Source: Medicago truncatula
Taxonomy: Eukaryota > Streptophyta > Magnoliopsida > Fabales > Fabaceae
DNA: 64,000 bases
Direction: 5' to 3'
NCBI RefSeq assembly: GCF_003473485.1
Contig: NC_053042.1
Span: 54,957,762 to 55,021,761 of the forward strand
A program made the translations under genes and the position numbers. The notes under the pieces were generated by a model. The model was not told the origin of the DNA. It saw only the letters and a list, made by a program, of their open reading frames with translations, and searched no databases. This document shows, one piece after another, positions 1 through 64,000 of this stretch (positions are counted from its first letter, which is position 1; every line of letters begins with the position of its first letter).

Positions 1-204
1 CATATTAAAAACTTTAATTTTTTTTTAATATAATCTTAGAAATTTGAGTTGTTGTTGATAGAAGAAATAAAGATGATGTTTTGCACAAAAAAAAAAAATG
101 AGATACTACCCGTACAATCAATGGGGTTGAGTTTAACGTAAAAATTTGTAGTTCCATAATACGATGAATGAGTATTTTGAATATCAATCGTAAGAGGTGT
201 CTAT

Positions 205-541
205 GTTGAAAATTGCTCTTCTCCCAACAAAAGACGTGCACTCTCATATAAACTGACTAAAATATCCTTCGCGTGAGTTAACTCACGCTTGATAAGCTAA
301 AATATAACCTACATGTGTTAACTCTTGCTGGATTATATAACCTACATGTGTCAACTCACGCTAGAATTATAACCTACATGAGTTAACTCACGCTGGATTA
401 TAATCTATGCGAGTTAACTCACATGGGTAGCGAACGTGACTTAAGTCATGTTGTGTTTTGTGTGAGTTAACTTACGTGGGGATATTTTGATCAGTTTGTA
501 TTGAAGTGGGCGTTTTTTTGTTGGGAGAAGAACAATTTTTG
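205..541. mobile_element. Foldback MITE with palindromic core
   Basis: The outer arms (about 205-270 and 480-541) are inverted copies of each other: both carry the pair CTCTTCTCCCAACAAAA / TTTTGTTGGGAGAAG and a matching ATATCC / GGATAT stretch. A shared TGTCTAT just outside each arm could be a target duplication. The inside holds the palindromic minisatellite listed next. The superfamily cannot be assigned. Confidence 0.6.
270..478. repeat. Minisatellite of palindromic GTGAGTTAACTCAC units
   Basis: About five diverged units of roughly 35-40 bp repeat here. Each pairs a GAGTTAACTC-type palindrome with a TATAACCTACATG-like linker. The first, GCGTGAGTTAACTCACGC at 271-288, is a perfect 18-bp palindrome. 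It forms the core of the surrounding foldback element. Confidence 0.75.
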
Positions 542-1220
542 TCTATATTTAGTGTCCAAAAATTAGTGAGAAACCAAAAAAAAAAAAGACGTGGGCCACT
601 ACATATATATGTGTTGAAAATGGGTGCAAAACTTGACGTCGGTAGGAAGGTAAGATCTTGAAAAAGCAATAGAATGAAACATAGTTTTGTACGCACCCCA
701 CCACCAACATTGATTTGCATTTGTGCACGCCAAAGTAACCTTACTAATACGGTAAATCCAATAAGGATGAGCCTTCGTTAAAGACGACACAAATGAATAT
801 GCTTAGAGAAAGAAGCTTCGAACCCACGTCTCCTTCTCTTCTTTTTCTTTCCTTGGTTGTGTTGCAGTTAATATAATGAAAACGACAATTGGAATCTTCT
901 TTTTATCTTCTTTATCTTTATCTTTATCTTATTGCCTTGGCCTTCCCTCACTCACACACACTCTCACTTCACACTTGTAAGATCTAGAAATATATTAAGA
1001 ATTTTAAAAGGCTTTCCAAAAAACTAATATCAAATGAATATTTTATACATAATTAGTATTGATTGGACATAGTCCTACATCAAAAACATTGACTGGACAT
1101 TGTTTCGTTATGTCATTCGAAGTGAAATATAAGGAAAAAAAAAAAAGTTAAAAAGTTGATGTAAACACGTGCATCAACTTTTCAACTATATTTTTATTGA
1201 TATTTCAATCTAAATTAAAT
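542..1220. other. Intergenic, no gene seen
   Basis: AT-rich sequence with short pyrimidine runs (about 890-970). No open frame longer than about 80 codons looks like protein, and no element ends were recognised. Confidence 0.5.
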
Positions 1221-1387
1221 GAGTACTGATATATGTACAATCATTTGAAATAACTTTGATGACAACTTTTATTTTCTCTCTTCTTATTGATCTAAAACAA
1301 TAAAGAGAGAATAAGAATATAACGTGAGTATGAGAGAGAAAGTTGTCAAAAAACTGTATTAAAATGGTTGTACAAATATCATTTCTC
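1221..1387. mobile_element. Mutator-like MITE, GAGAAATGATA family
   Basis: Ends are inverted copies (GAGTACTGATATATGTACAA against TTGTACAAATATCATTTCTC). The flanks AAATTAAAT and AAAATAAAT agree at 8 of 9 positions, which fits the 9-bp target duplication of Mutator-type elements. The element shares the GTGAGTATGAGAGAGAAAG segment with the copy at 37306-37488. Confidence 0.7.
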
Positions 1388-1525
1388 AAAATAAATAAAA
1401 AGAGTTCAACAACCGTAAATAAACTTTGTAAATATATTTTACAAAATGTCCGATCATATCTTAGATAAAACTCATTATTCTCTAAAAATAAGACTCCAAG
1501 GACCAAAATACGATAGTTAAAAAAA

Positions 1526-2483
1526 GGCTTAATAACAGTTTTAGCCCCCTAACTTTTTCAAAGTTGCGATTTTGGCCCCCCTAAGAAAAAGTGAGGTGCC
1601 ACGTGTTATTTTTTATTTTTTTTGCCTTGGGAGGCTAAAATTGCTACAGATGCTAGGGGTGTAAGTGGGTTGATTTGGGTTGGGTTTGGCCAAACCCAAG
1701 ACCCGAACCATATAGGGTACTCCGATTTGGGTTAGGTAAAATATTCATCCGTTAAATTAATGGGTGAGTTTAGGCAAACCCACTAATTTTCGGTTTGGTT
1801 TGGGCTGGATAGTGGGTTATCCAATTTTTTTTGTTAATATGAAATGACTAAACGACGAATCCTTGTATTTTTTTCATAAAAAATTTTCAACTTTTTATTT
1901 TCTTAAAATAATTATGTAACATATTTTCACTATATTTTAGCATCATAAAATAATAAATTTTAATATTAAATAAAAAATTTGATCATCGAATACTTGAAAT
2001 AAATTAAAATTGGATGACGTAAAATTACTTTAGCATCAAAGTAACTATAAATTGCAACATCATAATTTGTAACTCCAATATTTTTTTTTTTTTATTTTCA
2101 ATATAGAGGATGTGTTGTGTCAATTTTAGAAATTAAACTAAATTTATGATCAAAACATTTGTTATTCTTCTTCCTCCCTATGAAAATGAAATTAAAATTT
2201 GGAAATTATTGGGTAAGTTGGTTTATTGGGTATGGGTTCGGTTTTACCCAAAATCCATTATTTTTTATGGGTTTTTCATTTTTTAAAACCATATCCACCC
2301 AATCACCCAACCCAACCCACTTTTTTGGGTTTTTTTGGGTGGGTTTGATGGGTTTTTTTGGGTTTACCCAACCCATGTACACCCCTAACAGATGCAGAAC
2401 TTATGGGACAATTTTATAATTTTTTTTTAGGAGGTCAAAATCGCAACTTCGTAAAAGTTAGGGGCAAAAACTGCTACTAAACC
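1526..2483. mobile_element. Mutator-like MITE with GGCTTAAT ends, interrupted by a hAT element
   Basis: Both ends carry inverted repeats of about 60-100 bp (GGCTTAATAACAGTTTTAGC against the complement of TTTTTGCCCCTAACTTTT-type sequence). It is flanked by the perfect 9-bp duplication TTAAAAAAA (1517-1525 and 2484-2492), which supports a Mutator-type element. Removing the nested element at 1654-2387 leaves about 220 bp, similar to the 315-bp relative at 23727-24041. No coding capacity. Confidence 0.8.
1654..2387. mobile_element. Non-autonomous hAT element nested in a MITE
   Basis: Starts TAGGGGTGTA and ends TACACCCCTA. It is flanked by a perfect 8-bp duplication ACAGATGC (1646-1653 and 2388-2395), the length typical of hAT transposition. 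Both sub-terminal regions are full of GGGTTGGGTT / AACCCAACCC blocks. The middle is AT-rich without a transposase frame. Confidence 0.85.
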
Positions 2484-2492
2484 TTAAAAAAA

Positions 2493-2947
2493 TTGAGGGA
2501 TTTTGTCAACTTGAACTTAGCTTAATTTTTTTTTTAATCAGTCGAACTTAGCTTAGTTGTCTGAGGCATTGTATAATATATGCACCAATTCATCTTAAAA
2601 TTTGAATTTTAAACCACTAGGCTGCTTAAAAAAATAAAAAAGATTATAAGAATTAAAATAGCTAATAGTATTGAATATATTAATAGTTTATTATTTTTAC
2701 AAGTTTACCCTTCAAAAGAAAGAGAGAATTATGTTCTCAACATAATATTTATGGTCGACGTAAAAAAACATAAAATAATTAAGAGTATTAATTTCTTTGG
2801 CAGAAAAAAAAAAAGTTAAGGTTATACTGTTACAGAAAAAATTAACGCGATTGAAAATTGAAAGTGAATTTTACAAAATAGGAGAAATAATCAATAGAAA
2901 TAAAACATAAATATTTACATTTTTTTGGAGAATACAATACACGGTTT
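2493..2947. other. Intergenic, no gene seen
   Basis: AT-rich DNA between two elements. No open frame or recognisable element end was found. Confidence 0.45.
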
Positions 2948-3600
2948 TAGGGGTGTTTAAAACCGAACCAATCCAATAGAAAAACCGCAAACCATATCAA
3001 TCCAAATCTAAACCGCAAAAAACCGCATTTGGTTCGGATGAATTCGGATGACTTTTGCAATGAACCGCGCAGTTCGGTTTGGTTTGCGGTTTGCATCTCA
3101 GCAACCAAACCAACCCGCAAGAATAATGAATATTACTTAAACATGTACTAGCCTAATTACATAGCCAAATAATAATCTCTTTTGATTCGATTTTTCCATT
3201 GTTGCACCATCAAATTCGATTCTAATTCCTTTCCATCTCTTTCAATTCATTTCCAGTGATAAATTTGTTTCATTTTCTTCCCAATAATTTGTTTCATGCT
3301 TATGTTTCTTCTTAATTTTACTTATTTTGACATAAGTTTCACCTAATATTTTATCATGAAAACAACAAAATAAAATGTCCTATGTTTATTTTGTAACAAG
3401 TTGGCAATATTAGAGTTAATGTAATATCTTTTTATCTCGTGATAAACCGCACAAACCGAACCAATTCAAGCCGCATTGATTTGGTTTGGATGACTTTTTA
3501 AAAATCAACCCAACCAAACCAAACCACATGCTTTTTTATCTCGCGGTTTGGATGACTTTTATGCTCAAAATCGAACCAAACCGCACCGCGAACACCCCTA
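2948..3600. mobile_element. Non-autonomous hAT element upstream of the MFS gene
   Basis: Ends TAGGGGTGTTTAAAACC and CGCGAACACCCCTA are inverted. The flanking octamers CACGGTTT and GACGGTTC match at 6 of 8 positions, consistent with an aged hAT target duplication. Sub-terminal AACCGAACCAA / TTGGTTCGGTT motifs repeat at both ends. Its right end lies 194 bp before the start codon of the MFS transporter gene. Confidence 0.8.
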
Positions 3601-3794
3601 GACGGTTCCATGGTTAAAATAAATATCTGAATGAGAGGAGGACGGGCCCACGGTTGTTTCATTGTAGAAGCAACCGAAGCAAATATATATATAACAGAGT
3701 GACATTTTCTGAGTACTATACTATAACCTTTCTTATCTTCTCTCTGTACTCCTTCAGCTTCCAAAAATCATAAAAGGCGAAACCCAATTGAGGA
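3601..3794 (+). promoter_or_regulatory. Probable MFS gene promoter and 5' leader
   Basis: A TATA-like stretch AAATATATATATAAC lies at about 3681-3695, some 100 bp before the ATG at 3795, with a pyrimidine-rich leader (about 3725-3765) after it. The interval is short because the hAT element ends at 3600. Prediction only; no transcript evidence. Confidence 0.45.
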
Positions 3795-6700
3795 ATGGAA
3801 GGGTTAACAGGGCTTAGTCACCTATTTGTGACAATGTTTCTAGCAGGGTTTGGAGGAATTATAGTTATGCCTTCAATAACAGATGTCACCATGGCTGCAC
3901 TTTGTCCTGGTCAAGATGAATGCTCTCTTGCCATTTACCTCTCTGGTTTCCAACAAGTTGTGAGTGTTCATCTCTTTTCTACCATCTTACAATTTCATTC
4001 ATTTATTTCTGGACTTTCATTTTCAATTGAATTAGGTGTTTCCGACACCAACATATATGATTATATTTTATTTTTCTTCTTAATGTCGCGTTTATGATGT
4101 TCACGTGGAGTATGTGCTTCATAGGTTGTCACCATTTTCTGGGTACAATGCTCTTCTCATAAAAACAACTGTCTAGCAGCTACAATAACGCTTCTTTTCT
4201 TTCACACGCCACAGGAGTTATGCACTCACTCACCTTCACCTCTCACCTCTTTTTTTTTTTTTTTTTTTTTTTATAAAGAATTTAGACATTTAGTAATATT
4301 TATTCTTTTCCTTTCGAAAAATTTGGTAATATTTTTATTCTAATTCTAATATATAACGATAATATAATACACCTAAAAAACGATAATACATTAATTAAGT
4401 TCCAATATCTGTGATCGATGGGGCAAAACGTTTCATGCACACTCATTAATTACTACGGGAAGCTTTCATTCGTCAATATCTCAATATATAGTGTAGGCAT
4501 AATAGCAATGATTAAACTAACTATATAATCCTTGTAAAAAAAAAAAAAAACTAAATAATTTTCATAAAAAAGGTAAATAATCTCTTTAAAAAAAACTATA
4601 TAATAAAAGGTTTTTAACCACAAATTTGAATTTTATTAACAACGATTTTTAGACGTTCGTGACATTCATTCATTAACTAAGATGAATTTCAATTTGGTTT
4701 GTTTGAAAATATTAGGAATACTAGTAATGTAATGTAATGTGTGATTTTATTTAAAATTAAGTTGTTTTTTTTATTAAAAAATGATAAAAAAGAAAAAAAA
4801 ATGATAATGTTTACAACAAAAATAATAAGTTGAAAAATGGGCACATCGTATTGGTAACACATTTGCATATTTATAAAATAATATTGTGGTAATATTCCCC
4901 ATTCCTATTTAAATGGGAAAACCTCTACGAAGATCTCCACTTACTATGGCAAATTGAGTTCCTTCATCGTTAAGTTATTATATTAACAAGCTTTGATTAT
5001 TTTAATATATTACGGGGCTGCTTTTTTATTAGGCGATTGGAACAAAGGAATCTACCACTGATTAAACTTAGAGCAAATTACTTGGTTGGAGAATGAGTGA
5101 GAAGAGTACATACATACATACATACATACATACTCAGAGAAAGGCTCCTGTATAACTTATAAGTACTCTGTCTCCTCTCGGATTAAGATCTAATGGTTAT
5201 AAATCACTGGGAGTAACATTTCATTTTTTTTTTTTATAAACCAATGATGTATTCTTGCGGGAGCTTCATTGAAGGTTTTTTTAGATATAAAAGTAGTTAA
5301 GATCCTCTTCATTTATCTCTAATCATACGAAGGTGCATGTAAAAATATACATTTCGTCACATCACCAACAAGAATTAAATTGGTAGTATGAGCTAAGCTA
5401 CTATCTCGTGAGCAATTGGATCCACTTCTTGCGTTCAAGTGTAGATTCACTTACAAGTTTACTAGTAGTATTACTATTAGTTGAGAATCATTTTATGACA
5501 AAATTAAGCAATGTGTCTTTTTCTTATTCTATATTAACATACTTGCAAGTTACCTAAGATGAGCTTTTAGTTATCCCGTATGCATCATCATATACTACAT
5601 ACATAATTGTCAGTAATTTTAAATTTATCACATGCTATTCATAGTCTAGTGAAAGTGGCTTTTGAAGAGTGTATTAATAATTAATTATTTATCTATCCTT
5701 CAAAAAAAACAAACATAAAGATAAAGTAGCAAGAAATTAAGTGCTGGTTAAGATAATGACTTTTTTTATGCATGTGACAGATGATAGGAATTGGGTCAGT
5801 AATGACAACGCCACTAATTGGGAATTTGTCTGACCGGTACGGCAGGAAAGCCTTGATCACACTTCCTCTCACTGTCTCTCTCATTCCTCAAGGTATTATT
5901 ATAGTTTATGATTATGATTAATTATAGAGAATATTAATAACCAAGTTATTTTCTGTCTTATCAGCTTAATTTGTTAATACATTTTTTCTTTATTTCATTT
6001 CATGCTTAAATTAATTGGTTTGTTATGGCTTGTGTTTAGTGTATTACTTTATGATTGCATTATATCTGTCTTTTAAAATGAGTTTTTCACAAGGTTATTC
6101 CATTACATTTACATTGGACCGACTTTCCTTAATTGACAAGAGCTAAACAATTTTCCAAAGATATACACACTATTGATGTATACATTAGTGGGAAGCCTAA
6201 TTATCAATGATAATGATTCATCCATAGTACTAGGAGTGTAAGATGTAACATGGATACCCTTGCTGTTTGGCACTCAACGCCATTTGAACCTTTTGGTGAT
6301 AATGGGGTTGCCACTACTTTTGTTTTGAATAGTTTTCCTTCATCAAATATCTTCTTGTGACCTAATAAAGCTCCAACAATTTACCTTTTATTTTCTCCTT
6401 AATTTACTCTCTTGGTTTAACTAACTTACATCACTTGGAAGAGAAAAGTAATTATGTTTAATTTTTTTTTTAATTATTTTTTTTAATAATTTGTGACTGG
6501 TTAATAATTTATTAATTTATAATACTTATTGTACTATCTTGTGGTTGGTCCGAATATACCAGACTCGAACACCTTAAAAAAGTAGTCAGCTCGATACATG
6601 ACTTTTGTATATGGAAAAAATTCAATTGGGAGGAAGATCCTTCATTTTGTATCCAATAGGTTATTGGACAAAGATAGTTAAGAGTCACTTGAAGAATCAC

Positions 6701-9700
6701 GTGAGCTAAATATTAAATTATATACATACTAATTAAATAAAATAATGTCTTGTATATATGCAGCTATATTGGCATATAGCAGGGATACAAAATTCTTCTA
6801 TGCATACTATGTGGTCAAAACTCTTGCTGCCTTAGCAGGCGAAGGCAGCTTCCATTGCCTAGCTCTTGCATATGTGGTATTTCACAATCTCATTAACCTA
6901 TTCAATCACACATTTAATTTACACACAAATTGTCACTCAAAACCATATATAAATGCTTCTCAGCTAATCATTTGATTAAAAAAAAATAACGTGTTTTAAT
7001 TTTGATTTACTTATTATTAGGCCGATATAGTTCCAGTTGGAAAACGAGCATCAGCATTTGGAATACTAGCTGGTGTTGGATCTGCATCGTTTGTTGGCGG
7101 AACATTAGCTGCTAGATTCCTATCCGCGGCATTAACATTTCAGGTTACAAAGTAAAATCAAATTTGCTATCTATATATACTTGAACAATGTTCAAAAAGA
7201 AAAAATAATACAACTGAATTTGTTAGTGTGCTGCTAGCTGTTTGTGGTATCTGTCATAATCAGATTTTAGTCGTCACAGTAACGACTGTGGATGAGTCGC
7301 AGTCTTTGATACCGGAAATATTCACGGTCAAATGTGACTGACATGGTATCATATGTGGTCACAATGCGGTTTTGGCAACATAAAAAATTGTTATGTTGCG
7401 TCCCCTTTATTTAAAACCCTAATGATAATACCCTTATTCTTATTTTTTCTGAATTGTGATGGATTTATTTAGGTTGCTTCAGTCTCCTCAATGATAGGAT
7501 TGGTCTACATGAGAATTTTCCTTAAGGAAAGTGCACCTATGAGGCAGCCATTATTGAAAGAGGCAGAGGAACCATGCATTGAACAGTGTGAGGATGATTT
7601 GCCACAAAGAACATTTAAGAAACTACCTTCAATGGGGGACTTAATTTGTTTGCTTAAGTGTAGGTAAGTAAGGCAGTGCAGAAATGAATTTTGCATTGGT
7701 ATATATAGATTGAAGGTATTAATTCATTTTTGACAAAATCTCTTTGCGATCATCACCTATTACCAACTCAAGCAATTAAAGACCTGTTCGAATTTAACTT
7801 ATTTGAATTTATCTACTAGCATAAGTCCTTGTAGACTGTTCAGGAGAGCTTATAGAAACAATTGACATGTTCATAAGCCTTTTTCAGTTAATTTTCTTTC
7901 ATAATCTCGCTAGGATAGCTTATGAAAACAACTTATACATAAGCACTTAAATGACAAACGCTTAATTGAACAGTTATCCAAACAATGCTCAAATATGATA
8001 GAGTTGTTGATCTTACAAGCTTTACTTTTGCAGCCCTACATTCTCACAAGCAGCAATTGTTTTACTCTTCAATAGTCTTGCAGACGGCGGCTCGATGGCT
8101 GTAACAATGGTAAATAAGCAGTAGATTCTTCAAGAATACAAATCAATTCATAAGATAGCATGATTTTAGGTTAGATGCAAAAAATCGTAGGGTAAACTTC
8201 AAACAACTAGCAACTGTCTATGTATACTGCATAATCAAAGACTGAAATTCTGTTACTGATTAAAATAAACTTCCTACCGCATGCAGTATTATTTGAAGGC
8301 ACGTTTTCAATACAACAAAAATCAGTTTGCCGATTTGATGATGATTTCCGGGATTGGAGCTACTCTGACACAAGTATGCCACAGTCCTAGTATAAATCAT
8401 TTTGTTGAATTTGATTGTTCTTTAACCTATTCTACATTTTCAATTTCCCTATATTTCGATGGAAGATTGGAAATGTTACATTTTAATTGGTCGTGTAATT
8501 GCAATTTTGTCCAGCTATTTCTCATGCCCATATTAGTACCCGCTGTTGGCGAGGAGAAGTTGCTCACAACAGGGCTCTTTGTTTCCTGCATAAGTGTAAG
8601 TTCAAACCTGACACCTGACAGTTATATGAATTTCTTGTTTGAAAGCATGCTGCTAATAGTATATTTCAATACTATTCATGCATTGATTGAACCATACGTT
8701 ATGATTTTCGGCTCCTCTAAATTGAAAATATCAATCTTTGATAGATAAACCAATAGTTGATATTTATGTACATTATAATAAATCATGAATAAGTTAAAAT
8801 GTCAACCACTAATTTTCCAATTTTATTCTCTATTCATTTTAGATGAGCCAAATCCGATTGAACCGCTATTGGCATATTTCAATACCACAACGATTGAGTT
8901 TTTTGTGAATCTGTTTAACTTGATACAATTAGCAAAAATCAATCACAGAAATCAAAGAAAAACTTAAAAATATAGAATTGAATCCATTTAAACCAAAGTT
9001 TAGCTATGAAATTATAGCAGTATCATATTTATGCAATTTTCACTTTGATTTGTTTCTCAATTTTATTTTCTCAGTCACCTCATGATTAGTATATTATGAT
9101 ATGCAGATGTTGATGTACAGTATATCGTGGTCAGCATGGGTAATTATTTTTTAAAACCTTTTCATTTGCTTAGTTTATTTTCTTTTGCAAAACATTCCTT
9201 CAAGACTGTTGAAAACCATGCAGGTTCCTTATGCTCTAGCAGGTTTCTCTGTTTTAGGAGTTCTAGTGCGCCCATCTGTAAGTTTCTTATTGATTTATGG
9301 AGTATCTGTTATTACTCCCCCCTCTATCATATTTGTTATTGTTTTAATACTTCGGAATTGTACTCTAATCTCTCACATTTCCATTGCCACAGCTAACCAG
9401 CATTGCATCCAAACAAGTTGGACCTAATGAACAGGTATCTTAATGGAAGAAGAAAAAAAGACAAGACAATGATTCTCTTTATTATTATAATGCTGAGAAT
9501 GGATTTTGGATCTTCTCATGTTGAAATTCCATACAAGAAGAATAGGCTCTTGATCTTACCATCAAAAGTATTTAAGTAAATTTTAATGGTGGGATCACCA
9601 ACATAATCCTCTTATGTTGAATTACAACACTAGAGGATCCAAAATCTACTAAAGAAACACTTATTTTGACTTAGGTTTTATTACTGAGTAAAACTTGTGT

Positions 9701-10567
9701 GAGTCTTATCAAATATAGAGAATGGGATCTATTTTTGAATTTTATCTAATGATAGAAATATGTTGAAAGAGTATGTTAGAGAATACAAGACTGGCTCGGA
9801 AAGTTCGGATTACAATGTTGAAAACTAATCAGAAAACTTTGAACAACTTCATCTCCATGTGCTTAGAAGTTCAGTTTTTGATTTAGGGAATGGTTCAAGG
9901 ATGTCTCTCAGGAATCACTTCCGCCGCCAACATCATATCTCCGTTAATTTTCAGTCCACTGACAGGTAAAATTCTTATTAAGAGCAAAATTTACTGAACA
10001 TATAGTGCTACTAAATTAGGGGGAAATCAGAAACTAATAAACTTCTACATGGTATGCAGCCTTATTCCTGTCAGAAGATGCACCATTTAATTTTCCTGGA
10101 TTCAGCCTAATGTGCCTTGGGCTAACACTGGTAAGCTGATCTTTCCACCTTAAGATTCGGCACTTAGTGGGGGTTAGTTATAGCTGTTTTGATTACATAA
10201 CAAGATAACTGATTCGTACCCTTTGAATTAAGAGTAGAAGTAAGGTTAGAATATTGATATCATGAACATGTTTTGCATGCTTTTCTAACTCTCACAGTCG
10301 CAGACAATGTTACCACAAATTTACATGTATGAACAAGAGTTGGTTATGATCATAAATGAATTTTCTCTAGGCATGTTGCTGACTGCTAAAAAAATTCATT
10401 ATTCATCATATATGTCAATTAGTTCTCAATTTTCCTTGGTCATGAAGTTAACATTTTACATTGTATTTCAGATGACAGCATTTTTCCTTAGCCTAATGAT
10501 TCGTGCTCCCCCTCCTATTATGGGTGACAAAGTTAGTAGTAACCGCTGCACAGAAACCTTGGTCTGA
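3795..10567 (+). CDS. MFS transporter, HIAT1/MFSD14-like (TetA-like)
   Basis: Fourteen exons give 440 residues: 3795-3959, 5781-5892, 6764-6876, 7021-7143, 7473-7663, 8034-8109, 8287-8373, 8515-8595, 9107-9139, 9224-9277, 9393-9434, 9887-9965, 10060-10130 and 10472-10567. All junctions are GT-AG and keep the frame to a TGA at 10565-10567. The sequence shows the major facilitator loop motif GNLSDRYGRK (about residues 69-78) after the second membrane span, then repeated hydrophobic helices such as ISPLIFSPLT near the C-terminus. Length and layout match the plant family of Arabidopsis At2g16970-At2g16990, related to animal hippocampus-abundant transcript proteins. These are predicted membrane transporters; the substrate is not known and cannot be read here. 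The two halves meet at a hydrophilic loop encoded by exon 5. Nothing looks broken. Confidence is high for the family, lower for exact edges of the 33-42 bp exons. Confidence 0.88.
5107..5133. repeat. (CATA)n microsatellite in MFS intron 1
   Basis: About six to seven tandem ACAT/CATA units inside the first intron of the transporter gene. Confidence 0.9.
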
Positions 10568-11587
10568 GGTGGTAGATAAGTCTGCTTACTATTTGAGCGC
10601 AGAAGCAACAAAAATTATCTATCGTTCATTATTTTGCCTCTCCAAAATTGTTGTACATAGCCTATGAGAGAAAAGTTGCAAAGTAATAGAATGAACCATA
10701 CTTTAGGCACATATTCTAATTCTACATTAGACATGTATGCTTTGACACCTGGAGAGCAAGAACACTCAATATCGAATTAGAGAAACAGGGACATGATTCA
10801 GTTAAAGTTGGTTTTGAAAATAGTAATCAGGTGAACCAACGGCTAAATCACAGAATTCCCTGCAATTATAGAGAGGAAATGTGGTGTGTATTTATGAGCC
10901 ACAGTATTATCTCATCAGTTGTGTTTGAAACCTTTTCAATCTTCATTCTTCAATATTATGTATTGTATTCAAACAGTCTTGGAGTTTCCTCTAGTTAGAG
11001 GGGCCCGTTGTACACTCAAGTTTCCACGTATAATTTAGTGAAAGACAGTGTGTTTTTTAGTATGATTTATGTTATGGTTGACTGAATTCAATCAAGCATG
11101 TGAACTTGAACTATGTAATATAATTATTGATTTTGATTATCAAGCATTCTTTAAGAAAAAACAGGTTCTTTTCTTAAAATAGATCTATAAACATGACAAA
11201 ATTATGGAAGGAAACAAGGGTAAAATGCACTGATTAAAAAGATTTTTCATTATAGTGGAAACATTCAGACTTCAGAGATAGACCGAGTAGCAATGGTACA
11301 GAGAGAAACAAAAATTGATCCTGAACATCTCACAAAATGAAGAGAAGCAAAATAAATAGTTATGTAATGTATTGTGTATATTATCAAATTGATTATCGTA
11401 CAGATCAGTTGTGAAGCTACATGCACATGACATATTAATATATTATTTTATTTATTACTATACAAAGCAAACCCCTGACATTTTACTATTAAGCATGAAA
11501 AACATAAACAATATACAAGACAGCTAATCTAAAATTCCTTATATGATCAGAGGCAGAAAATATGTGCTCCATAAGCTGGCAATTCAC
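10568..11587. other. MFS gene 3' flank and intergenic
   Basis: Contains the probable 3' untranslated region of the transporter and AT-rich spacer up to the converging DNL zinc-finger gene. No other gene is visible. Confidence 0.5.
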
Positions 11588-13835
11588 TCATGTAACGGGG
11601 AATACATCGTCGTCGTCGTCACTATCTATGTCCATGAACCTGAGCTTAAGATCATCCCATCCAGGACCTTTATACTTAAAACTTGAATTCAGATAGCAAT
11701 TTGTCTCCTGAAATAAGTTCAAGTGATCCACAAGCTTATGATACGCATTGCATTCACAACACTGCCAACAATGGGAAACACAAAAATATTGTCAGCTTTC
11801 TTTCCATCAGTCTACACAAGCTTATGATACGCATTGCATTCACAACACTTTCTAGCAATGAAATTTGTCACTCCAGAATATCGACATCAGTCTTTTTAGA
11901 GTGGGTTTGAAGGTTTTTAAGTTCAACCGTCAAGGTTGAAGTGGATTTTGCTCATTCATATATGAAGTGCAAATATGATGAAAAATTATGATATGGTACA
12001 TATTTTCTGTATACAAATAAATTATGTAAAAATATTAAAATCATAATACTATCAAATTTATAAACACTTAATTAACAAGTCTCTTTCTCTAATACATACT
12101 AATCCCACATATAGTATGTAAAAGAAATGAGATAAACTTATCATTCTATGTTAGTCTCAAAAAGAACAAGCAAAGCCAAATCATAAGCCTTTAGAGGCTT
12201 CAAAACCATTGATTTAAAATCGGTTTCAAAACCATGCAAAGTGGCCCACAAAGTAGTTCAATGTTTTAATATTGAAAAGAAAAAAAAATAGTTGAAGAAC
12301 TGTCGACGATCAAACTCATATCTTGGTGTGGCAAGTTAAGCTCCTACCAACACAGTACACATATCACAAATACATGCATTATTGTTCTATATTATTTTCT
12401 GTGTGTGTGTCCAAATAGTGTCTAAACTCGTGTGACCACACAAAAACTACTCAAGCTTTTATTGTAATGGTGTGGGATGAGGGAGAGTAATATGCTTATT
12501 TTCACACTTAGTACACTCAAAGTCATGATTCTATTTGGTTTGCACAAACAACAAACTATTCCAAAACCTAAAAGAAGATAAAATAATGAGATTGTATCAA
12601 AGATTAGATAAAAAAAAAAAAAAAAGTATATGCTATAGTGTCAAGGGAAATAATTGGTTAAAGAAAGATTCGAAAAACCATCAATTTGATTCAAGTCTAA
12701 TCTATATGGGATTCACAAACAAATACTGAAACATAAGTGTTGATATTTTCCTATCAGCTTTCCTAATTCTCAGGGCCAACTTGAAGTCTAGCATCATATG
12801 GCAATTTATACTTGTCATCTTTGATAGCTTAAATTTCAAACTCCAATGGTTAGCTAGTTATTTGAAGATCATGTTTAAATTATAAATGGCATTTCAGGAT
12901 TTCCCCTTGTTTATGATAAATATTAGCTAAATATTTCAGTTTAAAAGACACACTGCCTGTCTTAAGCAGCAATCCATGACAGTTCACAACATAAATAATT
13001 GAACCAAACTTGAGCAGCTCAGCTACACAATCAACATGCAAAATTTTAATGTTTGAGAGTTTGGGTCAAATATAATGCAACATTCCTACTTCCTTAAAAA
13101 GCATTGTTACCTGAACAAAAACAGTGCCATCAGTGTAAGCATGAGGATTAATAGCGCGAGTAGTTCGCTGGCCACAGATGGTACAAGTAAAAGCGATGAG
13201 CATCCTTCGCCTGGGAGATTTAGTGAAGAGTGACCATGGGAAAGTGGAAATATTCTCAGTCCCAGATTGGCCATCCTTGCCAACAGCAGGAACAGGGGGA
13301 CCTTCCATTCCAGAACCTGTTGTCCATCCTCTACCTGTTGCTGCACTCAACACCAACCCCATCGCCGCATCCTGATCCCACAAATTATAATCAGAATTTA
13401 ATGAATTTCATAAGTCAAAAAATAAATAAATAAATAAATAAATAGGGAAATTAGGGTTAGAGAGAGAGAAACATTACATACATTGGAAAGAGGCGAAATG
13501 GAGAAACAGCGATTAGTGGGAACTGGAGAAAGGTTGAAGTTGATTTGGTTTGATGATTTAGATTGCGATTCTGAATCGTTGTTACCATCGTCACCTGAAA
13601 GAATTAAAAAAAAAAAAAAAAAAAATTAATGATGGAATTAGAAGATTGATGAAAGAAAAGATTGATCGAGAAGAGAATACAGACGCTTGGAGGAAGGTAG
13701 ACGAAAGTGGAAGGTTTTCTTGGAAGAAAGAGATGATGATGATGATGTTCTTGTTGAAGAAGAAGGGAAGATAGAGAAAGAAGGTAGAGTTGTTGTTGTT
13801 GCAGAAGATGAACTCAAAGATTCCATCATCATCAA
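11588..13835 (-). CDS. DNL-type (Zim17/HEP-like) zinc-finger protein, organelle-targeted
   Basis: Four exons read on the minus strand: 13685-13835, 13482-13594, 13111-13371 and 11588-11761, giving 232 residues with all junctions in frame. The N-terminus is rich in Ser, Thr and Arg with almost no acidic residues (MMMMESLSSSSATTTT), typical of a chloroplast or mitochondrial transit peptide. The zinc ribbon has CTIC (Cys151, Cys154) in exon 3 and CCEC (Cys176/Cys179) at the start of exon 4, with RTTRAINPHAYTDGTVFVQ between. Proteins of this family assist organellar Hsp70 chaperones; that role is inferred from the family. The tail ends in an acidic DIDSDDDDD run. Where the family is named for Asp-Asn-Leu, this copy reads Asp-His-Leu (VDHLNLF). 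The closest named relatives I recall are plant proteins like At5g27280. The start is the first of four ATGs in a row. Confidence 0.88.
11730..11849 (-). repeat. 34-bp direct repeat duplicating the start of the DNL last exon
   Basis: The 34-bp sequence at 11730-11763 (start of exon 4 with its acceptor, on the minus strand) recurs at 11816-11849, 86 bp further into the intron. The intronic copy encodes the same CCECNAYHKLV and then an in-frame TAG. It has an AG directly before it but a weak pyrimidine tract. Confidence 0.85.
13400..13444. repeat. (AAAT)n microsatellite in DNL gene intron 2
   Basis: A run of AAATAAATAAAT units at about 13420-13444, in the intron between exons 2 and 3. Confidence 0.8.
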
Positions 13836-14844
13836 GATTGATTCTCAATCTCAAAAATTGCACAAAACAAAATATAACACCTCCTGTCTTCACCTCAAAA
13901 ATATCCCGACACAAACACAGCAATACACCGCAAATAATATTTATATTAAATATTAGTCCTTACTTAATACATAAAATTCTTTTTTAAGACCCAATATCTT
14001 CCAAATAATTTTAGTGTTAAAATTCAAATCCAAAGACCTTAGTTAAAGAACACTAAAAAAAGTCCTTACACCATCTTTAATGGGAGAGTTTTAAATATTT
14101 AAGATTCATTGCCTATTAGATGCTCCATTGACACCTATTAGATATCTCATTGAAGATAAACTTTTTCGGGGTTTTATAAAATACACAGTTTTACTTAAGA
14201 CTCTAAATCTTAAGAGAGATCCATACATTTTTAATATTAAAAAATTAAAATATAATGACATAAAGTTATTGATAGTTGATTAGTGTGTTTCATTTAAGAA
14301 ATTTGTGAGATGCTGAATTGAAATGATTGAGTGCTCATTAGGTACTATTATTGAAAATTTATAAATGAGTAACATGCACATATAAGACCCATATCCAAAA
14401 ATATGTGTCTTCTTTGTAGATGCTCTTATTGTCTTATTTTACATCATTTAGTCTATAAACTTGAAAAAATAGTATTTTGTTTTGTTTGTAACATTGATTA
14501 GAGGGAGAGGGAGTCTATAAACTTGAAAAATAGTTTTTTTTTTATTTTTTTTATTTTTTTATTGTGAGGTAAGGAGGCATGAGGAGTAAAAACTAAATTT
14601 CCGCTTTCAACATTCAACATGGTTCTCTTTGTAATTGTTGTTTGTTTTTTTTAAGCGAAATTTTCTTTTCTTTCTTATTACCAACCACAACCTGTTGTCA
14701 TACACAACTTGCAACTTTGTTTTTTCTAAATTGTATGGATAAAAAAAAACCTATTTATTTAAATAATTTTGGTATTTGCACTCGAAAAATTTAAGTAACA
14801 CTACTATAAATAAAATAGTTTATATTATTATTATTATTTCATGA
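13836..14844. other. DNL gene 5' flank and intergenic
   Basis: Upstream region of the minus-strand DNL gene followed by AT-rich spacer. No open frame with protein character, and no clear element ends. Confidence 0.45.
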
Positions 14845-14930
14845 TTTTTTTTTTTTTGGTAAATAGAAATGATAAAGTCATTATAAACTCACACACATAA
14901 GTGGAGGTACCGGAGTTCGAACCCCGGTCA
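14845..14930. mobile_element. SINE-like remnant with tRNA B-box
   Basis: A T-run is followed by about 60 bp ending in GGAGTTCGAACCCCGG, which matches the internal B-box of a tRNA-type promoter (GGTTCGAANCC). Only a fragment; no complete tRNA fold is seen. Confidence 0.45.
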
Positions 14931-15417
14931 TGATTTTCTTTTCTAACTGCATTAAGAAAATAATGAATGCAATAATATATGGATGACAATTTTATAACAA
15001 AATATAGGGTTAACTTTTTTGAGGGGAAAGTATAGGGTTAACGTGATTACTATGTTTTTACTCCATAAAATATAATGCAGACATCACCTCCCTCTACCCT
15101 TCACGACCCTCAAGTTAAATCAAACCCTACTCAATAATTTTAGAAAAACTATAAATGCCTTTCAAACATTTAATTTCGGTCCAACCCTTAATTTCGTTAA
15201 CATTCCTCATATAGTGATGGGGATATTGTGATTTTAAATCAAGTTATGGCCCTTTATCAGACGGTTGTGCTAGGAACCCAATTTTGAGAAAATCTATAAT
15301 TCATCAACTGTGGAAACCATGTATACACATAACTTGGTTGTGTGTGCGCATGTGTTAGATGTGTAGTAATTCACAAGTGAAATGTTTCTTTATAAAAAAC
15401 AAAGCAAACAAATTAAA
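14931..15417. other. Intergenic, no gene seen
   Basis: AT-rich spacer between the SINE-like remnant and the next MITE; nothing recognised. Confidence 0.4.
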
Positions 15418-15757
15418 GAGTGTGTTTGGTTTGCAAATCAGCAAGTATTGGACAGAACAGTACAAGATAGAACAGTACAACACAAGACAGAATAGCACAG
15501 GACAAATTTTTTATGGCATTGAGTAATTTTTTGTTTTATACGATTTTTAAAGGACAAAATGCTATTTTAGTATTTTAAACAACTTGTACGTGGGACAAAA
15601 AGTTGTGTTGTGGTTTGGTGAGGGACAAAAATATGAGTTTTTGTCTTGTCCCTTGCCTCCAGTTTGTCCTGTACCTGAAACAGTTTTACAAATCAAACAC
15701 TGGACAACTAGAGTTATTCTGTCTTGTCCTTCATTTTTTAGCAAATCAAACGCACCC
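15418..15757. mobile_element. MITE with GTGTGTTTGGTTTGC ends
   Basis: The ends GAGTGTGTTTGGTTTGCAAA and GCAAATCAAACGCACCC are inverted. Inside are repeated GGACAGAACAGTACAAGA-type motifs on the left and TTGTCCTGTACC-type complements on the right. The target duplication is unclear and no superfamily is claimed. Confidence 0.6.
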
Positions 15758-16158
15758 AAAGTGAAAGAAAAAAAAACCTCCCCTTAAAACAAGTAGTAGT
15801 GACTCTCAATCTAAAGTTCTGATCAACAATGTCTGTTTGTATAGACAGCAGAATCATCAATCGTGTACTCGGGAGGTCAAAATCAATCTTTGAACACCCA
15901 AAAAAAGAAGGATTAAAGCCTTAAACAAACACATAAAAGACGAGTAATTTACATCACAATAACATAAAGAACTAATTATGTGTGTGCTATAGATCAAACT
16001 TCATAAAAATAAAAATAAAAGACCACAAATAAAATTGAAGGGCAGTTGTATATGCACGGAGTACTGTTAAGACAGTATGCAAGATTCTACTCAACAGTTA
16101 TTCTTAAACCTATGTTATATATACAATTGGCTAACATTGTCAACATGCAGAACTCAAC

Positions 16159-17273
16159 TCAACTGAACAAGTCATCTTGGTTGGTTGCATCTCCATCATC
16201 ATCACCATCATCGTCAGTAGAATCGTCACTAATAGTATTGAATGTCAGTATCAAGTCTAAAAGTTCTTGATCTGCAGTTGAGTGTTCTACAGTGTTTTCT
16301 GTCCTAGCCCTCCGTCTTGGAAGTGAAAACAGTTGCAACATCAGGTCTTCCTGAGAAGCTATCTGGTACATCCAGCCCCTAGCCTTGGGTTTCTGTCGGA
16401 CACACAAAATTATTATCAATTCGCATCATTACAAACCACCAGAAAAATTATCATCTTTGCCATTGTCATCATTATTATCATCACCAACACCATCGTTGTC
16501 ATCATTATTACAATCATTGACATCACCTTCGTCACATTCATCAATATCATCGTCGTCTTCTTCATCATCACAACCTTCATCGTCATCCTCGTCCTCATTA
16601 TCATCATCAATATCATCATCATCATCAAACATATCACCATCACACATATCATCATCATCATCATCATCAAACATTTCATCAATAAAATTGTCATGGTCGT
16701 CGCTGTCATCCTCATCATCATCACTCTCAAACCAATGAATTTCATCAAATATGACAACCTTTTTCAAAGTAACAGCAGAGAAATTAGTTCCTCTGCTGCT
16801 TAATAGTTCACTCGTGTAACATAAACATCAATATTTATATGATAAATCATTTAACAATAACAGACCAGTACTAGTGTAAAAATCATGTTGGTTGAGGATT
16901 TTCCAAGACGAGGATATTAAATTTTCTTTTATTAGAATTTAGAAGCATTTTAAATCAGGGGTAAAAAGTATTAATGCTAGTATTTAATAAAATTATTTGT
17001 GAGATCATAGTACTTATCAGGCTTTGCATTCATAACACCCACCAAACTCCCTATGGCCAGCATGTTCAAGCCTTGTTATTATGTTATTTAGGTCTTAACC
17101 GTGCTGCTGTCTAGATTCATCCCCATTTAACATGGTCAAATAGGCCCAGTCCATTATTCAAATACTACTAATCTAAAGAAACCCCCTTATGAACTGTTGT
17201 GGCCAGAAAATCAGATATTTTCCTTAAAAGATTATTTTAAACCAAAATCACGAGCTCTAAAAACAACTGATCT

Positions 17274-17354
<81 letters not shown>

Positions 17355-19641
17355 ATATATATATATATTCATGGAAGGGATATTTTCACGGCAGTCATAT
17401 CTTAAACTAGTTCAATACTATTACTTCGTCATAGAATTTCATATTATGCTCAACACATAATAACAGAAATGACTCGGCTTTTAACTGTTGTGACCTTCAA
17501 TAAATCACCCTTCATTAACTATTCTAATAGAAAACATTACTTTTATAGGTAAAAAATATGCTTTGGCAATAACGGAACCAGTTAATGAGCAAGCATACCA
17601 AAACTTTGCCCAGGACTACATAATCAAATCAGCAGTCTGGTCAAGGGAAGATTTGTTGTAGAGGATAAGAGTTGAGGTTTTTAATATTTGTGGTGTGGGT
17701 GATACCAGACTAGTATATTCTTGAACTGGTCAAGATTGAATGTCAGCCCGGCCGCCAGGTAGTTAGGGGAAAGATGACCAAAACAAACTTCTATGTTTAT
17801 GAAAACTGTCCCAGTTAGAGATATATATATAAATAAAACTAGCGTCATGCTAACATGTGCCCTACGGGGACTAGTTAAGGAAAATAAACAGAGAAGTTTA
17901 TATTGAAAATGACAATTTCAAAGTTCCAAAAAAATTAAATACCTCTTTCCAACACAACATTTCTATGTTGACTTCCTTAACTTGTGTTATAAGTGCACTA
18001 ACTAGTTCGAAGCATAAAAGGCATCATCCACATAAGATAATATATGATTTTTGGTTGAGTTCTGAAATGCATTAACTAGCTCAAGAAGAATGAATTCATA
18101 CCTGCTCAATATTTTTGGGCAAAGTAGCTTTCTCGAGGGCCTTTGGAGTCCATATCTTGATGTCATGCTCAATACCGCTGCTTGCAAGAACTGTTGAATG
18201 AGGATGAGACTCGATACAGTTCACAACATGCTTGTCTGCTTCCATGACACGAATAAGCTCACCACCTTTCTTCTTCCATGTGAAAATACGACCACAGTCT
18301 GACCCACTCACCACATACTCACAATTAGGCCCAAAGAAATTAACACCCTTCACTGTCTCGCAATTCCTGTGTCCTTTGAAAACTTGAGGCGCGATTTTAA
18401 CATCAGCATCTGTGTTTGATGGAGATCGTGCAGATCCATGACTGCCTCCTGCTTCACTTGTATCACTATCCACAGATATAGGGGATCCGGGAACAGGGTC
18501 CAGTCCCAAACCCATATCTTGTGTAAACAGATAAATAAATTCATCATTGTATGACACAAGAAGCTCCCTTTGTTCAGAAAAGGCCAGGCCTGTTATTCCT
18601 ACTCTCTCATCACCAATCAAGTGCGGAGGGCAAAAGTAGTCAGTTGGTTGACCAAAATCGGTGGATGCATCCCATTTATACTTGCGGATATCAAAAAGTC
18701 GGGTATACTCATCAGACCCAGCAACCGCAAAGAGATTTGGGTTCCTTGGATCAATTGCAATTGCATTAAGATGGATAACTGGCATGTAATTCCAACTATC
18801 CTTTAGTGGCTTGCAGGTGAAAAGTTCTGTTGCAGTCCCAGTTCTAAGATCAAACTGTAAAGATAGTTGGTGAGAAAGGACTAATCGATAAAGAACAAAA
18901 AACTATTAGTATACAAAAAATGCAATGACTCACATGCTGTACTAATCCATCTTCACCGCAAGTGTAAAATATATGAGGACTACCAGGTTCGATAGCCAAC
19001 TTATGAGCCCGTCCTTGATGCTTCCCCAATAACTTGGTTTCCACATGTCCGTCTTCAAGAAGTTGAGCATGTCTCGCCTAAAATTGATAGTTTAAATAAA
19101 CAAAAACACCCTTGTTTTAGTAAAAAGGCCTAATGACATAATAAGAATAATGGATTATGTGTGTGGATACCTGGCCATCAGCAGCACAAGTGACAATGCT
19201 ACGATCATAGGAGTGAGACATGAACTTCGCCTGGAAAACATTGTTACTATGACCGGAATGGAAGGAGAGCTTAACACGGCCGGTTTCCCAATCCCAGAGA
19301 ATAATCCTCCTGTCATCAGAACCTGAAAGCAGAATGTCACCATCTGCATTGAAGCATACAGTGTTGACACAGCCTCTGTGCTTGTCGAGCTTTTTAAATA
19401 CATCAAGTCGAAGAACAAGATCCTAAATCACGTAATAACATCAATTAATCAGATTACAGGAAACAAATTCATATGTATATGTTTTGAAACCCTAATTAAA
19501 AAACAAACTAAAATCTAGAGAAATGGTGACCTCGGAGGCGGCGAGGCGGTTAGGGAATATTCTGGCAGGTAAGTGACCGAGCTCTCGATTGGAGAGATCG
19601 CGAAGGGGTTTGTGAACGCTGTTCCTTGCTCTCTTGTACAT
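16159..19641 (-). CDS. WD40-repeat protein, DCAF8/WDTC1-like
   Basis: Five exons on the minus strand: 19531-19641, 19171-19422, 18934-19077, 18102-18854 and 16159-16392, giving 497 residues with every junction in phase 0. The protein opens with MYKRARNSVHKPLRDLSNRE and then WD40 blades: HRGCVNTVCFNADGDILLSG, RIILWDWETG, LVQHFDLRTG, TRLFDIRKYKW, KGVNFFGPNCEYVVSGSD and DIKIWTPKA. The FDLR and FDIR endings resemble the WDxR motif by which substrate receptors dock to DDB1-CUL4 ubiquitin ligases. Plant relatives include At4g35140 and At4g38480. A low-complexity Ser/Asp linker (about PISVDSDTSEAGGSHGSARS) splits two blades. The tail is acidic (DDSTDDDGDDDGDATNQDD). The last intron (16393-18101) is unusually long and holds two microsatellites and a MITE. 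The promoter is cut short at 19790 by a Tourist-like element. The ligase role is inferred from the family. Confidence 0.88.
16434..16738. repeat. Imperfect (TCA/TCG)n trinucleotide tract in the last DCAF8-like intron
   Basis: About 300 bp dominated by ATC/TCA/TCG triplets on the plus strand, which are GAT/GAC (Asp) triplets on the gene's strand. An uninterrupted Asp-rich frame runs from about 16758 to 16429 in gene orientation. Confidence 0.85.
17277..17352. repeat. (AT)38 microsatellite
   Basis: A perfect AT run, with a second short (AT) run after a CC interruption. It lies within the last intron of the DCAF8-like gene. Confidence 0.95.
17846..18000. mobile_element. Probable MITE, GCTAACATGTGCCCT family
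   Basis: The ends CATGCTAACATGTGCCCTA...AGTTAAGG and CCTTAACTTGTGTTATAAGTGC are roughly inverted and resemble the element at 47775-47956. It sits just downstream of exon 4 in gene orientation. Boundaries are approximate. Confidence 0.45.
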
Positions 19642-19789
19642 CCTGCTGAGAAAAGGAAAAGGGTAAAGTTAATTAGGGTACGAGATTGATGAAAAAAATG
19701 GTGATCTGAGAGTGGGGTCCTTTCTTCTGCGTGCGTGTTTCTTCAACAAGATCACGTAAATTTACTCTGTTAACGTGGCACGCGACTTA
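19642..19789 (-). promoter_or_regulatory. Short DCAF8-like gene 5' region
   Basis: Only 148 bp separate the start codon (19641) from the Tourist-like MITE. No clear TATA box is visible here on the minus strand, so transcription may start within or beyond the elements. Confidence 0.35.
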
Positions 19790-19927
19790 GTGCCTGTTTG
19801 GTATTGTGGTGGGAGCATAAATACCACTTCTCAATGCTAACCTACCGTGATTTTTGAGAAGCTTACAATTGTAGCTTTTGCCAAAACGTGAATACAAGCC
19901 TTATCCACCGCGGTAACAAACAGACAC
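19790..19927. mobile_element. Tourist-like (PIF/Harbinger) MITE
   Basis: The ends GTGCCTGTTTGGTATTGTGG and CCGCGGTAACAAACAGACAC are inverted, and the 138-bp element is flanked by TTA on both sides (19787-19789 and 19928-19930). A 3-bp TTA duplication is the hallmark of PIF/Harbinger MITEs. Confidence 0.8.
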
Positions 19928-20710
19928 TTAACCCCCAAACAAAATTGAAAGAGAATTGTTGTTGGCACATTGCATAAGAATGTGTCACACATGTAAATGA
20001 CGTTTTTGTCCCTCGGTAGTTAATTGCCGAAAAATTAGAAATACTGCCGAGGAACTACCGAGGATCTTCTGCTACAAATTTAGCAGAAGCTCTCTCATTC
20101 ATTATTCATCTCATCTTCTTCAAATTTCTCTCACAAATCTCTCTAAAAAACACAACTAAATCCAACCAAATTTATTAAATAAAATCATATTTTATTCAAC
20201 AAGTAAGTAATTATAATGTTATTAACTTATATTTTAGTTGTTATAAATATTTTTATTTTTTAGTTTTTGAGTACATTTATTATTTTTTAGTTTTTGACTA
20301 GATTTACATGTTATAATTAATTTTTAGGGTGGATGTTAATTGATTAATGTTGTTAAAATATTTGGATAATGTTTATGTTATAATTTAGAATTTTAGGGTT
20401 ATTTATTATTTTGTTGTTTTATATTTTTTTTTATTTTAGTTTTTAATTAGATTTACATGTTATAAATCATTTTTAGATTACATGTTAGTTGATTAATGTT
20501 ATATTATATGATTAAACATAAGTTGAATGATTTGTGTTATATTATATGATTAATTGTTTTATTTTAGTAAGAGTATATGATTTATAATTTTAGGGTTATT
20601 TTTATGAATTTTAGAGTCTATGTATAATGTGCATGTTAAGTGTTTGATGAAATGTTTTAATGAGTTTTTCATTGATTGTTTTTAATTTCTTATTGTGTAG
20701 ATTTGAAACA

Positions 20711-21058
20711 ATGGCCAGGTGGATCGACGTTCATGCGCAATTCAACGGCGGAGAACCTCAAAGGTTGAAGGTTTGATGCCTTGGTGTAACGTTAAGAGGT
20801 CTCAAGGATGAACTGACTGAATTCAACCAAGGAGTCAACCCCAGAGACACAAGGAGGGTGGAACACCTTCTGTATAAACGTCCAACGCTCGACGAGGGGA
20901 GAGTTTCATTCAGTTGGGTGGAATTAACAAACGACGAAAACGTGACGAGCATGTTTTGGGAGCACAGCATGTTCCAGTGGATCGATATGCGGGTGACGTT
21001 GCTGGGATCAACTGAAGATATCATCAACAACTTGATTCCGCCAGAAGATCGTCATTAG
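20711..21058 (+). pseudogene. Internal frame of Mutator-like element 1, one in-frame stop
   Basis: From ATG at 20711 a frame of 115 codons runs to TAG at 21056-21058 with a single TGA at codon 22 (20774-20776). It begins MARWIDVHAQFNGGEPQ and later has SFSWVELTNDENVTSMFWEH. Apart from the one stop the frame is clean, so it is a recently damaged gene or the TGA replaces a Trp codon. I do not recognise the family with certainty; the style resembles N-terminal parts of plant Mutator-type transposases, which is inference. It lies between a long AT-rich leader (20170-20700) and the twin hairpins. Confidence 0.55.
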
Positions 21059-21068
21059 TTAGGGTAAG

Positions 21069-21399
21069 GTGCATTCCAACTTCAACAATTGTCTTACCTT
21101 TGAATGAGATAAATTCAAACCTGCTAAACAACAGGACTCAAGCATTTCGCTCGGCATTCATGTTTTTCCTTTGAAAAGATTAAATTATTGTTAGGCTGGT
21201 TTAGATGAAGGTATTAAGTGTCAAGGAATGAACCTCATTTCGTTGGCACTTGAATACCATCATCTAAAGCAAGCCTAACAAAAATTTATTCTTTTCAAAG
21301 GAAAACATGAATGCTGGGTGAAATGTTTGAGTCTTGTTGTTTGGCAAGTTTGAATTGACCCCATTCAAAGGTAAGACAATTGTTGTAGTTGGAATGCAC
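21069..21399. repeat. Large hairpin 1 (arms about 160 bp)
   Basis: The left arm from 21069 (GTGCATTCCAACTTCAACAA) is mirrored by the right arm ending 21399 (TTGTAGTTGGAATGCAC), with matching sequence continuing inward to a loop of about 5 nt near 21231-21235. Arms agree at most positions with scattered mismatches. A transcript would form a long, almost unbroken stem. Confidence 0.88.
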
Positions 21400-21672
21400 A
21401 TTTCAACTGCAACAATTGTCTTACTCTGGATGGGGCAATTCAAACTTGTTAATCGGCAGGACTCCAACATTCGATAAGCGTCTTCAATGTTGGTATTCAA
21501 GTGTCAAGGAATGAACCTCATTCTTTTGACACTTGAATATCAGCGTTGAAGACGCTTGACACTTGAATATCAGCGTTGAAGACGCTGATCGAATACTAGA
21601 GTCATGCTGGTTAGCAAGTTTGAATTTGCCTCATTCAGTGGTAAGATGATTGTTGCAGTTGGAAGGTATATT
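21400..21672. repeat. Large hairpin 2, tandem to hairpin 1
   Basis: The left arm (TTTCAACTGCAACAATTGTC) is mirrored by the right arm (GATTGTTGCAGTTGGAAGG) around a centre near 21515-21520. It shares the AAGTGTCAAGGAATGAACCT core with hairpin 1, so the two are probably tandem copies of one inverted repeat. Its right arm contains the 30-bp tandem repeat listed next. Confidence 0.82.
21527..21586. repeat. Perfect 30-bp tandem repeat in hairpin 2
   Basis: Two exact copies of a 30-bp unit beginning TGACACTTGAATATCAGCGT, at 21527-21556 and 21557-21586. The extra copy would create a large bulge in one arm of the stem. Confidence 0.92.
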
Positions 21673-22789
21673 CCGGAATGTAATGTGCAATGCAATGTAA
21701 TGTGATAACATATATTTTGTTTTGAATGAAACAATAATTATCTTATTTATTCACTTTTCGAATTTATTTATTCATTATGCGATTTTAATTAGTTGGATTC
21801 ACGTTAGATTTAATTAGTTTTTTTTATTCGAATACGCAATTATTAAAAACGCGACTTTAATCGAAATTATTCCAAATGCGATTTTATTCTAAGTACCATA
21901 ATGTCAAACAAAATGTGCGGAACACAAAAATAAAACATAAAAAAAATCGAAAACAATTAGGCATTCATTCATTCATCCTCGTCACACAAGTCAATCGGGT
22001 TTCCCGCTACAGTCCCTGCGGCACCTTGTTTTGGTTGAGGACCAAAATAGCATGTCCTCCCGCTCCTCCTCAACCTCGAGTGAATGTACACCGGCACCTT
22101 CGAACCCTTCTTTTTTTCGGAACCATCGCAAACAATTCCGTGTCACGTCATAGGCGATTTTTCTTTGTTCTTCTCATCACCCTGAACGTTACCCTGATTC
22201 TGATTCTGAGACATATCTACATTAAAAACAAATGGCGATCAAAACCTCACTAAACAACAATGCCATAAAATCATAAAATCAAAAATTAAACCTAAACTTA
22301 AACTATCATCAAAACCTACACATAAACCTAAACAATTCTAACAATTCTACAACGATTCATCAAAACCTAAACCTAACAATTCAATAAAAGTTCTCTAACA
22401 ATTCTAACCTAAATTATCCTAACATATCATAAAATCCATATAATCGAAATTTAACAAAAAAAACAAACATTTCGACCACAAAACAACAATGCAATAGGAT
22501 TCATAAAACTTACTTGTTTTTGTGATTGAAATTGGCTTGGAATGACTTCAAATTGCTCAAAATCGCAGCAAGGAGAATAAAAAACGCAACAATGAAGTTT
22601 TGGAAACTCCTATGTCTGTTCTGTTCTTATAACATTTTCCCCGGCAGTTAACCACCGAGGTTTTCCTCGGCAATTAACTGCAGCCGGATTTCTAAAACTT
22701 CGGCAGTTAACTGCCGAGGGGGCAAAAACGTCATTTACCCGTGTGGCACAACCTTATGTAATTTGGGAACAACAATTCTCAAATTGAAA

Positions 22790-23726
22790 AACTACTAGGT
22801 TTTTTTTTATCCGTGCTCCGCTCGGATTTATTGTAATAGGATTGACATACGAATAATAAAATATATAATTGGTAACAGGGAAAATAAGTTGTAAAGTCAC
22901 GTATTTTCATTTGCAAAACTCTAAATACCAAAATATATAATTTTTGTGTTGTATGTAAAAATTTTACACAGTTTAGATTTTTTTTTTTAGAGAAACACAT
23001 TTAGGGCTTGGTATATATAACCAAGTTTACATGGAAATTAGGGTAGTCGAGTTTGCATGGAAATTAAGGTATTCTGTTTGTAAACGTATTAAATAAGTGA
23101 AGAAAATATTGTCAAAAAAGAAAAGGCAACAGGATAGGAATGAAATAAAGGCATGAAATTGGTTAAAAAAAATGTGTGCAAAATATTGTCAAAAAAAAAA
23201 ACATGAAATTAGTGCGACGAATTTTTTTAGTATTGTGTGCAAAATATTGTCAAAAAAAAGAAGACAAGAGGATAGCAAAAAAAGAAAGGCAAGAGGATAT
23301 AAATGAAACTGGTGCGATCCATTTTTTTAGTATTAAATAAGTGTACAAAATATTTCCTTAAAAAAGAAAGTGTATAAAAAATTGTAAAAAAAAAAAAGTA
23401 TAAAATAGAAGGCATCAAACATGATCATTGATATGCTCATAGTTTCTAGAACAAACGTGCAGCATCAAATAAGTGTCGAAAATATTTCCTTAAAAAAAAA
23501 GGGCAAGAGAATGGGAATGAAATTGTTGGGATGCATTTTATTTTTTTTGATGGAATTTATTAGGTTAAATAATTGCAAACCTAATAAAGCAAATGAGCAG
23601 AAAAAAATTAGGTTAAATTGTTGTAGACCTAACAAAATTAATAAATAAGGTACTTTATCACCGGATATTCCAAAGTAACTATGATACTTTCGGATATGTA
23701 ACCACGAAATATCATAATTAATTATT
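22790..23726. repeat. A-rich spacer with diverged tandem repeats
   Basis: From about 23095 to 23530 there are several diverged units containing GTGCAAAATATTGTCAAAAAA, GGCAAGAGGATA and GTGCGACGAATTTTTTTAGTA, roughly 70-110 bp apart. No gene is seen in the interval. Confidence 0.6.
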
Positions 23727-24041
23727 GGCTTAATTGTACTTTTGAACCTCTATCTTTTCGAAAGTTGCGGTTATGGACCCCTAACTAATTTAAATACAAA
23801 ACAGCCCCCTATGTTTTAATTCTTTGGCAGTTTTGGACCCCCAAGGCAAAAAAAAAAAAAAAAATTTCACACGTGGCACCTCACTTAGGGTGCAACGTCA
23901 GCGTTGACCGAGTCAACAATGGACTGGGGGTCCAAAACTGACAAAGAATCAAAACATAAGGGGCTGTTTTGTATTTAAATTAGTTAGGGGTCCATAACCG
24001 CAACTTTTTGAAAGATAAGGGTCTAAAAGTGCAATTAAGCC
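23727..24041. mobile_element. Mutator-like MITE, GGCTTAATTG family
   Basis: 315 bp with inverted ends of more than 100 bp (GGCTTAATTGTACTTTTGAA against TAAAAGTGCAATTAAGCC). It is flanked by a perfect 9-bp duplication TTAATTATT (23718-23726 and 24042-24050). Same end style as 1526-2483 and 50424-51477. Confidence 0.9.
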
Positions 24042-24050
24042 TTAATTATT

Positions 24051-24558
24051 TTAGTTTAAAATATATATTTTATCGGACAGACAAATATTTAAAAGATAAT
24101 TCACAAAGACGTATCCTAAAGAAAAAAAATGAAGGGTAAAATTGTGAGACAATGTTGTGAAAATTCAATTTAAGATATTATAATTATTTTTCGATTGACT
24201 AATTAAAAATTATGTTTTTGATAGATGAAAGCAATGAGAGAGAGAGGAGATTCAATCAATCAATATTAAACAAATTTTGTTTTGAGTTCTTTTATTGATG
24301 CAGTTGTTGATATCCTAACGGAATATGGTTTATACAAAAACTTTACATATTTTACTGCAATCACAATAACTATTTTCATATAAGAACTAAAATGACAATA
24401 AGTAAGTACTTATAAGGACTTGTATGACAATAAGTAAATATATTGAGTGACTAATATGACAATATTAATGAAAAAATTTAATATCAACGACTATTTTGAC
24501 AAAAAAATTGCACAATCACGGAGTATTTTAAAATTTTCATACATTTAAGGACCATTGT
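24051..24558. other. Intergenic, no gene seen
   Basis: AT-rich DNA between a MITE and a solo LTR. No open frame with protein character. Confidence 0.45.
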
Positions 24559-26240
24559 TGTAACGCCCTACTTTTGAATATTTTATTGAGTTTAGAGTCT
24601 ATTTTTATGATTTATGTGATTTATATGATTATTGTGATGTGTTGTTGATTTATTAAGTGGCTTATTTTATTATTTAATAGAATATGATTTGAAAATAAAA
24701 TAAGATTAAGTTGTGGAGGCTGTTTTGGAAATTAGATGAGTGATGTTTTGTTATGTTATATGTTGATATTTATTAGTAAAATATATGTTATTTGTTGTAG
24801 AAATATATGTTATTTGGTGTATAAATATTATGTTATTTGTTGTAGAAATATATGTTATTTGGTGTAGAAATATATGTTATTTTGTGCAGAAATATTATGT
24901 TATTTGGTGCAGAAATATTATGTTATTTGGTGTTGAAATATATGTTATTTTGTGTAGAAATATTATGTTATTTGATGTAGAAATATATGTTATTTTGTGT
25001 AGAAATATATATTATCTGGTGTAGAAATATATTTTTTATTTGGTATAGAAATATATATATGTTATAGAAATATATTTGTTATAAAGATATATTTGTTATT
25101 TGTTATAGAAATATTATATTATATATATATATATATATATAAATATATTAGAATATAATATTGAGACTTGGAGTGCAGATTTGGAAATAAGAGAAAATAA
25201 GTAGGTTAAAGATTTATATAAAAAAGGAGAGTTAGAATTAAAAAAAAGAAGGATTATAGGTGAACCTGCTTTTTGGAGAAAAAGGGAGAAAACAAGAGAA
25301 AAACCAAGAGAGAGAGGATGAATAAGATGATTAATATTGTTAATATTGATGATTTACTTTGATGATTAAATGTGAAAATATTTATATATTGTGAAAGACG
25401 TTGATATGAAGTTGTAATTGTTATATAAGATGATTATTATTGATGGTGACTTGATGCATATGTTTAAATGTTAATGTTTTGATGTTGTGATGAATTAATA
25501 CCATTAAGATGTCTAAGTTGTTAAGTTGTAAGATGTTGATCCAAATTATTGGAGTCATATGAGATGTCTAAGTTGTTAAGTCGTAAGATGTTGAGTCTAT
25601 TGCATACTCATTTAAGTTGAGGGCTTGATGCCCTGCAATGTATATTTATACATATTATGTTGAGGGTTTGATGCCTTGTAAGTTGAGGGCTTATGCCCTG
25701 TGAGCCTATCTACGCTTATACGTTGAGGGCTTGATGCCTTGGTACCACATGCATGATTAAGAGGTCGTAGTTGCATTTTGACGAGATGGTCTAAGATGAA
25801 TAAGAAGTCTAAGTTGCATTGATAAGTTGAAGTTGTGTCGTTGTTGTTAAGTTGTTATTTAACCTTGAGCTGTTGATTATATGATGTTGTTTATGATATT
25901 GATTATGATGTTGTTATGTCGGTTATGGTGTTATTGATGATTATGTTGTGTTGTTTATGTTATTATGAGATGATGATTATGTTGTGTTGTTTATGTTTTA
26001 AGATGATGTTTATGATGTGATGATTTATGAGATGTTATGATGAGACCTTCGTGCCAAAGACTATTTTAGTTGTTGAAATAAATTCCGCTGCGAAGTATGA
26101 ATTATTATGTTATTGAATTTTGAAGGATAATTAGTTAATTATTTCCGTTTATGATTTTTAAGAAGTGTGACATTCCGTTTTGTGATGATTACTCTGATTA
26201 TTTGAATGAAATTTATATGTTGAGAAAACAGGGTGTTATA
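24559..26240. mobile_element. Probable solo LTR
   Basis: Starts TGTAACGCCC and ends GGGTGTTATA, flanked by a perfect 5-bp duplication ATTGT (24554-24558 and 26241-26245), as expected for LTR retrotransposon integration; the terminal CA has become TA. The 1.68 kb contains no gag or pol frame. It carries TTGAGGGCTTGATGCC repeats at about 25618-25745 and a minisatellite at 24785-25095. Confidence 0.7.
24785..25095. repeat. Minisatellite of GTTATTTGGTGTAGAAATAT units
   Basis: About a dozen units of 21-24 bp, each combining GTTATTTGGTG or GTTATTTTGTG with TAGAAATATAT. The resulting 79-codon open frame is a repeat artefact. Confidence 0.9.
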
Positions 26241-26851
26241 ATTGTGACTGCTCGTTACACAATCAGAGATCAAAAGGACCATTACCCCAATAAAAAATTG
26301 TTAAGGTAAACGTTTTTTACAAAAATAAAATAAAAATAGACATTGAATAATTTAGAGATTATTTTTTTAAAGTTTATCAAAAATCAAAATCCATTTTGTT
26401 TGTTTATCATGAGTATATATAAAAAAATAATTACAAAATTGCTTTATTCTTTTGACACTTATTTTCTCTTTCCTTTAAAAAAAAATCTATTTTTAAAAAG
26501 TTACTTTTAACAATTTCTCATATTTAAAGCTGTTTTTAGATTTTTTTTTTTTTAACTATAACAAACTAATATAATACTCTTAAAAATGATTTTTTCCTTG
26601 ATAAAAAGCTGTAACAAATTGTACGTTTGGGTAAATATCATTAGATGGTGTTTATATATATTATAAAAAAACAAAAAATAAAATCAAAGTATCATTAAAA
26701 AATGATTGATATATCTTATAAAAATCAAAGTATGTGTAAAAAAAAAAAATAGAAGTGATATTTACCAAACATGGTGAATGTAAATGGTTAACTAAAAAAA
26801 ATCCGTTTGTGAATTACAATACGATACTAAAAGATAAATAATAACTAATTG

Positions 26852-26945
26852 AAGTTTTTTTTTTTTTTTGTCAAGTAGTCTAGTCTAGTGGTTAGATTCA
26901 CACATATAATGTGTGGAGAATCCGGAGTTCAAACTCCAACCGCCA
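26852..26945. mobile_element. tRNA-derived SINE-like remnant
   Basis: A T-run is followed by AGTCTAGTGGTTAGATTC (like a tRNA A-box) and, about 35 bp later, GGAGTTCAAACTCC (B-box-like). The spacing suits a tRNA-type internal promoter, but the acceptor stem is missing, so it is not a functional tRNA. Confidence 0.55.
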
Positions 26946-26951
26946 TACAAA

Positions 26952-27694
26952 TTAGAGCAATGATAACTTGACACAAAAAATCCAAACACAATTTAGACAC
27001 CGTATCCTTATACAATATTTTTATTTTTATTTTTTCTTTTCTTTCAACCTGTACTATGTCATCTCTCACTCCCTGTATTGTCTCTGTTTCTTTCTCTCGT
27101 AAACCACCACCACCACTATTACACACTCTCTCTCCCCCCTCTCCAAATCTCTGGTCGCCGGTGACGACAGTCTACCGTCGTTGTTCTCCTCTCTAATCTA
27201 TTTCTCTGCAAAAACAAATTCAAAAAAGACACCAAGACGGTGGTAGTGATGGATGACGAAGACGGTGGTGAGAAAGTTGTGTTCAGATCCGAAGGGGTTG
27301 AAGGTCGATGACGACGATGGTGAGGACGGTATAATGGTGTGGTGGCGAGGATGATGGTAGTGACAAGGACGGAGGGCGCGGCGGCAAGACAGACTGACGG
27401 CGGTGATGGTAATTGACGAGTACAGAGGTGGTGGTTAGGATGGAGAGTGCGGTGAGGCTAGTGGTGGTTGTGACTGACGAAGGCAGTTGCGGTGGTGGTG
27501 GTCAGAAAGGAGGGTGTGGTGGTGAAATGCAAGAGAGAAGAAGAGGTCGGGAAGAGAAGAAGGGGAAAGACAAAGAAAATGGGAAGAATGAAGTCGAATT
27601 ACCAAATTAACCCTATACTTCACATCAAAATTACCGTTTTGCCCATAGTGTTGTATTTGTGTCACAAATTGTGTGTCCATTTATCATTTCTCAC
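26952..27694. mobile_element. Probable Mutator-like element with GGTGG-rich core
   Basis: The ends GAGCAATGATAACTTGACAC and AATGGATAAAT-like complement TTTATCATTTCTC are inverted and resemble the MITE family at 1221 and 37306. The flanks share ACAAATTA. The core (27100-27600) is far richer in G and C than its surroundings, with repeated GGTGGTGA and GACGACGATGG blocks, which could be captured gene sequence. No convincing frame was found. Confidence 0.5.
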
Positions 27695-27744
27695 ACAAAT
27701 TATTACTAGTAGCTACACTTACGGGTCTGAAGTTTTTTATTTCG

Positions 27745-27914
27745 GAGAAAATTTAGGTATAATTTCATAGGTGCTTTTCGTATGGTTCTTAACTAAATTC
27801 ATTATGATTTCCTCAAATCCATAATTTTCTCAAAGTTTATTATATAAAAAAAAAATGTATTTTTAGCTAAGAACCATACGAAAAGCACCTAAGAAATTGT
27901 ACCTAAGTTTTCTC
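27745..27914. mobile_element. MITE with TTAGGTGCTTTTCGTATGG arms
   Basis: The left arm CATAGGTGCTTTTCGTATGG is the complement of CCATACGAAAAGCACCTAAG on the right, extending to GAGAAAATTTAGGTA and its complement at the ends. The flanks are T-rich, so a 9-bp duplication is likely but ambiguous. It ends 293 bp before the PPR gene start. Confidence 0.72.
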
Positions 27915-28207
27915 TTTTTATTTCCTCAAAAGTAAAACTAATTGAAGCCTTTTACAATATATTATAATTTTACATGTAAAATTTGGTGAGATATTCCTGA
28001 TATATAACGAAATTGGATTTTTATTTAAAAAGACATGTATTAGTAACAAAAAAGTCAATAGTATATATTTTTTTTGACAAAAAAGTTAATACTAGTATAT
28101 ATTAATATTAAAATGTAAAATTTGAACTAATTCAAAGAAAATTTGAAAATTCAATTCAATAGTGTGTGTATATACACATTGAAGTGCGGGTTTTTGTAGT
28201 CCATACC

Positions 28208-30100
28208 ATGGCACTTTCAAAAGCAACATTCCTCACCCGCCTGAAAACCGTCGCACAACCTAACCGCAACATCCGAATCCGACTCTGTCCACGCTTTCTC
28301 TCCTTCGCCTCACCAGTAGAAGCCGCCGCCGAACGCCGCCGCAGCCGCATGCGACAACTTCGCATCGAACCTCTCTCCGCCCTTAACCCCAACCAACAAC
28401 AATCACCCAATGCATACCCTAAATCACATTCTCCACCCTATTATCTCAACCCCAGTAACCCTAAACTCCCCGAACGCGCCTCCGCTTTAACGGGTAACCG
28501 TGTCAACCTTCACAACACTATTCTAACCTTAATCAGCAAAAACGATCTCGACGAAGCTGCACTCTACACACGCCACTCCATTTATTCCAATTGCCGCCCA
28601 ACCATTTTCACCGTCAACGCTGTCCTCTCCGCCCTCCTCCGCCAGTCTCGCTATTCTGATCTTTTATCCCTCCATCGTTTCATTACTCAAGCTGGCATAG
28701 TTCCTAATATCATTACTCACAATCTCATCTTTCAGACTTATCTCGATTGCCGCAAGCCTGATACTGCTCTTGACAATTTCAAACAGTTCATCAAGGATGC
28801 TCCTGTTAACCCTTTGCTTACCACTTTCCGCATTCTTATTAAGGGGTTGGTTGATAACAATAGGCTTGATCGTGCTTTAGATATTAAGAATCAAATGCAT
28901 GCTTTGGGTTTTGCACCTGACCCGCTGGTTTATCATTATTTGATGCTGGGTCATGCTAGGAGTTCTGATGGGTATGGTGTTTTAAGGGTTTATCAAGAGT
29001 TGAAAGAGAAGCTAGGTGGGGTTGTGGAAGATGGGGTTGTTTTGGGGTGTTTGATGAAGGGGTATTTTCTCAAGGGGATGGAGAAGGAGGCTATGGAGTG
29101 TTATCAAGAGGTTTTTGTAGAGGGAAAGAAGATGAGTGACATTGCTTATAATTCGGTGCTTGATGCTCTTGCCAAGAATGGGAAATTTGACGAGGCAATG
29201 AAGCTTTTTAATAGGATGATCAAGGAGCATAATCCTCCAGCTAAGTTGGCTGTTAATTTGGGAAGCTTTAATGTCATGGTGGATGGTTATTGTGCCGAGG
29301 GAAAATTCAAGGAGGCGATTGAAATTTTCAGGAGCATGGGTGAGTCTCGTTGCAAGCCAGATACATTGTCATTTAATAACTTGATTGAGCAGTTGTGTAA
29401 TAATGGGATGATTTTGGAAGCTGAGGAGGTTTATGGAGAAATGGAGGGCAAAGGAGTGAACCATGATGAGTATACTTATGGCTTGTTGATGGATACTTGT
29501 TTCAAAGAGAACAGGCCTGATGACGCTGCTAGCTATTTCAAAAAAATGGTGGAGTCGGGTTTGAGGCCTAACTTGGCTGTTTACAATAGATTGGTTGATG
29601 GGTTGGTTAAAGTTGGGAAGACTGATGATGCCAAGTCTTTCTTTGACCTAATGGTGAAGAAGCTCAAGATGGACGTTGCTAGCTATCAGTACATGATGAA
29701 GGTGCTGAGCAAGGCAGGAAAGTTGGATGATGTGCTTCAGATTGTTGATATGTTGTTGGATGACAATGGTGTCAACTTTGATGAGGAATTCCAAGAGTTT
29801 GTTAAGGTGGAGTTGAGAAAAGAAGGGAAAGAAGAGGACTTGGCCAAACTGATGGAGGAGAAGGAAAGATTGAAAGCTGAAGCTAAGGCTAAGGAGGCTG
29901 AGGCAGTAGAAGCTACTAAAAATAAAAAAGGACCTGGAATTATATTAACTTCCATGATGCATGGTAACAAGGAAACAGAGTCAGAGAGCTCTGATGCCAC
30001 TGCTACTGAGTCAGAGCTGGTAGAGAAAACAACTGAAACTGCTGATTCCGACGAAGGAGAGGCTAAAAGTGATAGAGCAAGTGAACAACTAACAGCTTGA
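28208..30100 (+). CDS. Pentatricopeptide repeat protein, EMB1796-like
   Basis: An intronless frame of 630 residues; an in-frame ATG lies upstream at 28166, but [15 protein letters not shown] from 28208 gives a typical Arg-rich organelle-targeting start. About a dozen PPR motifs of near 35 residues follow, for example [40 protein letters not shown] and [20 protein letters not shown]. The C-terminus after the repeats is Lys/Glu-rich ([20 protein letters not shown]) and then acidic and Ser-rich. P-class PPR proteins bind organellar RNA. The overall arrangement and N-terminus resemble Arabidopsis At3g49240 (EMB1796), from memory. No break is seen. Confidence 0.88.
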
Positions 30101-30118
30101 AGGCGCCTTTTGCTTATT

Positions 30119-30549
30119 TGCATTTGATTGCTAGGTCATGCTTATGTAGTTGCAGATTATTGCGTAAGGACTGCATCATACTTTTGAAGTTGTGCATTGT
30201 AAGCTTAGGCTATAAACAACACAAATCAATTGCAAGCCAAATAAATGTTAAATGCTGTAATAGTGATTATTCAAAATCTACTATTATGGCCTTGATATAT
30301 GCTTTTTGTTCATATCTGTCTAGTCTAATTTGATTGCTGGGTCATGCTTATATAGTTGCAATTGTTTCTATATGCATATTATTACTTAAGAAATGCATCA
30401 TACTTTTGAGGTTGTGCATTGTAGACTTAGGCTATAAACGACACAAACCAATTGCAAGCCAAGTAAATGCTGCTATAGCGATGCCATTTTATTCAAAATC
30501 TATTGCAACGGCCTTGATATATGCTTTTTGTTCATATCTGTCTGGTTTA
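30119..30549. repeat. Tandem duplication in the PPR gene 3' flank
   Basis: A unit of about 206-222 bp, from ATTTGATTGCTAGGTCATGC to ATATGCTTTTTGTTCATATC, is present twice with scattered differences. It begins about 20 bp after the stop codon, so it probably lies in the 3' untranslated region. Confidence 0.85.
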
Positions 30550-31680
30550 ATTTGTATTTGTTTCCATTGTTTTTCTGATTTTTTTAATCAACTATAATAG
30601 TGTGTTTGGTGAGCACTTGGAATCTTGGATTGATGTTCATGAGCATGAGTTGGATTGAAATGATATTTTGCATGGATTAGTTAAGGAAATTTGTCTTAAG
30701 TTTCTGTCATAGTGAAATGATGACAGATTTTGTGCCAATTGTGGCAGCTTGTGAAGTGATATCTGCCTTGGTGGCACGATGAGTCGCAAACCCAAGTTTA
30801 TATGTTGAAATTTTGGTCATCTGTCATAAACTGTCATCCACCTTTGTCAACATTATTCCCTATATCTTGTGAAGAAAAAAACATCGTTGCCCATATTATA
30901 ATCATTGCATCTTTTCAGGCACTTTCTTCTGCAAAGTTTATTTGATATTTTCGTATGTCATTATATTGCAATGCGATTTCACACAACTACCTGCTAAACT
31001 TTGGCTGCTTATTAAAGATCAATGTTTCTTATGTTATTATAGTTAAAATATATTTCTAATTGAGCCGCTCATGTTAGACATACGTTATTTTGTTGTTCAT
31101 GTTAACGAGAAAATAAGGAAGTAGTAACTTTCTTTATTAACACACCTCATTTAATTCATGTAATAAGAAATAATACAATCTTATCTGATCATTTTACATT
31201 TTGGACATGAACGGATCAGACAGACACCGGAACTTTCAAGACCTCTCATATCTTATCATCTAGCTCAAATTTTATGGTTTTCTTGTCTTTCCCAATCTTT
31301 AGGTACTCCTCAAACTATTATTTTAGGTCTTCATGCAGGTTTGTGGTTGAACTCCATCCCAATTAACTTTTGGCTGCTCTAGGCTCAGCATAGAAGTGCT
31401 GCATCATAGATAGTTAATATATAATGTTAAGGTAATAATAACTATAAGAGTTGTGTATTTCAAACTTGATAAATTCCCATGATGCAGAGTTCATTCGGTT
31501 AAAACATAACTGATGAGCTTAATCTGTTCAATGATTCGTGTTTTACTGTTAAGCAAAACATTGTAAGTAGTTTGTAAAATTTTCTTTACATGAATTCATC
31601 AATTCAAAAAGGTTGTAATGTATAATGAAAGATAGGATACTAATACCATATTTGTTCAAAAAAAAGGATACTAATACCAT
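30550..31680. other. Intergenic, no gene seen
   Basis: AT-rich sequence without a convincing frame or recognised element end. Confidence 0.45.
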
Positions 31681-32319
31681 ATTACGGAAAGGGAAAGCTT
31701 TCTTTGCATCAATACCAATAGATTCTGGATCGTAATGAACAATGTTAACAGGGCGCCCTGCAGCCTAAGTACGTAGTTTAGCTATTCCATTTAGAATCAC
31801 TGCAAGGTCACTCACGCAGTTGAAAATGCCATGACTTGCAGCATCTGAATTCTCAACAGCTAGAGTCAGCATCGACGATAAGTCTTTAACATGAGATTTT
31901 TTTTTTTTTTAAAAACTAAAGCATGAGATATGTTAGTGAGTTGTAAAAAAAAGCTTCATATGGATTAAAGGTTTAAAATGAAGCTTGTTTAACTTTTTTT
32001 CTACTTCTCAAAAAAACATTTTTTCCACTTACTATCAAAGAACCACTCCTCAGTCTCTGTTGTTTCCTCTGGCCTGAATACTTGCCCAACTGTCAAAAGT
32101 TCCTTCAAAAAAAAGTTTCTTCGACGCATTTCTCAACTCCAACATGACCAACATCCCGCTCCAGCGATTTTAGAAATGGTTTTAGAAATGCTGTATTAGG
32201 AACGTTTTACATACCCCTTCAACATGGGGAATTTCATCTGTCATTTTGTAGATTCCAGCACTACTGATGAACAAGAATTGCTTGGCACCAGTACTCTTGG
32301 CCCAATCGATCACTGGCCT
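31681..32319 (-). pseudogene. CSP41B-like pseudogene fragment (chloroplast stem-loop RNA-binding protein)
   Basis: Minus-strand pieces match the C-terminal half of the plastid CSP41 family (NAD-epimerase-like RNA-binding proteins): [20 protein letters not shown] then [14 protein letters not shown] near 32230-32319, VFRPEETTETEEWFFD near 32045-32080, [20 protein letters not shown] then [20 protein letters not shown], and [20 protein letters not shown] ending AFPFRN at 31681. It is broken by frame changes, an in-frame TAG after IAKLRT (near 31766) and T-rich insertions around 31896-32040. The N-terminal half is absent. Family assignment is from memory of the conserved FNCVSDRAVTL and VHYDPK motifs. 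Confidence 0.8.
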
Positions 32320-32560
32320 ACAAGTTTAGATTGAGATTAGGATGTCTGTCTTAGAGATAACATCTACATTCGATCACCAACGTACAAGTTTAGATCAAGA
32401 TTAGGATGTCTGTTGCTTGCTGGTGTTGTTTTGGGACCTCAAAGTGTGCTCCTCCTCAAGGTCTCAGGTTTGATTCTCTCCGGCGCCAATTTGGGTAAGC
32501 TAGTTTAGCTTCTTCAAAAAAAAAAAAGATTAGGATGTCTGTCTTAGAGATAACACCTAC
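32307..32560. repeat. 64-bp tandem duplication, one copy split by a SINE
   Basis: The segment CGATCACTGGCCTACAAGTT...TCTGTCTTAGAGATAACATCTACAT (32307-32370) recurs from 32371 (CGATCACCAACGTACAAG) but is interrupted at 32414-32526 and resumes with CTTAGAGATAACACCTACAT. The first copy overlaps the pseudogene edge. Confidence 0.8.
32414..32526 (+). mobile_element. Short SINE with A-tail and 16-bp target duplication
   Basis: About 113 bp starting TGCTTGCTGGTGTTG, with a B-box-like GGTTTGATTCTC and an A-tail. It is flanked by the perfect 16-bp direct repeat AGATTAGGATGTCTGT (32398-32413 and 32527-32542), the usual sign of LINE-driven insertion. Confidence 0.85.
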
Positions 32561-33276
32561 ATATGTCCGAGATGTTTCTGTTTCTTTAAACCTGATGTTG
32601 TTGCTTATAATGTACTAGCCGCCGGTTTGTGTAGAAATCGTCATGTTAGTGAGGCAATGGACCTTTTGAATTATATGGATAGTCAAGGTCTAAGCCGAAC
32701 TCTACTACACATAAGATTATCATTGAAGGTTTGTGTTCAAAAGGCAAGGTTGAAGAAGCTGAGGGATATTTTAACTATATGAAAGATGAAAGTGTCGAAA
32801 TCTATGCTGACATGGTTAACGACTATTGTGAAACTGACCTTATTGAAAAATCATATGAACTTTTTTATGAGCTGTCAAACCGAGGAGATACTGCACAAGA
32901 AAGTTCCTCTTTAAAGCAACTTAGCAAAGTATTTTATTCTAAAGTATTAGCTGAATTGTGCTAGACAGGGAATATGGAATGGAATGTGCTCGCTCTTTGT
33001 TTGATTTTTTCATTGGGAGAGGATTCACGCCAGATGTTGTAACTTACACAATCATGATAAAAAGTTATTGTAGAATGAATTGCTTGCAAGAGGCTCATGA
33101 CCTCTTCCAGGATATGAAGAGTAGAGGGATCAAACCTGATGAAATTACCTACACAGTTCTACTTGATGGGAAATTAAAACAAGCAAAATTAAAAAGGCAT
33201 TTCTCTTCTAGACACACAAAAGGAAAGGATGCACCGTACGATGTTTCGACTATCTGGAGAAACATGAAGAAAATGG

Positions 33277-34698
33277 TGAAGTTGAAGTAAATGTCACTAG
33301 AAGGGGGGGGGGGGGGGGGGGGGTTGAATAGTGACCCTTTAAAAAATTTCTCTGTACTCTTAGAGAGTTTGAGCTTGCTTGAAATAAGATGATTAGTAAC
33401 ACAATAAATAACAAAGCATAAATTAAAGAGTAGAGTTTAAGAGAGATCACACAGAGAAGTTATCATGGTTCCCCCAATATGGGATAGTCCAGTCCCCACA
33501 GCTTTTGTGAGATTATCCACTAGTTCTTGGGAGTTTCTTCCTCCTCTTTGCAATGTGCAAAACAATATGTATTCTCTAAGCCTCACCAGGCTTACACTGA
33601 CTCTCGAGCTCTCTCTGAGCTTGAGGCTAAAACAACTATGTATTCTCTAAGCCTCACCAGGCTTACACCACTGATATTATTAGCTTCAGCAAGCTTACAG
33701 TATCACTCAAGATTTTACAGGCTTGATGATATACAATCAAAATGTGATTTGATGTTTGGATCTAATTACAACTTTCAAACTTAAGAGAATGAGAGATTGT
33801 AGTTTGTAATACTCTTAGAAAGATGATCCGAAAATCTGATTTGGTTCTGTAAGAGTATTTCTGATATTGAGATTGATTGATGAATTTATTGCTTGTAAGT
33901 AGGCTTGTAATTGTATTGGAAATTCATGCTTTCTTTGTTGAGAGAAAGCTTCTATTTATAGCCATCCATCATCCTTCAATATCTGCAACTATTCATTCTT
34001 GTGTAGACGCCCTTGCTGTTGAAAGGAATTGCAAAACTGCCATTGTCCCATCTTTTGTACGTTGAGTTTTGAGCTTGCCAGCCTCGGCCTCAACTTTTAA
34101 CACTAAGATCTTGAGCTCGAGCTTGAGCTTGAAATGGACCAGGAGCGTGTGTGAACAGTGAAAAGTACATGAACAGTGAAAATATATTTTCTTTTTACTA
34201 CTGTTTGTATCTTGTTCTCCAAGATGCATCATTGTCATTGTCCTTGCAAAGCTTTGTCTCCAAGATACCATTTATAAATTATATTTGCATACTTGGTCAC
34301 CAAGTCATTGTACTTTATGCCTTTTTTGCTTGCTTGCTCATCAAGATACATAATAGGGCTTATGTCATCATCCTTTTCTTTTCCAAATGATTAGCACATG
34401 ATTGAAAGACAATTTTCCCTTGCATTTGCGCATGGCTTTCTTTGTGATTTTTTCTTGGATTAAATCATTTAATTACCCTTTCTTGATTAATAATGAACTC
34501 ATATTCTTCTTGAGAGCTTGAGCTTGAAACTCCAATGATACATGGCTTTAATAATGTGTGAGAATTGGACTTTCCTATCCTTAATAGAATTCACTCAAGA
34601 GCACACATTAAATAACCAAATAACATTATAATCTTAATTTTAATACAAGAGTTTGTTTATCATTTAAAAACAAGTTTAAAGGGATTTTTGCTTCAACA
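33277..34698. mobile_element. Solo LTR inserted in the PPR pseudogene
   Basis: 1,422 bp starting TGAAGTTGAAGTAAATGTCA and ending TTTTTGCTTCAACA, so it has TG...CA ends with short inverted repeats. It is flanked by the perfect 5-bp duplication AATGG (33272-33276 and 34699-34703), and the PPR coding sequence resumes at the exact joint. No gag or pol frame. Inside are repeated TATTCTCTAAGCCTCACCAG segments (33570 and 33640) and a G21 run. Confidence 0.78.
33303..33323. repeat. Run of 21 G
   Basis: Twenty-one consecutive G residues near the left end of the solo LTR, followed by TTGAATAGTGACC. Length is likely unstable and could be affected by sequencing error. Confidence 0.85.
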
Positions 34699-34969
34699 AA
34701 TGGAAGCAAGTCCAGATGTTTTTATTTACACCGTTTTGATTGATGGACACATAAAGGTCGATAGCTGAGGCAATTAGACTCTTCAATAAGTTATTAACAG
34801 AGGACTAGAACCAGATAATGTAACATACACTGCTTTATTTTCGGGCTTGTTAAACAGTGGGCACCCAGAGATAGAAGTTACATTGTATAATGAAATGTCT
34901 TCCAAGGGAATGACACCACTCTTGCATTTAAACCGGCGAATTATGAGAAAGCTGCAATTTCAAAAGTAG

Positions 34970-36296
34970 TGAATCGGTTTTGACTCTAAGTGCTTGGAAT
35001 TATCCCTCAGTTTTGATTGTTGGTTCTCTGAGTTATCCCAACAAGTTTGAAATTCTATCTGGTTGAAATCTAAAGGTGAAGCATAATCACACGTGCTTTG
35101 GGTTATTTTGCTAAAACTTCTTGTATAGATATGAAAGGGAGTGGAGACACCGACCGATTACCAGAATGTCATTGTATGTAGGTATGTATCTTCTTTATAC
35201 TGAATTAAAAAAATTATATGCAATTATGAATGTGTAAGTAGTATAAAATATAAATGAGACGGATTCAAAAAGGTTTTTCTTGCTGCTGCTTGTTTGATAT
35301 AACATGAATATTGTATTTGAACTTGACAAGTTAAGTTTTTTGCAAGTTAAATTTGGATGTCTTTTTTTAATCCGTTTGGATTACTGGGAAACAAACAAGA
35401 ATATATGATATACAAAATAAAGTAGTAGAAGTACCTGCGAACAAAACATTGAAATTATAAAAACAATAGTTTGTAAAGTCATTAAATTATTCTTACAAAA
35501 TATATCAGACAAAAGCTCTAATGCTTAATTACAGGCCATTTTTTATTGTCACAATTTATGATTTACACTAGGTAGCCTGTTATCATTTTGCTTAATTGAT
35601 GCTCCATCTGGGGTTCAATTATAAGCAAAACTTAATTTTATTTAATTTTCTTGATGTAATCCAAAAATTAATTTTATTTCCCAAAATACTTCTTTTCATT
35701 TAGTTTTGTATGAGAACTTATTTCATTGAAGGGTATTTTGAGAATAATAGCATTAAAAACGATAGAATTAGTTAGGTTTTGCTTATATTTAGAACCATCT
35801 GATAAGACTCCTTTTTGTCTTAGATTTGAGACCAAAGTAGTAATTGAAAAGGATCTGCTCTTACTGATATTTAGGTTTTAATTTTAATTATCCTTGTCTG
35901 CTTTTTTGAGTTTGCACATACGAAACTATCTGATCTGACTGTGAATATTTAGTTGCATAGCTGATTTGGACTAATGTGAAGCTGCCAAGCATTGAATGCA
36001 GTTCAATTAACATTGGAAGACTCTTAATCATATTCATGTTTTGCCTATAAATATGCTTCATATTATTTTCACCGTTGCTAAGTGCTTGGTTAGTTTTTTG
36101 TTGGTAATTTTTTTTTACTAAGCCTCTATTCTTGCTACCATTTGTATCAATTGGGATTTTTCATGTTATACCTTCTATGACAAGTGATTTTTTAAGTTTT
36201 TATGTAATTTTTTTTGTTAAGGTAAGGTCATTTTCCTTCATGACCTTACCTTCCATTAACAAAAGTTTATGTTATTTTGACGGTAGCATCATTGCC
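34970..36296. other. Intergenic, no gene seen
   Basis: AT-rich flank of the PPR pseudogene. No coding frame or clear element was recognised. Confidence 0.45.
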
Positions 36297-37781
36297 AGTG
36301 GCGGAGCCACGTGGGGACAGGGGAAGGCCATGGCCACCCCATTATTTTTGAGAAATTACCAAAATACCCTTAAGTTAATATAAAATCTACAACCATGCCA
36401 CCCTCACTTTTCCTGAAACGCGCTCTTCTCTCTACTCTGGACGCAAGTTCACTTTTATTCTCTCTGTTGAAACTCATCTGACATTTATTCATCTTCTCTC
36501 TGTATCCATCTCTCTCCATCCGTCACGGTTGCACAACCAAAAACCCTAATTGTAAGTTATTTTTTCAATCTCATCATTTGATTTCCCTTTTTTCATTTCG
36601 ATTTTAAAATCAATATGTTGGTTTGTTGTTTTTGTTATTGTCTGCCAATAATTTGGCCTTTAAAATTATCGTTTGGTTCAATTCAACATTGGTATGAAAT
36701 TATTCTATGCTGCTTGAACCCTAGAAATAAAAAATTGGGGGAAACTTGAACCCTTTATTTCCATTGTTGTTTGATTCAATTGTAGGAAACTTGAACCCTT
36801 GCTTCCATTATTTCGTTTGTTGAAAGCAAAATGGCTTAATTCCATGATACCCATGAATAAATTTTTACTGTTTCTAATTTTGGCTTAATTTTTCCCTTTT
36901 TAATTTGCTAATGTGAGGGTTAATTATTAGCAGCTTCCGAATGATAGAATCTTCTGGAGTTTGGTTGTTCTGTAGCTTAGATTTGTTGTCTATATTTTGG
37001 TGGTTTCAAAATTGAGGTGGAGGGCTTATCTTGTTTGTTTTTGTCTCGGCTAGAAGCAATTCAAGTGCAGCAAGACAGTTGAGGATTTGTTTCCTTTTGT
37101 GCTATCTTGGTATCCTGGTAGCTGCTCTTTATGTTAGTGGATATTGGGTGAGGTTTTCCTATTTGGCCAAGGGGTGATATCACCATTTACTCTACCATAT
37201 GCTGGAGGTTTATTGAGGGGTTTACCCTTATGTCGTTGTATTAGTACAGTTTTGTTCTAGCATCTGATTAACATTTCTTATGCTTAGTGATGCTATTTAT
37301 TTTAAGAGTAGTGTTATTTGAACAACCAATTTTGTGACAACTTATTTGACAACCAAAATTTACAAAGAAAAAGTAGTATTGGCACGGAAACCATAGCAAT
37401 AGAGAGATAAAATAAAAAATAATGTGAGTATGAGAGAGAAAGTTGTCACAAAAGTTGTCATAAAATAAATGTTCAAATATCATTTCTCTTATTTTAATAA
37501 GTAACTTTTGCTTTTTAAAAAAAAAAAAACTCTTCATGTATCGTGAGTTGGGACCCCATAATACCATGTGAGATATAGTTTGAAAGGTTTTAAATTGGAA
37601 TGCCCTATGTTCTATCTCTCACCTGACCACATGATTCCAAATATGAAATTGCCGTTATTGAATACAACATAATAATCGACTTTATGTTTATCACAACTTA
37701 ATGTTGTATACAATATGATTTATATATTTTAGTTTATTTTCATGGCGGCCATCCCAAACTTTTTTGTCTGACTCCGCCACT
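36297..37781. mobile_element. hAT-like non-autonomous element, 1.5 kb
   Basis: The ends AGTGGCGGAGCCACG and CTGACTCCGCCACT are inverted. The flanking octamers TCATTGCC (36289-36296) and TCATTGCA (37782-37789) agree at 7 of 8 positions, which fits hAT. It contains a pyrimidine-rich stretch (36420-36540) like a gene leader but no transposase frame, and encloses the MITE at 37306-37488. Confidence 0.75.
37306..37488. mobile_element. Mutator-like MITE, GAGAAATGATA family
   Basis: 183 bp with inverted ends (GAGTAGTGTTATTTGAACAA against TGTTCAAATATCATTTCTC) and a perfect 9-bp duplication TTATTTTAA (37297-37305 and 37489-37497). Nested inside the hAT-like element and related to 1221-1387. Confidence 0.9.
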
Positions 37782-37854
37782 TCATTGCAGATATTAATGC
37801 GGCAAACAAGCTTGGAGCTTGTAATCCAGCTGAACAATAGAAGGAGTGTGATCA

Positions 37855-38350
37855 ATGCAACACCTTCTTCATGCAGTCATGCTTCCTGCCCTTTTTAATT
37901 ATAACTTACATCAAGAGTACTCTTCCACTTGTGATCAAATTTTGGGATTTGTTACCGTTTCTGATATGGATAATGTCACACCTATCCTTCGGGCGCCACC
38001 AAGATATTCAACTGAACCATGTGTTGCCACTGCCCTGGGTGATACTGTTGCATGTGCATCTCTTGGAAATAATCAAAATCTTTCTCTAGGAGGAGCAACC
38101 AACTTTAAGTCTCGTCCCAAATGATTGTAATCGACTTAGACACACTACCGGTCGTTGTTGGAAGTTGCATGACAAGCCTCAACATCCGGTAAATGCACCT
38201 TCTGACATTGTTCAGACCACACCTCCTCAAGGTTCTCCAACAAGCTACAGTGATTTCCTTCGGTGTTGTCAGAGTAATCAGAACTCCAGTTCTACTGCTT
38301 TGGTTGCACACACCAATAATTCATGTTTTCCTCTCTCAATCATTGTCATG
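37855..38350 (+). pseudogene. Possible copia-type gag remnant
   Basis: A short segment reads LRHTTGRCWKLHDKPQHP (about 38135-38190), which resembles the zinc-knuckle area of copia gag proteins (HTxxxCWKLHGKP). The preceding frame from 37855 to 38124 joins it only through a frame change. No LTRs were found. The call rests on this one motif. Confidence 0.4.
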
Positions 38351-39870
38351 TAGTTTTTAATCAAAACATTTATTTGATCAAGACTTTATTGTGGTATTTG
38401 ATCAAAGCTTTTATGAAATTTAGATCTTAATTATGATTTGAAAACATTTTAAAAGACTTTTTTATGATGAAAAAAATCTTGTGGTATCGATCAATACTTT
38501 TATGTAATTTAAATAAGTTTAGTGATATTCAATTAGGGTTTTGTCGACTTTTAAAATTGAGTATAGAAATCTCGTATTCTTTACAACCTACAAATAGACT
38601 TGTGGTATTCAATAAAATCTTAATTTAGATGAATTGTTTAAAAAATTGAGATTTTAACGGACTCTTGGACTTTTTAGTGAGTTTTTAACCTCAAAAGTCT
38701 AACTCGCATAATGAGATTTCTATGGATTCTCATAATCTTATTTCTTTTATGCTTTTACATCTCTTTTCTCTCCTTCCTCCTTTCTCTCGTAATATTTTTG
38801 TATCTCTTTTAATTGCCTAGTCTAGTGCATTGCTCTCCCAAGGAAAGCTGGAATTTTTGTATGTTTTTTTAGCGATATCTAACTTTATTGCTCTCAAAGT
38901 GGTAACTAGTGTGTGTCTTTCTGTTTTTGGCTAGTGAGGGTGTATGTTTGATGAACATGAGATTGTGTGTGTTTGGTGAATGGATTTATAAAAGGAAAAG
39001 ATGGAGCAAAATGACATGACTTGATGACTATTTTGTTTGATGGAAATTAAAGTGGTGACGTTTAGCCTGGAAAATCAAACTTTTTTCTCATGATGGAAAA
39101 CTTTACCTTTTACAGACATCAAACAGTTTTCCCGTTGTGAAATAAATGGGATATAGATTCACCATTGTTAAGCTTATCTAGAGTCATTACATTTGCCTAA
39201 ATCTCCACCGTTATATTTATCAAATGCTCCAAATTTTATGTCTCAAGAAATTAAAAGAACAATATCACCAGGATTTGGTGCTGTAATAAATTCCAACCGT
39301 TGATGTCAGACCGCAGCAAGGTTGTGTGGGGGATCGAGAAGGCGGCCACCTCTATGGTGGTAGTGCGGTGGAACACCAGCATGGACAGTTAGGGAGCTTT
39401 TGCATGGATGGATTAAACAATTTATTTTTTACTGTGACGTGAAGCTTGGGGATTGTACTGATGAAACAAATGGGTGGCACGGTGGTCATTCGACGGAGCG
39501 CCGCCGTCACGTCATGCGCACAAGATAGAAACCTCGAAGCTTAAAATTTTCAGTTCTGGTGAAACTTTGTAACTGTGAAATTTGCCCCTTTTTAATTTTT
39601 ACTATAAATAAAATAGAAAATTGAGTTTCAAATTCCGCTCTCTTAAATTTGTATGATCCAAAACCAGTCCCTTTATAAATTAGTGTGATTGAAAAAGCTT
39701 ATGAAAAATTTTACAAGGTGTTAAAGATCACACCGGTAGATATTGATGTTAGTATCTTTGCTATTTTAGTTTTGTTTGTGTTCAGTGGGATTTTTTATCA
39801 TTAGGAGCTCTTGCAAAATTTATACCCATATCAGATAACCTTCTCAGTCACACGCCAAATTACTAGAGGA
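38351..39870. other. Intergenic, no gene seen
   Basis: Mostly AT-rich. A short GC-richer patch at about 39300-39500 has GGTGG-type motifs but no sustained frame. Confidence 0.4.
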
Positions 39871-41148
39871 GAGAATTGCTATTCCCACATTTGATAAGGC
39901 TGTGGCACACGAATAATTTATGTTTTTGCCCCCTCGGCAGTTAACTACCGAGGAATTAGAAATCCGGCTGCAGTTAACTGCGGAGGAAACTTCAAACCTT
40001 ATTTTTTTTAATTTTTTTTTTTTACAAAAATCTTATATTGTCATTATTAATATTTATTGATTCTAATACTAATTAATTCATTGTGATTTTATAAGGAAAC
40101 ATAATCAACACTCTTTTAATATTTTGGATTACATTAAAGAATTAAACAAGAAAATTATGATTTTCTTTTTCTTTTTTAAAAAGAAGCAACAATAAAAGCA
40201 CATTAATTGTATAATGAAATTAAAATTTCACTCAAAGAAATAATACTCCATTTATTAATCAAGGCTGTATATCTTTGCTGATTTAAATCATTAATTAAAA
40301 AACAATTAAATCACATACAAATAAAAATATGAACCATAATTGACCATATTAAAATTTATTTTAATATTATTTACTAGGAAAATGCTCTTTACCACAAACA
40401 GTGTTACAACGAAAAACAAGAAAAACACTAGCCTTGTCGTTTTTTCCGCCAAAAACGTCTTAGATGTTTTTTTTTTTTTTTAATATTAAAATGATGTTTA
40501 TTGTAGTTATATAGTGAATGTTTCGTGAATTCTTTTTCGATCAATGATGTTTATTCTACTTACTAAAGTCATAGTTGATTTTTTTTTTTTTGACAATAAT
40601 CAGAATTAATTCACTTGATTCCATCCATGTCAATGTGCATATATATAGAGGAAATAAATGGATTATTAAGAGAAGTTAAAGCCAAGTTATTCTACAAGGA
40701 TTTTTACGAAAAAGAATGGAAGAAATTTGATAAATCTTGAAGGATCAAAGGGATAAGCTGGAAAACAATATCTAATGAAATAATTTGTTAAAAAAAAAAA
40801 AACATTAAAAGAGTGTTGATTATGTTTCCTCATAAAATCATAACTTTCTTATTTAATTCTTTAATGTAATCCAAAACATTAAAAGAGTGTTGATTATGTT
40901 TTCTCATAAAATCACAATAAATTAAATAGTATTAGAATCAATAAATATTAATAGTGACAATATAAGGTTTTTGTAAAAAAAATAAATAAATTAAGGTTTA
41001 AAGTTTCATCGGCAGCTAACTACCGAGGTTTTCCTCGGCAGTTAACTGCAACCGGATTTTTAATTCCTCAGTAGTTAACTGCCGAGGGGGTAAAATCTTA
41101 TTTTACTAGTGTTTCTCAGCCTTATCAAACATGGGAACAACAATTCTC
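39871..41148. mobile_element. Mutator-like element 2, 1.28 kb
   Basis: Starts GAGAATTGCTATTCCCACAT and ends ATGGGAACAACAATTCTC. The flanks ACTAGAGGA and ACTGGAGGA agree at 8 of 9 positions. Terminal inverted repeats reach about 290 bp and contain CGGCAGTTAACTGCCG-type palindromes. An internal segment with AAAACATTAAAAGAGTGTTG is repeated about 75 bp apart (near 40800 and 40876). No coding capacity. Confidence 0.85.
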
Positions 41149-41341
41149 ACTGGAGGATGGCAAGAAGAATGTTAGATAATGTCTATAATTTCCTGGATGA
41201 GATGGCAGAGCACAACGCGTTTGATTGTTGGAGCGATTCATATTTTTTTAAATGAAGTGGACAGGGATATTGTGAGGGTAGTCAACCTGAATTTCAAAAA
41301 GTTACTTAAACAACAACAACCAAGCCTTATCATACTACGTG
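41149..41341. other. Spacer between two Mutator-like elements
   Basis: 193 bp. A short frame MARRMLDNVYNFLDEMAEHN starts at about 41159 but runs only about 30 codons. An 18-bp sequence here, GATAATGTCTATAATTTC (41175-41192), recurs inside the left end of the next element (41371-41388). Confidence 0.5.
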
Positions 41342-41597
41342 GAGAATTGTTGTTGACACATATGCAACTGGATAATGTCTATAATTTCAAACGCCCCTCG
41401 ACAGTTAACTACCGAGAAAAACTTCGACAGTAAACTACCGAGTAAAACTGAAAACTTCGGCAATTAACTGCCGAGGAAACCACAAACCTGTTTTTTTTTT
41501 TTTTTTTTTTGTCAAAAACCATAAATTATCATTAATAATATTTATTGATTTTGAATGTTTCAATTATTATTTTGTACGTTTCAAACAATTGCAGTTA

Positions 41598-42151
41598 GAG
41601 TTTTTCTACTTGCACCCTAGTTAATCATGGTTGCACCCCAAAATGACAAGATTACCCTTTCATAAAATTTAATCTAAAACTTAGTTGAAGTAGGTCATAT
41701 AAACTGAGTTTAAGTGTATATACTTAATCTCAATTTAAGTAGGTTCATGTAAACTAAGTTTACATGAACTTTAGTTTACATGAACCTACTTAAACTGAAT
41801 TTAAGTTAACCTTGCCAATGTAAATTAAAACCGTAATCGTACAGTGCATCAGTGCAGTTGAAGGAAAAAATTGAAACTAGCAAATAGAAGAAGAAATTCA
41901 CTTACTTATATCCAATTGAGTATGGATGAAAAATATTTTGATTCACTCTTTAATTTTCATGGAGATTGATATTGAACATCAAATTGTTTGATCGATCGCT
42001 TTGTGGGGTGAAAGAGGGTGAAACTCACTGACAATGAATAAAATTAGGGTTTTAAGAAAATTTATATAAAAGGGCAATTTTGGTATTATAAAAAACTTTT
42101 AAGAAAATTTGGGTGTAACCAGAAAAACATGAGGTGTAAATAGAAAAACTC
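41598..42151. mobile_element. Mutator-like MITE nested in element 3
   Basis: 554 bp with ends GAGTTTTTCTACTTGCACCC and GGTGTAAATAGAAAAACTC. It is flanked by a perfect 9-bp duplication TTGCAGTTA (41589-41597 and 42152-42160). A second, inner GGTGTAACCAGAAAAAC motif repeats the end. Non-coding. Confidence 0.9.
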
Positions 42152-42157
42152 TTGCAG

Positions 42158-42160
<3 letters not shown>

Positions 42161-42243
<83 letters not shown>
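42161..42243. repeat. (TA)n microsatellite, about 41 units
   Basis: An uninterrupted TA run directly after the right target duplication of the nested element. Confidence 0.95.
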
Positions 42244-42245
<2 letters not shown>

Positions 42246-42551
42246 TAATAAGAATATCATTTAAATTTTGACCAAAAAATAAAGAGCATTTAAGTCCTCA
42301 AAAAACATTTCAATAAGTGTAAAAATTAAGCATTTGAATATTGTTTTGCAAATTACTTAAATAAAAAAAATCTTTGTGCACAATTATTTTAATGTAGAAA
42401 ATATAACAACATATTATACTTTAAAAAAATCGTTGTGCACAATTATTTTAACGATTTTTTTTTATTTTTTATTTTTATTTAAGTAATGTGCAAAACAATA
42501 TTCAAATTCTTAATTTTTACACTGATTTAAATGTTATTCTTATTAAGATAT
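42244..42551. repeat. Internal foldback in element 3
   Basis: CTTAATAAGAATATCATTTA on the left pairs with TAAATGTTATTCTTATTAAG on the right, and GAATATTGTTTTGCA with TGCAAAACAATATTC. The left arm carries about 55 extra bases. The middle repeats GTGCACAATTATTTTAA twice. Confidence 0.8.
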
Positions 42552-42970
42552 ATACGCATAAGTATAATACTGCAATTGTTTAAAACTTACCAAAATAATG
42601 ATTGAAACATTCAAAATCAATAAATATTATTAATGACAATTTATGGTTTTTGTCAAAAAAAAAAAAAAAACAGGTTTGAGGTTTCCTCGGCAGTTAACTG
42701 CCGAAGTTTTCAGTTTTCCTTGATAGTTTACTGCCGAAGTTTTCCTCGGTAGTTAACTGCAGCCGATTCCATATAATTCGGCAATTAACTGCCGAGAGGC
42801 ATTTCAATAAATTACTCGTGTGACATAGTCTTATGCAATGTGTCAACAACAATTCTCTGCTATGTGAGGTTGGCTACATGATAAGAAAGTAAATACCATG
42901 ATTTGTTATGTGCTCACTCAGTTCACAAAAGAATCAAATACAACTTTAAAAGGGCTGAAAATATAAATAC

Positions 42971-43424
42971 CTTGTTGCAGCAGCGTTTCCTCACACCTAG
43001 GACGAAGGCAAGAAGCAAATGTTCACCGGTCTGACCATCCTTAGAATAACCAGCTTCAAACCCGCCAGTTGTGGAATCAAGGATGAGAATAACACAGTCA
43101 GCTTGGAACGGCCCGGCGATCATGTTCTTAATGAAATTCCCATGTCCGGGGGCATCAATGAGAGTGCAATAGTACTTGATTGTTCAAACTTGGATAGAGA
43201 AATGTCAATTGTGATACCTCTTTCACGCTCAGCCTTGAACTTGTCAAGCACCCAAGCATACGTGAATGAACGCATGTTCATCTCAGTAGCTTCTTTCTCA
43301 AGTCTCTCAATGTCATTCTTGTCAATACCTCCAAGCTTGTAGATCAAATGACCAGCAGTATTTGACTTTCCATAGTCGACATGACCAATAAACACAATGT
43401 TAATACGAACCTTTTCTTACTCAT
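42971..43424 (-). pseudogene. Elongation factor 1-alpha pseudogene fragment
   Basis: The minus strand encodes the first 150 or so residues of EF-1alpha with damage: [20 protein letters not shown] (the P-loop normally reads GHVDSGKSTTTGH), [40 protein letters not shown] and, after a frame change near 43165, [20 protein letters not shown]. The start region also has a one-base loss between ATGAGTAAGAAAAGG and the GTP-binding part. It stops after GVRKRCCNK at about 42971. The rest of the gene is missing; Mutator-like element 3 ends 113 bp away. Confidence 0.88.
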
Positions 43425-44832
43425 TAGTAGTCTTTAAACTTGAAATCACAAAGAGATTGCAAGAAAACAAGACATAATATAAGTAATAAAAATTTGAGTG
43501 GAGATTCACCAGTAGAATAAAAATACTAATATAGCAACAACACAACATTCTGACAAGTCGTCAACAACAGCAATTGGGCAGATAGAGCAGGCACAGCATA
43601 GTCCAAAAACAAACACATGTACACAATTCAAAAAGAACCAACCTCTTTATCATGAGCACATGTATGTATACTATAGAATATAATATTACAATCCACAAAC
43701 ATAAACGATTAACAAACTAAAAACATGATTGATGCCGAAAAAGAAAATACCTTAATAAACATATAAGAACTACCAATTCAAAAACATAAACGAATATTAG
43801 CGACACTATCTAGATTCATAATAACAAGTAATCAGACACGTAAACCCGAGCATTATTATCATAATCGAATGCCCGAATCAAAAAGAAAAAGCAGAAAGAA
43901 AACAAACAAACAAAAACAATAAATATCGAACAGAGGATGCACCATGTCGGTTTTGAAAATTATACTTGAATTATGACCAAAATATTTGATATTTTACTTT
44001 TTCTATATGAAAACAAAAATAATAAATGTTTGTTCTGAATCTAGATTTATCTGAAATTCATTTTTCTATATGAATTGTACATTTTCTGAAACCATATTCA
44101 TCTAATTATTCAGTTCAACCCACTTTTTTGGATTTTTTAATGGGTTTACTCAAGTGTTGACCCAACTCATACACCGTTGGTTATTTCCTTTTTTTAAAGA
44201 GGTTATTTGCGTTTGTTTCATGTTTTGAGGATTAGCTTATTTATTTATTTTTATACTAGAATCTGACCTGCGCAACACGCGGGTGATGGATTATTTTGCA
44301 GTTTTTGTTAAAATTTTAATTAATAATTAAAACCGTAAGAATTATGATCCCCTCAAAACAAGTAAGAAATATATGGATGTTAAAACTTTAAGAATGTCAC
44401 TAAAACTATAGCAGCATGTCAATCCTTAATTTGATATAGGACAAAATTTTCTTTGATAAACGGGTAATTTAGTTGTGAAAAAACACCATTACAGTGATTC
44501 ATACACATATTGCAGTGAGATTAAGAGACATGAGGACCACATAAGCTAGTGCCTCAAGAACTTAAAAGAATGTAAGGTAACTAAGGAAGGGCTGCATAAG
44601 CCGAGTTGTATTTATTGTGGATTCCAAATTGTTGAAGCTAAGATCCATATCGAATAAAGTATAAACAGACTCATTTGAATGTACGCAAAGGTGATCTGCA
44701 AATGATTCCACAACATCTTAAAGGTCATTTATAAGGAGGGTAACTATAAGCTAATAGCTAGATGAAAAGGTGGTGGAAGTAAAAAAGAGCACAAATAAGA
44801 AAGTTTATACAATTTGAAGAGTGTATTTAACT
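43425..44832. other. Intergenic, no gene seen
   Basis: AT-rich sequence between the EF-1alpha fossil and the LINE remnant. No coding frame or element ends recognised. Confidence 0.4.
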
Positions 44833-45980
44833 TTACTCAGCATTTTCATTTGATGCTCCATCAACATTGCATTTAATCCAATTAAATATTGGATGTTGTC
44901 AGATAACTTCTTTGATTCTAGGAGCATTACCATGATTGATCTTGACTGATAATGCTTTCAAAATGACAAAATCAGCAATGGAGGAGTTTGCAGCCAAATT
45001 AGAGTTGTTACCAGTCATAGCAGTTGCAAAAATGATGATATTGATTGATGATCTGTGACTAATCTTTTTATCAGCAAATCTTAGCCGGTTTCTACAAAAC
45101 CAAATAGTGTTGAGACAGTTTATTAAATCTGACAAAACATCAATTTTACATAAAGGGGACCAGTTCCTTTGGCAAAGTTGTATTGCATCATGAATTGTTG
45201 TAAAGTTGCATTGAAGACTCGGAATAGAAATTAGCCATTGTCAAATAGACATTGCAAAGGTGCATTCAAGAAATAAATGAGTTGTTGATTCTTGCATAGA
45301 GTTGCTAAGACTGCACATCAAAGATTCCTGACAACCTCTTAAAGCAAGATTGTCATTTGTAGGTAGCTTGTTGTGCAAGCTTCTCCAGACCATAAGAGAT
45401 TTTGAGGGAGGAATGAAAATGTTCCAAATGCTCTTAGACCAAGGTATGTTTTGACCATCAGGACAGTGAAAATGGTATGCCTCTTTGAATGAAAGATCAT
45501 TATGAGTGGTTCCAAATATATTGATCATCTCTATCAAACACAAGGATAGTAATCTTCTCTATAATATTCGGCAAAATGGGAAAGATTTGATAGAGGCTTT
45601 GTGGAATATTCCAGGAAGAATTATGAATGAAAAGATTGACTGCTGATTAAAGCAAAGAATGAATGCTAGGTGGAATGTTCAAAGTTGAGACCAAAGGTGC
45701 TACACATGAAGCATCAATCCAAAAGTTGATGTCATTGCCATTACCAAGCTGCCAAGATGACTTGATAACCACTTCTGAGTATGTGTTTAATGCTGCTCCA
45801 CACAGATGAAGATATATGATAAGAAATTGGAATTTGGCTTTGCATGACTCTATTTCTCAAAAATTGAGTTTTGCAGGTAGAAGTTTTCTTCATTCTCTTT
45901 GCACACGAGAAAGAAAATGATTTTGGGTGCAGAAATGTTCGGCTTTCAACCTGCATATAGAGTAAACAACTCTTCAAAAA
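44833..45980 (-). pseudogene. LINE-type retrotransposon remnant (RT zinc-binding and RNase H start)
   Basis: Minus-strand frames, broken by stops, read IKHILRSGYQVILAAWQLGN and NDINFWIDASCVAPLV (45600-45760), then the reverse-transcriptase zinc-binding region IPWSKSIWNIFIPPSKSLMV, WRSLHNKLPTNDNLALRGC and ESTTHLFLECTFAM (45241-45480). WIKCNVDGASNENAE, the usual start of a plant LINE RNase H domain, comes just before the end at 44833. The polymerase core and ORF1 are absent, so this is 3' debris. Confidence 0.82.
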
Positions 45981-46438
45981 GACTCAATGAAGGAATGTAA
46001 CATTACCCGCATGCACTCTTTTATGCATGCACCCTTTGATGAACGGATAGCATATTCATTATAGAACGTACATATTAAAAAATATTTAAAGTTAAAGGCC
46101 ATAAAAGAGATAAAAACTCTTGAAACAAGCCATAAATAAACACATCTTTGTATATAGATAACTTCTTATGGCGTTCTTAGTCTTCCATTATTTTCTTCAC
46201 TCGTTCCGCCAGTGAATAATAGGAACAGAAAATTGTAATCAAGTCCAACTGGACTTAAATAAAATCAATATGATTTTCTTCGGCTCGAAAAAAATATGAT
46301 GAACAACATGAAAATGTAGGTTTACATGGTAACCCTCCTAAAAATACACATTGATTTATTTAAATGTACGTATACTATTCTTTAACAGAGTACAAAAATG
46401 GGTATAAGCAACATAACTATTAAGAGTTAAATGCCTAT
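45981..46438. other. AspRS 3' flank
   Basis: AT-rich spacer and probable 3' untranslated region of the aspartyl-tRNA synthetase gene. Nothing else seen. Confidence 0.45.
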
Positions 46439-49400
46439 CTATGTAGTGATTGAAAGATCTTTCAGCTGTCGGGGATCCACCTCGGAAGGTGATCTGGTGA
46501 GGGCACACTGTGCAGTTCTTGTTTTTGGGAAAGCAGTTGATGTTTTTGGGAAAGCAATGACATCCCTGATTGAATTAGCACCAGCTAGCAACATAACCAA
46601 TCTGTCCAGACCAAAAGCTATGCCTCCTGCATTTGATATATAATAACAATCATGGATAAAATCAACTGCTATTAAACATATTGAGATACAATCGTTGTGC
46701 CTCAAGTTTTTATAGTAGTGTTCAAATAAAGATACGCCAATTAAATTCCAACTTGATGAATATAAGATGTTTTTATTGAGATGTTTTTAGTTTAGAGGGA
46801 ACGGAAAGTAATATTATATTATTTCTATGGGTACTGCTAACTTGTGCCCTTAGGGCACATGTTAAGAAACCCAAAAAATAAATAATTTCTAAAATTTTGT
46901 GCATTCAATTCATTAAAAAGTTAAAGATTAAATGTAATGCACACATTCCAATAAATTATTTCTACATTTGATTCATTAACTTTAACTTGTGCCTTAAGTT
47001 CTTTCACCTTCCCTACATTTGTAATGCACACATTCCCTATTTTTATACTTATAACTGATGTGTGAAATGAGACAACATTAGAAGAGTTAGTGCCACATCA
47101 TTCTATTCACTAAGTTCTTTCACCTTCAATAAAATTGCTTGAAATATTTCCTGTCTCTGCAGCTGTAGTTTAACATAAGTTTGGCTTATAATAAATGTTC
47201 GATGTCTTATCATATACCTATTGCCATATACATGTTTACAGGATCGGCGTTAATACTTGGTTCCCACATTAGTGATAATAGCAAATGCCATTGATTGTGT
47301 TGTAAACTTGTGATCACTTCAATTCTCAAACAGATTGCAGTGCAAAAGAAATACTCGTCTAAACTGCCACTACCTTGCAGTTATTGATAACTGCTACTTC
47401 AATAAATAAAGAAAACTGGCCTTTTTTCCTTTCCTCAATATGGTTGTGCACAGACAAATGCTACTCTAATTAGATAATTCAGTTCATCGACAAGTGGGGC
47501 TATAAACCATTTTAGAAGAATTACCATGTGGCGGAGCCCCCATGTCAAGAGCTTCAAGAAGATGTCCAAACTTCGCTTCAGCCTGAAAAAGAATTTATAA
47601 TGCATAATTCAGATCAGTCGAAGCCAGGCATGCCTTGAAGGCATAAATATAAGCATTCTACGCCATTTCCAAAATATAAGGACCGGTAAGATTGACTGTG
47701 CCACAGAGCACATAAGAAAGAAAAGGTCAAAACTGCAGTTCACATTAACATGACAGAAAATTGAAATATATGGATATAGGGTATTGCTAACAAGTGTCGT
47801 AAGGGCACATGTTAAGGAACCAAATATAGAAATATTGTCTAGGAAAGAAGATTTTTTTTAACTTTTAATGAATTGAATACACCACTTCCAAGACAATATT
47901 TCTATTTTTTTATTCTTTAACATCTGCCCTTAGGGCTCTTGTTAGCATTTCCCATATATATTAATGTTTGAGACCTGTGAGTTTGATTTAACGTTTGAAT
48001 TACATAAGTATTTCAAGTGTTATGCTGCTGTTATGTGAGTGTTACTGTAATAATTACACAAATATTTCAAGTTTAAATTACGTAAGTGTTATGCAACTAT
48101 GTTGTAATGCAAGCTATGGTTATGAATTAAAATTTACTCAACTATTTCAAGTGTGATTTAAAGGTTTTGTCTTGCTTATGCTATTTTACATGCATACATG
48201 TCAATTTATGTGCACATATTTGAGATTTATGAGTTTTGCATAATCTTACGATTTTACTTCCCCTTACCAGTCATGCGTAGAATCTAGATTTTGACTACCT
48301 TGAATGAATCAACTGTCCCATCCCATGTGATGTAATCCAAACTATACATACAGCGACTCCACTTACTTTGTTTTTTTTGCACAATCTTCCCTCTGCTTTT
48401 TGGTAAAGCCTCAAGTAAAATTGTCATAGGCTTGTATTTTTCATACCGTTGGGAGCCCAAGGAAAAGTTGTAGACCCAATCACCCAAAATAACCAAATCT
48501 ATGCGGGAGGATATGTGTGAGGATATATGTGTTAGAGTGAGTGGGGAAGTTAGGCAATTTGTGAAATCAATTCTATTCTTATGATTCCCTCTTGTATCGA
48601 CCTTCCTGCTCTAACATTCTGCTTTCTAAATCTTTCTGCAACTCTTTCAAGATGAGTATTTGGTGTTGATTTTCTTGTTATTAATAAAATAGTACTTCCT
48701 GTTCTCCCAGAATTTGGTAGAATTGCATGCAATATTATACCAAGATAGTAAGATACTTCAGTGGAAGGTACTAAAACTTTTTCCTATAATGATAACACAG
48801 TGGAAGGTGTAGCCAGAAAACGAATAGAGCACAAGAAGCCAAGGTTACATGATTCTAGTCTAAATTTTTTCAGCCAACATCACCTCACTTAATAAATATG
48901 AAAAGATAGAAACTAAATGAAAAACATAAATAACACTAAGAATAGTCGCATGTACTAGCCTGCTCCATTGAGATGCCTACAGTCTCCAAAACCTTTTGTT
49001 GTATGTCGCGTTTATAAATTCTCAAACTCCCCCCACCAATCTGACATAAAGTATAATATATTGAGTATCAGTCGCAAAATTGTAAGGCTCGCAAGTTAAA
49101 GGGAGAGGAAAGAAATTAGAAATAAATCACAATCACCTTCACCCCATTGTAAACCATGTCATAAGCCAATGCACGAGCCGATGCAAGGTCGTTCATGTCT
49201 TCAGGATTTGGTGCAGTGAAAGGATGATGAAGAGCCTGCACAAGCCCATAATTAAGAATAATGAAAAGAATAATAAAGAACATAATCAGATATCTTGTTT
49301 ATTGAGAAATACATCGCTGGATGTTATTAAAAGCAAAACTCACCTCAAGCCTCTGCTCCGAATCATTCCACTCAAACATTGGAAAGTCGGTAATCCACAA

Positions 49401-52400
49401 AATTGAATGTCTGGCCTAAAATTCAAACAAAAATAACTAGATAACATAAGTGAAATGAATAATGGAGAAAGATAGAATTTTTTTTTCATTTAAAAAGCAG
49501 ATACCAACTTACATGGTCGATCAAACCTAATTCATTTGCCACAGAAACTCTAAGACAACCTAGAGTTTTATTTACAGATGCATGATGACCAACTGCAAAT
49601 AAAATCAGATCACTTGGTCCCGCAGAGCATCGCCTTAACAAATCCACTGTAGTTGCAGGATCCATACTTGATACTAAAGCAGAAATTCCCTTAATATCCC
49701 CTAAAATCAAAGATTTACACAATAAACACTGGAATATAACAAGCAGGTCTCAAAATATTATAAAATTGAGTATTGATAGGGAATTACTAATTTACCATTC
49801 TCTGTGATCTTGAGAAAAGGTAAACCGAATGCACCAAAATTTCGGTACTTTTTTGCACCAGAAGGTACACACAATACTTTAATAACTCCACCACACTCCA
49901 AGGAATCAGAGAAAACCTTGAAGGAAGACCTTGAGAAAATGTCAGATACCTGCAGCCAATGAAAAGTTCTATCTCAACAAGATGAAGCAAATCAAGGTAA
50001 GTTATGGCAATACAAACTAAAACACAAACAATGATTCAACACAGGATGACAGCAAGCTATATCAAATGAGAAAGACATGAAATTATATGAGAGGATCATA
50101 GAAACTACGATATGTTACAAACCACAAAAGTGCTATGGAGGAGGTAAAATAAAGATCATTACATCTTTTAATTCTAGATCGAATCTGGTATCTGGACGGT
50201 CCGAACCATATCTATTCATTGCTTCAGCATATGTAAGCCTAGGGAAAGGATTTGGTAATTCCACACCCTTAATTTCAAGAAAAACCTGCAATAAAAACCA
50301 ACTTCAAAATTAGCCATAATATACATGATTCGATTTTTATGGTTTTCTTTATGTAAAACCACGTCCACAAAAGATCTATATCAAACAAAATCTACAAGCA
50401 TTAACACCTTCCCATTTCAACATGGGATCCACCGGACCCTTAATTGATTGTTGAAAAATGGTCCCATAACTAAAAAACGTCTCAAAGTGATCCATTAAGT
50501 TTCATGCCGTTATAGGTTTTGGTCCCTTCCGTCAGTTTTTAACCCTAAATATTTAAGGTAGACCAACATTGTAGGTGGTCCACCATAGACCTTATAAAAC
50601 TTTTTAATTTAAACCCTTTGATCTTTTATTTAAAATGAGAATCATTGGATCATGCTGGTCTATTGTATCTTACAGTGAATCACCAACACTTAAATTTTTT
50701 CCCCTTTCTTCATCTTCTTCATCATTTATACTATATCGCAGAAAAATTCCGGCCAAAAAAAAAAAATCAACATTTAACACAATAAATAAAACCCAGATTC
50801 AACATCAATTCATCCCTTCAACATCATGAATTCATGACTTTAACAGATTCAACACAACAAATAAAACTCAGATTCTTAACCAAAAGTTTATCCCAAATTC
50901 AAAATTCTCAATGAATTCATGGAACAGATTCATCACAACAAAAAAAAACTCAGATTCTTAACCAAAATGCTTAACCCAAATTCGAAATTCTCAACCAAGA
51001 AGGGTGAAGAGGGAAGAAGAAGCAGAAGCAGAACGTGTTTGATAGGATTGAATTTATATTTGGAATTTTAGAGTTTTATCTTGTGGGGATTAACTAGTTT
51101 GGTTTGATTTTATGTGTTTGAGTTTTTAATTTTTAATTTTTTGAATTTCTGGATTTGGGTTTGAAAGTGATGAATTTCTGGATGAAGTTGTTGTTGATGA
51201 GCGAAGAAGATGAAGAAAAGGAAAAAAATTAAGTTTTGGTGATTCACTGTAAGATACAATATATCGAATGATTTAACGGTCCTCTTTTTAAAAAAAAATA
51301 TATCAAATGGTTAAAATTCATAAAATTAATAAGGTCTATGGTGGACCACTTTTAATGTTGGTCCACCTTTGACACTTAAGGTTAAAGTGATAACAGAAAT
51401 GGGACCACTTTGAGACGTTTTTTAGTTATGGGACCACTTGATCAATTAAGTTAAGGGACCGGTTGACCAATTAAGCCTTTCAACGTATATCTTTTCCTGA
51501 GATAAGTGAGGCTGCAAATATCAATACCAGCTTCTAAATCTTTTAAAGTATCATTTGATATTTCGAACCACCAAAAGAAGTTATCATCTGTTGATACCTT
51601 GTTCCTCCATTCTAAATTTTTATTTAATATATGCTTCCATTACTTCAAAAGTGTGGATAAAATGAATATAATTATAGATGGCATAAACTAACCTTTCTGA
51701 TCAACTCTTCATTAAGAGAAAACATATCTTCTAAAGGAGTAAAAGCCATTTCCATATCTAGTTGTGTGAACTCAGGTAGTCTATCAGCTCTTAAATCTTC
51801 ATCCCGAAAACATCTGCGAAAAGTAAATTGCATTTAATCCAAAAACGAAAATGGTCAGTTGCATCACAATCTTTATAATGTAATTTTTTGGTTTAGATTA
51901 GAAAAGCTAGCATTCTGTATTCTTGGTTGATGTAAATCACGCAACCAAATGCTTTATTTATACGAAAAAAGGAAGAGTTTTTACAAATCCTCCATAACAT
52001 AAGCCAAGATACAAATAAACTAAAAAAAAAAAATACCATACCTTGCTACTTGATAATATTTATCAAAACCAGCTACCATTAGCATTTGCTTAAATAGCTG
52101 AGGGCTTTGTGGCAAGGCATAGAATGTTCCTCGCTTCATAATTCATGTGACAGAATCAACAAAACGTAAAATAAATTACATCTCTTAAAAAATAGATAAA
52201 ACATTCATATTGCTTTTCATCTTAGCAATGCTCTTCTCATAAAAGATGTTATGCCAATAAAATAAAACAAAATAAAAATCAGTGACATAATACAAACAAC
52301 TTGCTTATGGAAAAATACTACAATCTTTGCAATCATTTCTACACAGTCAAAACATAGCAGATAAATATAAAAGGACGATGCTTTGTGCACACATGCACAA

Positions 52401-55400
52401 GACAAATCTGCATACGTTCTACATTAATGCCATTGAGGTGTAGGTAGTAAATATCTTTTGAAGCTGGGATCATAAATCCTATCAACCCATTCAACATTGC
52501 AATATCTAATTGAGCGTTTGAAAAAAAAACAATTAATTGATCTGATTATGCAAAAGATAAAGATAATTGCCTGTGCTGAACTTTTGACGAGACCAATATT
52601 TATAAAGTCTGTTGACTTATTTGCTCTATTGTAACTAAAATCCATACTAAACAAAGAGAGAAAGACTAACAAAATGTTAGACAATAAAATGAAATAAGGA
52701 TCTCATACAATAGATGAATAAATCTAAATACCTGGATTCTTGATGGAACTAAATAATCCCGGGCACCTTCTGGTGTGGATCTTGACAATATTGGAGTTTC
52801 AATCTACCTTATGATCAAAAAAGGTAAAGATCAACACAGGATGATACAAGATACCAACAACCAAAGTACGATGTGCAAGAGACTCGAAAATTCAAATGAT
52901 GAACCTACTGGATAGTACCTCCACAAAACCATGTATGTCTTCTAGATATCTTCGTATGAGTTTAACCACATTATGCCGCAGCAACATGTTAGAATTCAAT
53001 TGCTGCCTCCTTAGATCAAGACATCGATACCTAAAAATTCCAAATGTCAGCAATAATGAAAACATCAACCACAGTCAAACATGTGTCAGAAGCACATTCA
53101 ACCACATCATCAAACTTGATAAAATATCATAATTTTACAACCAAACGAGGAATTAATACCAAACGCAGTCATTTGGTATAAAAAAGAAAAATAACAAAAG
53201 CGTCATAGAGCAACTTATACTTGTATTAAAACCAAACTCAAGCATGAGATGTGCTAGGATGGAACAAAGAGGCAAGCTGGACACAGAACAGATAAAAACC
53301 AAGAACAAATCCCCAAGGCAAGCAAAATATCCAGCAGTAGCACACAACACAAAGCACTGCTTGAACATGCTAAAAATGCACCTAACTCCTTCGCAACAAA
53401 CTCATACAACCAAAGAAAAGCCTCCCACCAGAATAACTAACAGACTTCACCAAAACTTGAAACAGCAAGAAATTCTCCACTTTAAAACTTGATTTCAAGC
53501 TTCAAGACTATTCAAAAATAAAAACTCATCATTGCTTCTCCCTAGATGTGGATACCCTACAAAGCAAGGACATGCCTTACATAGACATTACAGACTTCAA
53601 CAAAGGATACCATGAAAAACCATGACAGAATGGTTGGTCTTACCAGTGAAAAAACGTGACAGTATGCTGATAGCAAGGACTTCAATAGTTCTAATTTAAT
53701 TTAGTATTAAAATATTTTAAATTGATCCACAATGCATTATGTTGCATCAGTCGGTGAACTTGTGTATATTTTTCCAAATGCTTGCTGTTTATGTTTTCTG
53801 AGGGTAAAATAATCAATTAATAATGACTTTTTTCCAGGGTACGAGACTAATGTAATAATTGAATAACTCTGTGCAACACTAGCTTAAAGTCATTGCAGTA
53901 AAGGATGAATAGCACTAGATCACAAGATTAAGAATAAATCAGGGCTGCATTAGACTAAAATCTTATTAGAGTTTTGAAGGCTGTCAATTAGAAACTCTAT
54001 TTCTGCTCCATGTAAACTATCTAATGTAGTGCTAAAGAATTAGAAAGACACTGTTAACAAACATTGTAGTCTAATAATGAGCATCATATGATGATTGGTG
54101 AATAGCAATAGTGTTGAATTTCTCCAAGGCTTTGTTTGGGAGTTTGGAGGGGTGGGGAAGGGAGGGATTCGGAGGGTGTGAAATATATACGAAAGTAGAG
54201 AAATCTTTCACATTTTTTCAAAGAGTGTATTTTTAGAGAATGATAAATTAATGCTTATGATTAATATATTTTTTATGTTAAGAATATTATAACCACATAG
54301 GATCATTTTTGAAGAATTCATATAAATCCTCCAAAACCCCTCAAAACCCTCCTCAAATGCAATTTTTGAGTTCCACCAAATGAGGAGGATTTTATGTTAT
54401 GATGAAAAACAAACCCCCCAAATCCCTTTATTTCTTCCACTTTCTCCTTCCTTCTTTTTTTTTTTTTTTTTTTTCCAAAACCCTCCCTTCCCCTCTAAAC
54501 TCGCAAACAAAGCCTAAGGGTGTGTTTGGATTGAGGGTTTAGGAGGGGAGGGGAGGGGAGGGCTCACTTTTATTTTTTATATTACCAACAATGTAAAATG
54601 ATTTTTTTAAAATTGAATTAACAACATGATAAATGATCATATAATACTTCAAAAACACTTAATTTATTTTAAAAAAAATGTTTTACATTGTTCGTAATTT
54701 AAAAAATAAAAAATGAGCCCTCCCTTCCCTTCCTAAACCCTCAATCTGTTTGGGAGGGGGTTCGAGGACTAAGTCGATATTTTGATATATATTTGGTATT
54801 TTTAAAAAATTAAAAGAATGATTAATGATCATATAATAGTTCAATCACACTTAATTGATTTAAAAAAACATTTTATAGTGTTCATAATTTTAAAAAGAAA
54901 AGGAAACCCTCCACTCCTAACCCCTTTATCCAAACAAACCCTATGGATTAAACTATGTTTGCCTTACGAAACCAGAAATTGAAGTTGTTAATATTACATG
55001 TCTCCATGTTTTGGAACTAAAACCAGAAAACTTAACATAATACATAAAAGAATAGGTACCAATAGCATGAAAAATTCTCACATTTAAACTAAAATTATGA
55101 ATAAGTAATAAATAAAAGAGTTAATAACATGGACCTCAAAAGGGTTTCCTCTTTAAGAGAATCTTTGGCATGATCATCATCATGTGTGGTAACTAAGAAT
55201 GGTAACTTTGCATTGACAGAGTTTAACACTTGAACCTCATTTGCAACAATTTCGATGAAGCCGGTTTTCATGTTGTTGTGGATTGATTGAATTAGACGAG
55301 ACCTAACAACACCTTGAATGGCAACGACATACTCGAGTCTTACGTTATTGAGAGCATAATGTGCGGCTGGAAATTCATGAGTAAGTGTTTTAACCTGAAT

Positions 55401-55604
55401 AATGCCGGTATGGTCTCTAAGATTGAGAAAGGCGAGTCCACCGTGGGATCGGTGATATGCAACCCAGCCACAGAGGCGAACTGTTTCGCCGACATTGTTG
55501 GAAGATAATTCGCCGCAAAAATGAGTCCTTGAAATCCATTCAAGGGATTCTTTCAGGCGCCGAAGGGTCATCAAACGAAATTCTTTTTGGAACAAAGACG
55601 ACAT
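46439..55604 (-). CDS. Aspartyl-tRNA synthetase, organellar (bacterial) type
   Basis: Thirteen exons on the minus strand: 55135-55604, 52919-53030, 52732-52803, 52042-52133, 51693-51813, 50163-50285, 49796-49949, 49513-49700, 49344-49415, 49137-49235, 48960-49040, 47525-47582 and 46439-46626, giving 609 residues in frame. An upstream in-frame ATG at 55622 would add six residues. An Arg-rich organelle presequence is followed by the OB-fold tRNA-binding domain ([20 protein letters not shown]), class II motif 2 ([12 protein letters not shown], about residues 249-260), the bacterial-type insert, ITDFPMFEW, and motif 3 [15 protein letters not shown] (about 548-562). It charges tRNA-Asp in chloroplasts and/or mitochondria (family knowledge; compare At4g33760). 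Just after motif 3, AFPKTST is followed by AFPKTRT, a 21-bp tandem duplication. The intron after exon 11 starts with GC. Introns 1, 5 and 12 contain transposable elements. Confidence 0.9.
46521..46562 (-). repeat. 21-bp in-frame tandem duplication in AspRS last exon
   Basis: TGTTTTTGGGAAAGCA occurs twice, 21 bp apart, encoding [14 protein letters not shown] where one FPKT is expected. The duplication preserves the frame. Confidence 0.85.
46829..47000. mobile_element. Probable MITE, GCTAACTTGTGCCCT family, in AspRS intron 12
   Basis: Begins GGGTACTGCTAACTTGTGCC CTTAGGGCACATGTTAAG-like sequence and ends near TTAACTTGTGCCTTAAG. Resembles 47775-47956. The right boundary is uncertain. Confidence 0.45.
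47775..47956. mobile_element. MITE, GCTAACAAGTG family, in AspRS intron 11
   Basis: The ends GGGTATTGCTAACAAGTG and CTCTTGTTAGCATTTCCC are inverted, and inner arms AATATTGTCT / AGACAATATT also pair. Short AT flanks prevent a firm target duplication call. Confidence 0.65.
50424..51477. mobile_element. Long-armed Mutator-like element in AspRS intron 5
   Basis: Arms of about 300 bp pair: CGGACCCTTAATTGATTG, GGTCCCATAACTAAAAAACG and TATTGTATCTTACAGTGAAT on the left have complements on the right, which ends GGTTGACCAATTAAGCC. The flanks TTTCAACAT (50415-50423) and TTTCAACGT (51478-51486) match at 8 of 9. The right end shares the GGCTTAATT terminus of the MITEs at 1526 and 23727. The left tip is degraded. 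Confidence 0.82.
54128..54514. mobile_element. PIF/Harbinger-like MITE in AspRS intron 1
   Basis: The ends GGCTTTGTTTGGGAGTTTGG and CTAAACTCGCAAACAAAGCC are inverted, and GGCTTTGTTTG is a common PIF/Harbinger terminus. The flanking CAA/TAA is an imperfect 3-bp duplication. Confidence 0.68.
54518..54941. mobile_element. Second GTTTGG-type MITE, directly abutting the first
   Basis: The ends GGGTGTGTTTGGATTGAGGG and CCTTTATCCAAACAAACCC are inverted, and inner AGGAGGGGAGGGG / CCCTCCCTTCCC blocks also pair. Three bases separate it from the previous MITE. The target duplication is unclear. Confidence 0.6.
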
Positions 55605-55869
55605 ATTCTTCTTTTTCTTCAAGATTGAGAAAACAAAATTGAAAACTCAGAAATTCATAGAATATGTAGGAATTTGGAGAAGGTTTAAGGTAGAACAGAA
55701 CATTCCGGTGTGAGAAATAACTCGACCCATTTCGTGATGACTTAAATAGTACCTAAAGTAAAAATATTCTTAAATATCTTTACAAACATATACTTTAACA
55801 TGTGTGTTTAAAAAATAAATAAAAAATAATTGAAAAGATGGTGGGACCAACTTTTATATATTTTATTTT
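55605..55869 (-). promoter_or_regulatory. AspRS 5' region
   Basis: About 265 bp lie between the AspRS start codon and the foldback element at 55870. No clear TATA box or other regulatory motif was recognised. Confidence 0.35.
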
Positions 55870-57539
55870 GAGTAAATAGTCAATTACCCCCTGAAATTGT
55901 AACTTTCATCAAAAATCCCCCTTGAATTTTGCAAAATGTCAAAAACCCCCCTGAAATTGTCAAGCGTCTGTCAATTACCCCCCTCCGTTAATTTCCTCCA
56001 TCCAACATGCTGATGTGGCTGTTAACTGCCATGTGGCACTGACACATGGTCAGAAAAGTCATGTCACGTCATAGGGGGGGTAATTGACTATATTTTATTT
56101 TATTTTTTGAAAAAAATCTGATTTTTTTTTTTTTAAATCTGATTTTTTTTTCTTTTCATAATTAACATTTGTGCCACCCACTGAACATGCAAATACCCCT
56201 ATGAAATTAAACATTTATGTGCAAATATCACCCTCAAATTTAAAATTTATGTAGCAAATATCCCCTCAAATTTATAACTTATATGCAAACATCCTCTCCA
56301 AATGTAAAACTTATATGCAAATTACACCTTGAATCATAAAACTTTAATGAAACTTATTCTTAATCTATAACAATAAAAAAGACAAAAAATCACATCTTTA
56401 AAATAAAACAATTATAAAAATCACAATTTCAATAACACCATACAAATTATGCATTGATTACATGATGCTGAAAACAAGTCTACAACAAAAGTTTAAAATG
56501 AAAATGGTCATCAATGATGATATTCATACATCCTAGTTAATGTATTTAAATACATAAACTTAAGTCTGCATTTAACAACTTAATTAAAACTAACATGGAA
56601 ACAGAGATGCATATGCATTAAAATGTTGTGTTTTTAGAGCAAATAATTGCAGATCCTCCCGAAAAAAAAATTAACAAGGATTTGACCAAGACATATATAT
56701 AATATATGAAGGTAAATTTGCTAGTTATGGCAAAGTGTAATTACAGCGGGAAGTTAAATTTTCTCCAACAGCAAAAGTGTAATGGCAATAATTTGTCAGC
56801 ATCTCACCAGGGGGAGAACCATTTCGAGCAACACCCTTACGCCTTAATATATAGAGATTTAGTGGTGTGTTCCGTGGGAACCCCTGAAGGAGCATAACTA
56901 TAAATATTCCCAAGCTCTTGGCCAAAAAACAATTCTACCTGAGCCTACACACAACCATCCATTCATGCACCAATAACCTCTCCCCCTTTGTTTTATTTTA
57001 AAGATGTGATTTTTTTTTCTTTTTATTGTTATTAGAGATATAGTAAATTATAGATTAAGAATAAGTTCTACTTAACCATTAAAGTTTTATGATTCAAGGT
57101 GTAATTTGCATATAAGTTTTACATTTGGAGAGGATGTCTGCTACATAAATTTTAAATTTGAGGGTGGTATTTGCACATAAATGTTTAATTTCAGGGGGGG
57201 TATTTGCATGTTCAGTGGGTGGCACAAATGTTAATTATGAAAAGAAAAAAAAATCAGATTTTTTTCAAAAAAAAAACAGATTTTTTTCAAAAAAAAAAAA
57301 TATATATATATATATATATAGTCAACTACCCCCCTATGACTTGGCATGACTTTTCTTACCATGTGTCAGTGCCACGTGGCAGTTAACGGCCACATCAGCA
57401 TGTTGGATGGAGGAAATTAACGGAGGGGGGTAATTGACAGACGCTTGACAATTTCAGGGGGGTTTTTGACATTTCGCATAATTCAGGGGTTTTTTTTGAC
57501 AAAAGTTACAATTTCAGGGGGGTAATTGACTATTTACTC
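55870..57539. mobile_element. Large Mutator-like foldback element upstream of AspRS
   Basis: 1,670 bp with ends GAGTAAATAGTCAATTACCC and GGGTAATTGACTATTTACTC, flanked by the 10-bp repeat ATTTTATTTT (55860-55869 and 57540-57549). Arms of about 500 bp pair, including CCGTTAATTTCCTCCATCCA with its complement near 57405-57425 and ACATTTATGTGCAAATA with its complement near 57165-57190. The central 56410-56990 is unpaired and has only short frames. Confidence 0.88.
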
Positions 57540-57654
57540 ATTTTATTTTCTACTATCTTAATGGTATAACTCGTTAGTTGTTTAAGAAAGAGCATTTTAT
57601 TTTTTGGTAACAGAATGCAAAATAAAAAAAACAAAAAAACAAAATAGCTATCTA

Positions 57655-57990
57655 GGGAAGAAGACTAGCATCCGCTAGTAGGAGTTTGTTGATTCTAACT
57701 GGAGGTGCAGCAAAGGACTGGTACGCCTCAAGAAGGCTAGCCCAATCTTTGCAAGGCAATCCGCACAGACATTACCTTCCATTAGTTTATGAACTAATTC
57801 CACTTGCCAATCTTGAGATAGGAGCTCCTGGATATTATGAAGGATCGCAATATAGTGATGTCAGTCGTTAATAGGTTCCTTAATCAACTTGACTGCTGTC
57901 TTAGAAGCGGAATAGCACACCAACTCTGACATGCCAAATTCTCAAGCCATTCTCAATCCATGATAAACTATCAAGAGTTCTGCATACATG
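57655..57990 (-). pseudogene. LINE RNase H domain remnant
   Basis: The minus strand reads YAELLIVYHGLRMAWNLA near 57950-57990 and EAYQSFAAPPVRINKLLLAD near 57665-57735, both typical of the C-terminal RNase H of plant LINEs, with stops and frame changes between. It may be the end of a different insertion from the one at 44833-45980. Confidence 0.7.
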
Positions 57991-59750
57991 ATATTTGAAA
58001 AACCAACGTTTCTAATTTTTTCTTCTATTTTTCTTTTAAACAATATACTATTGAGGGGGATTGGTTAGTTCAACTCATTTAAGCTAAAGAATAAAGAAGT
58101 AGGAGGTTCTAAGTTCATAACAGGATGAAAGAGAAAAAATAAATCTAAAAAATAACATTAGCACGTGTCATTCAATAAAATAAAAGTTATATTGTTAAAA
58201 GTTGAAACAACATAAATTTGAACTTTTATTTATTTTTTAACAAAAAAAAAAAAACAAAATGCGATAAAAGTTCATGCTGAGATGAAGCGTGAATACTCGA
58301 AACCAATCGAGTGCAAGATTGTAATTCTAACTTTTCACCCCATTGAAAATTAGGACAAGTAGAAGGGACAATGAAGGCTAAACCCGTCCCCTCCCTGTTA
58401 GCATGCCTATATAACAATTGTGTGTATTTGGGCGACAAAATAAGCGGGTTGGACCATGATTGATATGCACCAGAAACCAGGTTTTTCATTGAATTAGGCG
58501 GATAACGGTCTTACTAAATTACTTACGAGACTTACCTTTTCCACCCTATCCATTTATGGACCATACTAATAATTTAAACTCATCATTGTGTTTTAGGTCA
58601 TTGTTAATTGTTACTGCTGTTTCTTAGTCGAAAATGTGGTTTTCGAGCTATTTGATCATATTGACTCTGAAACTTTCCCAGAAAATCAAATGAAAACAAA
58701 AATCAATGATCAAGACTCCTCTAAAAGAAACTTCTTATGAGACTTCACCCCTCAAAATCTAAAATTCCATCGTTTTAACCAATTTTTTACATTTTCATAA
58801 AAATTCGAGAAAACTTACATTAGTTTTATTTGACATGTTTGATCTTTTTTTTTTACTTTGTCTTTGATTGTTTTTAAAATAAAATTCGCAACCTTTGAAA
58901 TGAGAGACTTTATAATCAAGACAATATTTATATATTTCAGATTCTTCCCCCCCTAAGAAAAATATATGAGAAATTCTTGCATGGTCTTGTCCTTAACATG
59001 TCATCCTTGAGCCCATCCAATCAAATAATTTCAATTAATTAGTTTAATATCAATAGAGAAAGAAAAAAAAACATTGCTACTCACAATCAATTCTCATGGT
59101 GTAGTTACTCTCTCTACTTCTTTGGAACGACTCACCCTTCTTTTCCGTTACCTTGTCCATCTCTTCTATTATACCAATAATTTAAGTTTTTCCACTTATA
59201 TTTGGTATAATAATTCCATCATATAGTAAAGATTCAGGAATGTAATATGTGGTTGTGGCTGCTATCGTTCACATGAATCTTTGTACATATGCTATTTTGG
59301 GTTCCTCTTGTGCAATCCATTTTCAAAATTACAATTATAGTAATGAATTTGTTCATTCCAAAAAATAATTTGAGCAAACAAATTACAGCAGGAATTCCCC
59401 TTTACACCCACTACACAAAGTATTTCCGATGGGTTCAGATGGCGATTTCAAACTTTCCATTTATTCAGAGACAAAAGAGAAAAAAGATAGAAGTAAAAAA
59501 TCTGCAAAATAAAAGGTTAATGGAGCTGTGATTGAATTCGACTTGGTGAAAAGGGTTTCGTAGCTATTGGCAGAAGAAAAGAGATGCGCGTGGCGTGAGT
59601 GAAGAAGTAGAAGAGGAGGAGGCAAATAATTGTTTTAATAGAGCATTTAAATCTCAGCCATTAGTTTTTAATCCAAAGACTGAAAATCATTCCTACCATT
59701 CTCACATAAAAATATCATTCTCACTTGATATGCCTATATATATATATATA
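57991..59750. other. Intergenic, no gene recognised
   Basis: A minus-strand frame at 58226-58489 (about 87 codons; contains SPKYTQLLYRHANREGTGLA) looks somewhat protein-like but matches nothing I know. The rest is AT-rich. Confidence 0.4.
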
Positions 59751-60398
59751 GAGGGGGGATATTTTGACTTCAAGAGTAAGTCCATTAACTTACTCTAAAT
59801 CTTGACTTTTAACTCTAATATCAATTAATGGTTTAGATTGATTCATAATAATTGATATGATGGACTTTAATTTTATTCTCTATTGTAGTTAAAAACTCAT
59901 CACCATAAAACAATTAATGATTTTAATTGATTATTTTTTTTTTCATTCACCTCCTTGGCATACGGGACTAAAAAATTGTTATTCAATTATGTTTTTTCTC
60001 TTTTTCTTTTACACATATGCTTTTTCTATGTTTGTCATGCCTTTCTTTTCTCTTACAAGCACTCAATCTTTTACTATTGAATTACCAACCAAAAAAATAA
60101 TTATTTAAAAATTTAACTATATTATATTTTTCCTTGCTGTGTTTATTTTTTGTGTATAAAAAAAAGGGACAAGAATAAAAAAACAACCAATTATCCTTCA
60201 AAAAAATAAATAAATTAAATTGCATTAATTGTTTTGCCATTTTGAAATGATGAGTGTTAACTCCAATAGAAAATAAAATTAAAGCTTATTGTATCACTTA
60301 TTATTAATCAATCTAAACCATTAGCTAATTATAAAATTAAAGGCTAAAATTTAAAGTAAGTAGACAAACTTACTCTTGGAGTCAAAATATCTCCCCTC
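59751..60398. mobile_element. Mutator-like element upstream of the PPR-SMR gene
   Basis: 648 bp with inverted ends GAGGGGGGATATTTTGACTT and GAGTCAAAATATCTCCCCTC, and inner arms AATGGTTTAGATTGATT / AATCAATCTAAACCATT. The flanks are both ATATATATA, which fits a 9-bp duplication but is low-complexity. It ends about 300 bp before the start codon at 60700. Confidence 0.75.
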
Positions 60399-60512
60399 AT
60401 ATATATATATATATATTTCAGATTCTATAAACAAAACACATTCTAACTTTGTTTCAAATTATAGAATAAAAAACTCAGTAAATATTTTTGAAAAAAAGAC
60501 GTAATAATCATT

Positions 60513-60615
60513 ACTTTTTTTTTTGTCTTAGATGAAGTGGTAGTTCATTAAACTGCGAGGTCTCGAATTCGAACTCGATTCACGACATCCGACCTTGTAA
60601 TTTCGGGCATTTACC
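60513..60615. mobile_element. SINE-like remnant before the PPR-SMR gene
   Basis: A T-run then GTCTTAGATGAAGTGGTAG (A-box-like) and TCGAATTCGAACTCGATT (B-box-like). Fragmentary, as at 14845 and 26852. Confidence 0.45.
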
Positions 60616-60699
60616 GGTTGAGTTCTAAACTAATAATCATTACTTGTTATATCATGGCGCATGGAAGAAAAAGAAGGAAGAAACATTAGAGCTGAGAGG

Positions 60700-62147
60700 A
60701 TGACGCTGAGATTTCAACAATGTCCTCTTCCTCCTCCTCAACTCCAAACCCAGCTTCGTCTTAAAAAAAACAACACAATTCGTTGCACTCTAACGAAACA
60801 AGGGCAACGATTCCTCACAAAACTCTCAACCACCAACACCAATACCGAAAATCTCATTCGTAAATTCGTACAATCCTCACCCAAATCCGTACTACTCTCC
60901 ACTCTCACTCACCTCCTCTCTCCGACCACCGCTCACCATCCCCTCTCTTCTCTCGCCCTCCCCGTAAGTTAACTATTTTCTCCCCAAATTACCCTCATCT
61001 CATTTCATTATCTCCAAACTAACCCTTCCATTTCTTGTTGCAGCTTTACACAAGAATAAGTGAATCACAATGGTACACATGGAATCCAACCATCTTCGCC
61101 GATTTAATCACCCTACTCCACAAACACCAACGCTACACCGAATCCCAAACCTTAATTTCCGAAGCAACTTCAAAACTCAACAACAAAGAACGTGACATTG
61201 TTCTTTTCTATGCTAAACTCTTGGACTCACATTCCAAACGTGCTTCTCAAACCGGCTTTGATTTCGCTTATTCTCACCTCAACAATCTTCTTCGCACTTC
61301 CTCTTCAATTTACGTTAAACGCAGAGCTTCTGAATCTATGGTTAGTGGTTTGTGTGCAATGGATAAGCCTCGTGAGGCTGAGAATCTGGTTCAGGAATTT
61401 AAACGAACAGATGGTGGTGGGAAGATTCAGCTTCAACCTTCTGCTTTTGAATTCAAGTCTATTTTGTATGGATATGGAAGATTGGGTTTGTTTAATGATT
61501 TGAACAGAGTTGTTGATGAAATGGAGAATAATGGGTTTGTTATTGATACTGTTTGTTATAATATGGTTCTTTCAAGTTTTGGAATTCATGGGGAGTATGT
61601 GGAAATGGTTTCTTGGCTTACAAGGATGAGGAATTCTGGTGTTCCTTTTTCTGTTAGAACTTATAATTCGGTTTCAAATTCTTGTCCAACGGTTATGAGG
61701 AAGGTTGTGGATTTGAATGATTTGGCATTTTCGATTGAAGAGTTGTTGAATTCGTGTTTGGAAGGAGGGGAAGCTATGGTGGTTAAGGAGTTGCTTTCGT
61801 GTAATGTGCTTTTCGATGAGGTGATGGTGTGGGATTCTAAAGAGGTGAAATTGGATTTGCATGGATTTCACTTGGGTTCGGCTTATTTGGTTATGTTGCT
61901 TTGGTTGGAGGAGATGCAGAAGAGGTTGTTGAATGCTTCAAATCATGATATTCCTGCTGAAATCACTGTGGTTTGTGGGGTTGGAAAGCATAGCAATGTG
62001 AGAGGAGAATCACCGGTCAAAGTATTGGTTAAAGAGATGATGATGAAGATGAAAGGTCCACTCAGGATTGATAGGAAAAACACTGGCTGCTTTGTTGCCA
62101 AAGGTAAGGCTGTCAAAATTTGGTTATGTGAATTGAGGAAGCAATGA
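60700..62147 (+). CDS. PPR-SMR protein, small
   Basis: Two exons, 60700-60963 and 61044-62147, joined in phase 0, give 455 residues; an in-frame ATG at 60661 would add 13. The N-terminus (MTLRFQQCPLPPPQLQTQLR) is rich in Gln, Pro and Arg and lacks acids, suggesting plastid or mitochondrial import. A few PPR motifs follow, such as SAFEFKSILYGYGRLGLFND and VCYNMVLSSFGIHGEYVEMV. The C-terminus is a small MutS-related (SMR) domain: KLDLHGFHLGSAYLVMLLWL keeps the LDLH motif, and VCGVGKHSNVRGESPVKVLV corresponds to the usual TGKGKHS loop, with Cys and Val in place of Thr and Arg/Lys. Plant PPR-SMR proteins act on organellar RNA; the closest I recall is At2g17033. Nuclease activity is not shown. Confidence 0.86.
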
Positions 62148-62726
62148 TTTCATTGTATTATGAATGGAGACACCAATAAAATTTTGCTACTATATATGAA
62201 TGATTAATTGATTATGATAAACTTGAACTTAAATGATATGACCAAGATGGCTCACTTTGACATGCTGTGCTATGCTAATTGTGTTTATTGACTTAAATTC
62301 CTTTGCTTCTGTTTTCAACTTGTATCAAATGTTGCTTATCCAAGGAAATGCCAAACAAATAAGAACATTGAATGATAATATAAAGTAGAATTAATGGATA
62401 CTATCAGTGTAAAAATTGTTTACACACATCTTATCATATTTAACTATATGTCACTTTATTTTATTAGTTTCTATAATTTTTCCACAATTATCTATGTTGT
62501 AAGATGTGATTTGATGCATATGTAAAACTTTGTTACACTAATAATGCGTTTATTATCAATTAAAATCTTATAGGAATTTTGCTGATGATAACTTATATAA
62601 TATCAGAATCAGAAGTATATCTTTAGTTATCACCGGTTCGATAACAGGTTGACGACATACAACATAAGCACAAAAGTTTCAATGAAAAATATAAATGCAA
62701 TATAGCACAAGGTAACGATATATATC
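62148..62726. other. PPR-SMR 3' flank and intergenic
   Basis: AT-rich. A weak inverted pair at about 62405-62440 (CAGTGTAAAAATTGT) and 62500-62545 (complement) may be an old MITE. Confidence 0.4.
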
Positions 62727-62822
62727 GGTGGCGTTTAACCTGCACAAGGGATAAACTTGTGCATGATACACCATTTTGTGTATGGTGCACAAATTTATAC
62801 TTTGTGCATGCTAAATGCCACC
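62727..62822. mobile_element. 96-bp hairpin MITE
   Basis: The ends GGTGGCGTTTAACCTGCACA and TTTGTGCATGCTAAATGCCACC-type complement pair almost end to end, with inner TGATACACCA / TGGTGCA. The flanks are the perfect 9-mer ATATATATC (62718-62726 and 62823-62831), although low-complexity. It ends 98 bp past the stop codon of the ankyrin gene. Confidence 0.72.
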
Positions 62823-62920
62823 ATATATATCAAGGTTATATTCAGATAGTTATTTTACATATCATTGATAGAAAAGAAAATTATTTTACATCACGTCCTC
62901 CCAAAACATTATATAGTTGA

Positions 62921-64000
62921 CTAATCCAAGAAGAAAGGCTCCCAACTAATTTCAAACCCCAATTTCGTTAGCATCATCACTCCATATTTCTGGCAAAGGG
63001 CCAGTGTCAAGCGAACAGTGAGAAGCAAAGAACAGTAAAGAAACACATAAAACATGGCAGTTGAAATGCCACAACATGCAACAATAACATAAAAGATCCA
63101 GTTAGGCAAGAAGGTGTAGACCAAAATAACACCGGATATGGTACTAAAAATACCTAGGATTCCTATGGATGCATAAATAAACAAATACCCAAATGTAATC
63201 CTTGCTAGACTTGAGTTAACACAAGTTATGTTTGGACTCCAGCTTGAAGGTAGTATAACTGAGGTAAAGCAATGCATAGATACAACACATAAGCTCACTC
63301 CAACTCCAACTGATAGCAGGAATATTATGTACCATATATTTTCCTCAAAAATCAGATGCTTTCCGCTTGTATTGTTAGTTTTTATTGTGAGAAGTGCGCT
63401 CATCCCTATGGAAACTAGAAGAGCTGCTACAACTAAAAAATTACTTGCAATTCCTTTCAGTTCAGTTATAGCTTTTTCAGACAGTTCTTTGTGTTCCATA
63501 TAAAATACTTTTTTTGGAGTCATGAGTTTTTCATTCTCCATGGTTTTATATATGGGAGGAACTATCTTCTCCACTTCCTGCAGGTTAAAAACAAATAGAC
63601 ATTTAATTAGGAAGAGGAAAGATATATATACTTGCATATCGAACACGATGAATTATGCAATCTACCCGAAACCATAGTTCTTCACTATGAATAAGAAATT
63701 GATGAATTGGTGATCCAAATCTTTCTTCAGCTGCTAACATTCCAGCTAAGTGGAGAATATTGTATCCTTCACGATCGACATGTAGCACTAACATGTTTTT
63801 GTATGCACCCTTATGCAATATCAGACGAAATACACTTATTTGTCGATTTGAAATTGTTATGTGAAGTAAGTTTTGCCCTTGAGGATTGACTTCCATAAAC
63901 AAATTGGGGTTATAGTTAAAAATAAATTTTAAAACCATGATGTTTCCTGATTTTGCTGCTCTGAACATTGCTTCTGTAGTCTTTTCAGATTGTAACACCC
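62921..64000 (-). CDS. Ankyrin-repeat membrane protein with PGG domain (5' end outside window)
   Basis: Two exons are visible on the minus strand: 63666 to the window edge and 62921-63577, joined in phase 0 (ELWFR then EVEKIVPPIY). The first has ankyrin-type helices: EAMFRAAKSGNIMVLKFIFN, NLLHITISNRQISVFRLILH and YNILHLAGMLAAEERFGSP. The second starts with the PGG-domain segment (ASNFLVVAALLVSIGMSALL) and adds three further hydrophobic spans, ending FEISWEPFFLD. Such proteins (ACD6/ITN1-like group) sit in the plasma membrane or ER and some act in defence or stress signalling; the specific role is unknown. The start codon and more ankyrin repeats lie beyond 64000. The frame is open right up to the edge. 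Confidence 0.85.

Follow-up and report, generated by a model that had tools for sequence, protein, structure and literature searches.

Hairpins borne by transposons are usually regarded as accidents from which silencing begins. The long stems of plant inverted-repeat RNAs are substrates of DICER-LIKE enzymes, which yield small RNAs from them. Endogenous inverted-repeat siRNA loci, such as IR71 of Arabidopsis, are single loci that give a long, near-perfect foldback RNA processed by several DICER-LIKE enzymes, while plant MIRNA foldbacks have a length limit near 300 nt. To our knowledge, miR820 is the one supported plant case of a transposon profiting from double-stranded RNA. In rice, miR820 derives from CACTA elements and acts on OsDRM2, as outlined in PMC3459959. 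In maize, Mu killer, an inverted duplication of mudrA and TIRA sequence, is described as silencing MuDR (PMC3440606), and 62.82% of the Mutator (DTM) elements are reported to hold a predicted miRNA-like structure (PMC10760457).

The twin hairpins considered here lie in the window, i.e., the whole 64,000-nucleotide stretch of Medicago truncatula DNA that was analysed, as two tandem foldbacks of 331 and 268 nt arranged head to tail (Table 1). The initial annotation, made from the letters alone, had described two adjacent long inverted repeats of about 300 bp with a common core, each folding into a long double-stranded stem, and both are indeed present. The + strand of the hairpin region folds at -386.5 kcal/mol, whereas 20 dinucleotide shuffles average -144.5 kcal/mol (sd 6.8; z -35.6), and the minus strand folds at -322.9 kcal/mol (z -26.5). 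The 20-mer core named in the annotation occurs in both hairpins, where it constitutes the apex of each stem, and the match can be extended beyond it. A chance inverted repeat was ruled out, as 0 of the 20 shuffles reach the observed fold and the structure recurs in genome copies. The possibility that a small foldback element had inserted independently after ORF1 was also rejected: no target-site duplication was seen at the hairpin ends (by eye), and the hairpin unit always follows ORF1 in the inspected copies. The 30-bp tandem duplication in hairpin 2 of the window copy is absent from the 36 other rows (36/36) of the hairpin 2 alignment. In another copy (L053, 1438-1842, minus strand), hairpin 1 has extra tandem duplications of arm pieces; the arms, thus, seem prone to short tandem duplication.

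Table 1. Features of the hairpin-bearing element and its immediate flanks (window coordinates).
Feature	Coordinates	Strand	Description
Left 9-bp target-site duplication AAATTGAAA	19942..19950	.	directly outside left end
Whole Mutator-like element	19951..22780	+	terminal inverted repeats and 9-bp duplication
Left terminal inverted repeat, ~115 bp	19951..20067	+	local alignment with right end; 92/117 identical
Predicted leader intron (GTAAGT ... TGTAG)	20203..20700	+	upstream of ORF1; GT/AG conservation among copies
ORF1, 115 aa	20711..21058	+	in-frame TGA at 20774-20776 (codon 22) in window copy
Hairpin 1	21069..21399	+	~150-bp near-perfect stem, 3-nt loop
Hairpin 1 arms (extended outward)	21066..21215 / 21253..21402		150 nt, 81% complementary, ungapped
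Apex core, hairpin 1 (extended)	21216..21259	+	89% identity with hairpin 2 core
Hairpin 2	21400..21667	+	~115-bp near-perfect stem; with 30-bp tandem duplication private to window copy
Hairpin 2 arms (extended outward)	21437..21508 / 21555..21626		72 nt, 85% complementary
Apex core, hairpin 2 (extended)	21499..21542	+	89% identity with hairpin 1 core
Perfect 30-bp tandem duplication, hairpin 2 3' arm	21526..21585	+	21526-21555 = 21556-21585
ORF2, ~81 aa in other copies	21969..22214	-	ends placed by reading sequence; convergent with ORF1; own predicted leader intron
Right terminal inverted repeat	22662..22780	-	alignment with left end
Right 9-bp target-site duplication AAATTGAAA	22781..22789	.	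directly outside right end

The hairpins had been placed inside a Mutator-like element, and this element could now be delimited: it measures 2,830 bp, ends in inverted repeats of about 115 bp each, and is flanked by a target-site duplication of 9 bp without mismatch. No transposase frame was found within it, and neither of its two frames resembles one. ORF1 has no Pfam match (three copies and the window's two ORF1 pieces), and the structure model of an ORF1 fragment is poor (mean pLDDT 46.6) and was given no weight. The host is a non-autonomous, transposase-less Mutator-like element. MuDR has a convergent frame layout, which the two-frame layout of the present element resembles. The sites of the predicted leader intron are conserved, GT being present in all of 29 alignable copies and AG in 38 out of 39. 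The hairpins begin 10 nt past the end of ORF1, so that the annotation was right in placing them directly after a reading frame, which has a TGA in the window copy; nevertheless, this frame is not generally damaged, being open in 21 of the 38 copies that span it. As ORF1 is open in many copies, the hairpins fall in its predicted 3' UTR. ORF2 is open in 15 of the 27 copies spanning it, and in the window copy runs for 23 codons up to an in-frame stop. Amino-acid constraint on ORF1 is not clear (N:S of 92:36 for private and 67:34 for shared changes, P = 0.39, with a neutral expectation of ~2.7). Two more elements with the same terminal sequence lie side by side in the window, at 39871-41148 (flanks 8/9) and 41342-42857 (flanks 7/9). 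The second of these has its own 70-bp foldback at 42301-42538.

Other copies, for which the annotation had suggested a genome search, were looked for in the window's own genome (430 Mb, 42 contigs). With positions 21000-21700 as the query, scoring the best 40 of 445 candidates gave 40 loci (the subfamily A list, window included); with a diverged copy (L055) as the query, scoring the best 40 of 427 candidates gave 40 further loci (subfamily B). The two lists are disjoint and comprise at least 80 distinct loci in two subfamilies. Among the 68 loci inspected (all 40 of the subfamily A list and 28 of the 40 subfamily B loci), the same ORF1 stands in front and both hairpins are complete in 63, namely 36 of 40 in A, window included, and 27 of 28 in B. 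The annotation had counted one outcome against its reading, namely that such hairpins would occur merely as chance inverted duplications scattered over unrelated sites; the observed outcome is the opposite. The remaining four loci of the A list are cut in hairpin 2, hairpin 2 of L055 is reduced to a remnant, and two additional copies (L052 and L053) have both hairpins.

Flanking duplications were assessed in the 15 elements (window included) for which the retrieved DNA covers the left and the right end: 11 of them have a perfect 9-bp duplication and 12 match in at least 8 of 9 positions, a level found in 12 of 2000 random pairs of places. The hairpin-bearing unit, therefore, moves as one element. 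In the ORF1 protein search, 98 of the best 150 of 812 candidates are without a stop in the matched stretch (count by eye), this list being ranked and, therefore, biased toward good copies. Eight of these best 150 matches, including L052, have one score in common, which hints at a young group. Given their recurrence in the family copies, the twin hairpins are no accident of the window copy, and they can be described with confidence as an inherited and structurally stable component of a Mutator-like family that has many copies and lacks a transposase. The hairpins at 21069-21672 are, thus, real, but they are a property of this whole family and not a single locus, as had been annotated.

A self-silencing locus had also been proposed. 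With a mechanism of the Mu killer type, small RNAs from the hairpins would shut down the element family, and any of them, whichever copy it came from, would also match the other copies, as the hairpins are 87.5-97.7% identical among 36 copies. Nevertheless, this explanation appears very improbable. Within the element, the arms match each other only, and neither the terminal repeats nor the ORFs, whereas Mu killer duplicates transposase and terminal-repeat sequence, as described in PMC3440606; self-silencing by homology is, therefore, not supported. A self-silencing structure would, in addition, hardly persist in spreading lineages. Elsewhere in the window, the best match to the arms is 31 nt long with 84% identity (45649-45679, E = 0.003).

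Several features of the copies speak for selection on the RNA fold. In every sequence folded (36 of subfamily A and 22 of subfamily B), the coding strand gives the more stable stem, which amounts to a single observation, because the copies have ancestry in common. In hairpin 1 (alignment of 42 rows, leaving out L032, which was not mapped, and L053, which was too long), 97.3% of the cells are paired, and among 123 pairs there are 24 in which both sides have changed while pairing was kept; the value for shuffles is 8.6, with none of the 500 reaching 24, and slid partners give 15 at most. In hairpin 2, 5 of 85 pairs have changed on both sides. The alignment of hairpin 2 has 37 rows, without L032, L039, L044, L045, and L055 (not mapped or outside the length range), and with L046 and L047, in which this hairpin is cut, removed by hand.

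Further evidence for selection comes from a symmetric test, in which pairs are defined on the DNA, G:U and A:C are treated alike, and private (unshared) variants are compared with shared ones. For the non-majority variants of both subfamilies together, private variants comprise 94 G:U and 108 A:C, and shared variants 88 and 55, respectively (Fisher P = 0.006), although these counts are not fully independent, because the copies are related. The signal is moderate: subfamily A alone gives P = 0.036, and subfamily B by itself is not significant (P = 0.08). When majority types are included, the G:U to A:C counts are 52:56 private and 59:29 shared in subfamily A (P = 0.009), and 42:52 private and 49:33 shared in subfamily B (P = 0.05). 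The subfamily A counts are without L054 and L055 for hairpin 1, and without L053 and L054 for hairpin 2. The terminal repeats, which work as DNA, constitute a control, with 32:33 for private variants, and 20:18 (non-majority) or 21:21 (majority types included) for shared ones. Transcription-linked mutation bias was ruled out as the cause of the G:U excess, because the shared changes of ORF1 amount to 37 C>T plus A>G versus 42 G>A plus T>C, and the 3' flank behaves likewise; private changes in the leader intron are biased the opposite way (13:33).

In an earlier form of the test, the predicted RNA fold had supplied the pairs, and the counts were 38:38 for private and 56:15 for shared variants; this form was set aside, because its pairs had been chosen for coding-strand pairing, and the symmetric test, which is weaker, was relied on. 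Singletons at the paired sites of the predicted fold are without bias (49:52), so that single copies decay freely. In the window copy alone, G:U versus A:C is 20:6 (P = 0.009), while the pooled counts for 13 further inverted repeats in the window are 48:60; compared with these control repeats, the excess has P = 0.004 in the unfolded direction, and 0.17 when the arbitrary direction is folded. In a permutation test on the window copy, the value of hairpin 1 was reached in 12 of 400 swaps and that of hairpin 2 in 1 of 400, and one of the 13 control repeats (I19) is also extreme (0 of 100). Overall, selection probably, though not certainly, acted on the pairing of the coding-strand RNA in the mobile lineage.

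These patterns have to be weighed against the possibility that the hairpins are passive passengers, issued from an ancestral inverted, then tandem duplication behind ORF1, and kept by descent and arm-to-arm conversion, the RNA being without a role. Private mutations are neutral and ORF1 is nearly neutral as well, as would be expected for a passenger. The arms of the same hairpin (88% and 81% identity) are more alike than those of different hairpins (72-74%), as would be expected from conversion between arms. In hairpin 1, A:C intermediates occupy 18 cells versus 7 for G:U at the three pairs with the strongest covariation, which fits the copying of one arm onto the other, and not compensation via G:U; part of this surplus may be misalignment. 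When the shared hairpin changes are counted by column and not by pair, they are nearly even (38:33, 17:14, and 14:12). Nevertheless, neither conversion nor descent distinguishes G:U from A:C, and the shared variants of the symmetric test lean to G:U, unlike the private ones. Furthermore, the terminal repeats of the same elements are without a G:U lean, and both hairpins persist in two diverged subfamilies. A purely passive origin is, on balance, rather unlikely.

The best explanation overall, which can be considered somewhat probable, is that an element-borne hairpin transcript feeds the dicer pathway, with coding-strand pairing favoured in spreading lineages. From the anatomy of the element, in which the splice sites are conserved, the transcript would start near the left terminal repeat, lose the leader intron, carry ORF1, and continue through the hairpins. 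Its 3' UTR would then contain a pair of long double-stranded stems. If these behave like plant inverted-repeat RNAs in general, DICER-LIKE enzymes would cut them into small RNAs from both arms. In lineages still transposing, changes that keep pairing would be retained more often than those that break it, private changes being neutral, which is the step that the symmetric test supports. As the shared changes favour coding-strand pairing, the hairpin RNA probably contributes to the success of the element, and it can be proposed with moderate confidence that this pairing aided the lineages that spread.

In a rival explanation, the element would carry a MIRNA directed against a host gene, comparable to miR820, with one precise product repressing a host silencing gene, to the element's advantage. 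The layout is the same, with hairpins residing in a DNA transposon of many copies, and pairing bears a sign of selection in the lineage that moved; miR820 shows that such a strategy exists (PMC3459959). Twenty PF00145 matches, which are candidates for host methyltransferases, were located in the genome. The hairpins are foldbacks with few mismatches, as are plant MIRNA precursors, and with 331 and 268 nt they are long for this class. Still, near-perfect stems of ~150 and ~115 bp suit many small RNAs better than one, and stems of this kind, long and nearly perfectly double-stranded, are those of hairpin siRNA loci. No Rfam family was found at the hairpins at gathering score, the best sub-threshold one being MIR4208 (56.3 bits vs 140), which agrees with the annotation, where no known MIRNA family had been recognised. 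A dedicated MIRNA is, thus, quite unlikely.

Elsewhere in the window, three Rfam families of barrel medic, MIR2619, MIR2606, and MIR5286, are matched. The MIR2619 hairpin (23799-23969) is the inside of a 315-bp foldback (23727-24041) flanked by a perfect 9-bp direct repeat (TTAATTATT), so that this family, although registered as MIRNA, resembles a miniature element of the Mutator type. The MIR2606 match (27745-27914) is an almost complete inverted repeat, the flanks of which have TTTTTATTT near both ends, and this suggests that it may be a miniature element too. An element with inverted ends (GAGGGGGGATATTTT) and a TA repeat on both sides lies at 59751-60398; its target choice is similar to that of MuTAnT, as described in PMC4486113, and its ends differ. 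An array of ~22-bp repeats is found at 24717-25075, in a strongly G-skewed, AT-rich stretch (GC skew of 0.50 at 24001-26000).

A broader reading of the hairpin transcript can be offered tentatively, as a possibility. The selected, strand-specific twin hairpin RNA could be a mobile dsRNA gene, helping a high-copy transposon family either because a small RNA from it targets a silencing gene of the host, or because it loads the silencing machinery or diverts it, and it would be kept in amplifying lineages although the small proteins evolve nearly freely. If pairing was favoured during the spread, making double-stranded RNA would be of benefit to a transposon. Since the family has two subfamilies and dozens of near-identical copies, in a model legume with a sequenced genome, small-RNA and methylation data that already exist would allow this to be tested directly. 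In the open-access literature, no description was found of internal tandem hairpins of ~300 nt that are position-conserved in a family and have a strand-specific sign of selection, and the literature search returned no paper on this element family. The arm sequences have no match in paper texts (supplements being outside this search), and the core 24-mer has 0 matches in genome_contigs and viral_contigs, two collections without plants.

Compared with endogenous inverted-repeat siRNA loci of the IR71 type, the present family has in common a long foldback RNA with near-perfect pairing, which would be expected to serve as a substrate for several DICER-LIKE enzymes, but these are single loci, whereas at least dozens of transposon copies are concerned here. 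Mu killer, as described in PMC3440606, is also a Mutator-superfamily-linked inverted duplication able to give a long hairpin RNA; it differs in that the arms here match neither the ends nor the frames of the element, and in that the hairpins are part of mobile copies. Predicted miRNA-like structures are common in the same superfamily in maize, but, according to PMC10760457, they are short (median 25 nt) and concentrated at terminal repeats, whereas those of the present family are internal, tandem, ~300 nt each, and position-conserved. MuTAnT is a Mutator-like family of the same species, also with 9-bp duplications, and is distinguished by its terminal repeats (search mask GGGGTTTGCTAGAACA vs GAGAATTGTTGTT), its insertion into TA repeats, and its small foldback elements (PMC4486113). 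The most telling known comparison for the twin hairpins is rice miR820, as presented in PMC3459959. In both cases, a plant DNA transposon present in many copies carries an RNA hairpin, and there is evidence that pairing is relevant to the lineage of the element, but in rice this involves CACTA elements and a MIRNA precursor, whereas in Medicago truncatula it involves a Mutator-like element and two long, near-perfect stems.
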